Below are positions 1 to 64,000 of a DNA stretch of 64,000 nucleotides, piece by piece. Positions within the stretch are counted from its first letter, which is position 1. Every line of letters starts with the position of its first letter. Source of the stretch: Bifidobacterium sp. ESL0704. Its GTDB lineage: Bacteria; Actinomycetota; Actinomycetes; Actinomycetales; Bifidobacteriaceae. A program made the position numbers and the translations under genes. Under the pieces are notes generated by a model. That model saw only the letters and a list, made by a program, of their open reading frames with translations. It made no database searches and was not told where the DNA came from. Location: contig NZ_CP113929.1 in NCBI RefSeq assembly GCF_029392075.1, positions 2,351,816-2,415,815 of the forward strand, in the 5' to 3' direction.

Positions 1-108
1 CCATGGACGATAATTCCAGAACAATGCCACAAAAACCGCAGCAACAATAGTGATGGGAAGCATCGGTACCTGTCGGCAGATACCAGCAGCCTTGCGAATA
101 ATCCGCAT
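1..108 (-). CDS. N-terminus of an unidentified membrane or exported protein (cut by window edge)
   Basis: An ATG at 106-108 (minus strand) is preceded by a good ribosome binding site, AAGGAG, at about 113-118. Thirty-six codons run open to the window edge. The peptide starts MRIIRKAAGICRQ and then has a hydrophobic stretch (PITIVAAVFVALFW, about residues 18-31), so it is a signal anchor or signal peptide with a basic N-terminus. The gene is on the same strand as the sortase upstream, 210 bases after that gene's stop. Function cannot be told from 36 residues; it may or may not belong to the pilus locus. Confidence 0.6.
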   Translation of the reverse strand, partial: MRIIRKAAGICRQVPMLPITIVAAVFVALFWNYRPW

Positions 109-317
109 GATTCTCCTTGCGCGTGTGCTGCTAAAGCCACGAGTCACACAAGTTACGCGGCCAAAGCAAGTTGGTCACGCCTTGTTAACCCACCGGCGAC
201 GCGAAGCCACCGATACACGGCGTAAAGATTATGAAATCAAGTATAGCGGTATCACGTCGACAACCCGTCCCAAAAACTCGCGTGGGTCGCCACGGATCCT
301 GCAAGGAGCAGCAGCCG

Positions 318-1718
318 CTATATGATGCCGAAGAAATAAGCGACGTGGGCATCGAACCACGCGTAGCCGAGGTCGAAGACGGGCAGAAAACCGGTGCGCA
401 TCATCATCCCGAATGCGGCCCACGCACAAGCCAAAGCGACGAAAGCCAGCAACCAGAGCAACGTGGTGAGCAAGGCGATTTTCGCCCGCAGACGGCCGGC
501 CGAACGGTGGCGGCGACCGAGACGGCTTGCATCACGGAATTCCTGGTCTTGCGCCTCGAACCGGTCAAGGGCATCGGCAAGGATACGGCTCAGCCGCGCA
601 CGGCGGCGACGGGTGAGCGCCATGCCCACCGCAGCCAGCATGACCAGCACCAGAAACAGCCACATCGTCCACAAGGGCGCACCGCTCGGCTGGGTCGCGG
701 GCACTCCCTCCCCCACAAAATGGCCGCGAACGAGCAGGCGATGGTCGTTGACGCCGTAGGGCGTGCAGGTGAGCAGCGTGACGTAGTTGCCGCCGTCAAT
801 CGGCTGCAACCGGCTCACGTCGTCGGGCAACACCACGGAAATCCGGTCGACCCGGTAACTCAGCCGATGGTTCAGCACACGAATCTGAAAAACGTTCCCA
901 CGCTTCAATTGCGTGAGGTTGTCGAAAAGAATATGGCCGACGAGACCGGTGTGGCCGGTGACGACGGGCTGGATGCCGGTGTCGTCGGTCGGCAGCGGGG
1001 TCGTGGCGAGATGACCGGTGGCCCGCGCCAGCGCCTCGTCCGAAGTGCCGTGCTCGATAGGCAGCTTCACATGAATCTTGGGGATGTCGACATATCCCAT
1101 CATGCCTTTGCCATCCACATTGAGCGTTTGGTAATAGCGGTCGAAAGGCGCTTTGATGTTGGCGTTGCGGAACGGGTCGCGCACCGGCAGACGCCCGATT
1201 TCGGCATTATACGACTTGGCATCGTTCCACATCCGCCGCTGGGCAGACGGCGAAAGCTTGGAGACGATGGCATCGTAGGCGTCGATGGCGGCCTGCGGCT
1301 GGCGATAGTTCACATAATCCGCGACCAGCGGATAGAGGAAAATCGCCAGCCCGACCAAGAAAATGACTATATCGATGAGGCTGCGGGGCTTGCGCGCCTT
1401 CGCGTGACGGGCAGACAAACCGGGCGCGACAGAAGCAACCGAGCCCGTGCGGCTGACGGTTCCATCCGGTTCGATGGTTCCATCCGATTCAACGGTTCCA
1501 ACAACCGCGCTCGTCTGATCGGGTTCAACCGGTTTGGCCAACACGTCAGAGCCAGTCGCCTCAGCTGCCTTGGCTGCCTCCGCATGGCCGGCAGCATCCA
1601 CCGAATCGGTCGTCTCGATTGCCTCCGCCCCGGATGTTTCCGCCTTGCCGGCCGCGTCCGCTGCCTCGGTCGAAGAACCGCCCGATCGGACGGTACGGCT
1701 TGCCACGACCCTCCTCAT
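318..1718 (-). CDS. Class C (pilus-type) sortase
   Basis: Transpeptidase that would polymerise the pilin encoded just upstream. The catalytic core has the class C layout: an HGTSDEAL segment, TGHTGLVG with the active-site His, and TLLTCTPYGVNDHRLLVRG with the catalytic Cys (about residue 318) and Arg. One membrane segment precedes the core (about 115-140) and two follow it (LWTMWLFLVLVMLAA and a C-terminal pair), as expected for a membrane-anchored sortase. The first about 100 residues are an Ala/Glu/Thr-rich low-complexity cytoplasmic tail. The frame is open to an ATG at 1784, which would overlap the pilin by 52 bases; the ATG at 1718 leaves 14 bases between the genes and is preferred, although neither has a strong ribosome binding site. 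Confidence 0.88.
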   Translation of the reverse strand: MRRVVASRTVRSGGSSTEAADAAGKAETSGAEAIETTDSVDAAGHAEAAKAAEATGSDVLAKPVEPDQTSAVVGTVESDGTIEPDGTVSRTGSVASVAPGLSARHAKARKPRSLIDIVIFLVGLAIFLYPLVADYVNYRQPQAAIDAYDAIVSKLSPSAQRRMWNDAKSYNAEIGRLPVRDPFRNANIKAPFDRYYQTLNVDGKGMMGYVDIPKIHVKLPIEHGTSDEALARATGHLATTPLPTDDTGIQPVVTGHTGLVGHILFDNLTQLKRGNVFQIRVLNHRLSYRVDRISVVLPDDVSRLQPIDGGNYVTLLTCTPYGVNDHRLLVRGHFVGEGVPATQPSGAPLWTMWLFLVLVMLAAVGMALTRRRRARLSRILADALDRFEAQDQEFRDASRLGRRHRSAGRLRAKIALLTTLLWLLAFVALACAWAAFGMMMRTGFLPVFDLGYAWFDAHVAYFFGII

Positions 1719-1732
1719 CGACTTCGCCGGTT

Positions 1733-3712
1733 TCACCGCGCGGTCGTCTGTTCCGCTTTCAGAACCGCACGATGACGACGCCATGCGGCGAGCGCCATCA
1801 CCATCGCGCCCAGCACCAAGAAGAGCACAATGCCCATGCCACCGGTAAGCGGCAGTCCCAAAGGTCGGCCGAAGATATCGGTGGCCTTCCAGTTCTTCAT
1901 GCCGACAGTGATGAGTTTGCCGAAGACGTCCTTGGCATCTTTGGGTGCGCTCTCGTACGCGCCGAACAAAGAACTCGACTTAGTGTTGGACGGGTCGTAA
2001 CCGGCAGGGAAGATACCTTCCGGGTTTGAAGTGACGATGTCTTCCTCGCTCTTGCCCGCAATCGCGCTGAAGTCGAGCTGTTTGAAGACCTCGCGCGCAC
2101 GCGCGTACCCCACGGGTGCCTTGTATTCCTCGATGTTGACCTTGAGACCCACGCCCTTCCAGGTCGTCGGATCGGAAGGATCGGTTTTCTCCATCACCGG
2201 CAGATCGACGAAGCTGACGATACCGGCATTGTTGGAAGCCGCCTCGATGAAATCGACACCTTCCGGCCGCTTGTCGCTGTCGGCGTAGAACTTGCCATCG
2301 CTGGCCAGGAAGCGCGCGTCGCTGTCCGGATCCGAAAGCCGGAAGACTGCCCCCGGCAGGCCGTTGCCGTCGGTGTCGGTTTTGACGAACTGGAAGCCGG
2401 CGGTCGGGCTATGCGAAGCACCAGGCAGTGGCTTCGGAGTGTAGTTGTGGTCTGCGAAGGCGATGTTGCCCATATGCCCGGCGTCGACGCTGATGGAGTC
2501 GCCGTTCGCGGTCACTTGGGTCTTCAGATCGATGCGCAGCAGGATACGATGGTCCTTCTGGACTCCTGTAATCAGGCTCTTGAACGTGGCGACGTCCTTG
2601 AAGAAGTCGAAGGTCAGGTAGGTGGTGCCCGCGCCGTCAGTGCCGACCTCGCGACCATCCTGGGTGGTCATCGACTGGCCTTTGTACGTCGAATTGATAC
2701 GCTTGGGAGCGGTATGGCCCGTCGAGTATGAGTACACTCCCGCCGGCACGTCATGAGTAACCTGCCGGCCGTTGTCGGCGGTGAACGTCACGCTCACCGT
2801 AGGATCGGCGATGGTCTTCAATGAAGCGGGCAAGCGGTCAATGATGCGCAGCTGCACCCCAGTTCCGTCGGTGGCAATGTTCGTGTCATCGATATTCGAA
2901 AGCTGTAGGAGGCTGCTGTCCTTGCTGGCCTGCGGATTGCTGTCGTTGGCAATCACTTGGGTGATCTCGTAATCCTGCTTATCGCCGACCTGCGCGATGG
3001 CGGAACCGGTGGTGTGGGTCATGACCTTGGAAAGCTGGTTTGTGGTTTGGTTCTTGGGGAACAGGTGGAGGTTATAGATATAGCCGACGCTAGTCGTGCC
3101 GTTCGTGTCGGTCTGCGTGGTACGGTACGGCAGGCCGAAAATGGAATCCTCGACGAACGCGCGGCTGCTGTAGCGGCTGCCGGTCTGATGGAGCAGATAG
3201 TGGTGCTCGCCCTTGGGGAAACCGGTGCTTAACGTCTTGTGATCAGCATCCACGAACCACTGGTTCGAGTTGATGGATCCGTCGGCACCGGTCGAGCCGT
3301 AATAGACATGCCCCTCACCCATCTTCACGAATGTGTTCGAGTCGTTGACCGAGACCTGCGACCACCGCAATCCTTCGGCAGGCTGCACTTCGCTGAGTTC
3401 GAAATCGGCTCCGGAATTGGCCTGGCGACCCTCGGCGGCCTCATGCTGATCGTTGGCGGAGCCGGTGGAGGCGAAGCCCTCGTCGCTGGAAAGATACGAA
3501 GTCACCGTCAGCGTCGGCACCTTGTTCGGATCGATGGCACCGGCGACGAAATCGTCCTGGTCCCCGTAAGTCGGCAGCTTCGACGTGGGATCGACACCAT
3601 CTGCGGCCTCGGCGCGGGCGACGGGACCCGCCAGAGCCAGCAGCGTCGCCAACGCCAGCAACAGCGCTACGAAACGCTTTCCTTTCAATCGATTTTGCAA
3701 TAATCTGCTCAA
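1733..3712 (-). CDS. LPXTG backbone pilin (fimbrial subunit)
   Basis: Predicted shaft subunit of a sortase-assembled pilus. A TTG start at 3712 follows AGGGGAAG by 9-10 bases and gives a typical signal peptide (LKGKRF, then a Leu/Ala-rich core ending ARAEAA). The longer frame to 3790 is also a TTG start and has no such site. The middle (about 200-480) resembles the isopeptide-forming fimbrial D2 domain. It is followed by a Cna-B/SpaA-like domain beginning FQFVKTDTDGNGLPGAVF, then the sorting signal LPLTGG, a membrane segment and an RRHR tail. Family pilins of this kind form intramolecular isopeptide bonds; that is expected rather than shown here. The dedicated sortase follows directly; no accessory tip pilin lies in the unit. 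Confidence 0.88.
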   Translation of the reverse strand: MSRLLQNRLKGKRFVALLLALATLLALAGPVARAEAADGVDPTSKLPTYGDQDDFVAGAIDPNKVPTLTVTSYLSSDEGFASTGSANDQHEAAEGRQANSGADFELSEVQPAEGLRWSQVSVNDSNTFVKMGEGHVYYGSTGADGSINSNQWFVDADHKTLSTGFPKGEHHYLLHQTGSRYSSRAFVEDSIFGLPYRTTQTDTNGTTSVGYIYNLHLFPKNQTTNQLSKVMTHTTGSAIAQVGDKQDYEITQVIANDSNPQASKDSSLLQLSNIDDTNIATDGTGVQLRIIDRLPASLKTIADPTVSVTFTADNGRQVTHDVPAGVYSYSTGHTAPKRINSTYKGQSMTTQDGREVGTDGAGTTYLTFDFFKDVATFKSLITGVQKDHRILLRIDLKTQVTANGDSISVDAGHMGNIAFADHNYTPKPLPGASHSPTAGFQFVKTDTDGNGLPGAVFRLSDPDSDARFLASDGKFYADSDKRPEGVDFIEAASNNAGIVSFVDLPVMEKTDPSDPTTWKGVGLKVNIEEYKAPVGYARAREVFKQLDFSAIAGKSEEDIVTSNPEGIFPAGYDPSNTKSSSLFGAYESAPKDAKDVFGKLITVGMKNWKATDIFGRPLGLPLTGGMGIVLFLVLGAMVMALAAWRRHRAVLKAEQTTAR

Positions 3713-4281
3713 TGGAGCACTTCCCCTCGTTTTACAATCATTGTCATCGACAGCCGTCAAACGGTGTGATGGAGGACAAAACGGGTACAAGTGCGAACCT
3801 CAAACCCGGCATACAGCGCCTTACATCGCGAATCATGCCTGCTGTGGTGACAATGGCGACGGAAAAACCGACGCCCTAACAAACTTTGCCTATGCGAATA
3901 TAGCGGAACCATCATGGTGCGTGACGGAGCACTCGCCCACAGCAGATATGAAATAACTCACGAATACTACTGATTGGCCTAAGTTTTTAGTCATTTATTC
4001 ATGAATAGTCTAAATAATCATGAGCGATGGCCGCGCTTTGCCAGCTGCGTTCCCCTTGCCCGATACCGGCGTCGCCGAAAACGACAAAACAACAGCGACA
4101 TGGCAGGACTTATCGCATCAAATCGTCTCAGACCCCATTTGGCGACTATCACACAATTCACGGCCGCGCAAACCCGTCGCAGACATTGAACCATTCATTT
4201 CGCCTGAAGCCTAGCGCAACGGTGTACCCTCTGTACGTCACCAGATACCAATCGCGGCAACACAACGTAAGGAGGCAGAAA
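3713..4281. other. Divergent intergenic region between pilin and surface protein
   Basis: About 570 bases separate the divergent pilin (minus) and surface protein (plus). A 12-base palindrome TATTCATGAATA lies near 3995-4006 in an AT-rich stretch (3960-4020), a plausible promoter or operator area. The short open frames inside have no ribosome binding site or recognisable protein. The only clear signal is the AAGGAGG at 4269-4275 that serves the downstream gene. Confidence 0.4.
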
Positions 4282-7047
4282 GTGCGTGCATTCGGCGAAA
4301 AATCACGCTGGAGCGCATACGCCCACGGCCTTCTTGCCCTGTCGTTGGCAATCCTTACGCTGCTCTCGACCCTAATCGCCATCCAGCCTTACGCCACCGC
4401 GCAAAGCGCGATGGACGATATCGATGCGACGACACCAATCACCCAGCCACAGCCTTCTCACGCACCCATCCAGAAAACCGCCACCGCCGGCACACAGGCG
4501 ACCGGCGTCGACCACAAACCCCGCCTCTACCGGATGCTCAATTACAACTCACGCATCGACGCGTCCATGGACGAGCTGCGCATGGACTTCGTGCTGCGAG
4601 TGGCGCACGGTGACGTTAACCCGCAGAGAAGCAACCCCGGACTGACCATCGTCTACTCCTACGACGGCACGACCACCAACACGCGCACAGCCACCTACCT
4701 CGGAGCGCAAAGCGACGCCGGCAAGATCAAATACTGGACGGACAACGAGGCCGATGACTTCGTGATCCAAGCGAGCCAGACGGTCGGCGATTACGACTAT
4801 CTCGCGATTTCGATACGCGGCGATTTCGACTATCCCAACAGCCCCGACCCTAATATCATAGGCGGCACGCAGGTGCCGCTGTATGTCTACGCCGTGCTCG
4901 GCAACGTAGGCGCGCTCTCGGTGCAGCAGATGGAGAGCATGCCGTCGATTGCCACCAACATGGCCACAGACCCCACCACCGGCAAGGCGCTGCCGTTGCA
5001 CACCTACGCGACCGACCGCTGCACCAGCCCGGCACCGGTGAACGGCAAAATCACCTGCACCGGCAACGGGCCGATCCTGGGCATCGGCTACGACTCCACC
5101 CCGCAGATGTTCAACAGCGAGGCCGGCACCGGCTGGGGGCTCAACGTAGCGCACGGCTTTTCGCAGGTTGGCGCCGGCCCAGGCATCGCGCCGGCGCACT
5201 CGTTCTTCACCTACTTCAACGACTACGACCTCGTCTCGCGCGACAACGGCACCTCCGACGGCGACGGGCTGGCCAACCCGCACCCCTACTCCGTGGTGAG
5301 CTCGTTCTATTTCCAATGGCTGGCCTTAAGCGAAACCGGCCAATGGGTACCGGCGGACGCACTGACCCCGACCGCGCAGATCGGCACGCAAAAGCCCGGC
5401 AACACGGCCAATTTCAACAAATGGAACAACTATTCCGCACTCAACCTCCCAGCTTCCGGCACCAACACCGCCATGCTGGCCTCAGGCGACGCGCAACGGC
5501 CGGACGGCTCCATCGATTTCGCCCGCGCGATGGCCGAACAAAAAACAGGCGGCAGGCCCAGCGGCTACTTCAAACTGGTGGTCTGGCCGATCACACGCAG
5601 TTCCGCCGGCAGCGACGACCGATACATCACCGCGCAGGATCAAGACATCTTCAACCCGCTCACCTCCACAGCAAGCGGCACCAGCAACGGCGGCAAGGGC
5701 GTCACCGCAGGTATGAGCGCAGCCGAAGCAAAACGAATTATCGACCTCGGATGGTCGAACGCCTCCGTCTTCGACGGTTTCGCGCTTGCCAAGCCCACAC
5801 CTCCCACCATCGACGCGCCAAAAGTCGGGCCCAGCGGCCTGCTCTACGCCTCCACGCAGAACGTCGGCGGTACCGGAACGCCGGGGATGGACGTCGATCT
5901 GTTCGTCTCCACACCGGACCCAGCCAGTGGCGAAGTGGCCAGCACGACCGCCAAACGGGTGGAATCGTACGTCGGCACGGCCACCGTGGGCGCGGACGGG
6001 CGCTGGAAGCTGCCGGACAGCGTCGACGAATCCGACCCCTATGCCCGAATCCGCTCCTACCGCGCCTGGCAATACCCGCCGCCGGGTTCAGGCTCCAAAA
6101 CCGCGTCATCGGCCCAAAGAACACCGGCATCGGCCCAGGAAGCCACCGCCGCAACATCGGCCCCGGGCAACTCCGTCAATCCGCTCGACCTGTCCGGCTA
6201 TTCGAATATCTATACGGTGACTTTCACACCTGCGCCAGCCAAGACTCCTGTCATCAGCTCCGTCAGCATTCCGCACACCCTGGCCTCGGCCGGGGGCAAA
6301 CTGGCTACAGGGGCAGCGGTCAAGGTCTCCGGCACCGCCGTCTGGCCAATCGGCGAGGCAGCCACCACGTTGAGCCTCTGCGTACAACCCGCCGACGCCG
6401 ATTATCATCCGCTCTCCGGCAGCGCAGCCGTCTGCACCGATGTCACCGTCAAACCCGGCCAAAAAACCTGGTCGGTCGCCATACCCGCTCTGCGCCTTCT
6501 GCCGCCTGCGATGCCGAAGGGCACGAACCACGCCGTCCTATCCGCCGCGCTGCGCAACGCGCGAGGCGCACTTTCGAAAGCAGCCCAGCGCAAAGAGATA
6601 CTGGACATGGTTGCGCCGACATTACAGGTCGACAGCGCCGACAATCTTGCCATCATCGGCGGGACCGAGGATGACACCGACCGGCCTGAAACCGGTGACA
6701 CTGTCACCATCAGCTGGCCCGACGGGCAACGCTCCACAACAACCACCGACCACGACGGCCATTGGCAGATCACCGTCCCGGAATCGTCCGCCTCACCAAA
6801 CGCCAAAGGACAGTACACCGTTTCCGTCGTGGACGATCAGCACAATGAGGGCGCCGACCAGGACTACGACCTGCCGCTGCCTCCCCCGACCTCGCCTCTG
6901 CCCAAAGCCGGAAGCGCGTCGGTGTGGGTCTGGCTGGCGGCACTGTGCGCAAGCGTGGCAACGGCGATTGCACGTTATGCGTATAAGCGCCGAACCTGTG
7001 CCGCAACCGCATTCGCAGCCGCGCAGCGCAAAAATCGACACGATTAG
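4282..7047 (+). CDS. Large secreted cell-wall surface protein with C-terminal LPKAG-type sorting signal
   Basis: GTG start at 4282, placed by a perfect AAGGAGG at 4269-4275; the frame is open further upstream (to 4027) but that part has no coding character. The signal peptide is basic (RAFGEKSRW), then a hydrophobic Leu/Ile run, then ATAQS. The 921-aa protein has a long N-terminal half of unrecognised fold (about 45-500) and two bacterial Ig-like modules (about 500-680 and 680-860), the last containing GDTVTISWPDG and HWQITVPES. The tail is PLPKAG, a membrane segment and YKRR, which fits a sortase signal with Ala in place of Thr. It converges on the 2,068-aa gene, their stop codons sharing bases. 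An adhesin role is inferred from architecture only. Confidence 0.8.
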   Translation: MRAFGEKSRWSAYAHGLLALSLAILTLLSTLIAIQPYATAQSAMDDIDATTPITQPQPSHAPIQKTATAGTQATGVDHKPRLYRMLNYNSRIDASMDELRMDFVLRVAHGDVNPQRSNPGLTIVYSYDGTTTNTRTATYLGAQSDAGKIKYWTDNEADDFVIQASQTVGDYDYLAISIRGDFDYPNSPDPNIIGGTQVPLYVYAVLGNVGALSVQQMESMPSIATNMATDPTTGKALPLHTYATDRCTSPAPVNGKITCTGNGPILGIGYDSTPQMFNSEAGTGWGLNVAHGFSQVGAGPGIAPAHSFFTYFNDYDLVSRDNGTSDGDGLANPHPYSVVSSFYFQWLALSETGQWVPADALTPTAQIGTQKPGNTANFNKWNNYSALNLPASGTNTAMLASGDAQRPDGSIDFARAMAEQKTGGRPSGYFKLVVWPITRSSAGSDDRYITAQDQDIFNPLTSTASGTSNGGKGVTAGMSAAEAKRIIDLGWSNASVFDGFALAKPTPPTIDAPKVGPSGLLYASTQNVGGTGTPGMDVDLFVSTPDPASGEVASTTAKRVESYVGTATVGADGRWKLPDSVDESDPYARIRSYRAWQYPPPGSGSKTASSAQRTPASAQEATAATSAPGNSVNPLDLSGYSNIYTVTFTPAPAKTPVISSVSIPHTLASAGGKLATGAAVKVSGTAVWPIGEAATTLSLCVQPADADYHPLSGSAAVCTDVTVKPGQKTWSVAIPALRLLPPAMPKGTNHAVLSAALRNARGALSKAAQRKEILDMVAPTLQVDSADNLAIIGGTEDDTDRPETGDTVTISWPDGQRSTTTTDHDGHWQITVPESSASPNAKGQYTVSVVDDQHNEGADQDYDLPLPPPTSPLPKAGSASVWVWLAALCASVATAIARYAYKRRTCAATAFAAAQRKNRHD

Positions 7048-10000
7048 CGCGATTGACGCGAACGCTCAAGACCACTGGTCAGCAGTCCCAAGGCGAGCGC
7101 CAACAGGGCGAGAGAAGCAACCACGAACGCATCGGCTCCGGTCTTCGCCAGCTTCTTGCCGGCAAGCGCCTGCCCATCCGGCATCATCCCCGCTGGTTTT
7201 GGCGGAACAGGCGTGTAGGCGTTGGTGAACGTCGGCACGCTCTCCGAGTGCCCCTTGGCGTCGGTGTACGTGACGCTGGCGACGAGCTTATGGCTATCGG
7301 CATCCTCACGAACGCTCACCACGGCATGCTGAACGCTGGTGTCATAGGTGACGCGAGGGCGTGAGCCGCTCGCCTCACGGATGGTGTAGTGGTAATCACC
7401 AGTGTGGGTGAACCGCAGTGTCTTGAATGTCGCATGCCCCGTACCCGAGGTAGCGTCGACAAACGACCTGGTCCCAGCGAGCGACGGCTCGGCATGCGGC
7501 AATTCACTGGTCTGAGAGCCGACCATAAAGTCAGCGGTCTGCGAACCGTTGGCCGGCGCATGGGATTCATGGCCGTCCTCTTCAAGCGTGGCTTGGAACT
7601 CACGGTTCTGCAAGTCCCGACCTTTCAGATGCTTGTCGGCACTGAGAACGGCATCGGCCTCCGTCGGCGTGTAGACGTTCGTGAACGTCGCCGAAGTGGC
7701 GCTTTCACCCTCGCCAGCCAACGCATACGAGACCGAGGCCTTCAGCTTGCCGCTCTCGTCGGTCACCGTCACGGTGGCCGTGTACTGGCTATCGTCATAT
7801 TGGCTGATTGTCGAATCATGTCCAGCTTGTTCCTTGACCGTGTACTTATAGACGCCAGGCGCGCTGTACGTCACGTCAGGGAACTTGAAACTGCCATCAC
7901 TACCGTTGGTAACGCTGGTCTTGCTCGGCATTGGGCTGCTCACGTCCGAGCTATCAGCACTGTACTTGCCACCGGCGTCGGCGATGGTGAACGTGAATTC
8001 GCCATCCTTTGGTTGACGTGGCGCGGTCCCGCTATCGGTGTTGCGGATGACCTTATTACCGCCGACATGGGCCGTCGTAGGATTCGGCTTATACGTGTTG
8101 TTGAACGTGATGCCGATGCCGTCGGCAGGCGCTTCGCCCTTCTTATTGACCGAATGCGAGGCGATGACCAGATTGCCGTGCTGGTTGTCTGTAATCGTCC
8201 ATTTAGCCTGCCACACCGTCTGATCCCTGGAGATGCCGGTTTCACTGGTGGCGTCCTCGGTAACGTCGAAGACGTAGTCGCCGGCCTTGTCGAACGAGAC
8301 ACCGGGGAACGTGATATTGCCATCGGCGTCGTTGCTGGCATGCTGGGCCGTGATAGTGGTAGAACCATCAGGCTGGCTGACCGGCGTCATGGTGAAGTTG
8401 AACTCGTTGCCCGCAAGAGGAGCATGACTCTGGTGCGCGCCAATCTTGAGCTCCTTGCTTGCTTTCAGCACCACCGGCACCGCAGACGGCTTATAGGTAT
8501 TGGTAAAGGCCGCTGCAGTAACGGCAGCTCCGCTGGCGTCAGTCAGCGTCGCGGTGACGTCCTTCTTATAAGTGACGAAATTGTCTTTGACCGTAATCGT
8601 CAACTTGTACTCGGTGGGTATGCCCGACGCCTGCGAGACGCCCGCAGGAAGGTCCGTGGTGTCCTCGGTAATCGTATAGACGTAAGTGAAAGGTCCCGGC
8701 GAAGGGAGCCTCAACTTGTCGGCGTCGATATTGACGGTGGTCTTGCCAATGTCGCTGCCGGTACCGCCTACGGTGACGCTGGAGGGCAACGCCTGTCCCG
8801 AACCGGTCGCCGGCGCGTCGCCGACGGGCGTGATGTTGAACTTGTACTTCTCGCCGCTCGTCCAGTCTCGTCCCTCGAGCTTCTTGGTGATGTCGAAGCT
8901 GGCCTTGTTGGCCTCTAACGGACCGACGAATCCCGCGTTCTCGTACGTGTCCTCATACAGCGGGCTGGACATTTCCTTGGACGTGGGGAACTCGTTCAAA
9001 GATATGCCGGAGCCCCTCATGGCATCTTTGTCAGCCTTGCTGTTGACGGTCCTATCGCTACCTTGATTGGCTTTGGTGAGCCCCCAGCCGTCAGGCACGT
9101 CAAGTTTCACACGGTATCCCGAGCCCGCCGGAACGCCATCGAACAGATAGCTACCATCATTTTGGGTCTTGGCTTTCAGCGGATGACCATAAACATCATT
9201 CACGGTGGCACCGGCGTCGTTGACCAGGCTTATGCCAATATTAGACAGGATGGGCTCAGTCGAGTCCATGATGCCGTTGTGGTTGTAGTCATACCACAGG
9301 AATCCGCTGACGGTGCGATCATAGGTCTGTAGCAACGCGATGACGTTGTTGGAGCCGTCCGCCCACTGCTGCTCGTACTTGTCTCCTGCCTTATTGCCGT
9401 TAGGAGCCAAGGTGGTATCGATCTGAACGCTGCCGCTGGGAGGCAACATCGGCAGCTCGAAGGCCATCGCCGTGATGCCGTTGGCAGGCATGGCAGCCCG
9501 GCTCTCGGCGGCGATGGAGACGGTATAGTCGCCATGGCCATCAGCGACGAGATCGGCCGTGGGCCAATCGTCCACCTGGACGCGTGTGATGGTCGCCGGA
9601 TTCACGTCCTTGCTCCGCCAATGCGTGTCCGTGGAATACCGCACCACCAAACCATTCAGCGAGGCACCGCCTTGTGGTTTGATCTTCATGTTCTTGATGC
9701 CATAGGTGCCATGGTACGTGGAGAGCGTGTCGCTACTGGTACCCAGTTTGTGGTCGTTATACGGCATGATCTCCACCGCATAGGGGTTGCTTTCATCCGC
9801 CTGCGCGTAATTGCCGAACGTCGATATGTAGCCGACAGGCTCGGAAGTCTCGTTGATGAGCTGCTTGGCCTGCGTGGCCAGACTCGCGGCTCTGAGCTTG
9901 GAGACCCTCATGCCCGCCGAGTCCAACGTTCCCTTGGAAGCATTAGGCGCAACATGGTAGTTCGTGGACATTACGCTGGCCTTCACTTGGAAGTCGGCTC

Positions 10001-13000
10001 CGTCTTTCACGTCCTTACCCGGGTCGATTTCGTCGCCGATCGTGGTGCTGAAGTGGATGGCGCGGTTTCGATCATCGCGTGCTACGTCTGGAATCTGCCA
10101 GACAAGGGTGGTGGTGCCGTCAGGATTATTGGTGATGGTCGGTTTAAGTAAGGTTCCGCCGATCACCGTACCTGGGTCAGGCACATGCTGTTGGTAGTCG
10201 CCATCGAGTTTGGACGAGTTCTCCACATAGTGCAGACCCTTGGGCAAGGTGGCGGTGACGCTGACATCCGTCTTGCCATTGCCGCTCATGCTGTGTACTC
10301 TGGCGGCAATGGCCCAATCAACGCTACGCTCTCGCTTATCGAGGTCGTACACGGACTTGGCCACCGATCCCGTCCTCTGCGCGACGCTGATATCGACCGC
10401 CGGCTTCTCGCCGGCCACATAGAGCGCGTCGCCCCATTGCCGCACGTGGGTGCCGGTGCCGGAATTCGCCACATAGCCATTTTCATCATATGCAGGCTTC
10501 TTGTAGTTGTTCTGGAAGGTGGCCGTGTCGATCTTGCCTTTGAGATTGTCCTTGAAATACCAATCCATCGGGTTCTGGGCCGTGCTCCAGTCGAGCCAGT
10601 CCGTGTCATCGCCGTCGAGCGAATAGCTCAGCTGCTTGGCCGTCTTCATCTGCCCGCGCGTATACATGTAGGCCACCGCGCTCAGCTGCGCCACTCTGCC
10701 CATGGGGGCATCAGCGCGAACCTTGGCTTTGATGTTGCCCATGCTGAATTTGGTCTCGATGCCTTCGCTTGAGCTCAAAGCCGCTTGGTTGGAGGCGAGC
10801 AGGATGCCTACGATGGTGCCATGCGACTGCGCCTCGGCCTTCGTGTCGTAATATTTCAGGTCGTCAATGCCGGCCTTGTCTTGTTCGGCGTCGCTGGACC
10901 ATCCCGACCCATTCGGCTTGACCGCGTATTTGGCCTTAACCGGCGAAGCCTTGTTCCAGAACGGATTGGGGTCGTTCCAGCTGTGGAAGAATCCGTTCTT
11001 CCCGCTGTAGCCACCTGCGTCGAGATGGTTCTCATCCTCCAAGTCGATGACTTTGGGATCGATTTTCAGCAATATCATATGGCCCACAGGCAGGCCTGAG
11101 TACTGTTGCGTAAACACGTACCCTGGCGTGAGGCGAATCGGGTCGCCCGGCGAGGCGACGTCCGTGTCCTGTTGGTCATCGGCGGCCATCCACCCGCCGC
11201 AGTCGACGCCATCCTCCTCATAATCGTGATCCGTGGCGCAGGCATAGCCGAAGAACGGCGCGATGGAACCCGGAACGACCAAGCTGATCCTGTTTGGCCG
11301 CCAATTGTCGTTATCGCCCGAAGCCTGGTCGCTGCGATCCAGCATGCCATTGGCATGATTGTAGTCTTGTGAATTCCCCTCGGCATCGGTATACTGCAGG
11401 CCGCCTTCGTCGGCTTGGTCCAATGCGGTTATGCCTGTTCCATATGTCTGCCCGATTTGCTCGTCACTCATAGTGACCGGATGGAAAAGATACAGATAGC
11501 CGGTGGAAATCTCACCGATCTTCTGTGTAGTGCAATTGTTGCCCATGAACGTCTCGTCGCATCCGGTATCGCCCTGTATCGAGCTGCCCTGCCGCGCCCA
11601 GAACGGACCAATCGCGTAATCTTTCAAAGTAAAGTTATAAGAGGCCCAGCCGGCGCCACGGCTTCCCTGCTCAACCGTATAGTCGCCGTTGTCGTAGGTC
11701 ACGTTGTGGTCTTTGGTGTCCTTATGGGTACGGAAACCACCGGCGAGCGTGTAGTTGTCGAACCGAGGCATGTAGCCCTGCGTGTCGTTGTTGAGCTCTC
11801 GTCCTGGCGTCGAGGGCGTCGCCTTCTGTTTCACCGCGTCCGCGTGGCTCATGATCGGAGTCGTGGCCGGAGCCAGCCCCCAGAACTTGGTCTGCACGCT
11901 CTCGTCGTTAGTAGCCCGACCAGGTCCGTCGGTACACTGCTGATCGGTACTGGTATCTTTGCACCAATTATCAACGGTGTTCACGGTGAATTTCAGGTCC
12001 CCCTGAGGAGCCTCCAGCCCCTTCATGCCCTTGCCGCGGTTGAGGTCCGAGTCGGGCCAACGCAAATCGACGGCCCACGGCAAACCGGTGATGTAGCCAC
12101 GCTGCTTGCCAAGGCCGTAGTTGGGTTGATGCTCCGCGCCAGGCTTGTCGAAATCGAACGTTCTGACCGGCGACGCTTGGGTGACATAGCCGTTTCCAGC
12201 GTTCGCGCCAATGCGGATGTCGAGGCTTGTCTTGGCGCTGATGGTCAGCTCCTGCGGTATGTCGGTCTGGCCTGCGGTGTCGCCCGTGTATTCGGAGCGC
12301 GCGTTCACGGTCGGCTTGATCTTTTCACCATTGTTCATGGCATTGATCTTCAGAATGATAATGACCGATGCGGTGCCGGGAGCGACATAACCTCCGGGGG
12401 TGTTGTTCGAGACGTGGCGCCAGAAAACATAATCCTGCGTCCCGTCCGGATTATCCGTTTCCGTGCTGGGATACTGAGGGTCCTGATCAATCCAAGTCAT
12501 GGAGGCGGTGTCGATGACCGCCTTGGTCTTATTCACCGGAACGTGGACATCGAAGCGTATCCGGGCATCACGGTAATAGTCGGTTGGTGACGCCGGGGTC
12601 AGCGTATAGCTGTAATCGTAGGTGACTTTATCGAAGGAACGGACGATGTTGTTGCTGGCGCTGGAGTCATTGCCTTGATCGTCGTTGCTGTCGAATGGCA
12701 CCTCGCCCGTTTGCATACTGGCGAGCTGAAGCTTGCTGACCTTGACGTCGTCGTTCTTGGTGGCGGCATCGTGATAGGTGATGTTGCCGTCCTCTCTGGC
12801 AGAAAGCGCAGTAGCCGGCGTGCTCGCTTGAGAGTTGCTGTTGGCTGGCTTGGCTCCATTATCGGCCTTAACGGGGCTAGCGGCATTTGAACCCTTCGAG
12901 ATACCGCCGAGCTGCGCATCCGACTGCGGAATCTGCGAGCCGCTCGTTGGCAGGATATTGGGCACCTGTGCGGCGGAAGCGGAACTCTGACCCGACTGCT

Positions 13001-13250
13001 GTGCGTCCTTCGAGCCTATGGTGATTCGGCTCTTCGTATGAGATGAAGGCGATGCGGACGTCGACACCGACGATCCCGAAACGTCACCATTGGGCACGTT
13101 CGTCGCCGAAACAGCGGAAGGAGCGAACATCCCTAACGCAACGATGCCACTGACCGCACTGACTACAATATGTACGAATTTACGATATGACACGATAAAT
13201 TCAGCCTTCCAAACTCCTACTTTTTCAAAAGGCTTCAGACCTTTGCACAT
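7044..13250 (-). CDS. Giant multi-domain surface protein with pilin isopeptide repeats and LAKTG sorting signal
   Basis: A 2,068-residue exported protein. After a signal peptide (YRKFVHIVV to AVSATN) comes a Ser/Ala/Asn-rich stretch to about 190, then about 1,100 residues without clear domains. An SdrD-B/Cna-B-like module (FLWYDYNHNGIMDS, about 1310-1400) follows. Next are four tandem streptococcal-pilin-type isopeptide domains (about 1448-1587, 1587-1720, 1723-1860, 1863-2012), each closing with a TFTNxYxP motif. The C-terminus is KLAKTG, a hydrophobic segment and ERSRQSR. LAXTG is the signal favoured by class E sortases, and one is encoded at 49,603. Likely a stalk adhesin. The start may instead be a GTG at 13193, preceded by GGAAGG, which gives a more usual signal peptide. 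Confidence 0.85.
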   Translation of the reverse strand: MCKGLKPFEKVGVWKAEFIVSYRKFVHIVVSAVSGIVALGMFAPSAVSATNVPNGDVSGSSVSTSASPSSHTKSRITIGSKDAQQSGQSSASAAQVPNILPTSGSQIPQSDAQLGGISKGSNAASPVKADNGAKPANSNSQASTPATALSAREDGNITYHDAATKNDDVKVSKLQLASMQTGEVPFDSNDDQGNDSSASNNIVRSFDKVTYDYSYTLTPASPTDYYRDARIRFDVHVPVNKTKAVIDTASMTWIDQDPQYPSTETDNPDGTQDYVFWRHVSNNTPGGYVAPGTASVIIILKINAMNNGEKIKPTVNARSEYTGDTAGQTDIPQELTISAKTSLDIRIGANAGNGYVTQASPVRTFDFDKPGAEHQPNYGLGKQRGYITGLPWAVDLRWPDSDLNRGKGMKGLEAPQGDLKFTVNTVDNWCKDTSTDQQCTDGPGRATNDESVQTKFWGLAPATTPIMSHADAVKQKATPSTPGRELNNDTQGYMPRFDNYTLAGGFRTHKDTKDHNVTYDNGDYTVEQGSRGAGWASYNFTLKDYAIGPFWARQGSSIQGDTGCDETFMGNNCTTQKIGEISTGYLYLFHPVTMSDEQIGQTYGTGITALDQADEGGLQYTDAEGNSQDYNHANGMLDRSDQASGDNDNWRPNRISLVVPGSIAPFFGYACATDHDYEEDGVDCGGWMAADDQQDTDVASPGDPIRLTPGYVFTQQYSGLPVGHMILLKIDPKVIDLEDENHLDAGGYSGKNGFFHSWNDPNPFWNKASPVKAKYAVKPNGSGWSSDAEQDKAGIDDLKYYDTKAEAQSHGTIVGILLASNQAALSSSEGIETKFSMGNIKAKVRADAPMGRVAQLSAVAYMYTRGQMKTAKQLSYSLDGDDTDWLDWSTAQNPMDWYFKDNLKGKIDTATFQNNYKKPAYDENGYVANSGTGTHVRQWGDALYVAGEKPAVDISVAQRTGSVAKSVYDLDKRERSVDWAIAARVHSMSGNGKTDVSVTATLPKGLHYVENSSKLDGDYQQHVPDPGTVIGGTLLKPTITNNPDGTTTLVWQIPDVARDDRNRAIHFSTTIGDEIDPGKDVKDGADFQVKASVMSTNYHVAPNASKGTLDSAGMRVSKLRAASLATQAKQLINETSEPVGYISTFGNYAQADESNPYAVEIMPYNDHKLGTSSDTLSTYHGTYGIKNMKIKPQGGASLNGLVVRYSTDTHWRSKDVNPATITRVQVDDWPTADLVADGHGDYTVSIAAESRAAMPANGITAMAFELPMLPPSGSVQIDTTLAPNGNKAGDKYEQQWADGSNNVIALLQTYDRTVSGFLWYDYNHNGIMDSTEPILSNIGISLVNDAGATVNDVYGHPLKAKTQNDGSYLFDGVPAGSGYRVKLDVPDGWGLTKANQGSDRTVNSKADKDAMRGSGISLNEFPTSKEMSSPLYEDTYENAGFVGPLEANKASFDITKKLEGRDWTSGEKYKFNITPVGDAPATGSGQALPSSVTVGGTGSDIGKTTVNIDADKLRLPSPGPFTYVYTITEDTTDLPAGVSQASGIPTEYKLTITVKDNFVTYKKDVTATLTDASGAAVTAAAFTNTYKPSAVPVVLKASKELKIGAHQSHAPLAGNEFNFTMTPVSQPDGSTTITAQHASNDADGNITFPGVSFDKAGDYVFDVTEDATSETGISRDQTVWQAKWTITDNQHGNLVIASHSVNKKGEAPADGIGITFNNTYKPNPTTAHVGGNKVIRNTDSGTAPRQPKDGEFTFTIADAGGKYSADSSDVSSPMPSKTSVTNGSDGSFKFPDVTYSAPGVYKYTVKEQAGHDSTISQYDDSQYTATVTVTDESGKLKASVSYALAGEGESATSATFTNVYTPTEADAVLSADKHLKGRDLQNREFQATLEEDGHESHAPANGSQTADFMVGSQTSELPHAEPSLAGTRSFVDATSGTGHATFKTLRFTHTGDYHYTIREASGSRPRVTYDTSVQHAVVSVREDADSHKLVASVTYTDAKGHSESVPTFTNAYTPVPPKPAGMMPDGQALAGKKLAKTGADAFVVASLALLALALGLLTSGLERSRQSR

Positions 13251-13345
13251 TCGCCTGCATGCTATATCGAAAATAAGACAAAATTGTTATACATAATATG
13301 TTTGCCGTACGTTCTCCCATTGTTTCTCTATATGGATGAGATAGC

Positions 13346-13396
13346 GATCAGCCCCGGCTTATTCCCTCGAAACAGAGGGATAAACCGGGGCTGATC
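13346..13396 (-). terminator. Strong hairpin downstream of htrA
   Basis: The arms GATCAGCCCCGG and CCGGGGCTGATC continue inward through TTAT/ATAA and CCCTC/GAGGG around a short GAAACA loop. It lies between the htrA stop and the start of the giant surface gene, both on the minus strand, so it probably ends htrA transcription. No long T-tract follows on either strand, so intrinsic termination is likely but not certain. Confidence 0.6.
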
Positions 13397-13461
13397 ACAA
13401 TCTTCGCCATTCGAGCATGGGCCAATAAGCCACAAATGCAATGGCGATCAACGACCTCGCT

Positions 13462-15462
13462 TTACCAGAGACCGAACGGATCAAAGAGGCCGCCGCCGTC
13501 TCCGTCGCTATTGCCGGAACCATCGCCATTCTGACTCTGGCCGTTCTGGCCTTGTCCATTCTGGCCGTTGCTGCCGTTCTGCTTCTGGGTTTCGGAACGG
13601 TTGCTGCCCTTGACGTCGCTTTCCTTCTGGTCGAGGGTGACTTCGACGTCCATGGTCTTGCCACCGCGGACGAGGGTGAGCTTCACCTTGTCACCGAGCG
13701 CCGAGGCGCGGACGTAACCGAGCAATGCGGAGCTCGAGCCGACCGCCTGGCCGTTGAAAGCGACGATGGTGTCATCGGCCTTGAGTCCGGCCTTGTCCGC
13801 CGGGCTGCCCTTGACAACCGCCGAGCCGCCGGTGGAAGGCGTGGTGATCTGAGCGCCGCCGCGGGTGATGCCGTCAGATTCGACATTGGCGGACTTGATG
13901 GTCACGCCGAGCATCGCGTGCTGGACGGAACCCTTCTCCACGATTTCATCGGCGACGCGCTTGACGAGGTTCGACGGAATCGCAAAGCCGATGCCGATGG
14001 ATCCGGACTGGCCGGAAGACGAGGAAGCGGAGGCGATCGAGGAGTTGATGCCGATGACCTGGCCACCTGCGTCGAAGGTGGGGCCGCCCGAGTTGCCGGG
14101 GTTGATGGCCGCATCGATCTGCACGGCGTTGGTCACGATTTCGGAATTGTTGTCATCCATCACCGAAACCGGGCGGTTGAGCGCCGAAACGATGCCGGTG
14201 GTGGCGGTGTCGTCGTAGCCCAGAGGGTTGCCGACGGCCATGACGCTTTCACCGACCGCGAGTTTGCTGGAATCCGCGAACTCGACCGGCTTGAGGTCGC
14301 TTGGCGCATTCTGCAACTGCAGCACCGCGAGATCGGTGGTGCTGTCTGCGCCCACGACGCTCGCCTTATACATCTGACCGTTGGAAAGCGTGACCTGGAT
14401 GTTCTGGCCACCGCTCACCACATGGTTGTTGGTGACGATGTGGCCCTTGGTATCGAGAATCGCGCCGGAGCCCTTGGCGATGCCCTGGCTGACCTGCGTG
14501 GTGATCGAAACCACGGAATTGGACACCTTCGATGAGACGCCGGCCCAGTCGGGAGCCTGCCCGCCCTTGACGTTGGCGGTGCCGGAACCGGATTTGTTGG
14601 AAGTGATGCCGGATATCGAGCTGGAAGTCGGAACGGTTACCCATCCTTTGGAAATGCCGAGGAAACCGATACCCAAGCACAGCGCCGCCGTAACGACCGC
14701 GGCGACGATGGCCGTGACGACGTTACTGTGCGACTTCGGCTGAGCGTATCCATAGCCATTGCCGTTGTTGCCATAGCCATAACCACCGTTAGGCGTATTC
14801 GGACCACCAAGATTGCCGCCGTTCGGCCCTTCCGGCTGAGCGGGTCCAGCGTTGTAGGAATTGTAGGAATTGCCGTAACCGTTGTTGCTCTCGCCGCTCT
14901 CGTTGCCGTTCTGACCGGCATTCGGGTTGCGACCGAAGCCGCCGAAGATACCGTTCCACGGCATGCCGGCAGGACCGTTGTTGCCTGGGGCGTTCGGCTG
15001 TGAAGCATTGCCGGAACCGAACGGGGCATTGTTGTTGCCGTAGTTGTTGCCATAGCCGTTGCCGATGTGATCGGGCAGCGGGCCATACGCGCCATATTCG
15101 GGAGCCGGACGGTACGGGCTTGAGCTGCTGCCGGAGTCGTCGGGAGCAGGGGTCTGATAAGGATTGTCCGAAGAAGTGCTCGTTGAAGTCGGAGCATCTG
15201 GCCGGTATCCCGTGGTGAACACCTCTGTCGGAACGGTATTGATGTCTTGCGTATTCTGCGTCACGGCAGGCTGCGTAGTGCCGGGCTCGGAATCAGCTGT
15301 GTTATCCGCTTGCGGACCAGGGTAATTGATATTGCCGCCTTCAGCATGTTCACCGTAGCCGGCATAACCGCTATCGGCAGTAAAGCCTGACGAGGCGTTC
15401 GCATCATTGTCCGGGTGTGCAGGCTGACCACTGCCCCACTCATCTTTGTTGTCTTCAGCCAT
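13462..15462 (-). CDS. htrA: HtrA/DegP-like membrane-anchored serine protease with PDZ domain
   Basis: Extracytoplasmic quality-control protease. Residues 1-235 are a cytoplasmic tail rich in Asn, Gly, Pro and Tyr, followed by one membrane segment (about 240-265). The trypsin-like domain has the full triad: His347 in TNNHVVSGG, Asp377 in TTDLAVLQL and Ser458 in NPGNSGGP. One PDZ domain follows (about 520-620, KAGLKADDTIVAFNG), then a Gln/Asn/Gly/Asp-rich tail. The start is fixed by AAGGAG at 15,470-15,475. Actinobacterial HtrA proteins share this topology, although the N-terminal tail is long. Direct repeats about 100 bases upstream suggest response-regulator control. The gene is divergent from tgt. 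Confidence 0.93.
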   Translation of the reverse strand: MAEDNKDEWGSGQPAHPDNDANASSGFTADSGYAGYGEHAEGGNINYPGPQADNTADSEPGTTQPAVTQNTQDINTVPTEVFTTGYRPDAPTSTSTSSDNPYQTPAPDDSGSSSSPYRPAPEYGAYGPLPDHIGNGYGNNYGNNNAPFGSGNASQPNAPGNNGPAGMPWNGIFGGFGRNPNAGQNGNESGESNNGYGNSYNSYNAGPAQPEGPNGGNLGGPNTPNGGYGYGNNGNGYGYAQPKSHSNVVTAIVAAVVTAALCLGIGFLGISKGWVTVPTSSSISGITSNKSGSGTANVKGGQAPDWAGVSSKVSNSVVSITTQVSQGIAKGSGAILDTKGHIVTNNHVVSGGQNIQVTLSNGQMYKASVVGADSTTDLAVLQLQNAPSDLKPVEFADSSKLAVGESVMAVGNPLGYDDTATTGIVSALNRPVSVMDDNNSEIVTNAVQIDAAINPGNSGGPTFDAGGQVIGINSSIASASSSSGQSGSIGIGFAIPSNLVKRVADEIVEKGSVQHAMLGVTIKSANVESDGITRGGAQITTPSTGGSAVVKGSPADKAGLKADDTIVAFNGQAVGSSSALLGYVRASALGDKVKLTLVRGGKTMDVEVTLDQKESDVKGSNRSETQKQNGSNGQNGQGQNGQSQNGDGSGNSDGDGGGLFDPFGLW

Positions 15463-15558
15463 TGCTGCTCCTTATATTTTCCCGGATGGCCGCGGCGTTA
15501 AGCAAATTCTGGCGTACCACCACTCGTGAACCACTAGTAATGAGTAAAGACAAGCGGT

Positions 15559-15580
15559 CTGAACGTTTCCTGAACGTTCA
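15559..15580. promoter_or_regulatory. 11-base direct repeats upstream of htrA
   Basis: CTGAACGTT occurs at 15559 and again at 15570, so the two copies are spaced one helical turn apart, and the second sits in the palindrome TGAACGTTCA. Tandem half-sites with 11-base spacing are typical of OmpR/PhoB-family response regulators. The site lies about 100 bases before the htrA start in the htrA-tgt divergent region (15,463-15,791), which otherwise shows no gene. The regulator is not identified. Confidence 0.4.
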
Positions 15581-15791
15581 TTGAAAGAAAGTTTCAAACC
15601 TCATACCAATCTGCTGATGTCCTCGCCAAATCCCAGTTCTTGGCTAATTTTATAGGTCCCCATGAACCTAATCGTCGCTGAACGAATTTGTGGTATGGCT
15701 CCGCCTAGAGTGAACGTATAACCAGCTTTCGTCGGACAGCACGACCGGCACGGGCGCAATAGCACAGCAAAGCGAGCAATACGGAATTACG

Positions 15792-17369
15792 ATGGCGGAA
15801 ACGAATATGAGCACCTCAATGCACAGTCCAGAACATCAGCTTGACAGCAAAGGCACGGCAATAACGAACATGACCAATGACGACAGCGGCGCGAACACCG
15901 CTCCTCAGAGCCGAAAAGCCGCGAAAGAGCGTGCTATCAATCAGGCTTCCGGCCAACCGCTGGGTCGTACGCAAACCCATATTCCGGGACACAAGGATGT
16001 CGCATCAGTGGCAACGTCATATGCGCAGGCCCATTCCGGCAGCTCGGTCTCGCAACTGGTGCCGAGCATTTCGGGATTGTTGGAACGACCTTTGGGAGCG
16101 GCACCCGGCAAACCCGGCGAGCGCAGCAAGTTCTACTTCGAGCAAAAGACCCGCCTCTCGGATTCGGCAGACGGTCTGGGGCGCGGAGGTGCGCGTTACG
16201 GACGAACCGGCGTCATCCATACCCCGCACGGCGATATCAAGACCCCGGCCTTCGTGCCCGTCGCCACGCAGGCGGCGATGAAGGGCGTGCTGCCGGAGAC
16301 CATGAAATCGCTCGGCGCGCAATGCCTGCTTTCCAACGCGTTCCACTTGTTTGAACGACCCGGCGAGAGCATCATCGACGAAGCCGGCGGGCTCGCGCGC
16401 TTCGAGAACTGGGACGGGCCGACCTTCACCGATTCCGGCGGGTTCCAAGTGCTTTCGCTAGGCGCCGGGTTCAAGAAGACGCTGGCAATGGACGTCACCG
16501 GAATGAAGTCCGACGACGTAATCGCCAAGGGCCGCGAGCGCAAGGCCTTCGTAGACGAGGACGGCGTGACGTTCAAATCGCCGCTTAACGGTTCGGAGCA
16601 CCGGTTCAGCGCCGAGATCTCCATGGGTATCCAGCACAAAATCGGCGCAGACATCATGTTCGCCTTCGACGAGCTCACGACGCTGATGAACACGCGTGGC
16701 TATCAGGAGCATTCTGTCGAGCGAACGTTCCGGTGGGCTCGTCGTTGCGTTGCCGAACATCAACGGCTCACCGAGGCGCGGGTCGGCAAACCCTACCAGG
16801 CGCTTTACGGCGTCGTGCAGGGTGCGAACTACGAAGATCTGCGACGCAAGGCCGCTTCCGAGATCGCCTCGCTCGACTTCGACGGCGTGGGCATCGGCGG
16901 TGCGATCGAGAAGCGCGTCATCGGCAACACCTGCGCGTGGATCTGCGACGAAATGCCGGAGTCACGGCCCCGGCACGTTTTGGGCATCGCCGCGGTGGAT
17001 GATATCTTCGCGTGCGTGGAGAACGGCGGCGACACCTTCGACTGCGTAGCCCCCGCCCGCTGCGCCCGCAACGGCGCGATCTACACGCGCGACGGCCGAT
17101 ACAACATCAAGCGCGCCGCCAACAAGCGCGACTTCGGGCCGCTCGAGGAGGGCTGCGACTGCTATACGTGCACGCACTACTCGCGCGCCTACGTCGATCA
17201 TCTGCTGCGCGCCCACGAAATCAACGGCGCGACGCTGGCCACCATCCACAACGAGCGCTTCTTCATCAAGCTGCTCGATGACATCCGCGCCTCCATCGAC
17301 GGCGGCTACTTCGAGGCCTTCCGCGACGAGACCCTCGCCCGCTACTACGCCCACGGCTCCAAGGGGTGA
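15792..17369 (+). CDS. tgt: tRNA-guanine(34) transglycosylase family protein (queuine/preQ1 insertion)
   Basis: Exchanges guanine 34 of GUN-anticodon tRNAs for a 7-deazaguanine. The catalytic barrel starts near residue 118 (KTRLSDSADG). It contains the TDSGGFQ active-site Asp (about 214), GVVQGANYEDLR and the zinc site CDCYTCTHYSRAY with a later His (about 455-476). The usual bacterial GGLAVGE loop is replaced by GGAIEKRVIG (about 368). The protein is 525 aa against about 375 for the family because of a 117-residue low-complexity N-terminal extension. The ribosome binding site at the 15792 ATG is weak, so an internal start is possible. No other queuosine genes are in the window. Confidence 0.9.
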   Translation: MAETNMSTSMHSPEHQLDSKGTAITNMTNDDSGANTAPQSRKAAKERAINQASGQPLGRTQTHIPGHKDVASVATSYAQAHSGSSVSQLVPSISGLLERPLGAAPGKPGERSKFYFEQKTRLSDSADGLGRGGARYGRTGVIHTPHGDIKTPAFVPVATQAAMKGVLPETMKSLGAQCLLSNAFHLFERPGESIIDEAGGLARFENWDGPTFTDSGGFQVLSLGAGFKKTLAMDVTGMKSDDVIAKGRERKAFVDEDGVTFKSPLNGSEHRFSAEISMGIQHKIGADIMFAFDELTTLMNTRGYQEHSVERTFRWARRCVAEHQRLTEARVGKPYQALYGVVQGANYEDLRRKAASEIASLDFDGVGIGGAIEKRVIGNTCAWICDEMPESRPRHVLGIAAVDDIFACVENGGDTFDCVAPARCARNGAIYTRDGRYNIKRAANKRDFGPLEEGCDCYTCTHYSRAYVDHLLRAHEINGATLATIHNERFFIKLLDDIRASIDGGYFEAFRDETLARYYAHGSKG

Positions 17370-17406
17370 GACGCCGAATTCGACTCTTGCGATTTTCACC
17401 CATTCA

Positions 17407-17753
17407 GTGCTGGTAAACGGACTCTAACGGCCGCCAAAAGTCCGTTTACCAGCACCAATCTGCCCGGCTGACACATACCTGCTGGGAAACGGACTGTAAA
17501 ACTCCCTTATCTACCGTTTACCAGCACTATTGTCAAAATTATCCCTCTACTGCTGGTAAACGGACTCTAGCAACTGCTAATAATCCGTTTACCAGCAGTA
17601 CGCTGTCGTCCTCATTGTCAACGCTGCTAAACGGACTGCCGACATCATTGCTAGTCCGTTTAGACGCATAAGTCTGCGTAGCAACTTGCTTGCTGCTTGC
17701 TGCTTGCTGCTGGAAAACGGACTCTAAGATCCACTTACGTGCAGTTTTCCAGC
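17407..17753. repeat. Array of five intergenic hairpin repeats
   Basis: Five inverted repeats share the core CTGGTAAACGGACT and its complement. Arms: 17407-17423/17439-17455 (17 perfect pairs), 17481-17492/17514-17525 (one mismatch), 17548-17564/17584-17600 (17 perfect), 17627-17637/17653-17663 (11 perfect), 17709-17718/17744-17753 (10 perfect). Units recur every 70-82 bases with loops of 15-25 bases. The array fills most of the 569-base gap between tgt and the nitroreductase gene, and no open frame explains it. There is no transposase or spacer diversity of the CRISPR kind. Confidence 0.85.
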
Positions 17754-17938
17754 ACCAGCCGCATCCATCCGAACAGTTTGAACGGCAAAGTTCCATTCCC
17801 TGCCTGCTACAACAGCTCCGGATTACCGCAAAATGTGTCATTCGTCACTTTCTACGACGCACCGAACTCGCTAAGCCGCACCATACCAAGTCAATCGGTA
17901 TGATGGAAATGTTCACCGATGACAGGCAGAGGGGCAAA

Positions 17939-19024
17939 ATGGATCTGAACGAGGCGATGACGGAGCGCCATTCCGTACGTATGTATACCGACGAGCCTGT
18001 CAGCAAGGCCCTGCTTAGTGAAATCGCCTCGGAAATCGAGCGCTGCAACGCCAAGTCCGGCCTACATTTCCAGATGGCCGCCGGGCTCGACGACGCTTTC
18101 TGCGGTTACAAGACCCATTACGGGCGGTTTAGCGGTGTGCACAACGCCATCGCTCTAGTTGCGAAAATTGGTGTTCCTTACGATCTACATCCAGCGAAGA
18201 AGCAGGCCCGGCCCAATACCAGCAATGCCGCAACTTCTTCCAGTCTGAATTCAACTTCGCGCGCGGATCAGTCAGCAGCCTCCGCCAATTCGCGCTCAAA
18301 TGACCCGACGCCCGACGCTCACTTTATTTCCCAAACGCCCGGACCGACGGCGAACAACCGCCATACAACGGACTCTGCCGAACAACCCATCGACCCCGTT
18401 CCTCCAGAAGAAGCCGAAACCGAGGAAAAGGTGGGTTATTACGGAGAGCAGCTTGCGCTCACGTTGGTTGGGCTTGGGCTCGATTGCTCATGGGCCGTGC
18501 TCGATGACGCCACAGACGGCTGGTGGAAGCTGGAACCCGGCGAGCGCATGGTGTGGATCCTCGCGTTCGGCCACGGGGCGCGGCCAGGCGCCAAACATCA
18601 CAGCAAACCGCTCGATTCGTTCTGCTCGTTGCCCACTAGCCTTGGCAAGAACGGCGAGGCACCGACTCTGGCCGACGCGCCCGATTGGTTCCAGCGCGGT
18701 GTCGCCGCGGCCTCACTCGCGCCGACCTCACTGAGCCAGCAGCCCTTCCATTTCACGCTTGAAGACGCGCGCGCCGCTGAAATGACAAATGACAAGAGTC
18801 TGAACGCAACAGACCCAGCCACACAAGTCGAAGGCTCATCTGGCCAAAGTACCGCGAACGATTCTCCTTCCGTTACAACAGTCAATTCGATGGCATCCAG
18901 CGCAAGCCCCAAGCCTCGCGTCAGCGCCTGCGTCACCCCCGGTCTCTTCGCCCACGTCGGCCTGGGCTGCGCCAAACGCCACTTCGAAATCGGCGCCGGC
19001 ACCAGCAATTTCGTATGGGCCTGA
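17939..19024 (+). CDS. Nitroreductase-like protein with two low-complexity insertions
   Basis: Resembles the TM1586-type putative nitroreductase family (FMN-binding fold): MDLNEAMTERHSVRMYTDEP at the start, then YYGEQLALTLVGLGLDCSW, and GWWKLEPGERMVWILAFGHG. The ATG at 17939 follows AGAGGGG with good spacing; the frame is open upstream but into the hairpin array. Two Ser/Thr/Asn/Ala-rich insertions interrupt the fold, at about residues 88-157 and 280-320, making 361 aa where about 230-250 is usual. A late Cys/Gly-rich segment (LFAHVGLGCAKRHFEIG) is conserved-looking. Flavin dependence and substrate are inferred from family only. Confidence 0.75.
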   Translation: MDLNEAMTERHSVRMYTDEPVSKALLSEIASEIERCNAKSGLHFQMAAGLDDAFCGYKTHYGRFSGVHNAIALVAKIGVPYDLHPAKKQARPNTSNAATSSSLNSTSRADQSAASANSRSNDPTPDAHFISQTPGPTANNRHTTDSAEQPIDPVPPEEAETEEKVGYYGEQLALTLVGLGLDCSWAVLDDATDGWWKLEPGERMVWILAFGHGARPGAKHHSKPLDSFCSLPTSLGKNGEAPTLADAPDWFQRGVAAASLAPTSLSQQPFHFTLEDARAAEMTNDKSLNATDPATQVEGSSGQSTANDSPSVTTVNSMASSASPKPRVSACVTPGLFAHVGLGCAKRHFEIGAGTSNFVWA

Positions 19025-19040
19025 AACTGACTCGTCCAGA

Positions 19041-19181
19041 GCTGCTTTCTAACGCAGCCCCTCACTCCTCTGCGCTCAAAAGCAGAATCAGCGGCCTCTT
19101 TTTCTGCTTTTCAACGCGAGTCATCACCCTGCAGCGTTCAAAAGCAAGATTTCGGCACAGCTTTTCTGCTTTCCAACGCAA
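19041..19181. repeat. Alternating inverted short motifs after the nitroreductase gene
   Basis: A motif CTGCTTTYYAACGC occurs three times forward (about 19041, 19102, 19166), and its complement GCGYTCAAAAGCA occurs twice (about 19071 and 19133). Neighbouring copies face each other and can form hairpins. It begins about 17 bases after the stop codon of the nitroreductase gene and ends about 100 bases before the tRNA-Leu gene. The layout resembles the array upstream of the same gene, but the sequence differs. Confidence 0.65.
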
Positions 19182-19284
19182 TCACGCTAAGACGAACCTG
19201 AGTTGGTCAGTCTTGCACACACAACACGCGCCGCAACCGCCTCTTGCGTTCGTCGGCACTGCGCAGTAACCTTATTATTTGTCT

Positions 19285-19367
19285 GCGAGTATGGCGGAAT
19301 GGTAGACGCGCTGTCTTCAGGTGGCAGTGAGCGTATGCTCGTGGGGGTTCAACTCCCCCTACTCGCA
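19285..19367 (+). tRNA. tRNA-Leu (anticodon CAG)
   Basis: Acceptor arms GCGAGTA and TACTCGC pair fully. The anticodon stem CTGTC/GGCAG encloses the loop TTCAGGT with anticodon CAG. A long variable arm (TGAGCGTATGCTCG) marks a class II tRNA, and the T arm is GGGGG-TTCAACT-CCCCC. The 3' CCA is not encoded. It would read CUG codons. Confidence 0.95.
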
Positions 19368-19376
19368 CGAGATTAT

Positions 19377-19421
19377 AAAACTCTCGGAAACGTTAGATTA
19401 TCAATGTTTCCGAGAGTTTTT
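19377..19421 (+). terminator. Rho-independent terminator of tRNA-Leu
   Basis: A 15-base perfect inverted repeat, AAAACTCTCGGAAAC against GTTTCCGAGAGTTTT with a 14-base loop, starts 10 bases after the tRNA and ends in a run of Ts. Confidence 0.9.
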
Positions 19422-19478
19422 GATTTTCAGCATCAAGCAGTTTTGCCTGTAAATTGCCCACCGGAGTTTATACACCCT

Positions 19479-19820
19479 TCACTTCAGCTGCTTTGATAAG
19501 TCCCTGCGTGCATAAATAACTCGTGCAACTGTCACTTGTCTGCGAGCTTCCTCAATCCAGTAGAAAATCTCATAATTACCGACAGACTCACGCCTATATT
19601 CGTGTGTCAATGTTCCTGGGGCTTCATATAACGGCCTCGAATATGGCAACTGCGCCAAACTTTCAAAAGCAGCGTAAAAATTATCGGCGTAACGCAACGC
19701 AGCGGACCGATTCTCAAGACTCTCGGCAATATAAGTGACAACCTGCTCGACATCTCGTAACGCTACCGGCAGAATTGCGACTTGATAGGATCCACTCTGA
19801 TTCTTAGCCGTCATCATCAT
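19479..19820 (-). CDS. RelE/ParE-family toxin of a type II toxin-antitoxin pair
   Basis: A 113-aa basic protein with the RelE/ParE fold signature: YQVAILPVALRDVEQVVTYI, RYADNFYAAFESLAQLP, EYRRESVGNYEIFYWIEE and VTVARVIYARRDLSKQL. Members either cleave mRNA at the ribosome or poison gyrase; which applies here cannot be told. Its ATG overlaps the stop of the upstream antitoxin (ATGA), showing translational coupling in the classic antitoxin-first order. The start could be any of three consecutive ATGs. Confidence 0.88.
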   Translation of the reverse strand: MMMTAKNQSGSYQVAILPVALRDVEQVVTYIAESLENRSAALRYADNFYAAFESLAQLPYSRPLYEAPGTLTHEYRRESVGNYEIFYWIEEARRQVTVARVIYARRDLSKQLK

Positions 19821-20122
19821 GCCTTCGCAACAGTTTCAGCGCCTTCAGACGCACAGCCAATCGCTGAACGCATAGCTCGCAACGCCTCTTTTGGCGAAAA
19901 ACGTTGGTCGGTCATTCCCTCTTCGCGCTCGGCTTCCAGCAGCGCCGAATAAACCTGGCTGTCGTATTGCCGATTCTCATACGCCTCCATACTCATGACC
20001 ACCATGTCTCCGAATCCGTTTTTGGTCAGGAACACTGGCTCTTCACTCTCGTGGACACTGCGAGAAATATCTGCGAAATGATTGCGCAGGTCTGAAACCG
20101 GACGAATCTGCTGTACTACCAT
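19817..20122 (-). CDS. Phd/YefM-family antitoxin
   Basis: A 101-aa protein starting VQQIRPVSDLRNHFADISRSVHESEEPVFLTKNG, read across its first half, which is the Phd/YefM DNA-binding and dimerisation fold, with VVMSMEAYENRQ following. The C-terminal part should wrap the toxin. A strong ribosome binding site (AGGAGG) precedes the ATG at 20122. These antitoxins repress their own operon through a palindrome; one sits at 20145-20164. Confidence 0.9.
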   Translation of the reverse strand: MVVQQIRPVSDLRNHFADISRSVHESEEPVFLTKNGFGDMVVMSMEAYENRQYDSQVYSALLEAEREEGMTDQRFSPKEALRAMRSAIGCASEGAETVAKA

Positions 20123-20144
20123 AAAGCACCTCCTGATCTAAAAT

Positions 20145-20164
20145 TTTAGCATAATTATGCTAAA
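20145..20164. promoter_or_regulatory. Perfect 20-base palindromic operator of the toxin-antitoxin operon
   Basis: TTTAGCATAATTATGCTAAA is an exact palindrome 23 bases upstream of the antitoxin start. It is flanked symmetrically by CCTCCTGA (20129-20136) and TCAGGAGG (20165-20172), so the outer arm also contains the antitoxin ribosome binding site. The position and symmetry fit Phd/YefM autorepression. The core AT-rich sequence may overlap the promoter -10 region. Confidence 0.7.
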
Positions 20165-20228
20165 TCAGGAGGCGCATAATTGCATTAATCCATCTAAGTA
20201 CGACAAACTGTTTTGATAAACTGATTTC

Positions 20229-20714
20229 ATGCGTTCCACATCGTTGCCGTCGTTTCTAGTTGCAGCAAAAGCCGCTACCTACGCTGCGGAAAAACCAGTT
20301 GCCGCCGAACCTACGTTCGCAGGATCGCACGAATTCAGATTCACGCAAGGCGACCTGCATTACCGCGATATCTACTTCGGCGGCTTTCGCTTTGCCGGCC
20401 AGGAAATCGTAGAAGACGGTTCGCAGCCAATCTGGTCGATGGTTTATTCCGGCACAATATTAGAAAACGACATGAATCAAGGTAACACCGACGAAAACGA
20501 CGACGCAACGGAAATCTACCAATTCCTGAAACTCGCCTTGCGGCAAGTGAGCCCAGCAGCGCCCTATCGCGGACCGGACTCATTCGAATCCGGCAAATAT
20601 CGCTATACGAACCAATACGCCGGCGATATCAGGGATTTCAACGGCGAGGAAACCATTTGCGCCGGTCCGCTACCCGTTTATCGCTTACACTATTCCGGCG
20701 GATATCTGCGATAA
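20229..20714 (+). CDS. DUF5680 domain protein of unknown function
   Basis: A 161-aa soluble protein matching the DUF5680 pattern: FLVAAKAATYA near the N-terminus, SHEFRFTQGDLHYRDIYFGG, FAGQEIVEDGSQPIWSMVYSG, then a C-terminal YRGPDSFESGKYRYTNQYAGD and a closing YRLHYSGGYLR. The domain is often found alone or behind a helix-turn-helix; here it stands alone, with no catalytic residues identified. It is divergent from the toxin-antitoxin operon and shares its promoter region, which may be coincidental. Confidence 0.75.
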   Translation: MRSTSLPSFLVAAKAATYAAEKPVAAEPTFAGSHEFRFTQGDLHYRDIYFGGFRFAGQEIVEDGSQPIWSMVYSGTILENDMNQGNTDENDDATEIYQFLKLALRQVSPAAPYRGPDSFESGKYRYTNQYAGDIRDFNGEETICAGPLPVYRLHYSGGYLR

Positions 20715-20716
20715 CG

Positions 20717-20750
20717 GACGCAATTCCAGATGGCCAGACGCAATTTCAGA
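20717..20750. repeat. Direct repeat after the DUF5680 gene
   Basis: GACGCAATTCCAGA at 20717 and GACGCAATTTCAGA at 20737 form a 14-base direct repeat with one mismatch, directly after the stop codon. A further related piece, GAATCCAGACGC, follows near 20781. The rest of the gap to 20,893 shows nothing else. Confidence 0.6.
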
Positions 20751-20893
20751 CGTCTATATTCCGGTTTTGGGAATCTGCTTTGAATCCAGACGCCCGCTAA
20801 TCGCCAAAATCGTCGGCGGAGACAGTGACGCAGCCCGCTGCCTGCTTTAGGCGCGGCACTGGTCACCGAGACATACCGGCGGTATCGGCGTAA

Positions 20894-21469
20894 CTACTTG
20901 CGCTCGGGGAAGGTGCGGATTTGCGGGGGCTGGTAGGTGGCGGCGAAACGGGTGATCTCGTCGACCGAATCGGTGACCAGCAGTTTCGCGCGATCGGCGG
21001 CGGTGAGGAAGCCTGCCGCAACCATGCCGTCGAACATCTGGGCCAGCGGCTGCCAGTAGCCGTCGAGATCGAAGAGCACGCAAGGCTTGTCGTTGAGCCC
21101 GATGCGCGATGACGAAAACGCCTCTGCGATCTCCTCGAGCGTGCCGGGGCCGCCAGGAAAAGCGATCAAGATATCGCCCAGCTCCATCATGCGGCGCTTG
21201 CGCACGTCCATATCGTCGACGACCTCCATTGTCGTCAGGCCCGTCGCGCCGGCGTTGCGGTCGATGAGCATCTGCGGCATGATGCCGTGCACCTTGCCGC
21301 CGCCGTCGAGCACCGTCTGCGCGACCGTGCCCATCAGCCCGACACCGCCGCCGCCATAGACCAGCTCGCCCTCGTCAAGCCCCGCAATCCACTCGCCAAG
21401 CCGCTTCGCCGCCGCCGCATACTTCGGATCGTTGCCGCTCGACGCGCCGCAATACACCGTAATCTTCAT
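20894..21469 (-). CDS. LOG-family (TIGR00730) nucleotide hydrolase-like protein
   Basis: Rossmann-fold protein of the LOG family, whose characterised members are cytokinin riboside 5'-monophosphate phosphoribohydrolases or nucleotide hydrolases. The signature PGGPGTLEE (family PGGxGTxxE) is present, as are VYCGASSGNDPKY at the N-terminus and ELVYGGGGVGLMG. The ATG at 21469 follows AGGGAGAG, so the longer frame to 21538 is not used. About 191 aa, normal length. The physiological role in bifidobacteria is unknown. Confidence 0.88.
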   Translation of the reverse strand: MKITVYCGASSGNDPKYAAAAKRLGEWIAGLDEGELVYGGGGVGLMGTVAQTVLDGGGKVHGIMPQMLIDRNAGATGLTTMEVVDDMDVRKRRMMELGDILIAFPGGPGTLEEIAEAFSSSRIGLNDKPCVLFDLDGYWQPLAQMFDGMVAAGFLTAADRAKLLVTDSVDEITRFAATYQPPQIRTFPERK

Positions 21470-21841
21470 GCCATTCTCTCCCTCATCTGTAGCCGATACC
21501 ACTATCGTTTCGGCCGATTGCAGACAATTATAAGCCACTCGCTAGCGCCGGTGCAGCCGCCAATCTGCACGTCAGCCGCCAATCTATGTTCCGACACAGC
21601 ACAACACCCGGCCACACGTTACTATCGCGCAGCTCAGCTCGCCATTAGATAAAAACATCCATAATATCTATTTTTCCGTCCACAATATGAAATCGGCCGT
21701 TACCGACAGAACGACACCGCGCATACTACGAATACCGATGACGGCGCTATACAGCGTATCCGCGCAATCCGCGCCGTACATCGTCGCCGAACCGTAGCGG
21801 CCACGAAACCGCAAGCGGAGCGAGAGAAGAGGGGTAATGAA
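21470..21841. other. Divergent intergenic region
   Basis: A 372-base gap between the LOG-family gene and the reductase. Apart from the two ribosome binding sites at its ends (AGGGAGAG on the minus strand, GAAGAGGGG on the plus strand) no repeat, RNA or credible small gene was seen. Confidence 0.5.
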
Positions 21842-22855
21842 ATGAAGTACGGAATCATCGGAGCCGGGGCCATGGGCCTGCGATACGGCGTGCTGCTGCA
21901 GGAGAAGGCCGGCAAGGAAGTGGAATACGTCGAGCCGTGGCAGCCCAACGTCGACAAGATTCGCGAGCAGGGCGGCGCCTACGTCTCGCGCGACCACGAA
22001 AACCGCCACCTGGTAAAGGCCGACATCTACTCCCCCGAAGACTATGGCGAGAAGCTCAAGCGCGAAGGCGGCGACCCCGACGTGTGGATCATCATGCTCA
22101 AGCAGATGCAGCTTGCCGACGCGCTCAAGCGCTGCGCCGACGCGGGTATCTTCAAGGACCATCAGGTCGTCTTCTCGGCGATGAACGGATGGGGCCACTT
22201 CGACAAGATCCTCAACTACTTCCCCAAGGAACGCATCTACGGCGGCACCGCGATGGTCGCGTCCGTCTTCAACGGCCCCGGCGACGTCGATTTCATCGGC
22301 AAGCCCGGCGCTGGCACCATGCATATCTGCGCGATGACCGAGGAGATCACCGACATCGAGAAGGAGATGGTCGCCGACCTCGACAAGACCGGTTTCAACC
22401 CGCAGGTCACGCAGAACTTCCGCGGCACCTGCCTGGCGAAAGTCATCTTCAACTCCGTGATCAACTCGCTGTGCACGATGTACCAGATCACGATGGGGCA
22501 GTTCATCTCCTACCCCGGCGCGATGGACATGGCACGCCAGCTGATCAACGAGGCCTACGACGCGCTCGAACGCGACGGTTTCAAGCCGATTCAGGACCGA
22601 GAGGCCGCCGTTCAGGAGGTCGATTACGTCAGCCGCGTCGCCAACCCGCTGCACTATCCGTCGATGTACCAGGACATGCACAACGGCCGCAAGACCGAGG
22701 TGGACTACATCAACGGTTACATCGCCGAGGTCGGGCGCCGGGTCGACAGCCCGTGCCGCACGCAGGAGTTCCTGCGCCATTGCCTACACGTCGCCGAGCT
22801 CGCCTTCCAAATCCACAAGCAGGAAACCGCTGAGGCAGCAACAGCGACCAAGTAA
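21842..22855 (+). CDS. Ketopantoate reductase (ApbA/PanE) family protein
   Basis: NAD(P)-dependent 2-dehydropantoate 2-reductase-like enzyme. The N-terminus MKYGIIGAGAMGLRYG is the dinucleotide-binding GxGxxG fold. A mid-chain catalytic-type Lys sits in NFRGTCLAKVIFNSVINSL, and the helical C-terminal domain includes EAAVQEVDYVSRV. At 337 aa it is slightly longer than PanE (about 300). Ribosome binding site GAAGAGGGG. Family members act in pantothenate synthesis or on other 2-oxo acids; with no pan genes nearby the substrate is left open. Confidence 0.85.
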   Translation: MKYGIIGAGAMGLRYGVLLQEKAGKEVEYVEPWQPNVDKIREQGGAYVSRDHENRHLVKADIYSPEDYGEKLKREGGDPDVWIIMLKQMQLADALKRCADAGIFKDHQVVFSAMNGWGHFDKILNYFPKERIYGGTAMVASVFNGPGDVDFIGKPGAGTMHICAMTEEITDIEKEMVADLDKTGFNPQVTQNFRGTCLAKVIFNSVINSLCTMYQITMGQFISYPGAMDMARQLINEAYDALERDGFKPIQDREAAVQEVDYVSRVANPLHYPSMYQDMHNGRKTEVDYINGYIAEVGRRVDSPCRTQEFLRHCLHVAELAFQIHKQETAEAATATK

Positions 22856-22911
22856 CGTAGCCGGTTTCGGTTAGAGGATAGTTGGCCCGCTTAAAGGTCG
22901 GCGGTCAATCA

Positions 22912-22965
22912 GCGCGTTAAAAGAGACGATTGAAATTCTCAGAACGTCCTTTTAACGCGCTTTCT
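22912..22965 (+). terminator. Hairpin terminator after the reductase gene
   Basis: GCGCGTTAAAAG and CTTTTAACGCGC pair perfectly. Inside them GACG/CGTC extends the stem past a one-base bulge. A T-rich stretch (TTTCTATTGCTTTT) follows on the plus strand. Confidence 0.75.
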
Positions 22966-23031
22966 ATTGCTTTTGTATAAAAAGCAATAATATACAACGC
23001 CTCGTTATATATACATAAGCAAACCGCGGCA

Positions 23032-23484
23032 CTAGCCGATGAAGACCAAAGCCCCAAGGCTCAGCGCAAAAACGAAGCAAACCGGAGTGTATAGCCAAGT
23101 ATCCCAGTAGGCGAAAACCGTATCGCGCTCGCGCTTGAAGACGCCGACAACGTTGGTTTCACCGATGAAACGAACGAAAAAGACCAGCGTCGCCACGCCG
23201 AGCAGCACTCGCACGACGATATTGGGACTCACCCAGTCCATGACCAGCAACGCAATCTGCACAACGAAGCAGAAAACCACACACCACGCGGCCCAGGCAG
23301 GCGGCTGATCCCCCGCCTTGACGTGGAGCAGATGCGGCTTGTAGTCGTTTTTATAGGCCGGCAGCACATATTCGGTCAGCTTCGTACCGCCGCAACCCCA
23401 GTAGGCATGTACCGAAAGAATGGCCACACTCATCACGATGTCGAGCACGATGAGGATATGTTTCAGCAGTTCCATACGTTCCAT
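23032..23484 (-). CDS. Small integral membrane protein, DUF3995-like
   Basis: 150 residues with four hydrophobic helices: ILIVLDIVMSVAILSVHAYWG, AWCVVFCFVVQIALLVMDWV, VRVLLGVATLVFFVRFIG and PVCFVFALSLGALVFIG. The HAYWGCGG motif at the end of helix 1 and the layout match the DUF3995 family; no function is known for it. It stands alone and convergent to the reductase. The start may be the first or fourth residue (Met). Confidence 0.72.
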   Translation of the reverse strand: MERMELLKHILIVLDIVMSVAILSVHAYWGCGGTKLTEYVLPAYKNDYKPHLLHVKAGDQPPAWAAWCVVFCFVVQIALLVMDWVSPNIVVRVLLGVATLVFFVRFIGETNVVGVFKRERDTVFAYWDTWLYTPVCFVFALSLGALVFIG

Positions 23485-23664
23485 GCTATCGCATCCGGAC
23501 AGTTAATATCCGCTTCCATCACTATTGCATATAGAGGTATCGCTTTGAATGCTAGCCGCTTTACGAGGTGCCGCTATTTCTGCCGATTAAAGCATCCATT
23601 ACGGCACCTCGCCCACGCATAACAGACAATGCCGTCGGCGTAAACAGGCTATTACCGCAGAACC

Positions 23665-24876
23665 TCAGTCGATGAAAACGTACTTCGACAGGCGATCCAT
23701 CGCTTCCTGCACGCGGGAAAGCGGCAGGGCGACGTTCATACGGATGGCGCACGGAGCCTTGAACTGGCGACCGTCCTGCACGGCGACGCCGACATTCCAC
23801 GCGCGCTTGAGCACCTCGTCAAGCGTGACGTTGTGGGCCTCGCACCAGCCGGTGCAGCCAAGGAAGAGCATGTAAGTCCCCTGGGGATGTGCGAAGGTGA
23901 CCTCCGGGAAATGCTCGGCAAAGTAATCGCAGACGTAATCGACGTTGCCGGTGAGCACCTGCCGCAGCTCGTCCAGCCACTCGTGGCCTTCGGGCTTGTA
24001 GGCACCGATCAGCGCATGCATCGACAGCACGTTCATCTCGTTGTAGACCGCCTTCGAGCTGTAGGCCGTCACGCGATCGCGCAGGTACTTGTTGTAGATG
24101 ATGTGGTACGAGCCGATCAGGCCAGCGAGGTTGAAGGTCTTGCTCGGCGCGTAAAGCGCGACGGTGCGGTTGCGGGCGTCGTCGCTGACCGACTGGGTCG
24201 GGATGTGCTTGTGGCCCTCGAGAATGATGTCGGACCAGATCTCGTCGGAGACGACCACGCAGTCATTGGCGCGATAGACCTCCATTGCCTTCTCGATCTC
24301 CCAGCGCTCCCAGACGCGGCCGCAGGGGTTGTGCGGGCTGCAGAAGACGGCGACGTGGATGTTGTTTTCCTTGATCTTCTTGTCCATATCGTCGAAGTCC
24401 ATGCGCCAAACGCCCTTGTCGTCACGCTTGAGCGCCGAGTGGACGATGTGGTAGCCGTTGGATTCGATGGCATTGGTGAAGCCCACGTAGGTCGGCTGAT
24501 GCACGAGCACCGAGTCGCCGGGGGTCGCAAAGGAATGCAACGTGGAGACCAGCCCGCCGAGCACGCCGTTTTCGTAGCCGATATCCTCCGGCTTGAGGTC
24601 GGTCACGCCGTTGCGCGTCTTTTGCCAGTCGATGATGGAATTGTAATACTCATCGCTCGGGTTGAAATAGCCGAACGCCGGGTGCTTCGCACGCTCGATG
24701 ATGGCATCGGTGATTGTCGGAGCCGTGGGAAAATTCATGTCGGCGATCCACATCGGAATGACGTCGTAACCATCCTTCGGCGCTTCGGGCGCGAATCCGG
24801 GCCGCGAGCCGAGACCATCCACCGCAATGGCGTCTCTGCCGTGTCTATCCATAATCGATGTGAAATCGTACTTCAT
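23665..24876 (-). CDS. MalY/PatB-family pyridoxal-phosphate C-S lyase (aminotransferase fold)
   Basis: Fold-type I PLP enzyme, probably a cystathionine beta-lyase that cleaves C-S bonds. Visible are MKYDFTSIMDRHGRDA, PMWIADMNFPTAP (MalY-type N-terminal loop), SPHNPCGRVWERWEI, VVSDEIWSDI and the PLP lysine, about Lys246 in YAPSKTFNLAGL. The length of 403 aa is usual. The ATG at 24876 is supported by AGGGAGAGAAGG; the frame to 24900 is not needed. In bifidobacteria such enzymes feed methionine/cysteine metabolism. Transaminase activity cannot be excluded. Confidence 0.88.
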   Translation of the reverse strand: MKYDFTSIMDRHGRDAIAVDGLGSRPGFAPEAPKDGYDVIPMWIADMNFPTAPTITDAIIERAKHPAFGYFNPSDEYYNSIIDWQKTRNGVTDLKPEDIGYENGVLGGLVSTLHSFATPGDSVLVHQPTYVGFTNAIESNGYHIVHSALKRDDKGVWRMDFDDMDKKIKENNIHVAVFCSPHNPCGRVWERWEIEKAMEVYRANDCVVVSDEIWSDIILEGHKHIPTQSVSDDARNRTVALYAPSKTFNLAGLIGSYHIIYNKYLRDRVTAYSSKAVYNEMNVLSMHALIGAYKPEGHEWLDELRQVLTGNVDYVCDYFAEHFPEVTFAHPQGTYMLFLGCTGWCEAHNVTLDEVLKRAWNVGVAVQDGRQFKAPCAIRMNVALPLSRVQEAMDRLSKYVFID

Positions 24877-24920
24877 AATCCTTCTCTCCCTAATTATCAA
24901 AGCGCTAATTAACCAGTTCT

Positions 24921-25262
24921 TTACCGAGGAAGCACATCAGGCCATCTATTGCCGAAATGCCCAGTTGTCAACTCCTCGTGGGTACAAATCCGCCGAGCAC
25001 ATACAATATTTTTAGGTTTCAAAGGGCTATACAGCACCAGCACATCATCTCGCAAATGAAACTCCATACATCCGTTATACAAACCACCGGGGTTGTTGAG
25101 CGGATGAGGACGATACCCGTCAGGGACGCAACCTTGCACCATTAATTCGTCTACCATCAAAGACACCAGTTCCTGCGCCAAACCCGCGTCATAGCGCGCC
25201 AAACGTGACAAATCAGCATCGAATTCTGTCGAAAACTTCAGATCAAGCATGGGCCGCACCAT
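24921..25262 (-). CDS. YafQ/RelE-like mRNA interferase toxin
   Basis: 113 aa, RelE superfamily, YafQ-like: LDLKFSTEFDADLSRLARYD, DGYRPHPLNNPGGLYNGCMEFHL read in part, DDVLVLYSPLKPKNIVCARRICTHEEL. The C-terminal His/Glu-rich segment corresponds to the region with YafQ catalytic histidines. The ATG at 25262 overlaps the antitoxin gene by 20 bases and follows GGAAG; an ATG at 25250 is possible. The two genes form one coupled unit. Confidence 0.85.
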   Translation of the reverse strand: MVRPMLDLKFSTEFDADLSRLARYDAGLAQELVSLMVDELMVQGCVPDGYRPHPLNNPGGLYNGCMEFHLRDDVLVLYSPLKPKNIVCARRICTHEELTTGHFGNRWPDVLPR

Positions 25263-25479
25263 CGATGATGGCTTCCATATGAGCGCGCGCTTCGTCCTTG
25301 GTATGGCAGACGATACCTGGGACCGACGTCACTCCGTCATCTGAGAGCGCTCCTGCGATGACATTCTGCACAGCCTGTTCCACAGCCGCAACCAGATCGT
25401 AACCGCTTTCGCTACTCTTTGCAGCGGCGGCAGTGTACTTCTCGGCATCCACAGGTACCCCGATTGTCAACGTCACCAT
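25243..25479 (-). CDS. RelB/DinJ-like antitoxin
   Basis: 78 aa, beginning MVTLTIGVPVDAEKYTAAAA, the ribbon-helix-helix type N-terminus of RelB/DinJ antitoxins, and ending in a helical toxin-binding tail (TKDEARAHMEAIIDG). AAGGAGA precedes the start. It should neutralise the toxin encoded 3' and repress the operon. Unlike the other pair in the window, no long palindrome is obvious upstream. Confidence 0.82.
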   Translation of the reverse strand: MVTLTIGVPVDAEKYTAAAAKSSESGYDLVAAVEQAVQNVIAGALSDDGVTSVPGIVCHTKDEARAHMEAIIDGAAHA

Positions 25480-25574
25480 AGCGGTCTCCTTGCTCCGGCA
25501 ATAATGTATCTTATTTTACACACTACTCACTGTTACATGAGAGAGAATCACGGAACGAACCGCGTAATTCCTCT

Positions 25575-26918
25575 TTATTCCTCTTCGGCGACCATGTCAT
25601 CCACGGATTCGCCGTAGAAGTCGATGATGCGGTCGACGTAGGGGCCGAGGATCGCGTTGGGCATGCTGAAAATCTCGTGGACCGCCGGCTCGACTCGTTC
25701 CAAAACCACGTCCCCGCTTTCGACGCGGACGCGCTCGACGAAACGGTTTTGCGCCCCATTGTGCACCCACGTATCGCGGCCGGCCTGGAAGAGCAGAATC
25801 GGCGTCTCGATACGCGAACAGGCCTCGCGCCGCAGAATCGCGCGCGACATCTTGAGCGCCTGATTGACCCAGCCGAACGTGGCGGCGTTGGTCTGGTAGT
25901 GCTTGTCTTTCACACGCCAGCTGAAATACCATTGCACGCGCGCTTGCTCGGCACCCTCGTATCCCTTGAGTTTCATGGTCGGCGAGAACTCGGTTTGCCC
26001 GGGTGCACGGCGGCGCGAAAGTCCGACTGCACTGGCGAGCGCAGTGGCGGGTCCGGCGATGGCATTGGACATTCCGGTGACCGGCTCGATCATCGGCGAA
26101 GACAGCACGGCGCGGTCGAAGAGCATCGGGAAGCTTTCGAGCGTCGCCGCCGCGATGCCGCCGCCCATCGAGTGCGAATACAAGTGCATCGGCTGATCGC
26201 CTGCGTACTGCCGTCCGACGGTCTGCGCGAATTTGGCGAGATCGGCGACATACCGCCGCCAATCGTCAATCCAGACCAGCGATGGATTGCTGACGTCGCG
26301 CACGGAATAGCCGTGGCCGCGATGCTCCAAAATGCAGACGGAATAACCCGCGAGCAGGAAATACCACGTCATCTCGGCGTGCTTGGCGGCGAATTCCGTA
26401 AAGCCGAACGAAAAGACAATCGAGCCGCGGAATTTGGCGCTGGCACCGTCGATATTGAGGGCGTCGAACTTGTGCGCGTCGAAGCAAACATAATGCAATG
26501 CCCCGGGCGTCGGGGGCGCGGGCAACGACGAGATACCAAAGAGCTTGCTGTGCATCATTCGCTGCTCGTCCGCTTCGTCCGGACCGGTGTCGATGCCGCC
26601 GCCGCTGATTCCGATACCCGCATCCCCCATACCGATGTGGGTGGTGCCGCTGGCGTCGCCTGCGATATCGGAGGCAGCCGAACCCGCGGCTCGGGAATCG
26701 GCATCCGTACCATTCCCGCCATCGGCAGTATCGGGATTATCGATATCATCCGAAACGCTTTGATACGCGCTACTTTGCACCGTGAGGTTAGCCGAATCGG
26801 CGTCAGATACCCCGGCAGGCGACATCCATCCTTCCTCGCGGCACTGCGCGAGCGCCGGCAACACGGTTTCGCGCATCACGTCGGCATAATGGTTCTCGTC
26901 AATCAACGGCATATGCAT
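25575..26918 (-). CDS. Alpha/beta hydrolase (monoglyceride lipase/lysophospholipase-like) with low-complexity insert
   Basis: Serine hydrolase. The nucleophile is Ser250 in LYSHSMGGGIAA; upstream GYSVCILEHRGHGYS is the oxyanion-side strand loop typical of monoglyceride lipase-type enzymes, and a late LLFQAGRDTWVH and VEPAVHEIF supply candidate Asp and His. Residues 1-36 and 125-447 make the fold. Between them about 80 residues rich in Asp, Gly, Ala and Ser (about 38-117) look disordered. No signal peptide. The substrate is unknown; lipid or ester is inferred from family. Confidence 0.82.
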   Translation of the reverse strand: MHMPLIDENHYADVMRETVLPALAQCREEGWMSPAGVSDADSANLTVQSSAYQSVSDDIDNPDTADGGNGTDADSRAAGSAASDIAGDASGTTHIGMGDAGIGISGGGIDTGPDEADEQRMMHSKLFGISSLPAPPTPGALHYVCFDAHKFDALNIDGASAKFRGSIVFSFGFTEFAAKHAEMTWYFLLAGYSVCILEHRGHGYSVRDVSNPSLVWIDDWRRYVADLAKFAQTVGRQYAGDQPMHLYSHSMGGGIAAATLESFPMLFDRAVLSSPMIEPVTGMSNAIAGPATALASAVGLSRRRAPGQTEFSPTMKLKGYEGAEQARVQWYFSWRVKDKHYQTNAATFGWVNQALKMSRAILRREACSRIETPILLFQAGRDTWVHNGAQNRFVERVRVESGDVVLERVEPAVHEIFSMPNAILGPYVDRIIDFYGESVDDMVAEEE

Positions 26919-27033
26919 ATCGCCAGTCTATCCGCACCCGCTGGCACGTTTCACGCCGATTCCATACACATATGTTCGCAATTTAAAAGCGAAACGAAAG
27001 CGGGAAAACGACCTCGCTATGCAGCAACCTCGT

Positions 27034-30000
27034 TCAGCCCTCGATTCCCAGCGCATCGTAGAGGAAGTCGCGCTGGAGGGTCAGGAGGTTTTCGGCGACC
27101 TTCGGGTCATTGGTCATGTGGGTGATGCCCGTGAGCGGCAGGTAGGTGTGGGGACGGCCGGCCTCCATCAGCGCCTTGGAAAGCCGCAGCGAGTTGGCGA
27201 TGCTGACGTTGTCGTCGGCGAAACCGTGGATGAGCATCAGCGGGCGGCGCAGCTTGGGCGCGTCGGCGACGATGGAGTTGCGCTCGTAGACCGCCGGGTC
27301 GAGGCCAAGATAACGTTCGGTGTAATGCGTATCGTACAGCGTCCATTCCGTTGGCGGCGCACCGGCGCAGGCCGCGCGGAAGACGTCGGGGGCATCGATG
27401 GCGACGAGTGCCGAAAGGAAGCCGCCGAACGACCACCCGATCATCGTCACGCGGTCGAGATCGGCTTCGGGCGCGACCTGCGGCAGCGCGTGCACGGCCT
27501 CCACCTGATCGTCGAGCGAGACGAATTTCATGTCCTCGAACATCTCGCGATCCCACTTCGGGCCGCGCCCGGTGGTGCCGCGGTTGTCGGCGGTGACCAC
27601 GATGAAGCCCTGGTCGGCCCACCACTGGGCCTCCCAATAGTTGGCCTGCGAGAAGGTGACCTGCTGGAATCCGGGGCCGCCGTATGGCTTCATCAGCACC
27701 GGCAGCTTGGCTGCGCCGGCAAATTTGCTGGAAGCGCTCGGGCGGGTGATAGCGGTGAACATGCGGTGCTCGCCGATGCGTACGAACACGGTATTCGGCG
27801 TGAAACCAGGGGTTTCGGCATGGCTGGCAACTGGGGCTTCCGTCACGTAGCCGGAGTCGTTTGTCAGTACGTTGTCAGTACCAACCGGTTTGGTTTGCGC
27901 GACAGATTCATTTCCAGCAAACTCGTCGTTCAAGCCGTCAGCAACCGCGGAACCATCAACATGTGCCATATCGGCTTCGCCATTTCCAGCCGCAGGGGCC
28001 GCAACCGAATCTTCCAAACCGTGCACCATCACCGACCCGGGATGCGCCATGTCATGACCTGAGACGACGATGCCGTCGCCCGCGCGGCTTGCGCTCCACA
28101 CGCCCGGACGTGCAGTGACCGGCGTGATGTTGCCGTCGAAATCGATGGCGACCACGTCATAGCTGCGGGCGTCGTGCAACGCCTCATCACCGCGCCAGGC
28201 CGCGGGAACGGCGGGAAGCGAACCGCGTTCCGAAGCGATTTCCATGGACTCGCGGCCGATGCCGACACCGGCTCTCGAGTCCGCACCCCGAAGCACCGCC
28301 TCAGCTTCCGACGCACTTGCAGTTTTGGCCGCATTGATAGCCGCCACCGTCCCAGCCGTACCGGTCGAAGTTGATGAGCTAGCACCGGTTTTCACCGCAC
28401 CGGCCGAAGCCGATGCACCCGCCGCGCTTCCACCTGCATCCGCAACCTCATGCGGCGTTCGCTGCACCACCGCAAGCACGTTCTCGTCGCCGACATCCAG
28501 CACTTCGCGCACCTGCCAGTCGACCGGCGTGAACGGTTTGCCGTCGACAGTCAGCCGGTTGGTGTCGGTATCCATATCGTTCAAGGCACAGACTAGGCGC
28601 CCGTCCGGTGTGAAGGCCGGAGTGCCGAGCACGAGGTCAATCCACTGGTCGTTGGCATGTTCCTCCAAGACGCGCGTGCGCCCGTCAGGCTGCACCTCCA
28701 GCACCTGGTCGCACGTCTGCCGACGGTTCTGCACCAGCACCAGCGGCTCGTGGCCAGCCTTCCAGCTTACGACCGCCACATATTCGTAAGCTTCGCGATC
28801 CCACGAAACGTTCTGCACATCGCAACCTGCATAGTGTTCGTCGCGCCCGTCATCGAACTCGAGATGAGCCAGCATCAGCCGCGTGACGGCGTTCTTGGTC
28901 AACGCCCTCGCGTAACGCCGCCCAGCCGCAGGCTTGTCGGGATGCGCCGGATCGCTGATATACCACATCGGTTCGGGCGAGCTATCATACATTTCGAAGA
29001 GCAGACCACGCGAGTCCGGGGCCCACCAGAAGCCATCGTAACGGTCCATTTCCTCACCGGCCACGAATTCGGCCAACCCGATTTTGAGCGTCCCGTTCGG
29101 ATCGTTGCCAACACTCCACACGGTGCTGAATCGGTCGCCGGAAGTGTTGGCATCGCTGACATCTGCGCCTTGGTGACTCTCTTGTGTATCGGCCGCGCAG
29201 GTGTGCGGGTGCGCATGATTACGAGCATTCGAAATCATGGCGCTCCCGCTATCATTGACAACGGCAGAATCAGCATCATCAGCGTCTTGGTTTAAAGCCA
29301 TTGCGGCGAATTGCGCACCCTCGCGACCGGCTTCAGCAACACTATTGTCACCATTATTCTCAGCGGCAAAATCAGTACCGGTGACGGCTTCATTTACAGT
29401 CGCATCATCGAATCCGCTATCACCCCAATCGGCGATATCCACCATCACCAAACGCGCGCCGGTCGTATAGGCGATATGCCGTCCATCCGGCGAAATCCTA
29501 GGATTCAGCACCGGCAACCACTTGCTACTGGCCGGCGAACCCTTCGAATCCGAAGCAACCGTATCATCGTCATTGCCGCAATCCGCAGCATCAGTGGCAT
29601 GATTGCCGTCATTGCGAATATCGGAATCGCCGTAATCCGCAACGCCTGTCTGCCCATCGGAGCATCCATCACTACCTTGGCCGCCAATCGCGATCTGCCG
29701 TGTACGAGCGCCGTCGCCATCCTCGTCAATCTCGCTGACGAACAGCTGGCCGTTAATGGTGAAGGCCACGCGACGCCCCATCGAATCCGCGGAATACGAA
29801 ACGATGCCCTGTCCGCCTTCACGGGCACGCTCGCGCCGCGCCTTCTCCTCGGCCGGCACGTCCTCGTTGTCGGCATCGGCGAGCAGTTCACGCGGGTCGG
29901 CCAGCAGCACCTCACGATGCGAACCGTCACGCCCAATCACGCTCATCCAGAGCGAGGTAACCAGATCTTCCGGCCCATCCGAGCGCAGAAACAGCGCCCG

Positions 30001-30141
30001 CGACCCGTCCCCAATCACCGACGCGGACCGAGGCGCCCCACCCGTGAACCGCAACGAACGCGCCCTGCGCCCCGGAAACTGCGCAATCGCCTTCGCCTGC
30101 GCGTCCAAATCATCACTATTTTCAGTCTTCCCTAAAGTCAT
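27034..30141 (-). CDS. S9-family prolyl oligopeptidase-like serine peptidase with four large inserts
   Basis: Cytosolic peptidase of the acylaminoacyl/dipeptidyl peptidase type. The N-terminal part shows WD-like beta-propeller blades (ISPDGRHIAYTTG, FWWAPDSRGLLFEMYD, FTPDGRLVCALND). The C-terminal hydrolase has the triad Ser904 in GWSFGGF, Asp976-977 in GFADDNVS and His1008 in GITHMTND. At 1,035 aa it is about 300-350 residues longer than usual because of four Asp/Ala/Asn/Ser-rich insertions at about 150-207, 237-343, 558-647 and 707-780, all in or after the propeller. The catalytic domain is intact. It probably trims peptides from the N-terminus; exact specificity is unknown. Confidence 0.9.
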   Translation of the reverse strand: MTLGKTENSDDLDAQAKAIAQFPGRRARSLRFTGGAPRSASVIGDGSRALFLRSDGPEDLVTSLWMSVIGRDGSHREVLLADPRELLADADNEDVPAEEKARRERAREGGQGIVSYSADSMGRRVAFTINGQLFVSEIDEDGDGARTRQIAIGGQGSDGCSDGQTGVADYGDSDIRNDGNHATDAADCGNDDDTVASDSKGSPASSKWLPVLNPRISPDGRHIAYTTGARLVMVDIADWGDSGFDDATVNEAVTGTDFAAENNGDNSVAEAGREGAQFAAMALNQDADDADSAVVNDSGSAMISNARNHAHPHTCAADTQESHQGADVSDANTSGDRFSTVWSVGNDPNGTLKIGLAEFVAGEEMDRYDGFWWAPDSRGLLFEMYDSSPEPMWYISDPAHPDKPAAGRRYARALTKNAVTRLMLAHLEFDDGRDEHYAGCDVQNVSWDREAYEYVAVVSWKAGHEPLVLVQNRRQTCDQVLEVQPDGRTRVLEEHANDQWIDLVLGTPAFTPDGRLVCALNDMDTDTNRLTVDGKPFTPVDWQVREVLDVGDENVLAVVQRTPHEVADAGGSAAGASASAGAVKTGASSSTSTGTAGTVAAINAAKTASASEAEAVLRGADSRAGVGIGRESMEIASERGSLPAVPAAWRGDEALHDARSYDVVAIDFDGNITPVTARPGVWSASRAGDGIVVSGHDMAHPGSVMVHGLEDSVAAPAAGNGEADMAHVDGSAVADGLNDEFAGNESVAQTKPVGTDNVLTNDSGYVTEAPVASHAETPGFTPNTVFVRIGEHRMFTAITRPSASSKFAGAAKLPVLMKPYGGPGFQQVTFSQANYWEAQWWADQGFIVVTADNRGTTGRGPKWDREMFEDMKFVSLDDQVEAVHALPQVAPEADLDRVTMIGWSFGGFLSALVAIDAPDVFRAACAGAPPTEWTLYDTHYTERYLGLDPAVYERNSIVADAPKLRRPLMLIHGFADDNVSIANSLRLSKALMEAGRPHTYLPLTGITHMTNDPKVAENLLTLQRDFLYDALGIEG

Positions 30142-30303
30142 GTTTCTAGTATAAGGAATTCACACTCGTCCTAACCCATGGTTGCCAAAAGTAAGATGGA
30201 AATACGTACAGTATCTTTTGGCGGCCATAGGTTAGAGCGAACCAAACATTTTGGTATCCAGCGTCGTACAATGTAAAAAGCATTAAAAGAGAAAAAGGAA
30301 ACA

Positions 30304-32874
30304 ATGAAGTTTTGCAACAAATGCGGGCATCGGCTCGACGACAACGAAAAATTCTGTACGCAATGCGGAGCTCCTGCCCCTTCGGCAGGCGCAAACAGCG
30401 GCGTACCCGCGCGCAACGACGCACCTCACCCCCTCGGCGCAGCGTCCATACCCCTGCCGCAACATTCGTCGCAGCCACAAGGCAACGCAGCCTCGGGGAC
30501 GGGGCAAGCCGGGCCGAACGCCAATTCTGCGAACCCAGCACCAGCGAACCCAGCATCGGCGACGAGCCCAGCATCGTCAGCCCCAATACATGCGGCAATA
30601 GCGCCAGCAGCTGCGAGTGCATCGATGACGAACCCGGCAATGGGGCCGGGACCTGAAGTCGGAGCCACTACAGCCGCAACAGCCACCACGGCACCAGCCA
30701 AGGCAGACAGCAAGAAGCGTCTCACCATCCTCATCGCGGCAATCGTGGCTGTGGTCCTCGTGGTAGCGGGCGCAGGTTTCGGCACCTACAAAGCCCAACT
30801 CTGGGGCGGCAAAACCGTGCCCAGCCCCGCAAGTCTAGGCATCGCCAAATCCGCGAAAACCCACGAATTCACCGCCAAGGACGTCGAGGCTTCGCTGCAC
30901 AAACGCGGCTTCAAGACGGTAACCGTTCCGACATTCTCGGGCAAACCCAAGGGCACCTTCCTCAAATACCGCAACATCAATCCCAACAGGCGTTACAGCA
31001 CCAGCAAGGATCGCATCACCCTCATCTCCTCGAACGGCCCGGGCGTGCCCAAAGGCACCAAAGGGCAGTCCGTTGAGAAAGTCGTCAAGACCATGGGCGC
31101 AATGAATGTGCCCGTGCATTATCACCGAGTAGTGGTCACAAACCAAAAGACCAAGGCCGGCACGGTCATCGCCTCCGAGCCTTCCGAAGGCCAGCCCGTC
31201 CTCGATACGAAAACCGGCATCAACATCGGCGTCGCCGAGCAAACTAAAGGCATCGGCTACGACGTCGTGGGCCAAGACAAAGACGAGGCCCGGCAGCAGT
31301 ATGCGAGCGCCGGTTTCACCGTCATCATGCGCCCGCGCTTCTCCGCCAAGGCGAAGGTCGGTAAGATCGTGAACTCCAACCCGAAGCCCGGCACCGAAAC
31401 GCCCGGCGGCAGCCTCGTCCTTTATTACGGCATCGACGCCAGCGGGTTCAAGGACGCCGTGAACGGCAAAAACGTCTACGCAAACGATCCGAGCGAACAA
31501 GACACCGAGCTCAACATGATGGTGGGCACAGCGGCACCCGTGGAAGGCAAATACTGCACCAACGCCGGCAAATGCATCGAATTCAAGAACGACAATCTGG
31601 ACCCATCCGCCGCCGAGGATTACGTCTACAGCACCGACGCCCCACCCCAGTCGGGCATCGGCGAAAAGGCCGGTTCCCCAAGTGCGCTGGTATTCTGCGG
31701 CGCGGCACAGCAGCAATTCTGCAATCCGGAAGACGATTCGCAGGCCTTGTATACCCAGGACGCCGGCGCGTTCGAGCTGACCACGCACGATGCGGCGTTC
31801 AACTACACCTGCGGCAATACCCCGATGCAGGAGGACTTCGGCCTGTGCGTCAACGGCAAACGCCTCGACCTCGAAACGGCGATCGATCAGGGCGCCTCCT
31901 CCGACGAACTTTCGGGAGCGCATTACGATATGGGCCCGCTATACGTCTACTTCCCCGTCGGCGCAGACGTTTCGAAGGTGGTCAAGTCCGATTACTTCGA
32001 CAAGGACGCGGTCACCAAGGCCGAGAAGCAAAAGAAAATCGATACTTCGCGCCCGTTCTTCATCAGCCGTGACAAGAAGCTTTACGACAAGACCAGCCTC
32101 GATATCACCTCGCTGACGACCCGCAACCCGTACGCGCCTTCGTTCGCCTCGAAAAAGAAGACCCTTGAGCCGGTCAAGCCCGCGCCCAGCGACGAGACGG
32201 CCTACTATCTGGTGGATGATCCGCAGCTCGACTGGGGGTCGTTGCCGGAGTACGCCGTTCCTGCGGCGGGCAAAGACAGCGGCAAGACGAGCGGCAAAAA
32301 CGCCAAACAGCCTAAGGCGGACGCACACAATGCGACGCCAGACCAGATCACGGCAGCACTGAAAAAGAATGATTTCACACTCGTTGCGGGCAAATACTGC
32401 ACCAAGAGCGACGAATGCGTGCAGATCAACCAGAAGGGTCTGCTCACCGGCGGAGGCGGCAAAAACTCGATGCTCGAGCACGCAACCAGCCAGCTAGCTC
32501 TTTCCGTCACCGAGGAGGACGGAGGCGGCGCGTCATACACCGTCAACCCCAAATCACCGTTCCTCCAGCTTCACGGTCCGGACAGCGAATACCAATGTTC
32601 CGGAGGCACGGGGCTTGACCAGTGCAAGGGCGTGATGATGAACCAGATGACCAGCACGCCGACCAGCCTCATCTATGTGTTCAAGGGAGCCGATACCTCC
32701 GGCTGGTATACGAACCCCAACGACACGACGCCGACCCCCGGTTACCTTTACGACGGGCCGCAAGACGGCACACCGGCGAAAACCGACAGGCCATATCTCT
32801 CGGCGCTCAACAGCCATAGCACCTCGATGCTGACCCCACCCTCAGATGATGACGTCTATTATCTGCAGGACTGA
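30304..32874 (+). CDS. Zinc-ribbon membrane protein with PASTA-like repeats and a duplicated extracellular domain
   Basis: The N-terminal zinc ribbon has Cys4, Cys7, Cys18 and Cys21 (CNKC, CTQC). A Pro/Ala/Ser/Asn-rich linker leads to one membrane helix (about 140-162), so the rest is outside. Residues about 195-390 contain PASTA-like modules, with phrases such as KAGTVIASEPSEGQPV and VGKIVNSNPKPGTETPGGSLVLY. Two related domains follow, opening GKYCTNAGKCIEF (about 412) and GKYCTKSDECVQI (about 693). The start has AAAAAGGAAACA before the ATG. A sensor or cell-wall-binding role is inferred from PASTA similarity. The fha/pkn operon lies 400 bases downstream on the same strand but separated by repeats. 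Confidence 0.78.
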   Translation: MKFCNKCGHRLDDNEKFCTQCGAPAPSAGANSGVPARNDAPHPLGAASIPLPQHSSQPQGNAASGTGQAGPNANSANPAPANPASATSPASSAPIHAAIAPAAASASMTNPAMGPGPEVGATTAATATTAPAKADSKKRLTILIAAIVAVVLVVAGAGFGTYKAQLWGGKTVPSPASLGIAKSAKTHEFTAKDVEASLHKRGFKTVTVPTFSGKPKGTFLKYRNINPNRRYSTSKDRITLISSNGPGVPKGTKGQSVEKVVKTMGAMNVPVHYHRVVVTNQKTKAGTVIASEPSEGQPVLDTKTGINIGVAEQTKGIGYDVVGQDKDEARQQYASAGFTVIMRPRFSAKAKVGKIVNSNPKPGTETPGGSLVLYYGIDASGFKDAVNGKNVYANDPSEQDTELNMMVGTAAPVEGKYCTNAGKCIEFKNDNLDPSAAEDYVYSTDAPPQSGIGEKAGSPSALVFCGAAQQQFCNPEDDSQALYTQDAGAFELTTHDAAFNYTCGNTPMQEDFGLCVNGKRLDLETAIDQGASSDELSGAHYDMGPLYVYFPVGADVSKVVKSDYFDKDAVTKAEKQKKIDTSRPFFISRDKKLYDKTSLDITSLTTRNPYAPSFASKKKTLEPVKPAPSDETAYYLVDDPQLDWGSLPEYAVPAAGKDSGKTSGKNAKQPKADAHNATPDQITAALKKNDFTLVAGKYCTKSDECVQINQKGLLTGGGGKNSMLEHATSQLALSVTEEDGGGASYTVNPKSPFLQLHGPDSEYQCSGGTGLDQCKGVMMNQMTSTPTSLIYVFKGADTSGWYTNPNDTTPTPGYLYDGPQDGTPAKTDRPYLSALNSHSTSMLTPPSDDDVYYLQD

Positions 32875-32895
32875 CGGTTATCTGCAGGACTGACG
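32859..32895. repeat. 18-base tandem duplication across a stop codon
   Basis: TTATCTGCAGGACTGACG at 32859-32876 is repeated exactly at 32878-32895, one base apart. The first copy encodes the last residues and the stop of the zinc-ribbon protein; the second is non-coding. It looks like a recent slippage duplication. Confidence 0.9.
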
Positions 32896-32931
32896 ATTTC
32901 GCCGCTCTTTTTTAACGCTACCGTCAAATAT

Positions 32932-33045
32932 GTGCACCTTACCCAAGCTAACTTGCACTTATCTCACGCCAGCGTCTAAAAAGTGCAAGTTACCGACGCC
33001 AAAATGCACTTTTCAGACGCCAGCGCAACAAACATGCACATTACC
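32932..33045. repeat. Alternating inverted GTGCA/CAGACGC motifs forming alternative hairpins
   Basis: TGCAC-type motifs recur at 32932, 32953, 32983 (reverse), 33005 and 33035. GCGTCTAAAAAGTGCA at 32972-32987 pairs with TGCACTTTTCAGACGC at 33005-33020 over 16 bases with one mismatch. TTGCACTT at 32953-32960 can instead pair with AAGTGCAA at 32981-32988. The two hairpins exclude each other. It lies in the 402-base gap before fhaA. Confidence 0.65.
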
Positions 33046-33118
33046 AACAGTGAGCGCCTCCCCACGTCAGGGGCTTAGATATGGCGGGGACGGATGGCGT
33101 AAACAGGGCAACAAGAAC

Positions 33119-33162
33119 GGCATTCGGCAGGCATTCGGCAGGCATGCGGCAAGCATCCGGCA
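33119..33162. repeat. Four 11-base tandem repeats
   Basis: GGCATTCGGCA occurs twice exactly at 33119 and 33130, followed by GGCATGCGGCA and AGCATCCGGCA. The 44-base block lies in the non-coding leader of fhaA, about 115 bases before its start. Confidence 0.85.
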
Positions 33163-33276
33163 GGTCAGTATGACTCGGTAACCACCCCACAATGAAGAAA
33201 TTGCACGGATTGGGTGGAAAATCATCACTCGTTTGCGGCCTCGCGTAAGATAGTATCTGATAAGAAAGGGGCTACG

Positions 33277-33978
33277 ATGAGCGTTTTTGATCGTTTTGAG
33301 AAAAGCGTTGAGGGAGCCGTGAACGGTGTCTTCTCGAAATTCGGCTCGAAAGACCTTCAACCGGTTGACCTCTCCAGCGCTCTTGAACGCGAGATCGACG
33401 CGGAAGCGATGCCGGTCGGGCGCGATCGCACCGTTGCCCCGAACGAATACCGATTCAAGTTGAGCACACCCGATTTCGACCGCATCGAACAGTGGGGCAG
33501 CGAGACGCTTGCCAACGAGCTTGCAGACAATCTTACGCAGTACGCCAAAAGCCAGCACTACGCCTTCGTCGGCCCCGTCGTGGTCATCTTCGAGGAAGAC
33601 CTTGACCTGAGCAAGGGCAACTTCAAACTCACCAGCGAATCTGTGCAAGGCAACGCCGTTCCGGTGACCACCGAGAACCAGTCGCAAGACAGCCCGATGC
33701 TCGAGATCAACGGCAACCAATACCTGCTGACCAAAGAGAAGACCATCGTCGGCCGCGGATCAGGCTGCGACATCGTCATCGACGATCCGGGAATCTCGCG
33801 CAACCACCTCGAAATCGACATCACTCCGAACGGCACCATCGCCCGCGATTTGGGTTCCACCAACGGAACCTACGTGGAAGGGCATCAAGTGCCGGCCGCG
33901 ACCCTGCTCGACGGTAACACCATCACCATCGGCCACACCCGTATCCTCTATTGGGCTTCTCAGCAGGATCAGGAATAA
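33277..33978 (+). CDS. fhaA: FhaA-like protein (DUF3662 plus FHA domain)
   Basis: Binds phosphothreonine proteins of the Ser/Thr kinase pathway. The N-terminal DUF3662 domain (about 1-120) begins MSVFDRFEKSVEGAVNGVFS. The FHA domain (about 150-233) has VGRGSGCDIVIDD, SRNHLEI and LGSTNGTYV, the usual phosphopeptide loops. In mycobacteria FhaA docks kinases and recruits cell-wall factors such as MviN; the same is inferred here. The ATG at 33277 follows AAAGGGG, so the longer frame to 33214 is not used. First gene of a seven-gene unit. Confidence 0.92.
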   Translation: MSVFDRFEKSVEGAVNGVFSKFGSKDLQPVDLSSALEREIDAEAMPVGRDRTVAPNEYRFKLSTPDFDRIEQWGSETLANELADNLTQYAKSQHYAFVGPVVVIFEEDLDLSKGNFKLTSESVQGNAVPVTTENQSQDSPMLEINGNQYLLTKEKTIVGRGSGCDIVIDDPGISRNHLEIDITPNGTIARDLGSTNGTYVEGHQVPAATLLDGNTITIGHTRILYWASQQDQE

Positions 33979-34003
33979 CGGCCAGACCCCAGGTACATCC
34001 CCT

Positions 34004-34561
34004 ATGATCACAGAACTTACCTTTGCGATTCTCAAGTATGGGTTCCTCGCCCTGCTCTGGGTATTCGTATGGCTTGCCGTCCGTTCGCTGAAACGCGACG
34101 TCGAGACGCTGAGCCCGCACAAATCGTGGTCGCACCGCAAAAGTGCCCGCCGCGCGCGCAAGGCCGCCGAGTCCAACCCCATGCCGGCCAACGCCCCTGT
34201 GGCCACGTCGCACCGCGGGAACCCCGGCTTACAGATGGGCAATGCCGGCAGGTCCGGTGTCAATGCCAGGCCAACGCTTCTGACCATCATCGATGGGCCG
34301 CTCGCCGGTTCGTCCGTTCCGTTGAGCAACGGCACCATCACCCTCGGCCGTTCCAGCTCCAACACCGTGGTCCTGGACGACGAATTCGTTTCCTCCCAAC
34401 ATGCGCGCGTCTACGCAGACCCGGCCTCCGGTTCCTGGGCCATCGAAGACCTTGGCAGCACGAACGGCACCATCGTCAACCACCGCCGCATCACCTCGCC
34501 CGTGGTCCTGCCCGCGCGAGTGCCCGTGCGTATCGGCGCTACGACGTTCGAATTGAGGTGA
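34004..34561 (+). CDS. fhaB: FhaB-like membrane-anchored FHA protein
   Basis: 185 aa. An N-terminal membrane helix (ILKYGFLALLWVFVWLAV, about 9-26) is followed by a basic stretch (HKSWSHRKSARRARK), a linker, and a C-terminal FHA domain (about 95-183) with LGRSSSNTVVLDD, SSQHARVY and DLGSTNGTIVNHRR. In relatives FhaB (FipA) links PknA/PknB phosphorylation to division proteins at the septum. It lies 25 bases after fhaA and is immediately followed by the phosphatase gene. Confidence 0.92.
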   Translation: MITELTFAILKYGFLALLWVFVWLAVRSLKRDVETLSPHKSWSHRKSARRARKAAESNPMPANAPVATSHRGNPGLQMGNAGRSGVNARPTLLTIIDGPLAGSSVPLSNGTITLGRSSSNTVVLDDEFVSSQHARVYADPASGSWAIEDLGSTNGTIVNHRRITSPVVLPARVPVRIGATTFELR

Positions 34562-34567
34562 TTGCGA

Positions 34568-36694
34568 ATGCCAGATACCTCGAACTTTTCAACTTCTTCG
34601 GCAGAAGGCCCTTCTATACAGCGCACTTCGATGCAGCCGCCTTCGCCAACGCAAAAGAATCATGCAGATTCCGCAATGCCGCCTTCAATCCCTGTAACCG
34701 AGAATCAGACCCACGACGCTAACGACGCAGGCGCGCCGCATACGCAACACATCGCCGTCGAACCGGCAGGGAAAACGGGAAAGATGCCCCAAGTGATTCC
34801 ATCGGCCACCACTCATGCCGGCACTTCCAACAGCCAACAGCTTTTCCTCTATTCCACAACGGTTTCCGACGTCGGCACCGTACGTAGCAACAACCAGGAT
34901 TCGTCATTCGCCGGCGAGCGCCTCATCGCCATCTGCGACGGCATGGGAGGGCACGCAGGCGGCGACACCGCCTCCACCATCGCCATCCGCTCCCTGGCGC
35001 ACATCGAGCAGAGCGGCACCAAAAACGACGTGGCCTCCATCGCCTCGATGATGGAAACCAGCGTGATGGCGGCTCACGACGCCATTGTGGGCAAAGCCAA
35101 GCGCGAGCGCACCCTGGCAGGCATGGGCACCACGGTGACTGCCGTCGGCCTTGTTTCGGGCCATTGGGTCATCACCCATATCGGCGATTCACGCGCCTAC
35201 CTGCTTCGTGACGGCAAGATCCGCCGCATGACGCAGGATCACAGCTACGTCCAGCACTTGATCGATACCGGTCGCATCAGCGAAGCCGAAGCCCGCAACC
35301 ACCCACAGCGCAATGTGGTCATGCGCGTGCTGGGCGATTTCGACATCGACCCGCACCCCGATATCGCAATCCTGACCGCAAAACCCACCGATCGCTGGCT
35401 GCTGTGCTCCGACGGTCTTTCCGGCGTGTTGGAAGACGACACACTTGAGCAAATGCTTGCCACGGTTTCCGACGAAGAGGAATGCGCCCAGCAGTTGGTT
35501 GCGATGGCGCTGAAGGCCGGAAGCACCGACAACGTCACGGCGGTCATCGCCGATGCGACCCTCGCGCTCGATGCCAGTTCCTTCGACCTGCCTCACCAGA
35601 CCCCGATTGTCGGCGGTGCGGCGAGTTCCAATCTCGAAGCCATCGCCGACATTATCAAAGAGCCGGTCGCTTCCTCGCCTGCTCTGCGGCTTGGCAAGCA
35701 GTCCCCGGCACAGCGGGCCGCCGCTTTGACCCGATACGCCGCCGACAAGGGCAGCGATGACGGCGATCCCGGCCAATACCCCCCTGCCATCCAACAGCTG
35801 GTTTCACCCGATGCGTCGAACGGCAACGGAACTTACGACACAGACGCGCAAAGCGACCAGCCGGCCCGGAAGAGTCGCCATCGTCACACCAAGCATTCCG
35901 ACGATGCATCGCCATCCGGCAGCAAAGGCGATACCGATAAGGGCAGCGGCAATATCGTCCACGTCGCCCAGCCTTCGGCCGTGCGTGACGAGAACGACAA
36001 CAAGGCCAACATGGATACCGGCGAGATTCCGGTGGTCAAGAAAAAGGACGGCCGCGTCTCCGCCGATCCCAACGATCCGGAGGTCGCCCGCGCCATCCGC
36101 CGCGAACATTTGCGTGTACGCAGGGAAGAGCGTCGAAAGCACAATCGAGGCCGTATAGCGGTTATCATCGCTTTCATTATTGCGCTGGGCGCTTTGCTCG
36201 GCGTAGGATTCGGCGCATATCGATGGAGTCAAACGAAATATTACGTGGGAACGAGCGACGGCACCGTCGCCATTTACCAAGGCGTCAACACCAATCTGTT
36301 CAGCCTGCCTCTTTCGCACAAGGTCGAATCCACTGATATCAAGCTGACAAATCTGCCTCAATCCTGGAACGATGCGCTGGATGAAGGCATCGCCGTCGAC
36401 ACGCTCGCCGAGGCGAGAAGCCATGTCACCATGATCAGGAAAGAGGCCAAAACCCTCCAGACTTCTAAGAAGAAGAACCCGCCCTTGCCATGGGACCCCG
36501 CAGCTCCAGTCATGGTTCACCCCAATAGCGACAAGCCAGATGACGCCGAAACCGAGGCCGCGCAACCGGCAGATGTCTCCACGACCGTAAACGATATAAA
36601 CGACACGGCCTCCTCCACGCAAGGCTCAGAACATCTTTCGGGCTCCATCGCGGCAACGCCCCAAACCACCAGTGCAGAGGCGGCGAGCGCATGA
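34568..36694 (+). CDS. pstP: PP2C-family Ser/Thr protein phosphatase
   Basis: Reverses PknA/PknB phosphorylation at the membrane. The Mn-dependent PP2C domain (about 95-335) carries VRSNNQDSSFAGERL, CDGMGGHAGGD, THIGDSRAYLLR, LLCSDGLSG and GSTDNVTAV. A basic, low-complexity juxtamembrane region follows, then one membrane helix (about 528-550, IAVIIAFIIALGALLG) and a short outer domain. The first about 90 residues are an unusual Ser/Pro/Thr-rich lead. The ATG at 34568 is placed by GAGGTG at 34554; an in-frame TTG touches the fhaB stop at 34562. At 708 aa it is longer than typical PstP (about 510). Confidence 0.93.
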   Translation: MPDTSNFSTSSAEGPSIQRTSMQPPSPTQKNHADSAMPPSIPVTENQTHDANDAGAPHTQHIAVEPAGKTGKMPQVIPSATTHAGTSNSQQLFLYSTTVSDVGTVRSNNQDSSFAGERLIAICDGMGGHAGGDTASTIAIRSLAHIEQSGTKNDVASIASMMETSVMAAHDAIVGKAKRERTLAGMGTTVTAVGLVSGHWVITHIGDSRAYLLRDGKIRRMTQDHSYVQHLIDTGRISEAEARNHPQRNVVMRVLGDFDIDPHPDIAILTAKPTDRWLLCSDGLSGVLEDDTLEQMLATVSDEEECAQQLVAMALKAGSTDNVTAVIADATLALDASSFDLPHQTPIVGGAASSNLEAIADIIKEPVASSPALRLGKQSPAQRAAALTRYAADKGSDDGDPGQYPPAIQQLVSPDASNGNGTYDTDAQSDQPARKSRHRHTKHSDDASPSGSKGDTDKGSGNIVHVAQPSAVRDENDNKANMDTGEIPVVKKKDGRVSADPNDPEVARAIRREHLRVRREERRKHNRGRIAVIIAFIIALGALLGVGFGAYRWSQTKYYVGTSDGTVAIYQGVNTNLFSLPLSHKVESTDIKLTNLPQSWNDALDEGIAVDTLAEARSHVTMIRKEAKTLQTSKKKNPPLPWDPAAPVMVHPNSDKPDDAETEAAQPADVSTTVNDINDTASSTQGSEHLSGSIAATPQTTSAEAASA

Positions 36695-38469
36695 TCGCCA
36701 CCCGCTTCCGTCAGATTGGTCTGCTGCTGTTCGCCATCGCGATCAGCGGCATCGCCTTTTTTCAGCTTTTCGCGCGCGTCTACAGCGGCTTCCCCACCAA
36801 CCTCGTCACGGCTCTGGTGGCGGTGGCCATACTGTTCATTGTGCTATGGGCGCTGCTGCTGAAATTCCAGCCCTACGCAAGCCAGCAAATCCTGCCGTGC
36901 GTGCTGCTGCTGACGGCTATCGGCACGATGATGATCGCCCGCATCGATTACACCAAAAACACCACCGTGGCCTACCGCCAGTTGATCTGGGTGTGCGTCG
37001 CACTGGTGCTGACCTGCATTTTCATCATCGCGCTGCGCGATTACCGCGTATTACGTCGCTTTTCGTATGTGAGCATGATCGTCGGCTTGGTGCTTCTGCT
37101 CTCCCCGATGATCCCGGGCCTCGGCAAGGAAATCGGCGGTGCGCGCATCTGGATCGGCTTCGGCTCGCACACCCTGCAACCCGGCGAATTCGCCAAATTG
37201 TTCCTCGCTTTCTTCTTTGCGGCCTACCTGTTCAACCACCGCGACCAGCTGGCCGTCGGCGGCAAGAAAGTGGTCGGCCTGCAGCTTCCCCGCGTACGCG
37301 ACATGGGCCCGTTGATTCTGGTGTGGTTCGCCTCCATCGGTGTGTTGGTGGTCCAGCATGACCTTGGCACCTCGCTGATGTTCTTCGCCATGTTCGTCTC
37401 GATGCTTTACGTCGCCACCGGCCGCGGCAGCTGGCTGATCATCGGCGGCATCGCGTTCGTGGTCGCGGCGGTGTTCTCGGTCAAGTTCTTCGCCCACGTC
37501 GGCTATCGTGTCGACGGCTGGCTGCATCCTTTCGACGCCGCGGTTTATAACCGCAAGTACGGCAGCTCCTATCAGCTGGTCACCGGTATTTTCGGGCTCG
37601 CTTCCGGCGGGCTCCTGGGCACCGGCATAGGGCAAGGGCACCCCGGACTCACCCCGCTCGGCAACTCCGATTTCATCTATTCGTCCCTCGGCGAGGAACT
37701 TGGTCTGGCCGGCCTGATGGCGATTTTGATGCTTTACTTGATTATCATCACTTCCGGCTTGCTCACGGCTATGAAAATCAAGGACGGTTTCGGCAAACTT
37801 CTGGCTTCCGGCCTCGTGTTCACCATGGCCTTCCAGGTATTCACCGTGGTCGGCGGCCTCACCCTGGTCATTCCGATGACGGGCTTGACGCTGCCGTATA
37901 TGGCTGCAGGCGGTTCGTCGCTGGTGGCGAACTATATCCTTGCGGCGCTGCTGATCGTGATTTCCAACGAGGCCAATAAGCCGGAGCCCGAAGGCGAACT
38001 TTCCAACACCATGCAGTACGAGGCGATGGCGGCGCTCAACGAACGCAGCGCACAGAAAAAGAACCGCGAAGCCAAGCATTCCCGCTCACGTTCCCGTGAA
38101 AGCGAAACCGAACCCTCGACTTCGAGCTTCCCCGCCTCGCCATCCCCCTCTGTCAGGTCCACGACCTCGGCGACGGGCGATGAAAACGATTCCTCGCATT
38201 CCCCGATGCCGTCGAACCCCACGGTGCAGGAACCGCAACAGACGGCAGATGTCCAACCCAGCCCGCGCGTGGCTGCGAGCTCGACTGCGGAAACGTTGCC
38301 GCAAACGCCGGCCCCCGCAAACTCCGATCCCATCCAAGGCCCCGATGCAGCCGCTCGGCCTTCGGCGATGCCGGATTCCGGCGATGCCATGCCTGTGAAT
38401 CCTCTACATTCTGCCGATTCGGAAATCCTTGATCTGAACTTTGATGACCTGCTGGGAGGCAAACGATGA
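36691..38469 (+). CDS. rodA: RodA/FtsW-family SEDS peptidoglycan glycosyltransferase
   Basis: Polymerises lipid II in partnership with the class B PBP encoded next. About ten to twelve membrane helices fill residues 1-435. Conserved SEDS phrases are GGARIWIGFGSHTLQPGEFAKL, read in part, VVQHDLGTSLMFF, DFIYSSLGEELGLAG and MTGLTLPYMAAGGSS. After about 440 comes a 150-residue Ser/Pro-rich cytoplasmic tail ending LNFDDLLGGKR that normal RodA lacks. The start overlaps the pstP stop and the end overlaps pbpA, both by ATGA, so translation is coupled. Confidence 0.95.
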   Translation: MIATRFRQIGLLLFAIAISGIAFFQLFARVYSGFPTNLVTALVAVAILFIVLWALLLKFQPYASQQILPCVLLLTAIGTMMIARIDYTKNTTVAYRQLIWVCVALVLTCIFIIALRDYRVLRRFSYVSMIVGLVLLLSPMIPGLGKEIGGARIWIGFGSHTLQPGEFAKLFLAFFFAAYLFNHRDQLAVGGKKVVGLQLPRVRDMGPLILVWFASIGVLVVQHDLGTSLMFFAMFVSMLYVATGRGSWLIIGGIAFVVAAVFSVKFFAHVGYRVDGWLHPFDAAVYNRKYGSSYQLVTGIFGLASGGLLGTGIGQGHPGLTPLGNSDFIYSSLGEELGLAGLMAILMLYLIIITSGLLTAMKIKDGFGKLLASGLVFTMAFQVFTVVGGLTLVIPMTGLTLPYMAAGGSSLVANYILAALLIVISNEANKPEPEGELSNTMQYEAMAALNERSAQKKNREAKHSRSRSRESETEPSTSSFPASPSPSVRSTTSATGDENDSSHSPMPSNPTVQEPQQTADVQPSPRVAASSTAETLPQTPAPANSDPIQGPDAAARPSAMPDSGDAMPVNPLHSADSEILDLNFDDLLGGKR

Positions 38470-39935
38470 ACAAATACCTCCGTCAGCTTTTTACCGCCGT
38501 CATCATCCTCTTCGCGATTCTGGGACTTTCGAGCACCATGATCACGGCCATCCACGCCAACAAGCTCAACAATGACCCGCGCAACCAGCGAGGACTGTAC
38601 CACGAATTCGACGCCCCTCGCGGCTCGATACTCGCTTCCGACGGTACGGTGATGGCCAAATCCGACCCGGTCAACGATCCGTTCGCCTACCAGCGCTCGT
38701 ATGCCAACGGTCCGTTGTACGCGCCGGTGACTGGCTACTTCTCCATCAGCCAACGCGCTGACCGCGGTATCGAGGATTCTCGCAACAAACTGCTGACCGG
38801 CGAATCCAACCAACTGTTCTGGCAGCAGTTCAAGTCGCTGTTCACCGGTTCGGCCAACAAAGGCGCTTCCATCGAAACCTCCATCGACCCGAAGCTGCAG
38901 ACCACGGCTTATGCGCAGATGGCCGGCAAAAGCGGTTCCGTGGTGGTCCTCGAGCCGAAGACCAACCGCATTCTGGCGATGGTTTCGACGCCCAGCTATG
39001 ACCCGAACGTACTTGCCAGCCACGATACAACGAAAGTCAATCAGGACTATTCACGTCTCACCGGCGACCAGGCGAACCCGATGCTCAATCGCGCGATTTC
39101 CGAGCTTTACCCGCCGGGGTCCAGCTTCAAGACCGTCGTAGCCACGGCAGCGCTGGAAAGCGGCAAATACCAGTTGGATACACGCATTCCGGCCGGCGCA
39201 AGCTATACGCTGCCCAACACCAATACGAAACTCACGAACCAGGCAAGCGCTGCAAACGGTGGCGCCGACGGCCAGATCTCGTTCGAGGACGCGCTGGCCT
39301 ATTCCTCCAACACCGCTTTCGCGCAGCTCGGCGTGACACTGGGCGCACAGACCATTCAGGACACGGCCAAGAAGTTCGGTTTCGGTTCCTCGATCCGTAT
39401 CGACGGCTCCAATTCGACCGGGGAGCCGATGCAGGCCATCGCTTCGAAATTCCCGGACAATCCTGCCCCGGACCGCCTCGCGCTGGCTTCCATCGGACAA
39501 GGCGACACCCAGGAGACGCCCTTGCAGAACGCGATGATCGCCTCGGCCATCGCCAACGGCGGAACGCTGATGCGTCCGACGCTGGTCGACCGTGTGCGTT
39601 CCAGCGATCTGACGGTCATCTCGAACACCAACCCGAGCGTGATGAGCCAGCCGATGAGCAAGGACACGGCCAATAAACTGACCGAAATGATGAAGGCCGT
39701 CATCACCAAGGAGAACCCGAATCTTGCGATTCCCGGCGTATCGATCGCAGCCAAAACCGGCACCGCGCAAATCGGTGTGGGCAACCAGAGCAACGATGGT
39801 TGGATCATGGGCTTCGCACCCGCAGACGACCCGAAAATCGCGGTCGCCGTGGTCGTTCATAATACAGATAGGGCAGGCAGTGATGCGGCCGGACCAATCA
39901 TGAAGGCGATAATGAGGGAGGCACTGGGCAAATGA
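38466..39935 (+). CDS. pbpA: PbpA-like class B penicillin-binding protein (transpeptidase)
   Basis: Cross-links peptidoglycan; partner of RodA. One N-terminal membrane anchor (LFTAVIILFAILGLSSTMI), a dimerisation region with ARG-type DAPRGSILASDG, and the transpeptidase domain with the three penicillin-binding motifs: SSFK (in YPPGSSFKTV, catalytic Ser), SSN (AYSSNTAFAQ) and KTG (IAAKTGTAQIG). The 489-aa length matches actinobacterial PbpA. It overlaps its neighbours by four bases on both sides. Confidence 0.95.
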   Translation: MNKYLRQLFTAVIILFAILGLSSTMITAIHANKLNNDPRNQRGLYHEFDAPRGSILASDGTVMAKSDPVNDPFAYQRSYANGPLYAPVTGYFSISQRADRGIEDSRNKLLTGESNQLFWQQFKSLFTGSANKGASIETSIDPKLQTTAYAQMAGKSGSVVVLEPKTNRILAMVSTPSYDPNVLASHDTTKVNQDYSRLTGDQANPMLNRAISELYPPGSSFKTVVATAALESGKYQLDTRIPAGASYTLPNTNTKLTNQASAANGGADGQISFEDALAYSSNTAFAQLGVTLGAQTIQDTAKKFGFGSSIRIDGSNSTGEPMQAIASKFPDNPAPDRLALASIGQGDTQETPLQNAMIASAIANGGTLMRPTLVDRVRSSDLTVISNTNPSVMSQPMSKDTANKLTEMMKAVITKENPNLAIPGVSIAAKTGTAQIGVGNQSNDGWIMGFAPADDPKIAVAVVVHNTDRAGSDAAGPIMKAIMREALGK

Positions 39936-41620
39936 AGCTCGTTGAAGGTCAACTGATTCACAACCGGTACCGCCTTGATCACCGGCTCGCGCAAGGCGGG
40001 ATGGGTGAGGTCTGGAAAGGCTATGACATCCAGCTCGGACGCGTGGTCGCCATCAAAGCGCTGCGTGGAGACCTGACCGACGTGGAGGCGAAGCGGCGCA
40101 GATTGCGTATCGAAGCCCACAATTCCGCCGATCTGGCCCATCCGAATATCGCCGCATTGTTCGATTACTATGAGCACGACGGCATTGGCTTTTTGATCAT
40201 GGAGTTCGTCGACAGCGAGTCGCTGGCCGACCTGTACCACGAAAAGGGCGCGATGGATCCGCTGGAATTGCTGCCGATTCTGGTGCAGGTCGCCCGTGGG
40301 CTCTACGTCGCGCACTCCCATGGCGTCATCCATCGTGATGTGAAACCCGCCAATATCATGGTCTCCAAGGACGGGCAGGTCAAGATCACCGATTTCGGCG
40401 TCTCCTATTCCACCAATCAGGCGCAAATCACGCAGGATGGCATGGTCGTCGGCACGGCGCAATACATTTCGCCCGAGCAGGCCCAGGGCAAGAAGGCCAC
40501 CCCTCAGTCCGACATCTATTCGCTGGGAGTGGTGGCGTACGAAGGCTTGTGCGGGCAGCGCCCGTTCACCGGTGCCACGCCGGTGGATATCGCCGCCGCA
40601 CATGTCAACGACGCCGTCCCGCCTCTGCCGGACACGGTAGACGTGCAACTGGGGCAGTTCGTGATGTCGATGCTTGCCAAAGACCCACTCGACCGACCGA
40701 AGGACGCACTGGTGGTCTCCCGCACGCTTTCGCATATCGAGCGTCGGCTTTTCGATCAGGAAGCAACGCTGAACGAGACCACTATGGTCTCCCGCGACGG
40801 GCGTATCGCGCGACGCGTGGTCAGCGCCCCATATTCTCCCGACGGTTCGGTGGCAATCAGGCCAGCCGTCACGCCGCTACACACGGTAACGACCATCGAA
40901 AACAGCAGAAGCGAGGGCCGCGTTGTCGAGAGCAGTCTTGCCGACAACGACATAGATGACTCCACTTTGGGCAGCGAAACCCGCAATGTCGTCGTCAACA
41001 GCCTTGCAAGCTCTGACGAAAACCACAAAGCCGGGCCGCAGGCCGTATCGCAAAGCGATGACGCGGAGCAGGTCGGGAGCGCCACTTCCGACAGCTCCGC
41101 CGAAAACACCTCCGCTGCGACTATGGACACTGGCGACGCAATCGACTCGACCGAGCATAATTTGTCGAATGAAACCGGCAACGGCACGCAAGCCGAGGCA
41201 AACGAATACGACACCATTGCGAATAACGAGTTTTCGCCGGCCGCCCAGGCTGCCATTCAGACGATGACCCAGACACTGCGTGCGATCACGGACTATCAGA
41301 TTCCCGCCATACAGACGCTCGGCAGTCAATCCGTTGACGACAAACCGCCTCAATCGCCTCCGCGTTCTATGAGCGCAAACACCGATTCGGCAAAGACCAC
41401 TGGTGCCACGCTAGATGCGAACGCGAGCGCCGTCGACAAACCGATTCCTTTACCTGTAATTCCACCCATCAATATCATGAACCCCGGCAGCGAAACCGCA
41501 CAGCAAATCGCCGCCGCAGATTCGTCAAACCCCTCTTCAGAAGCTGCCGAAACCAACATTCCGGTCACTCAAGTCAACGACCAGGCAGCGAATACTGAAA
41601 ACCGGAAGGAGCAGCAATGA
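39932..41620 (+). CDS. pknA: PknA-like Ser/Thr protein kinase without a visible membrane helix
   Basis: Hanks-type kinase (about 10-270): glycine-rich RLAQGGMGEVWKGYD, VAIKALRG lysine, VIHRDVKPANIM catalytic loop, KITDFGVSY (DFG) and GTAQYISPEQAQG. The remaining about 290 residues are Asp/Ser/Asn/Ala-rich and end ENRKEQQ; I find no hydrophobic segment of membrane-spanning length, unlike mycobacterial PknA. It may be soluble or held by partners such as FhaB. Coupled by ATGA overlap to pbpA and pknB. Confidence 0.93.
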   Translation: MKLVEGQLIHNRYRLDHRLAQGGMGEVWKGYDIQLGRVVAIKALRGDLTDVEAKRRRLRIEAHNSADLAHPNIAALFDYYEHDGIGFLIMEFVDSESLADLYHEKGAMDPLELLPILVQVARGLYVAHSHGVIHRDVKPANIMVSKDGQVKITDFGVSYSTNQAQITQDGMVVGTAQYISPEQAQGKKATPQSDIYSLGVVAYEGLCGQRPFTGATPVDIAAAHVNDAVPPLPDTVDVQLGQFVMSMLAKDPLDRPKDALVVSRTLSHIERRLFDQEATLNETTMVSRDGRIARRVVSAPYSPDGSVAIRPAVTPLHTVTTIENSRSEGRVVESSLADNDIDDSTLGSETRNVVVNSLASSDENHKAGPQAVSQSDDAEQVGSATSDSSAENTSAATMDTGDAIDSTEHNLSNETGNGTQAEANEYDTIANNEFSPAAQAAIQTMTQTLRAITDYQIPAIQTLGSQSVDDKPPQSPPRSMSANTDSAKTTGATLDANASAVDKPIPLPVIPPINIMNPGSETAQQIAAADSSNPSSEAAETNIPVTQVNDQAANTENRKEQQ

Positions 41621-43674
41621 GCACCAATATGCCAACTTCACTGGCAAATGGCCGTTATCAGCTGGGACAATTAATCGGACGCGGCGGCATGGCCGAGGTC
41701 CATATCGCCCAAGACACCCGCCTGGGACGCGTCGTCGCAGTAAAAATCATGCGCTCCGACCTCGCCAACGATGATATCTTCCTGCGCCGCTTCGCCCGAG
41801 AGGCGCACTCCGTCGCCCAGATGAACAACGTCAACATCGTCAACATCTACGATTCCGGTGAAGAGGCCATCACCACCGAAGACGGCAACACCGAACGCGT
41901 GCCGTATATCGTCATGGAATATGTCAAGGGCCAGACCCTGCGCGACATCATCAAGGCGAACGGGCCGCTGAGCCAGCGCGACGCCGAGCAGGTGATGCTG
42001 GGAGTTCTCAACGCTCTTGACTATTCGCACCGGATGGGCATCATCCACCGCGATATCAAGCCCGGCAACATCATGATCAGCGAGCAGGGCATGGTCAAGG
42101 TCATGGACTTCGGCATCGCTCGCGCGCTCGACGATTCCGTGGCCACCATGACCCAGTCGCAGGGCGTGGTCGGCACCGCGCAGTACCTCTCTCCTGAGCA
42201 GGCACGCGGCGAGGCCGTCGACATGCGTTCCGACCTCTATTCCGCCGGTTGCGTGCTCTACGAAATGCTGACCGGACGTGCGCCTTTCACGGGCGATTCG
42301 GCCGTGGCCATCGCCTATCAGCACGTCTCGGAGGTCGCCACCCCGCCCAGCGCCATCGTGCCCGGCCTGCCCAAGATGTGGGATCAGATCTGCGCCAAGG
42401 CGATGGCCAAGGACCGGCAGAACCGCTACGCGACGGCCGCCGAGTTCCGCAACGATATTCTGACCTACATGAACGGCGGCATCCCGGTCGCCGCGGCGTT
42501 CAACCCGCTCACCGACCTCGCCAACATGAAGGAACGCAAGCAGGCCGAGCAGACCGCCGCCACCGAGGCGATGAACCCCGTTGAGACCACGGCCACGCAG
42601 GCTTTCGACCCGCTTACGGGCACGTACGGCAATCCTGCCGCCGCGCAGCTGGCGCCGAACACCGGTACCGCTCTCAAGTCGCGTGCCGAGAAAGCCGCGG
42701 AAGAGAAGGCGAAAAAGAAAAAGAAGATCATCATCGGCTCGGTCATCGGTGCCGTTGTCGCCATCCTCGCCATCGTGGGAATCATCTACGGCGTCACCCA
42801 CATGAAGAAGGCGGAAATGGTCACCGTCCCCACCTTCAATTCCACCACCACCCAGGCCCGGGCCGAAGAACAGCTCGACGAAGTGGGGCTGAAGATGAAG
42901 GTCGAGCAGGATACCGATTCGAGCGAGCCTAAAGGTACGTTTACCAAGCAGAATCCTGCGGGCAACGCCAAGGCTCCCAAGGGATCGACCGTCAAGGTCT
43001 GGTTCTCGACCGGCCCGCAGTCGGGTCAGGTGCCCGACGTCAAGGGCAAATCGGTGGAAAGCGCCAGGGCCATACTCAAAAAGGCCGGTTTCAAAGTGTC
43101 TCCCGCCACCCAGACCGAAGACAGCTCGGACGTGGCCCAAGGCATGGTCACGCGCACCGACCCCGCCGCCGGCTCGGCCACCGACAAGGGCACGTCGTTG
43201 ATGCTATACATCTCCTCCGGCATGGCCAAAGTGCCTGACGTCACCGGCCAGCAGCAGGATCAGGCCCTGAACCAGCTCAAGGCATTCACCGTCGTCGTTC
43301 AGCAGGAGACATCGGATAATGTGAACCAAGGCCTCGTCACCCGCACCGACCCCGCCGCCGGCTCCAGCCTTGCGCAGAGGGGCAATATCACCGTCTATGT
43401 TTCCTCCGGCAAGCCGAAGGTGACGGTGCCCAACGTCGATACCAGCGGCAAATCGACGGTCGCCCAAGTGAGAAGCGCTCTCATGGCTGCAGGTTTTAAG
43501 GTCAATCCCGAGACAGGCAACGACAACCTGATGGTAATCGGCATTTCCCCGACCGCAGGCTCGCAAGCCACCAAGGGCGACACCATCACCCTGAGCACGC
43601 AGGCACCTGCCCAACAACCGAATCCCGGTACCGATGATTCGAGTAATCCCGGCGGTAGTGCCGTCAAGCCATAA
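41617..43674 (+). CDS. pknB: PknB-like Ser/Thr kinase with four PASTA domains
   Basis: Kinase domain (about 12-280) with LIGRGGMAEVHIAQD, VAVKIMRSD, IHRDIKPGNIM, VMDFGIARA and GTAQYLSPEQARG. After a linker comes a membrane helix (about 369-393) preceded by KKKKK. Four extracellular PASTA domains follow (about 405-470, 471-537, 538-600, 601-665), each with the PAAGS-type turn. PASTA domains sense muropeptides or lipid II in relatives. It is the last gene of the operon. Substrates probably include the FHA proteins and cell-wall enzymes encoded upstream. Confidence 0.96.
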   Translation: MSTNMPTSLANGRYQLGQLIGRGGMAEVHIAQDTRLGRVVAVKIMRSDLANDDIFLRRFAREAHSVAQMNNVNIVNIYDSGEEAITTEDGNTERVPYIVMEYVKGQTLRDIIKANGPLSQRDAEQVMLGVLNALDYSHRMGIIHRDIKPGNIMISEQGMVKVMDFGIARALDDSVATMTQSQGVVGTAQYLSPEQARGEAVDMRSDLYSAGCVLYEMLTGRAPFTGDSAVAIAYQHVSEVATPPSAIVPGLPKMWDQICAKAMAKDRQNRYATAAEFRNDILTYMNGGIPVAAAFNPLTDLANMKERKQAEQTAATEAMNPVETTATQAFDPLTGTYGNPAAAQLAPNTGTALKSRAEKAAEEKAKKKKKIIIGSVIGAVVAILAIVGIIYGVTHMKKAEMVTVPTFNSTTTQARAEEQLDEVGLKMKVEQDTDSSEPKGTFTKQNPAGNAKAPKGSTVKVWFSTGPQSGQVPDVKGKSVESARAILKKAGFKVSPATQTEDSSDVAQGMVTRTDPAAGSATDKGTSLMLYISSGMAKVPDVTGQQQDQALNQLKAFTVVVQQETSDNVNQGLVTRTDPAAGSSLAQRGNITVYVSSGKPKVTVPNVDTSGKSTVAQVRSALMAAGFKVNPETGNDNLMVIGISPTAGSQATKGDTITLSTQAPAQQPNPGTDDSSNPGGSAVKP

Positions 43675-43775
43675 TATTCACCGCTTTGGCTGAAACTGGT
43701 AACTTCGCAGCGCCAATCAAACTCCAGCTTCAGATGCCAGTAACTAGCGGTAGCCGACAATCGCTGGTTCAGTCC

Positions 43776-43819
43776 GTAATGATCCGGTGGTGGGTTCTTG
43801 CCCGCCACCGGATCATTAC
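43776..43819. terminator. Long hairpin after pknB
   Basis: Arms 43776-43794 and 43801-43819 pair over 19 bases with a single T-G wobble and a six-base loop. It lies about 100 bases past the pknB stop. No T-tract follows on either strand, so it may stabilise the operon mRNA 3' end rather than act as an intrinsic terminator. Confidence 0.6.
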
Positions 43820-44203
43820 GTTACGCCGCCTCATAAGAAGCAGCGCGGTTCAGCCATCCGTCTTATAGGATCGCTACCGCATGCACTCGGCGCCATAAGG
43901 CACGGATTGCCCCATGATAACAGCGCCATCAAGGCAATATCGAGATTCCTATACCGAAATCAAGAAGCCCCGAGAGAATCAGGCAATCCGACATCGCCAT
44001 CATATGCGCGATTGGTCGGTGAAAGTCATCGCGCCCCGAGCATTGCCCGGGTCATTCAGGCTTCGTCTCATGGGCTTTACCGGTAGAGCGTTTCATGGTT
44101 ATCGTCCTCATTCTCCGATTGATCGGTGCAGGTTGTGGCTTCGACTGGTAACCCGCGCAGATTTTTCTCGTGAAAGAAGATGCCTGCCCCAAGCTACTTG
44201 CCG
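43820..44203. other. Intergenic region between pknB and the second pilus locus
   Basis: Apart from the hairpin at 43776-43819, the gap between pknB and the sortase (convergent) holds no recognisable gene. A 102-codon frame at 43914-44222 is Arg/His-rich, lacks a ribosome binding site and runs into the sortase gene on the other strand. Confidence 0.5.
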
Positions 44204-45310
44204 TCAATCCACGTCACGATGATGCTTGCGCCATTGGCTGCGAGACGGGATGGCTCCCAACGGCGGAAGGCCACGGTTATCGAGGCCTCTGAAGAGGGGA
44301 ACGCGACGAGGCACGACAGACCCATCGTAATGCAGCGGCATCGGAACGAGCACTCGGTAATTACGCCTCAGCACCCACGCCAGACCGAGCAACAGCACCA
44401 CTGCAGCGACAACCGCCCCAATCAGCTCACCATCCTTCTTGCTGCCGATCTGTGGCACTTCCTGCGGAATCCTGGCACGCTCGCCGGTGATCACGAGCCG
44501 CTGGGTGTTGACGCCATAAGGCGTACAGGTCATCAATGTCACCAGATCCTTGCCGGGCACGACTTTATAGAAGCGCGTGTCTTCCGGCTCGATGACATGA
44601 ATCGCCTTGACCTTATAGCCCATCGTTCGGTTCAACGTCTGTATATAGAACGCGTCCCCGATATCCAGCTGGTCGAGACGCGTGAACAGCACGGCGTTGG
44701 CAAAACCCCGGTGACCGGTGAGCACGCTGTTGCTCGATCTGCCGCCTACCGGCAGGCTCGTACCATACAGATGGCCTACGCCCGAGGCAAGCGTATCCGG
44801 TGACGTGCCGTGATAGATCGGCAGACGTATGGAAACCTTGGGGACGCGGATCGTGCCCATCACCCCGTTGCCGCCATCGAGCAATGACTGATATTCCTTG
44901 TCTTGAGCCGATCCGCTGTTGTCGTCGCTGCTGTTCGACTTGGCGAAAGGATCGCGGACCTCCCCGAGCCGGAATTGGCCGGACGCAGCGATTTTCCGGT
45001 TATACGCCTGCACCGCATGATAGCTCCGAGCCACTTGCCCTTGTGGCCATTTTGCCATTGACTGCGTTGCTTTGACCGCCATGTTGGCTTCTCGCTGGGC
45101 ACTGAAGCCCCAGTTGATCGGAGCCCACAGAATCAGCGCCACGGTCAGGAGCACAAAGAAATCATGGACGATTTCAATGAAAATGCGATAGGCATAGTGT
45201 CCAAGCCTCTTCTGCGGCCGTACGACCTGCGCGAAAGGCATCGATCCCAAAAACTGCTCGGTGCCGGAAGACGCCGAACGCAACTTTGCGGAAAACGCCT
45301 TATGCTTCAT
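44204..45310 (-). CDS. Class C (pilus-type) sortase, second locus
   Basis: Pilin polymerase. Motifs: GTSPDTLASGVGHLYGTSLP, LTGHRGFANAVLF (active His) and TLMTCTPYGVNTQRLVITG with catalytic Cys262 and the Arg. An N-terminal membrane helix (FFVLLTVALILWAP) and a C-terminal one (LIGAVVAAVVLLLGLAWVL) flank the core. At 368 aa it has normal class C size, in contrast to the long-tailed enzyme at 318-1718. It sits 323 bases downstream of its presumed pilin, with a hairpin between. Confidence 0.9.
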   Translation of the reverse strand: MKHKAFSAKLRSASSGTEQFLGSMPFAQVVRPQKRLGHYAYRIFIEIVHDFFVLLTVALILWAPINWGFSAQREANMAVKATQSMAKWPQGQVARSYHAVQAYNRKIAASGQFRLGEVRDPFAKSNSSDDNSGSAQDKEYQSLLDGGNGVMGTIRVPKVSIRLPIYHGTSPDTLASGVGHLYGTSLPVGGRSSNSVLTGHRGFANAVLFTRLDQLDIGDAFYIQTLNRTMGYKVKAIHVIEPEDTRFYKVVPGKDLVTLMTCTPYGVNTQRLVITGERARIPQEVPQIGSKKDGELIGAVVAAVVLLLGLAWVLRRNYRVLVPMPLHYDGSVVPRRVPLFRGLDNRGLPPLGAIPSRSQWRKHHRDVD

Positions 45311-45500
45311 CGACCCGACCCATCGCTACTCAATGCCATCGTTGCCAGTCTACACATGATAATTGATTGCACGTTATTCTCACTTGTCATTCGCGCCATG
45401 GGCCTTCGTCGAGCCGATACGTTGGGATTCGCCGCGTTCCGCCTCATACAATGTATGAGTCCGGCTCGATTGGTGTGCATACCGAGAAACCCCAAATACA

Positions 45501-45542
45501 GTAGCGGTCAGATTCGGAATCTCTTCTGAATCTGACCGCTAC
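45501..45542 (-). terminator. Hairpin between pilin and sortase
   Basis: GTAGCGGTCAGATTC and GAATCTGACCGCTAC form a perfect 15-base stem with a 12-base loop. It lies 92 bases after the pilin stop and about 190 before the sortase start, both minus strand. No T-run follows, so it may be a partial terminator or an mRNA-stabilising element that sets pilin above sortase expression. Confidence 0.65.
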
Positions 45543-45633
45543 CCGTTGTCAACAACAGAAACTTCAGTCATCGAACATCGCTGGATATCGCGTTATGCTA
45601 TAAGCCAGCAACGTTCAACTCTTCGATAACAGC

Positions 45634-47370
45634 TCAGCCGCGATTCGCGCTACGACGGCGAAGCACTGCCGTGCCGCCCGCGATGCATCCGGAGATGACG
45701 ATCAAGGCAGCCAGCAGCACGATGCCCACGCCACCGGTCAGCGGCAACTGCGTGATTGAATTCGCATTCTTCACCGTGAGGATGCCATTCCAGCGATCAC
45801 CAGTGTTCTGCGTGATTGAATTCTTAGCCACCAAACCCAGCGTACCCTCGGTGTTGGTGAAGTAAGCGTTATCCGTATGAGCATTGGCTTCAACCTCAGC
45901 TGTACCCTCGACGTTCTTCTTAATGGTCACGTTGAACGAGGTCTTGATGTAACCGCTTGCGGCAGCTGTCTGATCAAACGCATAGGTTCCAGCGGGCAGG
46001 CCATCGACTTTCAGCTCTCCGTCATTCAACGCTTCCGCGGTCCCCTTGGTCGCCAATTCGTCCTTAGTTCCCGTATTGTAGGTGTAGAAGCCGTCACTGC
46101 CGCCAAACTTCAATGCGTCACCGGTCTTCTTGCCGCTTTCGTCGGTCTTGTACACCGAGAACTTGCCTCCGGTCAATCCCGTGCTATCATCGGATGCCTT
46201 GACGTTCTTCAACGTCACGGAGTACATGGCGAGGTCAGTCTCCTCAGCGTTGACCGTGCCCGTAGACGTGCTGCTTGAAGAATCATTCGAATACTCGAGA
46301 GACGCCTTGTTGCTCTGCTTCTGCCAGGTCGCGTCAGTCACCTTGGCAAGCGTCGCCGTATAGGTGATGGTGATGGGAGCTCCGACCGTATAGTCCTTTA
46401 ACGTCTTGTACGGGAAAACAATCGTCATCGGAGTCGTCGTCGTAGAAGCGGTTATGGTCTGTTCAGAGGTCTTATCGGCTCTGCCGACCGCAACGTTGAT
46501 AGAGCTTGCGTCATAGGCCAGACCAGCGCTCGGCGTATCGGTGATCTTGAAATTATAGGAATCGAAGCCGGTGGTATTCGGCACTTCGGTGGTCAGCGTG
46601 AACTCGATCTGATCGCCGATCTTGGCCTTGTCCAGATTTTCCTGACGATCAGAGCCGGTCAGAGATGTACCGTTGAACTTCGACGCAACCTTCGTGAGCG
46701 TCGGCGTCTGGTCCTTCATGTCGACCTTGCCCAAGTCGGTCGAACCCAGCTTAGCGTAAGTATCAATAGTAGTACCGACCAGCATCGGGATTGACGCGGT
46801 TTCATGTGCAGCACTAGAGGTCATCGTGTCTCGAATGACGTAAATGCCGACAGGCAGATCAGAGAATGTGGCGGCCTTGGCAGTTACCGCCGGACTCACA
46901 GCGTCGGAGAAATCAAGCGCAGCAGTCGAGCTGTCGCCCTTCACCAACGCAGTGACGAACGTACGAATCGTACCAGCATGAGGGGCAGGCGATTCACTGG
47001 CAAAAAGGTTTTTCGCAACCCAGCTCATCGGATTGTCGGCCGCACCGTCCGTAGTCGGTGCGACACCGTCATTCGCAACCTTCGCCGCGGCTTTGATCTG
47101 GTCCTTCAAAGCGGAAGGGGTGCCGACGGAGACTCCGCTTAACGTATTCGTGGCATTGCTCGACGCGTGCGTATAAGTACCAATCCGCACGGCCTCGAGC
47201 GTATGCCCGGCCGGCACATTGTTCACAATAATCTTGCCGTTATCCGCGTTGACAGGGACATCCGTTTCCGCTGCATTCGCGCTGCCGATTCCTACAACAC
47301 CCGCAGCAAGTAACGTCGCAGCCGAAAGAAGTATGGCCGCTGCGTTGCGTACCCTATTTCTCATCATCAT
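45634..47370 (-). CDS. LPXTG backbone pilin, second locus
   Basis: 578-aa pilus shaft subunit. The signal peptide (RNRVRNAAAILLSAATLLAAGVVG, read in part) ends near NAAET. A fimbrial D2-type isopeptide domain spans about 215-375 (GDQIEFTLTTEVPN, FKITDTPSAGLAYD). A Cna-B-like domain (about 385-510; LTGGKFSVYKTDES, PAGTYAFDQ) follows. The C-terminus is QLPLTGG, a membrane helix and RRRSANRG. AAAAGGA precedes the first of three ATGs. It is paired only with the sortase downstream; no minor pilin is present. Confidence 0.9.
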   Translation of the reverse strand: MMMRNRVRNAAAILLSAATLLAAGVVGIGSANAAETDVPVNADNGKIIVNNVPAGHTLEAVRIGTYTHASSNATNTLSGVSVGTPSALKDQIKAAAKVANDGVAPTTDGAADNPMSWVAKNLFASESPAPHAGTIRTFVTALVKGDSSTAALDFSDAVSPAVTAKAATFSDLPVGIYVIRDTMTSSAAHETASIPMLVGTTIDTYAKLGSTDLGKVDMKDQTPTLTKVASKFNGTSLTGSDRQENLDKAKIGDQIEFTLTTEVPNTTGFDSYNFKITDTPSAGLAYDASSINVAVGRADKTSEQTITASTTTTPMTIVFPYKTLKDYTVGAPITITYTATLAKVTDATWQKQSNKASLEYSNDSSSSTSTGTVNAEETDLAMYSVTLKNVKASDDSTGLTGGKFSVYKTDESGKKTGDALKFGGSDGFYTYNTGTKDELATKGTAEALNDGELKVDGLPAGTYAFDQTAAASGYIKTSFNVTIKKNVEGTAEVEANAHTDNAYFTNTEGTLGLVAKNSITQNTGDRWNGILTVKNANSITQLPLTGGVGIVLLAALIVISGCIAGGTAVLRRRSANRG

Positions 47371-47406
47371 TGAATCCTTTTCTGATTATTAATAACCAAA
47401 CTTAAT

Positions 47407-47432
47407 ATACGAGTATAACAAAAGGCTCGTAT
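47407..47432. promoter_or_regulatory. Inverted repeat upstream of the second pilin
   Basis: ATACGAG and CTCGTAT form 7-base arms separated by 12 bases, 37-62 bases before the pilin ATG, enclosing TATACT-like promoter bases on the minus strand. A possible operator; too short for certainty. Confidence 0.35.
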
Positions 47433-47600
47433 CATGAGCTTCTCGGCAACTTTTGCCATTCCAATTCATGCACATCTCAAGTTTTTGTCGAACGCCATGA
47501 CGCTTTCCACAGGACAGCACAGTGTCACCGTGTTCCAAATCGTTGCGTTTCGGATAGACGCGCTCAGCGCTCACCGGCATCAAAGTTACATGCGTGTAGT

Positions 47601-47838
47601 TTTCCACAAATGTGGAAAAACATGTGGACAACTTGGGCATAACCAGTGAATTACTGGAGGAAAAGTCACCGACTTATTCACATGCCTATTCCAAAATCCC
47701 GAAATTCCAACGTTTTTTAATTGTGTATATTGTGGATAACCGATCATGCACAACGGCACTCTTGTTATGCAACCCTATGTGTACAACTCTCAATTTATCC
47801 ACACTTATCCACAATCTTTTGCACCTTGCTGTGGATAA
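47601..47838. other. Cluster of DnaA boxes upstream of crgA and the second pilin
   Basis: Perfect or TTATTCACA-type boxes: 47674-47682, 47731-47739 (reverse), 47795-47803, 47805-47813, 47830-47838 (reverse). Near matches are at 47601, 47611 and 47623. The region is AT-rich and lies between two genes whose 3' (crgA) and 5' (pilin) ends flank it, about 14 kb from dnaA. No gene is seen in the 617-base gap. It could be an origin element or a DnaA-titrating site. Confidence 0.7.
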
Positions 47839-47987
47839 GTCGGCCCAACCATAGGGCCATGGACCTGCGGAACCGCCTCGCCGTCATACCGGATCGATGC
47901 CAACTGTGCACATAACAAAAGCCCGATGACGCAACCAACGTCATCGGGCTGTATACCGCGAGCGCCTAGCCCGCGTCATTCAACGGC

Positions 47988-48530
47988 TTAACGCCACCAC
48001 ATCGTCATGATGAAACCAACCATCACAATGACGAAGGCAATCAGCAGATTCCATGCGCCGATACCAGGAATCGGGTATTTGCTGGTGAGGTAATACACCA
48101 CAGCCCACGCGAGTCCGAGAATCATCAGGAAGCAGAACAGCGGCACGAACCAGCCCGGGTTCGCTTTGGTTCCCTTGATGGTCTCCTCGACGCGCTTGCT
48201 GTTTTCTGCCTGCCGCTGGGCAACGCGGCGCATCTGCGGGGTCATCGTCTTCTTGTCGGCACTCGTGGCGCTCAGCAGCTCCTCGATCTTGTCCATCGGG
48301 AGGTCGAGGTCGTCGTCATCGGAATCGCCCGATTCGTCGGCTCCATCCTCTCCAGAGGCAGTGTCGGCACCTTCTTGGTCCTTTGCAGCGTCGTCTCTTT
48401 CGGCAGCAGCATCCGTATCTTTCGCAGTGTCGTCATCAGCCTGCGTTCCAGGCTCGTCCCATGCCTTTTGCGCCTCATTATCCTGCGTAGCGGCGGCATC
48501 GGCGCCCTTGTCCAGCTCTTCGTCAGCCAT
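47988..48530 (-). CDS. crgA: CrgA-like cell-division protein with acidic N-terminal extension
   Basis: The C-terminal about 65 residues are CrgA: NPGWFVPLFCFLMILGLAW, YYLTSKYPIPGIGAWN and a second helix ending TMWWR. CrgA coordinates septal and lateral wall synthesis with FtsZ and PbpA in relatives. The about 100-residue N-terminal part is very rich in Asp, Glu and Ala, unlike the usual about 90-aa CrgA. The ATG at 48530 has GGAGA upstream at good spacing; another in-frame ATG is at 48545. Divergent from the DUF881 gene. Confidence 0.88.
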   Translation of the reverse strand: MADEELDKGADAAATQDNEAQKAWDEPGTQADDDTAKDTDAAAERDDAAKDQEGADTASGEDGADESGDSDDDDLDLPMDKIEELLSATSADKKTMTPQMRRVAQRQAENSKRVEETIKGTKANPGWFVPLFCFLMILGLAWAVVYYLTSKYPIPGIGAWNLLIAFVIVMVGFIMTMWWR

Positions 48531-48625
48531 AAGCGTAGTCTCCATTCAATAGCCTAAACGACATATTAGTGTACACTCGAAACAAGAGAACGAGTGTGGG
48601 GCAAAGCGTTGCGCACACAGCACTC

Positions 48626-48655
48626 TTGACACATAATGATACTAATTGCGATAAA
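48626..48655 (+). promoter_or_regulatory. Candidate sigma-70-type promoter of the DUF881 gene
   Basis: TTGACA at 48626-48631 is followed after 17-18 bases by CGATAA/GATAAA, ending about 27 bases before the ATG at 48682. The -35 is perfect and the -10 weak. Confidence 0.45.
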
Positions 48656-48681
48656 GGATAATTAAGGATTACAAGATCACG

Positions 48682-49491
48682 ATGAGGGAAACCGAAGGCA
48701 AGCACAAAGCGAAACGTTCGCGGCTTGGCGGGGTGGCCGTATTCCTTGTGGTCGCGCTTTCCGGATTCCTGTTGATGACCAACCTCCGTGTCAACAAAAC
48801 CAGCGTGGTCAGCTCCGATACCGCACAATTGGTGGAGCAGCGCGTCTCCCAGGTCAACAAATTACAAAGCCAAGTGAAATCGCTGGGTTCGCAAATCAAC
48901 ACTCTCAACAAATACGCGGGCAAAGACAGCGCGAAAAGCAACAATTCCAGCGAAGACCCCGGGGCAGGGACCATGCTTTCGGCGGTCACCGGGCCGGGCA
49001 TATCCGTCACACTCAACGATTCTCCGCTTTGGCAGCATATGGTTTCGGACTCAGGCACCGGAACGGCCACGAACATCAACGATTATGTCATCCACCAGCA
49101 GGACATCGAATCCGTGGTCAATGCCCTCTGGCGGGGCGGCGCCGAAGCGATGATGATCCAAGATCAGCGCGTCCTTTACAATTCAGCGATTATCTGCAAA
49201 GGCAATATCTTGATGCTTCAGGGCAAGCAGTATTCGCCTCCTTATACCATTTCCGCCATCGGCCCCAGCGACACCATGCGCGACGCGCTGGACGATTCGA
49301 AGGCAATCCAGACCTATCAGGAATATGTCAGCGCGTTCGGGCTGGGTTGGAAAGTCGAAGACAAAGACAACCTGCATTTCCCAGAGGCACCGGTGCTGCA
49401 GACACTCAAATATGCCACCGTGATGAAAACCGATAATAAGGACGGTGACGCCAAAACAACCGGGGCAGCGACAAATAAAGGCAACGAATAA
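48682..49491 (+). CDS. DUF881 family membrane-anchored protein
   Basis: 269 aa. A single N-terminal helix (GGVAVFLVVALSGFLLMTNL) is followed by a coiled coil (QLVEQRVSQVNKLQSQVKSL) and the DUF881 domain, with GPGISVTLNDSP, NDYVIHQQDIESVVNALW and GGAEAMMIQDQRV. The family is common beside crgA and sortase E in actinobacteria; its biochemical role is not established. It is followed 112 bases later by the sortase gene on the same strand. Confidence 0.88.
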   Translation: MRETEGKHKAKRSRLGGVAVFLVVALSGFLLMTNLRVNKTSVVSSDTAQLVEQRVSQVNKLQSQVKSLGSQINTLNKYAGKDSAKSNNSSEDPGAGTMLSAVTGPGISVTLNDSPLWQHMVSDSGTGTATNINDYVIHQQDIESVVNALWRGGAEAMMIQDQRVLYNSAIICKGNILMLQGKQYSPPYTISAIGPSDTMRDALDDSKAIQTYQEYVSAFGLGWKVEDKDNLHFPEAPVLQTLKYATVMKTDNKDGDAKTTGAATNKGNE

Positions 49492-49602
49492 GGACTGATA
49501 GCAGAAAAGGGCTATACAAACAGATACAATTGACGCGTACTGGCTGATAGAGCGATAGGCGATTTTACGCCCTCAACTATTGCACGGCAATAACAGATCG
49601 AT

Positions 49603-51183
49603 ATGGAACGAGAGATGGATTTCATGGCTGATAACGACAAGTACGACTACGGCCGGCGTAAAGACGCCATCGAACCGACCGACTTGGATGAAGCCTTCGA
49701 AGATTTCGGCGTTCCCGACCCGCCTTCGGTTTCGGCTTCGAACGACGGGCAGGCACCGTTGATGCAGTCTGCGATGGATCAGGCCGCCAATGGCCAGGCT
49801 TTCGACAACCAGGCCTATCCTGGCCAATCAGGAATCAACGGGTCCGGCATGGACCGATTCGGCGCCGACTCAGCTGTTGCGAACGAGCAGACGCAGGTGT
49901 TCCAGCCCCTTCAGCTGCAGCAGACAGGACAGAGCGGCATGCAAAACGGATTCGCCGGGCAAAACGCTGCCGGCGTGCAAAGCGGGTTTGCAGCGCAGAA
50001 CGGCAATTCCGGCAACACAGGGTTCGTCCAGCAAACCAGCAATGCGGCCAACGGCCACAGAGGTAGCGCCGGCAAGTACGACAACAGCCAGCCACGCTCG
50101 AAATCAAGGCGTTTGTGGACGGCACTCGGGATTTTCGCCGAACTGCTGTTCACCGTTGCCGCGATTTGCGCGCTGTACGTCGTCTGGCAGATGTGGTGGA
50201 CCGGCGTGCAGTCCGAACACACACAATATAACCAGCGTCAATCCGTTTCATGGAGCGATCCGAGCAAGGCCTTAAGCTCTTCCAAGGGCGTCAAGATCGC
50301 AAAGGCTCAGGACGGCACTCCCCCGATCCAGCCTCAAAGCGCCAATCATGGCGATTTGGTGGCACAGATCTACATCCCACGTTTCGGCGACCAGTGGCAA
50401 CGCAACATCGTGCAGGGCACTGATATGACCGCACTCAATCAGCACGGCATGGGACATTACACGGATTCCCAAATGCCCGGCCAAATCGGCAATTTCGCTG
50501 CCGCGGGGCATCGCAATGGATATGGCCAGCCTTTAGGAGACGTGGACAAGATGCAGGTCGGCGATCCAATCGTGCTGCGGACCAAGGATTACTGGTACGT
50601 TTATACCTACACGAGTTTCAAAATCGTGACGCCGGACCATGTTGAAGTGGTTGCTCCGAACCCGGAAAATCCGACGGAGGCGCCGACGGAACGCATGATC
50701 ACGCTCACGACCTGTGAACCGAAATACTCCACGCCGACGCATCGTTGGATCACTTACGGAAAGCTCAAATATTGGGCGAAGGTCTCCGACGGCGTCCCGC
50801 AGGAACTCACCCATCTGGGGCAGAACGGCAAAGTCCAGTTCATCAATAATCAGAAGGAATCGCCTTTCGCCAAGCTTCCTTCGCTGATTCCTGTCATCCT
50901 CGCACTGCTCGTTATGTATCTGGTGCTGTTCATCGCCGCCGCCATCGCTTGGCGTTGGCCGCTTCGTCGCGCCATCAAGGCAGGCGATGTAAGGAAGCCG
51001 GACCCGAGCATTTACGGCGGATTGACCAGGCTGCAGCCGGGAATCAAGGGGATACGTATACTCCTGGTACTGCTGCTGCTTCTGGCCGCGGCGTTCGCCA
51101 TCTTGCAGTGGGCCTGCCCGTGGGCGGCCAGCAACATCCCGATCCTGCATCAGATGTCGAACTATGTCGCTGTGACCAGTTGA
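49603..51183 (+). CDS. srtE: Class E sortase
   Basis: Housekeeping-type cell-wall sortase. A Gln/Asn/Gly-rich cytoplasmic tail (about 1-165) precedes a membrane helix (about 172-197). The catalytic domain has His303 in AAGHRNGYGQP, Cys371 in TLTTCEPKYS and the following Arg in THRWITYG; CxPxYS is the class E pattern. Two more helices end the protein (IPVILALLVMYLVLFIAAA; LLVLLLLLAAAFAIL). Class E enzymes prefer LAXTG, matching the LAKTG of the 2,068-aa protein at 7,044. The start could be the ATG at 49624, which has GAGAG nine bases before it. Confidence 0.9.
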   Translation: MEREMDFMADNDKYDYGRRKDAIEPTDLDEAFEDFGVPDPPSVSASNDGQAPLMQSAMDQAANGQAFDNQAYPGQSGINGSGMDRFGADSAVANEQTQVFQPLQLQQTGQSGMQNGFAGQNAAGVQSGFAAQNGNSGNTGFVQQTSNAANGHRGSAGKYDNSQPRSKSRRLWTALGIFAELLFTVAAICALYVVWQMWWTGVQSEHTQYNQRQSVSWSDPSKALSSSKGVKIAKAQDGTPPIQPQSANHGDLVAQIYIPRFGDQWQRNIVQGTDMTALNQHGMGHYTDSQMPGQIGNFAAAGHRNGYGQPLGDVDKMQVGDPIVLRTKDYWYVYTYTSFKIVTPDHVEVVAPNPENPTEAPTERMITLTTCEPKYSTPTHRWITYGKLKYWAKVSDGVPQELTHLGQNGKVQFINNQKESPFAKLPSLIPVILALLVMYLVLFIAAAIAWRWPLRRAIKAGDVRKPDPSIYGGLTRLQPGIKGIRILLVLLLLLAAAFAILQWACPWAASNIPILHQMSNYVAVTS

Positions 51184-51795
51184 CGGATTGCGTCGGTGAC
51201 AGCCAGATAAGAGAAGTAATACAAAATAGCTTGATTGGTACAACTCTGTTGCAGCTGCACTGCGTTGGACACCACTGTACGAATTGGAGATACATTTCGC
51301 CGTGGCTCCTGCTACGTGGCGTCGTCGCCCAGTCATATCTGCCGCGGCGACGCTACGACTCGCTGCCTCTCCCCATTTCGGCGCGTTCTTCCCGTGCCTC
51401 GTCCTACCGTGTCTTGTCCTCCGCCTGTTTGTCTTGTCCCGCATGTCCCGTCCATCTCTCCCCTCCCGTCCACTTGCCCCGTCTCTCGTACTGCACCTGA
51501 CGACTACTGGGCATCTTTTACATGTAGACCAAGCGGCAAGCACATAAAAGCGACCAACGATGCCCATATGATGACGAAAGCGATACGACGCATATGCATA
51601 CTACAAAGGGCGAAGCCTGATTCAATCCCTTGCCGGCCCTCGCGCTACAAGCCACTTACGATGCAGCTTCAACGTCTTCCCTCGCTTTTGCATTTCATGA
51701 CCTATTGATTGCGGCCCTTAGCGCGATTTTCTGCCCTAAAATCAATAGAGACGGCTCAAATTCCCATTAACTCGCTGCAATGTTAAAGTGATTTC
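51184..51795. other. Intergenic region between srtE and trxB
   Basis: A 612-base gap. Bases about 51360-51500 are strongly C/T-biased on the plus strand with recurring TGTCC and CCCGT words. Near trxB an inverted repeat CTATTGATT (51702-51710) / AATCAATAG (51740-51748) encloses 29 bases and could be an operator. No credible gene was found. Confidence 0.45.
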
Positions 51796-52791
51796 ATGAC
51801 TCAAGAGAATACACAGCAGCATAACGCTGAGAATAACGCCCAGAACAATCTGCGCGATGTCATTATCGTCGGCTCAGGCCCTGCAGGATACACAGCGGCC
51901 ATTTATCTCGGTCGTGCGGGTTACAAACCGCTGGTCATCGCGGGCGCACTCACTCCCGGCGGGCAACTCGTCAACACCACCGAAGTCGAAAACTATCCTG
52001 GCTTCCCCGACGGCGTAATGGGTCCGGATCTTATGGACAGCATGCAGAAGCAGGCCGAAAAGTTCGGAGCTGAAATAGTCTTCGACGACGTGGTGTCGGT
52101 CGACTTCGGCGACGGCTCGGATCAAGGCGCAATGAAAAGCGTGACGTGCGATCAGGGCGACGTTTACCAGGCTCCAGCCATCGTGGTGACAACCGGCTCC
52201 AACGTGCGCAAGCTGGGCGTTCCGGGCGAGCAGGAATACTCCGGAAAGGGCGTCTCCTACTGCGCCACCTGCGACGGCTTCTTCTTCCGTGGCAAGCCGA
52301 TTGTGGTGGTCGGCGGCGGCGACAGCGCCTTCACCGACGCGGAGTTTTTGACCCGCTTCGGTTCGTCTGTGACGCTGATTCATCGTCGTGACGAATTCCG
52401 GGCCGCAAAAATCATGGTCAATCGTGCCAAGGCAAACGACAAGATGTCGTTCATGGTCAATTCGGTCATCGACGAGATCAACGGCGAAAACGGAAGCGCC
52501 AAGTCCGTCACCGTGCGCAATGTCAAAACCGGCGAAACCACAGAGGTTCCAGCCGAAGGCGTTTTCGTAGCCATCGGCAACACCCCGGCCACCGAATTCA
52601 TGCAGGGTGCCCTGAAACTTGACGACAAGGGCTATATCGAGGTCGACGGGGCTTCTACTCGCACTTCCCTGCCCGGTGTCTTCGCCGCCGGAGACGTGGT
52701 CGATAGCGTCTATCGTCAGGCCGTTTCAGCAGCAGGCATGGGCTGCCGTGCCGCCTTGGATGCCCAGGACTATCTGGATAGTCTCAAGTAA
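51796..52791 (+). CDS. trxB: Thioredoxin reductase
   Basis: NADPH-dependent flavoenzyme that reduces thioredoxin. FAD motif GSGPAGYTAAIYLGRAG; redox centre CATC in YCATCDGFFFRG; NADPH motif GGGDSAFTDAEFL followed by HRRDEFRA; C-terminal FAD site GVFAAGDVVDSVYRQAV. 331 aa, with a short hydrophilic N-terminal lead (about 20 residues). No thioredoxin gene is adjacent, unlike some actinobacteria where trxB-trxA are paired near the origin. It ends at a clear terminator. Confidence 0.96.
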   Translation: MTQENTQQHNAENNAQNNLRDVIIVGSGPAGYTAAIYLGRAGYKPLVIAGALTPGGQLVNTTEVENYPGFPDGVMGPDLMDSMQKQAEKFGAEIVFDDVVSVDFGDGSDQGAMKSVTCDQGDVYQAPAIVVTTGSNVRKLGVPGEQEYSGKGVSYCATCDGFFFRGKPIVVVGGGDSAFTDAEFLTRFGSSVTLIHRRDEFRAAKIMVNRAKANDKMSFMVNSVIDEINGENGSAKSVTVRNVKTGETTEVPAEGVFVAIGNTPATEFMQGALKLDDKGYIEVDGASTRTSLPGVFAAGDVVDSVYRQAVSAAGMGCRAALDAQDYLDSLK

Positions 52792-52803
52792 TTGCACGGT
52801 TGC

Positions 52804-52839
52804 ATGGCGCCATATGTAATACATATGGCGCCATTTTTG
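52804..52839 (+). terminator. Rho-independent terminator of trxB
   Basis: ATGGCGCCATATGTA and TACATATGGCGCCAT form a perfect stem, followed by TTTTTG, 13 bases after the trxB stop. Confidence 0.92.
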
Positions 52840-52904
52840 TGTTAACGAACATTTCGTCGTGTTTTAGAATTGTAATTTGCCTCTTACTGTATGGTTGCCA
52901 CTCA

Positions 52905-53002
52905 CTGCCTCGATGGATGCCACTTCCAGTATGGCGGTTTCCGGGCGTTCAGAGGGTCTATCCTCGGCTTTGCACCTGTTTCGCCATACTCATCGAAGGC
53001 AG
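52905..53002. ncRNA. Candidate structured RNA between trxB and parB
   Basis: CTGCCTCGATG (52905-52915) pairs with CATCGAAGGCAG (52991-53002) with one bulge. AGTATGGCG (52928-52936) pairs with CGCCATACT (52982-52990), the right arms being contiguous. The 45-base apex contains a smaller AGAGG/CCTC hairpin. This gives about 20 paired bases in a two-part stem. No known RNA family (SRP, tmRNA, RNase P, 6S) was recognised. A plus-strand terminator-like hairpin lies about 200 bases downstream. Confidence 0.35.
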
Positions 53003-53198
53003 ACTCGCCACTGATCCTGCACCGCTAAAAGATTAAGACACACAACGCCTATTCCCACAACATCAAGCCCCGATTGTAAACACCGCATTCTGGCCTATAA
53101 CCCGCCATTTTGTGTAGCTACTAACTACGCTTTCCGATAAGAGATACAACATATTGTCAGTACACTCGGTTTAGCATTATTGCCTTGCATAAACCCAT

Positions 53199-53242
53199 AG
53201 CCGTATCGAATCATCGTTGATTGAATCGGTACGGCTTTTCTT
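53199..53242 (+). terminator. Orphan terminator-like hairpin
   Basis: AGCCGTATCGA and TCGGTACGGCT pair with one T-G wobble; ATCA/TGAT extends the stem, and TTTTC follows on the plus strand. The nearest plus-strand gene, trxB, already has its own terminator 360 bases earlier, so this would end a separate transcript in 52,840-53,199. Confidence 0.5.
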
Positions 53243-53366
53243 ACCTGAATCCGGCTTCAGCCATTGAACTTCGGGCGCAAATTGGCCTTTTCGTAACATC
53301 CCTTAAGCACTATATGTGTATACACAATGCCGCTCAATAGGTTTATATAGGGTTTCCTAAACCGAT

Positions 53367-54884
53367 TTACACCCAACCGTTTTGCTGATTATCATTGCGC
53401 TGCGGAACCAGCAACTTGACAATACGATCCATATCCTCGGGAGAAGAGAACACAATTTCGATACGGCCGTGTTCCTTATTGCCCTTGATGGCGACTTTCG
53501 TATCGAAACGGTTCTCCAACTTATGCTGAATCGGCGACTGAGCCCACAGATTATTCTGCTTCGCCTTTTGCTTCCTGGAGCTGCCTTTACCGTTCGTTTT
53601 CATCGCGACGATTTCTTCGGTGCTTCGCACAGAAAGCCCCTCGGCGATGATACGGTTGGCCAGCTTCTCCATGTCTTCCTCGCTGGGAAGACCGAGCAAC
53701 GCCCTTGCATGTCCTGCTGAAAGAACACCAGCCGCAACTTTCTTCTGAACTGAAGGCGGAAGATTGAGCAGTCGCAGCGTATTGGCAATCTGGGAACGGG
53801 ACTTGGAGACAGATTTGGAAAGCTGTTCCTGCGTAAGCCCAAATTCTTCCATCATCTGCTGATAAGCCGCCGACTCCTCCAACGGATTCAATGCCACTCG
53901 GTGCAAATTCTCAAGCAGAGCATCGCGAAGCATCTGATTATCAGAAGTCGTTTTCACAATAGCAGGAATCGATTTCAATCCCGCCAAATGAGCCGCACGC
54001 CAACGCCTCTCGCCCATGATTAGCTCATATTCGCTATCCATGTTCTTCTGCACATGTCTGCTGATTACACCATGGCTAGCGTCAGCCGAATCAGCGATTT
54101 TCTGATTTGCCGGACGCTTACGCACCACTACGGGCTGCAACACCCCGACTTCTTTCAACGATGCTGCAAGTTCTTTCAACTCGTCTTCGTCAAAAATCGT
54201 TCGCGGCTGATTTGCATTTGGACCTATGGCATCAAGGTCGAGTTCCACCAAATATCCACCAGCTACCGGCTTCAACTCACCGGAAACAGACTCACCTGAC
54301 GTTTCGCTCCCTACGATTTCTTTGATCAGCGCGTTGTTTCCGTCATTAACGCTCTTTAGTTCTTTGGAATGCTTGAATCTGCCAGTCCCAGCTTTACCTG
54401 CGTCCTCGTTTTTTTCATCATCAACAATGGAGCCAAAGAACAAATCGCTGGGATGGGCCATCCCCTCTTTCAACGAAGGCATAGAAGCGCGTCTCCTTGA
54501 CGAGCGCAGCGATGTTTCACGTGAAACATTGTTTTTCTTGGACTCATCCTTCTTCGGTTTTTTGGTTGCAACCGCAGACGCTTCTGATACAGATCCTTTA
54601 GTTTTCACTGTTTCAGGAGGCACAGCTTGGGATGTTTCACGTGAAACATTGTTTTCCCGCTCATCCTTTGATGTCTTTGAAGTGGGACTTTTCGCTTGTT
54701 TGCTTGCCTTTGCGTACGTTTGAGCAGATGTTTCACGTGAAACATTACGCGAAGAACCGACTTTAGCGGATTTCTGGGAGGATTCTGATTCCGGATCAAT
54801 AACCGAATCTGTTTTCCCTTGATCGCCGGGCAGAGCTGGAAATAGTGCGCCAAGGCCTTTTCCTAAACGTGACTTCGCTGCCAT
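53367..54884 (-). CDS. parB: Chromosome-partition protein ParB with parS sites in its own gene
   Basis: Binds parS, spreads and loads SMC. The conserved core starts near residue 210: LDLDAIGPNANQPRTIFDEDEL, GERRWRAAHLAG (CTP/N-box region), LLENLHRVALNPLEESAAYQ, the helix-turn-helix GLTQEQLSKSVSKSRSQIANTLRLL (in part), LSAGHARALLG, and a C-terminal dimer domain. The first 200 residues are a Lys/Ser/Glu-rich linker containing NVSRET three times (about 47, 79, 119); each is encoded by a perfect parS. It starts one base after the parA stop, with GAGGAG upstream. 505 aa, against about 300-350 usual. Confidence 0.95.
   Translation of the reverse strand: MAAKSRLGKGLGALFPALPGDQGKTDSVIDPESESSQKSAKVGSSRNVSRETSAQTYAKASKQAKSPTSKTSKDERENNVSRETSQAVPPETVKTKGSVSEASAVATKKPKKDESKKNNVSRETSLRSSRRRASMPSLKEGMAHPSDLFFGSIVDDEKNEDAGKAGTGRFKHSKELKSVNDGNNALIKEIVGSETSGESVSGELKPVAGGYLVELDLDAIGPNANQPRTIFDEDELKELAASLKEVGVLQPVVVRKRPANQKIADSADASHGVISRHVQKNMDSEYELIMGERRWRAAHLAGLKSIPAIVKTTSDNQMLRDALLENLHRVALNPLEESAAYQQMMEEFGLTQEQLSKSVSKSRSQIANTLRLLNLPPSVQKKVAAGVLSAGHARALLGLPSEEDMEKLANRIIAEGLSVRSTEEIVAMKTNGKGSSRKQKAKQNNLWAQSPIQHKLENRFDTKVAIKGNKEHGRIEIVFSSPEDMDRIVKLLVPQRNDNQQNGWV
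54513..54528. promoter_or_regulatory. parS site 1 (inside parB)
   Basis: TGTTTCACGTGAAACA, the exact ParB-binding palindrome, in the parB frame as NVSRET (about residue 119). Confidence 0.95.
54633..54648. promoter_or_regulatory. parS site 2 (inside parB)
   Basis: Exact 16-base parS, 120 bases from site 1 and in the same reading frame (NVSRET, about residue 79). Confidence 0.95.
54729..54744. promoter_or_regulatory. parS site 3 (inside parB)
   Basis: Exact parS, 96 bases from site 2, again read NVSRET (residues 47-52 of ParB). Confidence 0.95.
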
Positions 54885-54885
54885 A

Positions 54886-55833
54886 TCAGTTTCTCCTCTG
54901 CTTTCTATCTTCCAACGCTTTCAATACTTGTGGCGACCTTCTGGCTATTTCCAATGCAGCCTCGCGATAGGACACCGCCCCGGTTCCCCTTGGATCATAT
55001 TCGATGACTGTTTTACCAAAACTCGGCGCTTCGGATATCTTTACCGACCTGGGAATAGTGGTTCGCAAAACGATGTCTGGGTAATGATCTTTAACCTGGT
55101 CATACACCTCTTTGCTCAGCAACGTACGCTTATCGAACATGGTGACCAACATCGTCGACACCAGCAGCGAAGGATTGTAATGTTCCTGAACGAGACCAAT
55201 CGTCTGAATGAGTTGCCCCAAACCTTCGAGCGCATAATACTCGGCCTGTATCGGAATCAGCACTTCATTGACTGCACACATAGCATTGATCACCAAAAGT
55301 CCGAGACTTGGAGGGCAGTCAATAATGACATAATCATATTTCTTTGTGGAAGAAGATAGGAATTTTTTCAATGCTTTTTTCAGCAAATCATTTCTATCAG
55401 TTAAATCCGCGACTTCTAGTTCAGCGCCACTCAAGTCAATGGACGAGCGAACTACATCCAATGTTTCAAAAGTGCCTGAAGTCTGTTTCACTTCATCAAT
55501 GGTCAGCCTGCCTTCAAGCACGTCGTAGATAGACGGCTCCCCTGTGTTGTGTTTAACCCCAAGTGCTGTAGAAGCGTTGCCCTGCGGATCCATGTCGATA
55601 ACCAAAACCTGCTGCTTCTGAAAAGCCAACGCAGCCGTAAGGTTAACAGTAGTCGTCGTTTTCCCTACGCCACCCTTTTGGTTGGCTACCGCAATAAGCC
55701 GAGTCGACTTTGGTTTCGGAAAACGAACCTTATTCAAGGCTTCATACCTTGATCGAATCTCGGCCATCTCAGAGCCGAGAGAATCACCTTTACTGCCGAA
55801 GATACGTCTGATTGTTTCCGAGGCAGATTCCAT
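54886..55833 (-). CDS. parA: Chromosome-partition ATPase ParA
   Basis: Deviant Walker ATPase that moves ParB-parS complexes. The P-loop KGGVGKTTTTVNL, the switch DMDPQGNASTALG and YVIIDCPPSLGLL are all present; IQAEYYALEGLGQL and SVKISEAPSFGK are typical of chromosomal ParA/Soj. About 316 aa. Several starts are crowded: ATG at 55833 is nine bases after GGGAG and is preferred over ATG 55839 and TTG 55842. Forms an operon with parB (one-base gap). Confidence 0.95.
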   Translation of the reverse strand: MESASETIRRIFGSKGDSLGSEMAEIRSRYEALNKVRFPKPKSTRLIAVANQKGGVGKTTTTVNLTAALAFQKQQVLVIDMDPQGNASTALGVKHNTGEPSIYDVLEGRLTIDEVKQTSGTFETLDVVRSSIDLSGAELEVADLTDRNDLLKKALKKFLSSSTKKYDYVIIDCPPSLGLLVINAMCAVNEVLIPIQAEYYALEGLGQLIQTIGLVQEHYNPSLLVSTMLVTMFDKRTLLSKEVYDQVKDHYPDIVLRTTIPRSVKISEAPSFGKTVIEYDPRGTGAVSYREAALEIARRSPQVLKALEDRKQRRN

Positions 55834-55948
55834 ATCCATCAACTCCCTACGACTATCCGCCGCACATAACAGACTGTGGGATCAGCACAGTAATTACTTG
55901 TTCTAATTCTTCTAGTTTCGTCATTCGTATGGACAGATTCTGCATCTA

Positions 55949-56114
55949 CACACTTATCCACACCGATGTGGATAAGTGTGCGTAACTTTTGTGCACAAAT
56001 TCTTGTGTTCGAAAATTTGTTCGCTTAATCGTTGAAATTTCAATAATTACAGAACCTCCTTGAAATGCATTTAAAAATGTGGATAACTTTTTGAATTGTT
56101 GAAAATGTGGATAA
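55949..56114. other. DnaA-box cluster with an inverted pair, candidate origin element
   Basis: Four perfect boxes: TTATCCACA 55954-55962 and TGTGGATAA 55967-55975, then reverse boxes at 56078-56086 and 56106-56114. The first two face each other inside a 32-base inverted repeat (55949-55980, 14-base arms, four-base centre). The intervening DNA is AT-rich. Confidence 0.72.
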
Positions 56115-56131
56115 CTCCGTTCATAAGGGAT

Positions 56132-56147
56132 TGTTTCACGTGAAACA
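56132..56147. promoter_or_regulatory. parS site 4 (intergenic)
   Basis: Exact parS, 17 bases from the last DnaA box of the parA-rsmG cluster. Confidence 0.95.
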
Positions 56148-56439
56148 TTGCCGGTCTGAATACCCGTGTCGCACAATTAAAATTCCGGACATCCTGAGTC
56201 AATCAATTGAACTTATTGTTATTCAATTCAACCAATTTCAAAAACAACTACCACATAAGGATTCATCTAAAGTTTTTTAGATTACTTATAAAGCCGAACA
56301 AGTATGTTGACTGTTGCTGGTTCAAAAATGACTCATGTTAAAGGTGCAAATCGAACCGCAACACCTTAACCACAATTAATTCAGAACAGTAATCAATATC
56401 CGGCTTTTGAAAATTATTTTTCAGACGTGTTCTAGAAAT

Positions 56440-56455
56440 TGTTTCACGTGAAACA
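56440..56455. promoter_or_regulatory. parS site 5 (intergenic)
   Basis: Exact parS in the AT-rich parA-rsmG gap, with the same flanks (T before, TTG after) as site 4. Confidence 0.95.
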
Positions 56456-57043
56456 TTGCTGATGCAGATGGGAAGAGTACATGTTAACAAGAAAATGCCC
56501 ATCAACAGTAAGGCAATATACGACAAAGATGATCCATGCTGCTTATAGCAGCAAATCATTCTTGAGCAGCAACTGATTGTTTTAGGAAGCCATGCATCGA
56601 ATACAGGGCACTCTTTATTACGATACCAATATCAATCCGAGTGATCGGCTTAACTGCGGTGGAAAAATGAAGACTTGATTGACGAAGAATCCGTTACAGA
56701 GCTTTATCGTTAATGTCGAAAAAAATATATGCCGTTTTACCTGATCAACAAACAGAAGATTGCGGTATTCCACAACACATAGAAATAGCCATCCTAGAGC
56801 AGATCGCTACCCGAGAATCATTCGATCAAACAGCAAATCATAATGTTCAACTCCGAGACTGCCGATACCATACATACCAATAAGAGCACACATCGTGAGT
56901 AACGACAAGCAATAATTGATAGTGTTTAGACATTTATGAAAAGAACCAAATGTACTTTTAGCGGAACAATAATCTCATAAAACACTAAGGCTTCATGAAT
57001 ACTCATTACAAAAAATCTGGTTACCTATACACGTTCACAAAAA

Positions 57044-57079
57044 GATAGGGGAATGTTTCACGTGAAACATTCCCCTATC
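57044..57079 (-). terminator. rsmG terminator whose stem contains parS site 6
   Basis: A perfect 36-base palindrome beginning GATAGGGGAA, centred at 57061/57062, with the exact parS at 57054-57069 in its middle. On the minus strand it is followed by TTTTT (57039-57043), 17 bases beyond the rsmG stop, so it has terminator form. With a perfect palindrome the RNA loop must form by opening the central pairs. Confidence 0.85.
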
Positions 57080-57095
57080 GAGCAGAATCCAAAGT

Positions 57096-57782
57096 CTATT
57101 TTTTGTCGATGATGACTACATGGGTTGGTTCAAAACCTTCTGCAATTGGAGCTTCAAGAACCTGTGGATTACGTCCTCCACTTTTCTGTATCTCTTTTGC
57201 TGCCTTACGGACCTCTGCAGGTGCTGAACGCCCCTTTAGTGCTATTAACTGGCCGCTATGCTTGACGAGAGGCAACGTCCACCCGCTGAGTTTGGTCATC
57301 GGCGCAACGGCACGGCTCGTCACAACAGAGAAAGGATGCAACGCCTTATCATGCTTGAGCGTATGAATATATTCCTCTGCCCTTGCACGAACGACCCGAA
57401 CGTTTCCGAGTTCAAGTTGATCGACACATTCATTGAGCCATTCTACTCGACGCTCCATGGGCTCGATAAGCGTAACTTCGTGATCTGGCAAACATGCTGC
57501 TACAACGATACCGGGGAATCCACCACCACTACCGATATCAGCAACCGTCTTAAACCGCTGCCCATCAGTTGAGGATTCAATAAAAGGTACTATCGCAGCT
57601 GAATTGAGAATATGCCGTTCCCATATAATATCGACATCACGCGGACCGATGATACCCCGTTCCTCGCCCTCTTGCGTAAGCTTATGCTTGAACGCTTCCA
57701 TCTTCGGAAGTACGTCACCGAACAAATCCTTTAACAACGCGGACTTTTCTAGTTCTTCGTCCGTATGTATCGTAAAGTCCAT
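57096..57782 (-). CDS. rsmG: 16S rRNA m7G527 methyltransferase RsmG (GidB)
   Basis: SAM-dependent methyltransferase acting on 16S rRNA G527. Key parts: [13 protein letters not shown], the SAM loop [27 protein letters not shown] and [13 protein letters not shown]. 228 aa, normal length. Loss of this enzyme gives low-level streptomycin resistance in other bacteria. It lies alone between two long AT-rich gaps, in the usual origin-proximal order. Confidence 0.96.
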
Positions 57783-58501
57783 CTCAACCCTTATCTATCA
57801 AGAACAAATAACCAATCTACCAGAGACTTTGCACATATTAAAGAAAACCGGGAACGATAGCAGTCAGAAATAACAGTACCTTATTCAAGAAAGACAGCCG
57901 AACCAACTGAATAATAAATATAAAGAAGAACTACACAAAGAAGATTAGTAATATTCCGGCCAACGACATGATGTAATACATCAAATCGGAATAGACACAT
58001 CTCGGATATATATCGCTTACTACAATATCCGACACAAAAGCTGTTGTGACCATCAACGTTCAGTAATGCTACCCTCTCCATTCAAGTCGCTAGAAAATAT
58101 TTCTTACCATAGTTCGTCTCATCGGCTCACATTGCCATGAATACGATGAACAACGGAAAAGAACACAATCCTTGAATCTTGCAAAACGGATCATAGGCCA
58201 TAGAATTACGTTCCATAAATGGAATCGTACCCACAACCAGACAGTGGACACTCATGAAGCCAATCAATCACACTAAGTCCGAAATAACGATGCAAGAGCT
58301 TTCAATGAATTCACGTTCTGCAATCCCATTCATTGATTATTCCATCGATGACAACACCCAACCGATTACCCTTGTCGGAATAAAGATACGAAACATCTAC
58401 TCCCATAAGGCAAAACGTGGCTAATAAATAGGGAATTCAGACCTATAACCGGCCAGTTACACTGGGGAAAACGAATCGCTCGATCAGTGCAACCATAAAA
58501 T
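57783..58501. other. AT-rich gap between rsmG and jag
   Basis: About 720 bases with no gene, DnaA box or parS that I can find. Only short AT-rich frames occur. The jag terminator follows at 58502. Confidence 0.55.
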
Positions 58502-58536
58502 TTGTGGGCCGCAACTCAATGAACTGCGGCCCACAA
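58502..58536 (-). terminator. Rho-independent terminator of jag
   Basis: TTGTGGGCCGCA and TGCGGCCCACAA pair perfectly with an 11-base loop. On the minus strand ATTTTATG follows. It lies 44 bases beyond the jag stop and would end the rpmH-rnpA-yidD-yidC-jag unit. Confidence 0.88.
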
Positions 58537-58580
58537 TACATAACGGATACATCCTTATTCAGTACAAAAAGCGTGCTGAA

Positions 58581-59243
58581 TCAACGCTCGTCATCATCCA
58601 CTTCATCGTCATAAGCGGAATCCTCACGATCGTCTTCCGACTCTGAAATTTCCTCGTCAAGCCGCTCATCGTCATCGATTGTTTCACGTGAAACATTCGT
58701 GCGCTCGTCATCTTCGAGATCGTCATCGTCATCCAGCTCATCTTCCGCAGGACGTGGCTTTACATAAATGGTGACATAGCGATGAGGCTCCTCGCCATGC
58801 GAACGAGACTTCAGACCTTCTTCGCGTACCAGATCATGAACAACCTTACGTTCAAAGGAATTCATCGGGTCAAGGTTTGCGGGGTCCCCGGTCTCACGGA
58901 CCTCGTCAATCACATCGAGCGCCAGATCGCGCAAATGCTGGCGGCGCTTCTTGAGGTAACCATCCACATCAAGAATCAGACGGGACCTATCGCCGGTCTT
59001 CTGCTGAACAGCCAAACGAGTCAATAATTGTAATGCATCAACGACTTCGCCCTTATGCCCGATAAGGTTTCTGATATCCTCGTCATCATCGGCGACAATC
59101 TGAACGGTGGGGCGCCCGTTACGCACTCCCATCTCAATATCACCTTCGTAATCCGCGATATCCAACAACCCCTCGAGATAGTCAGCAGCGATGTCAGCTT
59201 CGTCATTGAGCTGCTCGACCGTCTTTTCCTCATCACGAGACAT
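58581..59243 (-). CDS. jag: Jag/KhpB RNA-binding protein (KH and R3H domains)
   Basis: RNA-binding partner of the yidC locus, linked to cell division and wall synthesis in other Gram-positives. KH motif LIGHKGEVVDALQLL (about 70-85) and R3H-type segment MNSFERKVVHDLV with HRYVTIYVKP (about 130-160). The C-terminal about 60 residues are strongly acidic and contain NVSRET (about 184-189), encoded by parS site 7. The ATG at 59243 follows AAGGAG; the longer frame to 59324 is discarded. 220 aa. Confidence 0.93.
   Translation of the reverse strand: MSRDEEKTVEQLNDEADIAADYLEGLLDIADYEGDIEMGVRNGRPTVQIVADDDEDIRNLIGHKGEVVDALQLLTRLAVQQKTGDRSRLILDVDGYLKKRRQHLRDLALDVIDEVRETGDPANLDPMNSFERKVVHDLVREEGLKSRSHGEEPHRYVTIYVKPRPAEDELDDDDDLEDDERTNVSRETIDDDERLDEEISESEDDREDSAYDDEVDDDER
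58680..58695. promoter_or_regulatory. parS site 7 (inside jag)
   Basis: Exact parS, read NVSRET in the acidic C-terminal tail of Jag. Confidence 0.95.
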
Positions 59244-59288
59244 ATCCAACTCCTTTATCCGACGTATTGTCCTTAAGTCTAACCCAAA

Positions 59289-59334
59289 CCCGACCCCGTA
59301 TAGCATATGTATCACATACACCAACGAGGTCGGG
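59289..59334 (-). terminator. Weak hairpin between yidC and jag
   Basis: CCCGACCCCGT and ACGAGGTCGGG pair with one mismatch, eight bases after the yidC stop. It could attenuate jag; no strong T-run. Confidence 0.4.
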
Positions 59335-59341
59335 CCCGAAC

Positions 59342-60364
59342 TTACTTCTTCTTCTTACGTTTGCGTTTCGGCTGCTCACGCTGATAGCCATGCTCTTCGC
59401 GTATTTTCGCCGCTTCTTCGGCCTTCTGCAAGGCCTCTTCCTCCAGCGAGATCTGGCCTGCCTTCTCGCGACGCTTGTTCTCGTTGATGTGGTCGCGCTT
59501 TTTCTTCTCATCATCCGCGCGAGATCCCGGCGTCGGGAACTCACGGACCTGCCAAAGCGAACGCAGCATATTGCAGATGTTGTTAGTCAGCCAGTACACA
59601 AGAACTGCGAACGGCATGGAGACTGCGGAGAAGATGTACATCAGCGGGAAGACCCAGGTCATCATCTGCTGTATCTTGTACTGCTGCCCTTCCATCTGGG
59701 CAGGCGGCAGGTTCTTACGCATGTTGTTGAACTGCATGTACCACATCGCCAAGCACATCAGGACGGTAAAAATACCGATGACGATCTTGCCGGAAGCGTT
59801 GGCCATGCCAAACGTATTGGAGATCTTCAGACCGAAAAGATGGGTGTCGGCGAATTCCAAAGCGGTGGCCTTGTCGAAAGCACCGAGCGTTTCACGGGAA
59901 CCGTGCGCGATGTAGGGGATGGCCGAAAGCAAGTAGAACATGCACATGAAGACGGGACCCTGAATGACCATAGGCAGGCAGGAACCTGCCGGGTTGTAAT
60001 TGCTGTCCGAATACAGCTTTTGGGTCTCGCGAGCCATGGCCTCACGGCTTGCCGGATCCTTCTTGCCCTTGTACTTCTTCTGGATATGCATCAGTTTGGG
60101 CTGCAAGGCCTGCATTTTCATCATGCCGCGCATCTGCTTGATGTACATCGGCAGGATGATAGCGTGGACGACGAGCACAAGGAAGACGATGGCGAAAATC
60201 CACGATAGCCCTCTAGACGGCAGACCGATGAGGGTCATGAGCTTGTGGAACCAATACATGATCTCGCTCATCAGCCATTCGATGGGTGTCAGGATCTTGT
60301 ATACCCAGCCAAACAGTCCTTGGTCGAGAAGGAAGTGGTTGTAATCGGGATTGGTGAACTGCAT
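59342..60364 (-). CDS. yidC: Membrane protein insertase YidC
   Basis: Inserts membrane proteins alone or with SecYEG. About five hydrophobic helices; conserved segments are GLSWIFAIVFLVLVVHAIILP, read in part, KKYKGKKDPASREAMARETQ, GSCLPMVIQGPVFMCMFYLL and a PLMYIFSAVSMPFAVLVYWLTNN region. The C-terminal tail is basic (PKRKRKKKK), as is usual for Gram-positive YidC/OxaA, where it contacts the ribosome. 340 aa. Its ATG overlaps the yidD stop (TAATG). Confidence 0.96.
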   Translation of the reverse strand: MQFTNPDYNHFLLDQGLFGWVYKILTPIEWLMSEIMYWFHKLMTLIGLPSRGLSWIFAIVFLVLVVHAIILPMYIKQMRGMMKMQALQPKLMHIQKKYKGKKDPASREAMARETQKLYSDSNYNPAGSCLPMVIQGPVFMCMFYLLSAIPYIAHGSRETLGAFDKATALEFADTHLFGLKISNTFGMANASGKIVIGIFTVLMCLAMWYMQFNNMRKNLPPAQMEGQQYKIQQMMTWVFPLMYIFSAVSMPFAVLVYWLTNNICNMLRSLWQVREFPTPGSRADDEKKKRDHINENKRREKAGQISLEEEALQKAEEAAKIREEHGYQREQPKRKRKKKK

Positions 60365-60885
60365 TAGGCCGTCTCCTTCACATCTGAGGCCAATGGTGTC
60401 AGTCGCGGCTCTTCGTGAGCCTTGGACCAGGAAAATCTATAAAAAATCGAATAATGCTGGGGCACGTCATCGATGCCGCCATTACTCCAAGGCCGGCAGC
60501 GCAACAACCTCAGCACGGCAAGCAATCCCCCGCGTGCGGCACCGTAACGGGTCACCGCTTGGATCGCATAGTTGGAACAAGACGGATAATACTTGCAGCA
60601 AGGTGGGTTTCCGGCGGAAATATGGATCTGATACCAGCGCACGGCGGCAAGCATTGCACGACAGACGGCGGAATGAGACTTACTGGCGCCGGAAATCAGC
60701 ATCCTTGTTCCCGCCACCGTTTCCGTATGCATCGTTTCCGTAGACATCGCGCTGCAATCCTCGCTTTTGCAGGCCATATGACCCGTTGCGCTCGTCTTTT
60801 TGACCGTTGCCGGCCAATCCGAATTCTGGCGAGAGCCTAAGACCCCTTGTATCGATATGGCTTCAGACACGCATGCTGCAGTCAT
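60364..60885 (-). CDS. yidD: Membrane protein insertion efficiency factor YidD
   Basis: Small amphipathic factor that helps YidC. The conserved part starts near residue 75: [34 protein letters not shown] (in part), with the CKYYPSCS cysteines, and [16 protein letters not shown]. It is 173 aa where 70-115 is usual, owing to an N-terminal lead rich in Ser, Thr and Ala. The ATG at 60885 overlaps the rnpA stop (ATGA), supporting the long form by coupling, but an internal ATG at 60702 would give a normal protein. Confidence 0.9.
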
Positions 60886-61397
60886 GATCGATCACCTTCA
60901 GCAACGGTTGCCTGTTTGAAGTCGCTGCGGCTCTTCCGCACCTTGCCCTTTGATGCAGCCTTGGACGCTACATCGGCGAACAGCTGCGCAACCTGGGCAT
61001 CCAAAGACGAGAAATCGGCACGTGCTGCACTTGGTTTAGCACGCATGACAATATCGCAATGCTGCGGCAACGAGCCCTCGTAAGCTTTCGCCAACACTCG
61101 AAAACGCCGTTTGACGTGATTGCGCGCCACGGCGTTGCCGACGTTTTTTGACACGGCTAACCCGAGGCGCCGCCCCGACTTGCCTTGCCGGACCGCGTCT
61201 AAGGCTATGGAACCTTTCATAGCTCCCATAGCCTTGCCAGCCAGTTGCGCGTGTGCTTCGACGGTATTGTGGCCATTGCCATAACCGCAACAAGAATCGT
61301 CGTACACCAAGAAATGCACGACGATATCCTTTTCAGTGACTTTTCTGCGACGCTTCAGCACCCGGACAAAATCACGATGGCTTTTCAGCCGATCCAT
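60882..61397 (-). CDS. rnpA: Ribonuclease P protein component
   Basis: Basic subunit of RNase P, which matures tRNA 5' ends. [20 protein letters not shown] at the start and the hallmark [22 protein letters not shown] (RNR motif, in part) are present. At 171 aa it exceeds the usual about 120 by a mid-chain insertion (about 35-65) and a longer tail. Follows rpmH by 18 bases and overlaps yidD by four. Confidence 0.95.
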
Positions 61398-61415
61398 GCC
61401 CTTGCCGCCGATTGA

Positions 61416-61550
61416 TCAGACAGCCAGGTTCTTGCGGCCCTTGGCGCGACGACGGTTGAGTACCGCGCGGCCTGCACGGGTACGCATGCGAGCGCGGAAT
61501 CCGTGCTTCATGTGGCGACGACGGTTATTCGGTTGGAATGTCCTCTTCAT
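61416..61550 (-). CDS. rpmH: 50S ribosomal protein L34
   Basis: 44-aa protein [20 protein letters not shown] onward, ending GRKNLAV: a complete L34. The longer frame to 61604 is not needed; GGGAGCA lies just before the ATG at 61550. First gene of the minus-strand unit rpmH-rnpA-yidD-yidC-jag, divergent from dnaA. Confidence 0.97.
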
Positions 61551-61668
61551 AATATGCTCCCGGTTGTTTTCAGCCATGCAAAAGCATGGCTCCTCATGAG
61601 TCAAGCTCTACCAAATTACTCTTACCCCTAGTCTCAAGTCAAACCAAACAGAATTTCACTGATTAAAA

Positions 61669-61822
61669 TGTGGATAACTTTTCAAGTTTTTTCACAATTC
61701 ACGGCAGCACTTCAACACAGATAAAAGGTTGGAGTTACGCGGTTTATCGTCCGAAAGTTATCCACAAATTACATTGATGTTATTCACAATTCAATGTTTT
61801 CAACACGCAAGGCGGTGGATAA
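61669..61822. other. DnaA boxes in the rpmH-dnaA gap (candidate oriC part)
   Basis: TGTGGATAA 61669-61677, TTATCCACA 61758-61766, TTATTCACA 61780-61788, and a one-mismatch box GGTGGATAA 61814-61822, in an AT-rich 407-base gap between divergent rpmH and dnaA. The position is classical for an origin or for dnaA autoregulation. Confidence 0.75.
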
Positions 61823-61957
61823 CTTTTCTATAGGTCGGAGTACATATAGAGTACTGCATCGCGGAAGTCAGCAGTGTGGTGCCACATTGAATCAAACTGG
61901 TGCGATGGACAAGGCATCGTTGCCGGGAATGTACGAAGAAACTAGGAAAGAGCCACC

Positions 61958-64000
61958 ATGGCAGATGAGTCGAATGACCCGATAACCCAGGCCATACGGA
62001 TTTGGGATGACGCCCTTGCGGTCTTGCGTCAGGATACTTCGATCACCCCGCGCAGCAAAGGATGGCTCGAGGGAGTCAGACCTGAAGGCGTGTTCGGACC
62101 GACCATCGTGCTTTGCGTCGCCAATAGCGCCACCCAGCAAGCCCTGCAAGGCGAACTCAACCATGCCCTGCTTGGGGCGCTGAAACTCGCGACAGGTCAC
62201 GAGATGTTCCCCGCGTTCAAAATCGCGGAGCCGGAGGACGAAACCGGCGATCCGGCGGCAAGCGCGCAAAACAGTAACCGCAACGCCGCGGCAGGCGATG
62301 GCAATGCGGCTTACCTTGCATCGCAGAACTTTGGAAACAGACCGATCCCCTCAAACCAGGCGGACGAAAACGGCCTTCGCAATAGCATGACAAGCGAAGA
62401 AGGCTACGACAGTGCACGCTCCGGGCAAGTCGGGGCACCCGAACAGACCGGCATGAACGGACAGGCCAGGTCCTACCGCCATTATCAGCCCAACGCTTCC
62501 CGGGCGAAGACGAATACCCCGCAGGCATCGCAGCTTTCGTTCGATGAACCGGATTTCTCTTCGCAGCAGACTCCTGCCGGCAACGGAAGCCCTGAAGGCA
62601 ATCAAGGCAACGCTTTCGCCAATCCGGCGAGACAATCGTTGAATGGCAATGAGGGACGGCCGTACGCACAGCCTCAATATGAGCCCCAATATCTTGATCG
62701 TGATTTCAAAGCGCGATCCGGCAACAACGGCGAGCGCAATGACCAGAATTTCGGCGGCGGTATGAACGGCACCGGTTCCTCCGCGAATTCCGGCAATACC
62801 ACTAATTGGGCGGGTACGGTGGCTCCGTCCGCCCAACCATCACAATTCCCGGCATCGCGCCCATCGGCGCCTCAGCCCACAGCAACCCGACCGTCCGCCC
62901 AACCTATGCCTCAACCGGTTTCCTCGTTTGAGGTGGACGACCAGAAAACCACGCGTGACCCCGAAACGCACTTGAACAAGAACGCGACCTTCGACACGTT
63001 CGTGCCCGGCGATTCCAACCGGTTCGCCCGCACGGTGGCGCTGGCCGTGGCCGAGGGCAGCGGCAAGGACTTCAACCCGCTCTGTATCTACGGCGGTTCC
63101 GGACTGGGCAAGACCCACCTCTTGAACGCCATCGGCAACTACGCGCTGGTCAAGGACAGCAGCCTCAAGGTCCGTTACGTCACCAGCGAGGAGTTCACCA
63201 ACGAGTTCATCGAGGCGCTGCAGACCCCGAACCAGAGCCAGGGCCAGATCGCCGCGTTCAACCGCCGTTACCGTGAGGTCGACGTGCTGCTGATTGACGA
63301 CATCCAGTTCCTGGGCGGCAAGGAAGCCACGCTCGAGCAGTTCTTCCACACCTTCAACGCGCTCTATCAGGCCGGCAAACGCATCGTCATCGCCTCCGAC
63401 GTCGCGCCCAAGAATCTCAAGGGCTTCGAGGCCCGCCTGATCTCGCGCTTCGAATCGGGCCTGACCGTCGACGTCAAGCCGCCGGACCTCGAGACCCGTA
63501 TCGCCATCCTGCGCATGATGGCCTCGATGAACCGCTCCAATATCCCCAACGACGTGCTCGACCTCATCGCCGAACGCTTCACCGAGAACATCCGCGAACT
63601 CGAAGGGGCGTTGACCCGTGTCACCGCCGTGGCGTCGCTCAGCAACCAGCCGGTTTCGCGTGCCTTGGCCGAGCAGACCCTGCAGGACTTCTTCACCACC
63701 GACGTCGAAATCAAGCCGACCGACATCATCGGTCAGGTGGCCAAGTACTTCCACCTGACCTTCGACGACCTCGTGGGCCGGGCACGCACCAAGAACGTCG
63801 CCCTGGCACGGCAGATCGCCATGTATCTGGCCCGTGAGATGACCAGCATGAGCTTGGTGGACATCGGCGAGGTCTTCGGCGGGCGCGACCACACCACCGT
63901 GATGCACGCCTACACCCGCATCTCCAACGAAATGCAGGAAAAGCAGGAGATCTACAACTACGTCATGGAACTGACGGTACGGCTGAAGCAACATCCCGAG
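61958..64000 (+). CDS. dnaA: Chromosomal replication initiator DnaA (3' end outside window)
   Basis: 681 codons are visible, to the window edge. Domain I (about 1-90) begins [21 protein letters not shown] very long Gln/Asn/Gly/Pro/Ser-rich domain II spans about 95-335. The AAA+ domain III starts at about 342 ([16 protein letters not shown]) with Walker [10 protein letters not shown] (379-387) and Walker [11 protein letters not shown]. The DNA-binding domain IV has the DnaA signature ending [15 protein letters not shown] (about 641-655). The end is probably a few residues beyond the window. Start ATG 61958 after AGGAAAG. Typical DnaA is about 450-520 aa, so the linker is expanded. Confidence 0.96.

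Follow-up and report, generated by a model that had tools for sequence, protein, structure and literature searches.

The seven copies of the palindromic 16-mer TGTTTCACGTGAAACA near parAB of Bifidobacterium sp. ESL0704 are very probably the parS sites of its chromosomal ParABS system, with selection acting on the DNA and with copies placed where the host sequence tolerates a fixed stretch of letters. A more far-reaching proposal is that parS is slotted into elements that are bound in structure and free in sequence, namely linkers (read as VSRET), a helix (read as FHVKL) and mRNA 3' hairpins. One and the same 16-bp site would thus load ParB, encode protein or form a terminator stem, and over evolutionary time parS would enter and leave such elements. 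We give this proposal about an even chance of being right.

By analogy with other bacteria, where this is established, ParB would nucleate on the seven parS sites, after which ParA and SMC would organise the origin region and carry out its segregation. Selection would target the DNA palindrome, whose copies would occupy those parts of a host that can accommodate an unvarying sequence. A disordered linker would read the palindrome in its hydrophilic open frame, xVSRET; the amphipathic helix of RsmG in relatives would read it as xFHVKL or something close to it. Hairpins would have parS at their palindromic core behind rsmG and, in relatives, behind yidC as well. The host protein would do no more than filter the permitted parS variants: R to H is seen in ParB but R to C is not, and RsmG carries Leu at the last position. 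If so, these loci offer many natural examples of a DNA element that is selected more strongly than the protein into which it is written, and they suggest a simple rule for centromere placement in compact genomes. The recurrent VSRET in ParA and ParB reading frames of actinobacteria, which can be mistaken for a protein motif, would also be accounted for. A question raised by the model is how ParB loading affects a palindrome that doubles as transcription terminator.

A probable parS cluster at parAB

The window, i.e. the whole stretch of 64,000 nucleotides that was analysed, was scanned for TGTTTCACGTGAAACA. All seven perfect copies claimed in the original prediction were found at the positions listed below, packed into 4.2 kb at parAB; the remainder of the 2,415,815-bp contig (a 2.4-Mb Bifidobacterium genome) is devoid of exact copies. 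At up to three mismatches the window yields one extra match (position 44162, three mismatches; chance expectation 0.18). The minus-strand reading frames bear out that three copies are located in the linker of ParB and one in the tail of Jag, and the copies at 56132, 56440 and 57054 are outside annotated genes. The features are the following.

53367 to 54884, minus strand: parB (Pfam HTH_ParB and ParB_N)
54270 to 54824, minus strand: disordered linker of ParB, amino acids 21-205, from the LGKGLG box to the ParB_N domain
54513 to 54528, no strand: parS, in frame in parB, NVSRET at amino acids 119-124 (exact 16-mer and ORF)
54633 to 54648, no strand: parS, in frame in parB, NVSRET at amino acids 79-84 (exact 16-mer and ORF)
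54729 to 54744, no strand: parS, in frame in parB, NVSRET at amino acids 47-52 (exact 16-mer and ORF)
54886 to 55842, minus strand: parA (Pfam AAA_31)
56132 to 56147, no strand: parS, non-genic, upstream of parA, with a DnaA box 17 nt away (exact 16-mer)
56440 to 56455, no strand: parS, non-genic, in the gap between rsmG and parA (exact 16-mer)
57044 to 57079, minus strand: 16-pair hairpin GATAGGGGAA-parS-TTCCCCTATC, then TTTTTGTGAA; intrinsic-terminator-like
57054 to 57069, no strand: parS, stem core of the terminator-like hairpin behind rsmG (exact 16-mer)
57096 to 57782, minus strand: rsmG (Pfam GidB)
58581 to 59324, minus strand: jag (Pfam R3H; KH_KhpA-B under its cut-off)
58680 to 58695, no strand: parS, in frame in the acidic tail of jag, NVSRET at amino acids 210-215 (exact 16-mer)

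Judged from their sequence and position, the seven copies resemble a typical chromosomal parS cluster adjoining parAB. As in spo0J of Bacillus subtilis, parS is present inside the parB gene itself; the B. subtilis gene, unlike the present one, holds one copy, situated in the linker that precedes the C-terminal domain. In the extracts of PMC10197239, which cites the survey of Livny et al. 2007, TGTTTCACGTGAAACA is used as the chromosomal parS consensus, and the clusters treated there likewise have several copies of the same 16-mer adjoining parAB, whereas here four of the seven are in frame in parB or jag and a fifth belongs to a terminator-like hairpin. For Pseudomonas aeruginosa, nine of ten parS sites were predicted inside coding sequences, and point mutations in parS were picked to leave the coding sequence unaltered; the extracts of this account (PMC4368675) contain nothing on the frame, on disordered hosts or on the evolution of the spelled peptide. 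Corynebacterium glutamicum likewise has an actinobacterial cluster, with ten ParB-recruiting parS sites, but differs in that one of the ten is in a coding sequence, trpCF (extracts of PMC7083940). Intragenic parS as such is known, and we found no paper that describes a frame rule for parS or its use in hairpins.

The HTH domain of ParB shows the pattern KSR...GHAR in 107 of 109 Bifidobacterium loci, the window included; the pattern failed to match in L152 and L153. By motif match, it probably corresponds to R173 and G201, the specificity residues of Caulobacter ParB (extracts of PMC7383237). At up to two mismatches, where a reversed-pattern control gave 0-3 sites, 13 relatives with ParB have 6-17 parS each and a relative without ParB has none; this ParB-less control is one complete genome, the fragmented G094 and G095 (no ParB match) being left out. 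Near the contig end are rnpA (Pfam) and an rpmH-like ORF (read from the ORF list), and the GC skew is negative right up to the contig end, which places the replication origin itself outside the window.

Conservation of the DNA site

The ParBs of the 109 Bifidobacterium loci were searched for the peptide V[SP][RH][EG]T without regard to the DNA. The exact 14-mer DNA core was kept by 154 of the 155 VSRET peptides; the outcome named beforehand as speaking against parS, NVSRET being kept while the palindrome decays, was not seen. Within VSRET, inner wobble positions were changed in 1 of 620 cases and the two outer parS bases in 75 of 310. VSHET was present instead in 34 peptides, in 30 of them via a CACATG centre. 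In total, residue changes comprised 34 R to H, 5 S to P and 1 E to G, i.e. 40 amino-acid changes versus 5 inner synonymous changes, which argues that the DNA site is kept and not the peptide. From linker codon usage alone, the four inner codons have a P of about 0.005. Counted by flank clusters, centre variants in ParB comprise 24 R to H and 0 R to C, and the same two centre variants number 13 and 16 at sites outside named genes; all these counts span related, non-independent genomes, and flank clusters lessen the effect of kinship only partly.

Hairpins around non-coding parS

The parS copy at 57054 begins 26 nt past the stop codon of rsmG and is embedded in a stem of 16 pairs that is followed by the T-tract TTTTTGTGAA. 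The resulting predicted hairpin is terminator-like: it shares with intrinsic (Rho-independent) terminators a GC-containing stem, a 4-nt loop and a T-tract behind a stop codon. Unlike in ordinary terminators, the top of the stem is an invariant centromere site and only the outer arms covary. A scan for stem-loops with T-tracts gave 15 hits in 7.5 kb versus 7.0 in shuffles, and a match to the terminator pattern alone is thus weak. Across 12 loci, compensatory change in the stem amounts to 21 two-sided cells versus 8.0 in shuffles (0/500) and the covariation score to 0.280 versus 0.106 (0/500), while the 6 stem pairs with two-sided change were equalled by 91/500 shuffles; the rows for such structure counts were chosen for arms of at least 5 bp, which biases the inner pairs, and unselected counts were relied on.

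Template switching during replication can perfect palindromes. The long arms may be mutational, grown in this way around a 16-bp seed, or parS itself may have seeded the hairpins, with no RNA role in either case; we hold this to be possible, if somewhat doubtful. It would fit with the arms of at least 5 bp at 18 of 172 non-coding sites elsewhere, with the small number of G-U pairs in the arms and with the lack of clear T-tracts in the yidC hairpins. Where parS is absent, few loci have a stem of at least 8 pairs (13 of 71 behind yidC, 7 of 85 behind rsmG, where several of the strong ones are DnaA-box repeats), and the rarity behind yidC counts for the mutational origin and against the slotted elements. 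However, it is mainly the sites just behind yidC or rsmG that have extended palindromic arms, with 37 of 52 parS sites versus 2 of 193 in ParB and 0 of 15 behind jag (for the arm counts, five of an initial 13 Jag sites, located in short ORFs before jag, were reassigned to non-coding). An unrelated hairpin occupies the same spot behind yidC in some species that lack parS there (e.g. L075, L078, L084, L089, L111 and L132). Of the 12 rsmG hairpins in the window and in its near relatives, 9 have at least 5 T among the 10 nt that come after the hairpin.

Disordered linkers as parS hosts

Placement in tolerant host segments is also suggested by the coding copies. The linker of ParB has a pLDDT below 50 at amino acids 21-121, 123-137 and 151-205. 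Over 98 loci (11 of the 109 were left out of this count), ParB linkers had 3.10 parS per kb, Jag tails 1.77 and the stretches between genes 1.41, compared with 0.19 across the rest of parB, parA, rsmG, jag and yidC. The assumption that linkers serve as landing space for parS is in agreement with these densities, disordered segments being the preferred coding place. The accompanying idea that the linker of ParB owes its length to parS placement, through DNA-level selection, is improbable. It would be consistent with a weak correlation between linker length and site number (Spearman rho 0.21, p 0.035, uncorrected for relatedness) and with five ParBs from outside Actinomycetota (alignment A3) whose genes lack parS and whose linker is all but absent. 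The 14 measurable site-free Bifidobacterium ParBs, however, have equally long linkers of 160-262 aa, with a median of 176.5 aa versus 177 aa for all 103 measured (6 of the 109 loci were omitted as the end motifs were not found), which leaves an effect of parS on linker length unsupported.

Altogether, 15 of the 109 loci have a ParB without a parS site. In several of these the genome has no exact parS, yet the specificity residues of ParB are intact, which indicates that a parS copy inside parB can be dispensed with. For the site-free loci we considered, and rejected, replacement by a different parS motif: the specificity residues are unchanged, and a palindrome search near parB in 17 loci gave no repeated candidate resembling a new parS. 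The top palindrome counts in this search were GC-rich CGTCGACG-like words, which we took as codon composition.

Reading frames of the coding copies

It had been correctly predicted that one frame of the palindrome is closed by a TGA stop, one gives MFHVKH and one xVSRET. The further statement that the four coding copies of the window all spell NVSRET is valid as well; a rule of NVSRET alone would be too simple, since relatives depart from that frame at most RsmG sites and at five TrxB sites. In the Bifidobacterium relatives, parS sites in ParB and in the Jag tail are in the VSRET frame, those in ParB at 193/193 sites (109 loci). Outside the genus the same frame was found at 44/44 ParB sites and 74/74 sites in ParA ORFs, after removal of duplicate genomes (L176 equals L229 and L180 equals L230) had reduced the counts from 46 and 76. 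Folded places read VSRET as well, namely the ParA core in L180, L185, L187 and L188 and TrxB in L077, L111 and L116, and the frame is thus not set by disorder alone.

That NVSRET is itself a functional peptide, e.g. a short linear motif, with the palindrome as a by-product, could be suspected from its recurrence in ParB, ParA and Jag and from a VSTET that uses codons other than those of parS at a comparable position in RsmG of the Rhodobacteraceae MAG L024, where a protein-level role is possible, but is most improbable given that 154/155 VSRET peptides retain one coding of many, that residues change while inner wobble bases hardly do (40 versus 5) and that 123 exact copies are outside named genes.

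Selection on the DNA, with the host protein as a filter, remains our preferred reading for RsmG as well. The site in its helix (pLDDT about 95) is in the FHVKL frame in 48 loci, and A16T, giving Leu, is present in 48/48 of these sites; FHGKL, FHEKL or FHMKL is spelled by 11 of the 48. Many of the ParA sites are upstream of the position where ParA of the window starts, and the extensions on the N-terminal side that hold such sites are likely translated.

parS sites of the window and of related loci

Exact copies of the 16-bp palindromic parS site had been predicted at 54513, 54633, 54729, 56132, 56440, 57054 and 58680. All seven were confirmed, and no other exact copy is present in the contig, a single one of 2,415,815 bp of which the window is the final 64 kb. 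The surroundings are as follows:

Minus strand, in gene order: rnpA, a short ORF, yidC, jag, rsmG, parA and parB
Plus strand: a thioredoxin-reductase-like gene (label trxB assigned in this analysis)
Location of the parS sites: parB (three), tail of jag (one), rsmG-parA gap (two), past the end of rsmG (one)

The closest named matches found for the ParB of the window were those of the Bifidobacterium sp. strains ESL0784 (73% identity) and ESL0682 (64%), of the isolate B-bin1 (70%) and of B. commune (64%). Counting that of the window, 112 Bifidobacterium genomes were compared; a ParB match was present in 109 and the exact 16-mer in 71. The window and 108 parB neighbourhoods of relatives (109 loci) contain 514 sites with at most two mismatches, of which 193 lie in ParB, 54 in RsmG, 13 in Jag ORFs, eight in TrxB, three in RnpA and one in ParA; 242 fall outside these genes. 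Beyond the genus, 36 loci of the family, 26 of the order and 29 of the class were included.

Conservation of DNA and of peptide

ParB proteins were searched for the pattern V[SP][RH][EG]T without regard to DNA, and 195 matches were obtained in the 109 proteins. A peptide kept while its palindrome decays by synonymous change would have spoken against parS as the conserved element; the opposite was found, as 154 of the 155 VSRET peptides are encoded by the exact core GTTTCACGTGAAAC. The inner third-codon positions show one change in 620; parS bases 1 and 16, at the outer edges and likewise in third-codon position, are changed in 22/155 and 53/155. From the codon usage of the remaining linker sequence, the four inner codons are expected with P ≈0.005. 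Altered peptides were VSHET (34), VPRET (5) and VSRGT (1), amounting to 40 residue changes versus five inner synonymous changes (TCT once, CACACG three times, CCCATG once). Judged from the sequences, it is the parS DNA that is kept by selection, and not the VSRET peptide.

A single-contig Bifidobacterium genome of 99% completeness (G044) has neither a ParB match nor any 16-mer within two mismatches; its sole ParA-like protein is 43% identical and of a kind also present in a ParB-bearing relative. This genome appears to have lost ParB, the orthologous ParA and all near-parS sites, which fits sites that exist for ParB, as one genome and not as a statistic. Thirteen relatives with ParB and without exact parS have 6–17 sites at up to two mismatches, compared with 0–3 for a reversed-pattern control. 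Two fragmented genomes (G094, G095) showed no ParB match and no exact parS.

Eight Bifidobacterium loci (L128, L130-L132, L134, L136, L138, L143) carry no parS in parB. Their rsmG retains TGTTTCACGGGAAACT or TGTTTCACGAGAAACT, the ParB specificity residues (R173/G201, Caulobacter numbering) are kept, and near-parS sites, mostly with one half intact, are scattered genome-wide, as judged from the positions listed for four of the eight.

Host segments and reading frame

In 98 loci, ParB linkers hold 3.10 parS sites per kb, Jag tails 1.77 and the stretches between genes 1.41, compared to 0.19 in the remainder of parB, parA, rsmG, jag and yidC. Low-complexity linkers are thus favoured, as the original prediction had proposed. 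Its further suggestion that parS keeps the ParB linker long found no support: the 14 measurable linkers without any parS have 160–262 residues (median 176.5, versus 177 for all 103 measured), and length correlates weakly with parS number (rho 0.21).

The absence of the third frame is uninformative, since its TGA stop is impossible inside an ORF. Exclusive use of NVSRET by coding copies holds for ParB, where 193/193 sites of the 109 loci are in the xVSRET frame, and fails for RsmG, where 48 sites use the FHVKL frame. Beyond the genus, with duplicate genomes counted once, the xVSRET frame is used in 44/44 ParB and 74/74 ParA sites; RsmG sites there use xFHVKx 12 times and xVSRET seven times. Five loci have MFHVKH at the called TrxB start or close to it, and in three loci a TrxB site is read in the VSRET frame. 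The ParB linker of the window is predicted to be disordered (pLDDT <50 at residues 21-121, 123-137 and 151-205), and the RsmG site lies within helix 16-38, predicted with high confidence, of the B. subtile protein (L009). The ParA sites beyond the genus are mostly near or before the position of the window's ParA start; four loci (L180, L185, L187, L188) have a VSRET-frame site within the folded ParA core, and disorder is therefore not a condition. The frame used appears suited to the segment that hosts the site.

Three MAGs (L020, L021, L022) add further cases. The Clostridiales one has a parS that runs across the called start of parA, read as MFHVKH; the one labelled Proteobacteria and the Hyphomonadaceae one have an RsmG N-terminal part with VSRET and parS or near-parS DNA.

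At the centre of ParB sites, G9→A (Arg to His) occurs 31 times and C8→T (Arg to Cys) never; outside named genes the counts are 19 and 20. By flank clusters, which take out relatedness in part only, these changes number 24 versus 0 in ParB and 13 versus 16 outside named genes (Fisher p ≈7e-6). The second asymmetric pair, Ser to Pro versus Glu to Gly, gave 5 versus 1 in ParB and 7 versus 13 outside named genes (p 0.065, flank clusters). At position 16, all 48 FHVKL-frame sites of RsmG carry a T in place of the A, spelling Leu; they read FHVKL (37), FHGKL (8), FHEKL (2) or FHMKL (1). On the evidence of these substitutions, the host protein filters which parS variants are permitted.

parS within hairpins

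The parS site at 57054 begins 26 nt past the rsmG stop codon and forms part of a longer stem of 16 pairs, after which comes TTTTTGTGAA. It matches a terminator consensus, a scan for which gave 15 matches versus 7.0 expected. In 12 loci (window, L056-L066) parS lies 22–33 nt past rsmG (distances past genes are counted from the last sense codon), and its arms vary yet remain paired. Two-sided changed cells number 21 versus 8.0 in shuffles and the covariation score is 0.280 versus 0.106, with 0/500 shuffles as high in either case; the six pairs with two-sided change are not unusual (reached by 91/500). In other species, for which covariation was computed on selected rows, a paired-arm parS follows yidC by 16–33 nt in 23 of the 33 loci with a site there. 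Over unselected rows, arms of at least 5 bp occur at 37/52 sites within 45 nt past yidC or rsmG, compared to 18/172 other non-coding sites, 2/193 in ParB and 0/15 behind jag.

We read this as parS slotted into hairpins that would have a use of their own. Palindrome growth around parS, instead of slotting into useful hairpins, remains a rival. Of the 71 loci that lack parS behind yidC, 13 show stems of at least eight pairs there; among them are unrelated hairpins in that position (L075, L078, L084, L089, L111 and L132, for example) and, in L090, a parS with one base lost and its stem intact. The yidC hairpins show no clear T-tracts. In the yidC-jag gap of L156, parS forms the centre of a perfect palindrome of 60 bp, whose arms reach 22 bp beyond the 16-mer.

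Relation to known sites

Intragenic parS is already known: spo0J of B. subtilis reportedly holds a copy. In the excerpts of the two sources considered, nine of ten parS of P. aeruginosa are predicted inside coding sequences (PMC4368675), and one of ten in C. glutamicum is located in a coding sequence (PMC7083940). The titles and abstract openings listed in searches of open-access literature yielded no description of the frame rule or of parS as a terminator stem, so that the element is of a known kind and its arrangement here is new.

DnaA boxes

Four exact DnaA boxes (TTATCCACA) lie at 55954-56114, upstream of parA and adjoining the parS at 56132, and the rsmG-parA gap contains 2–10 exact boxes in 88/104 Bifidobacterium loci. 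These boxes suggest DnaA control of parAB, DnaA titration or an origin element. A further DnaA-box cluster, with eight matches of which four are exact, is located at 47600-47838 of the window.
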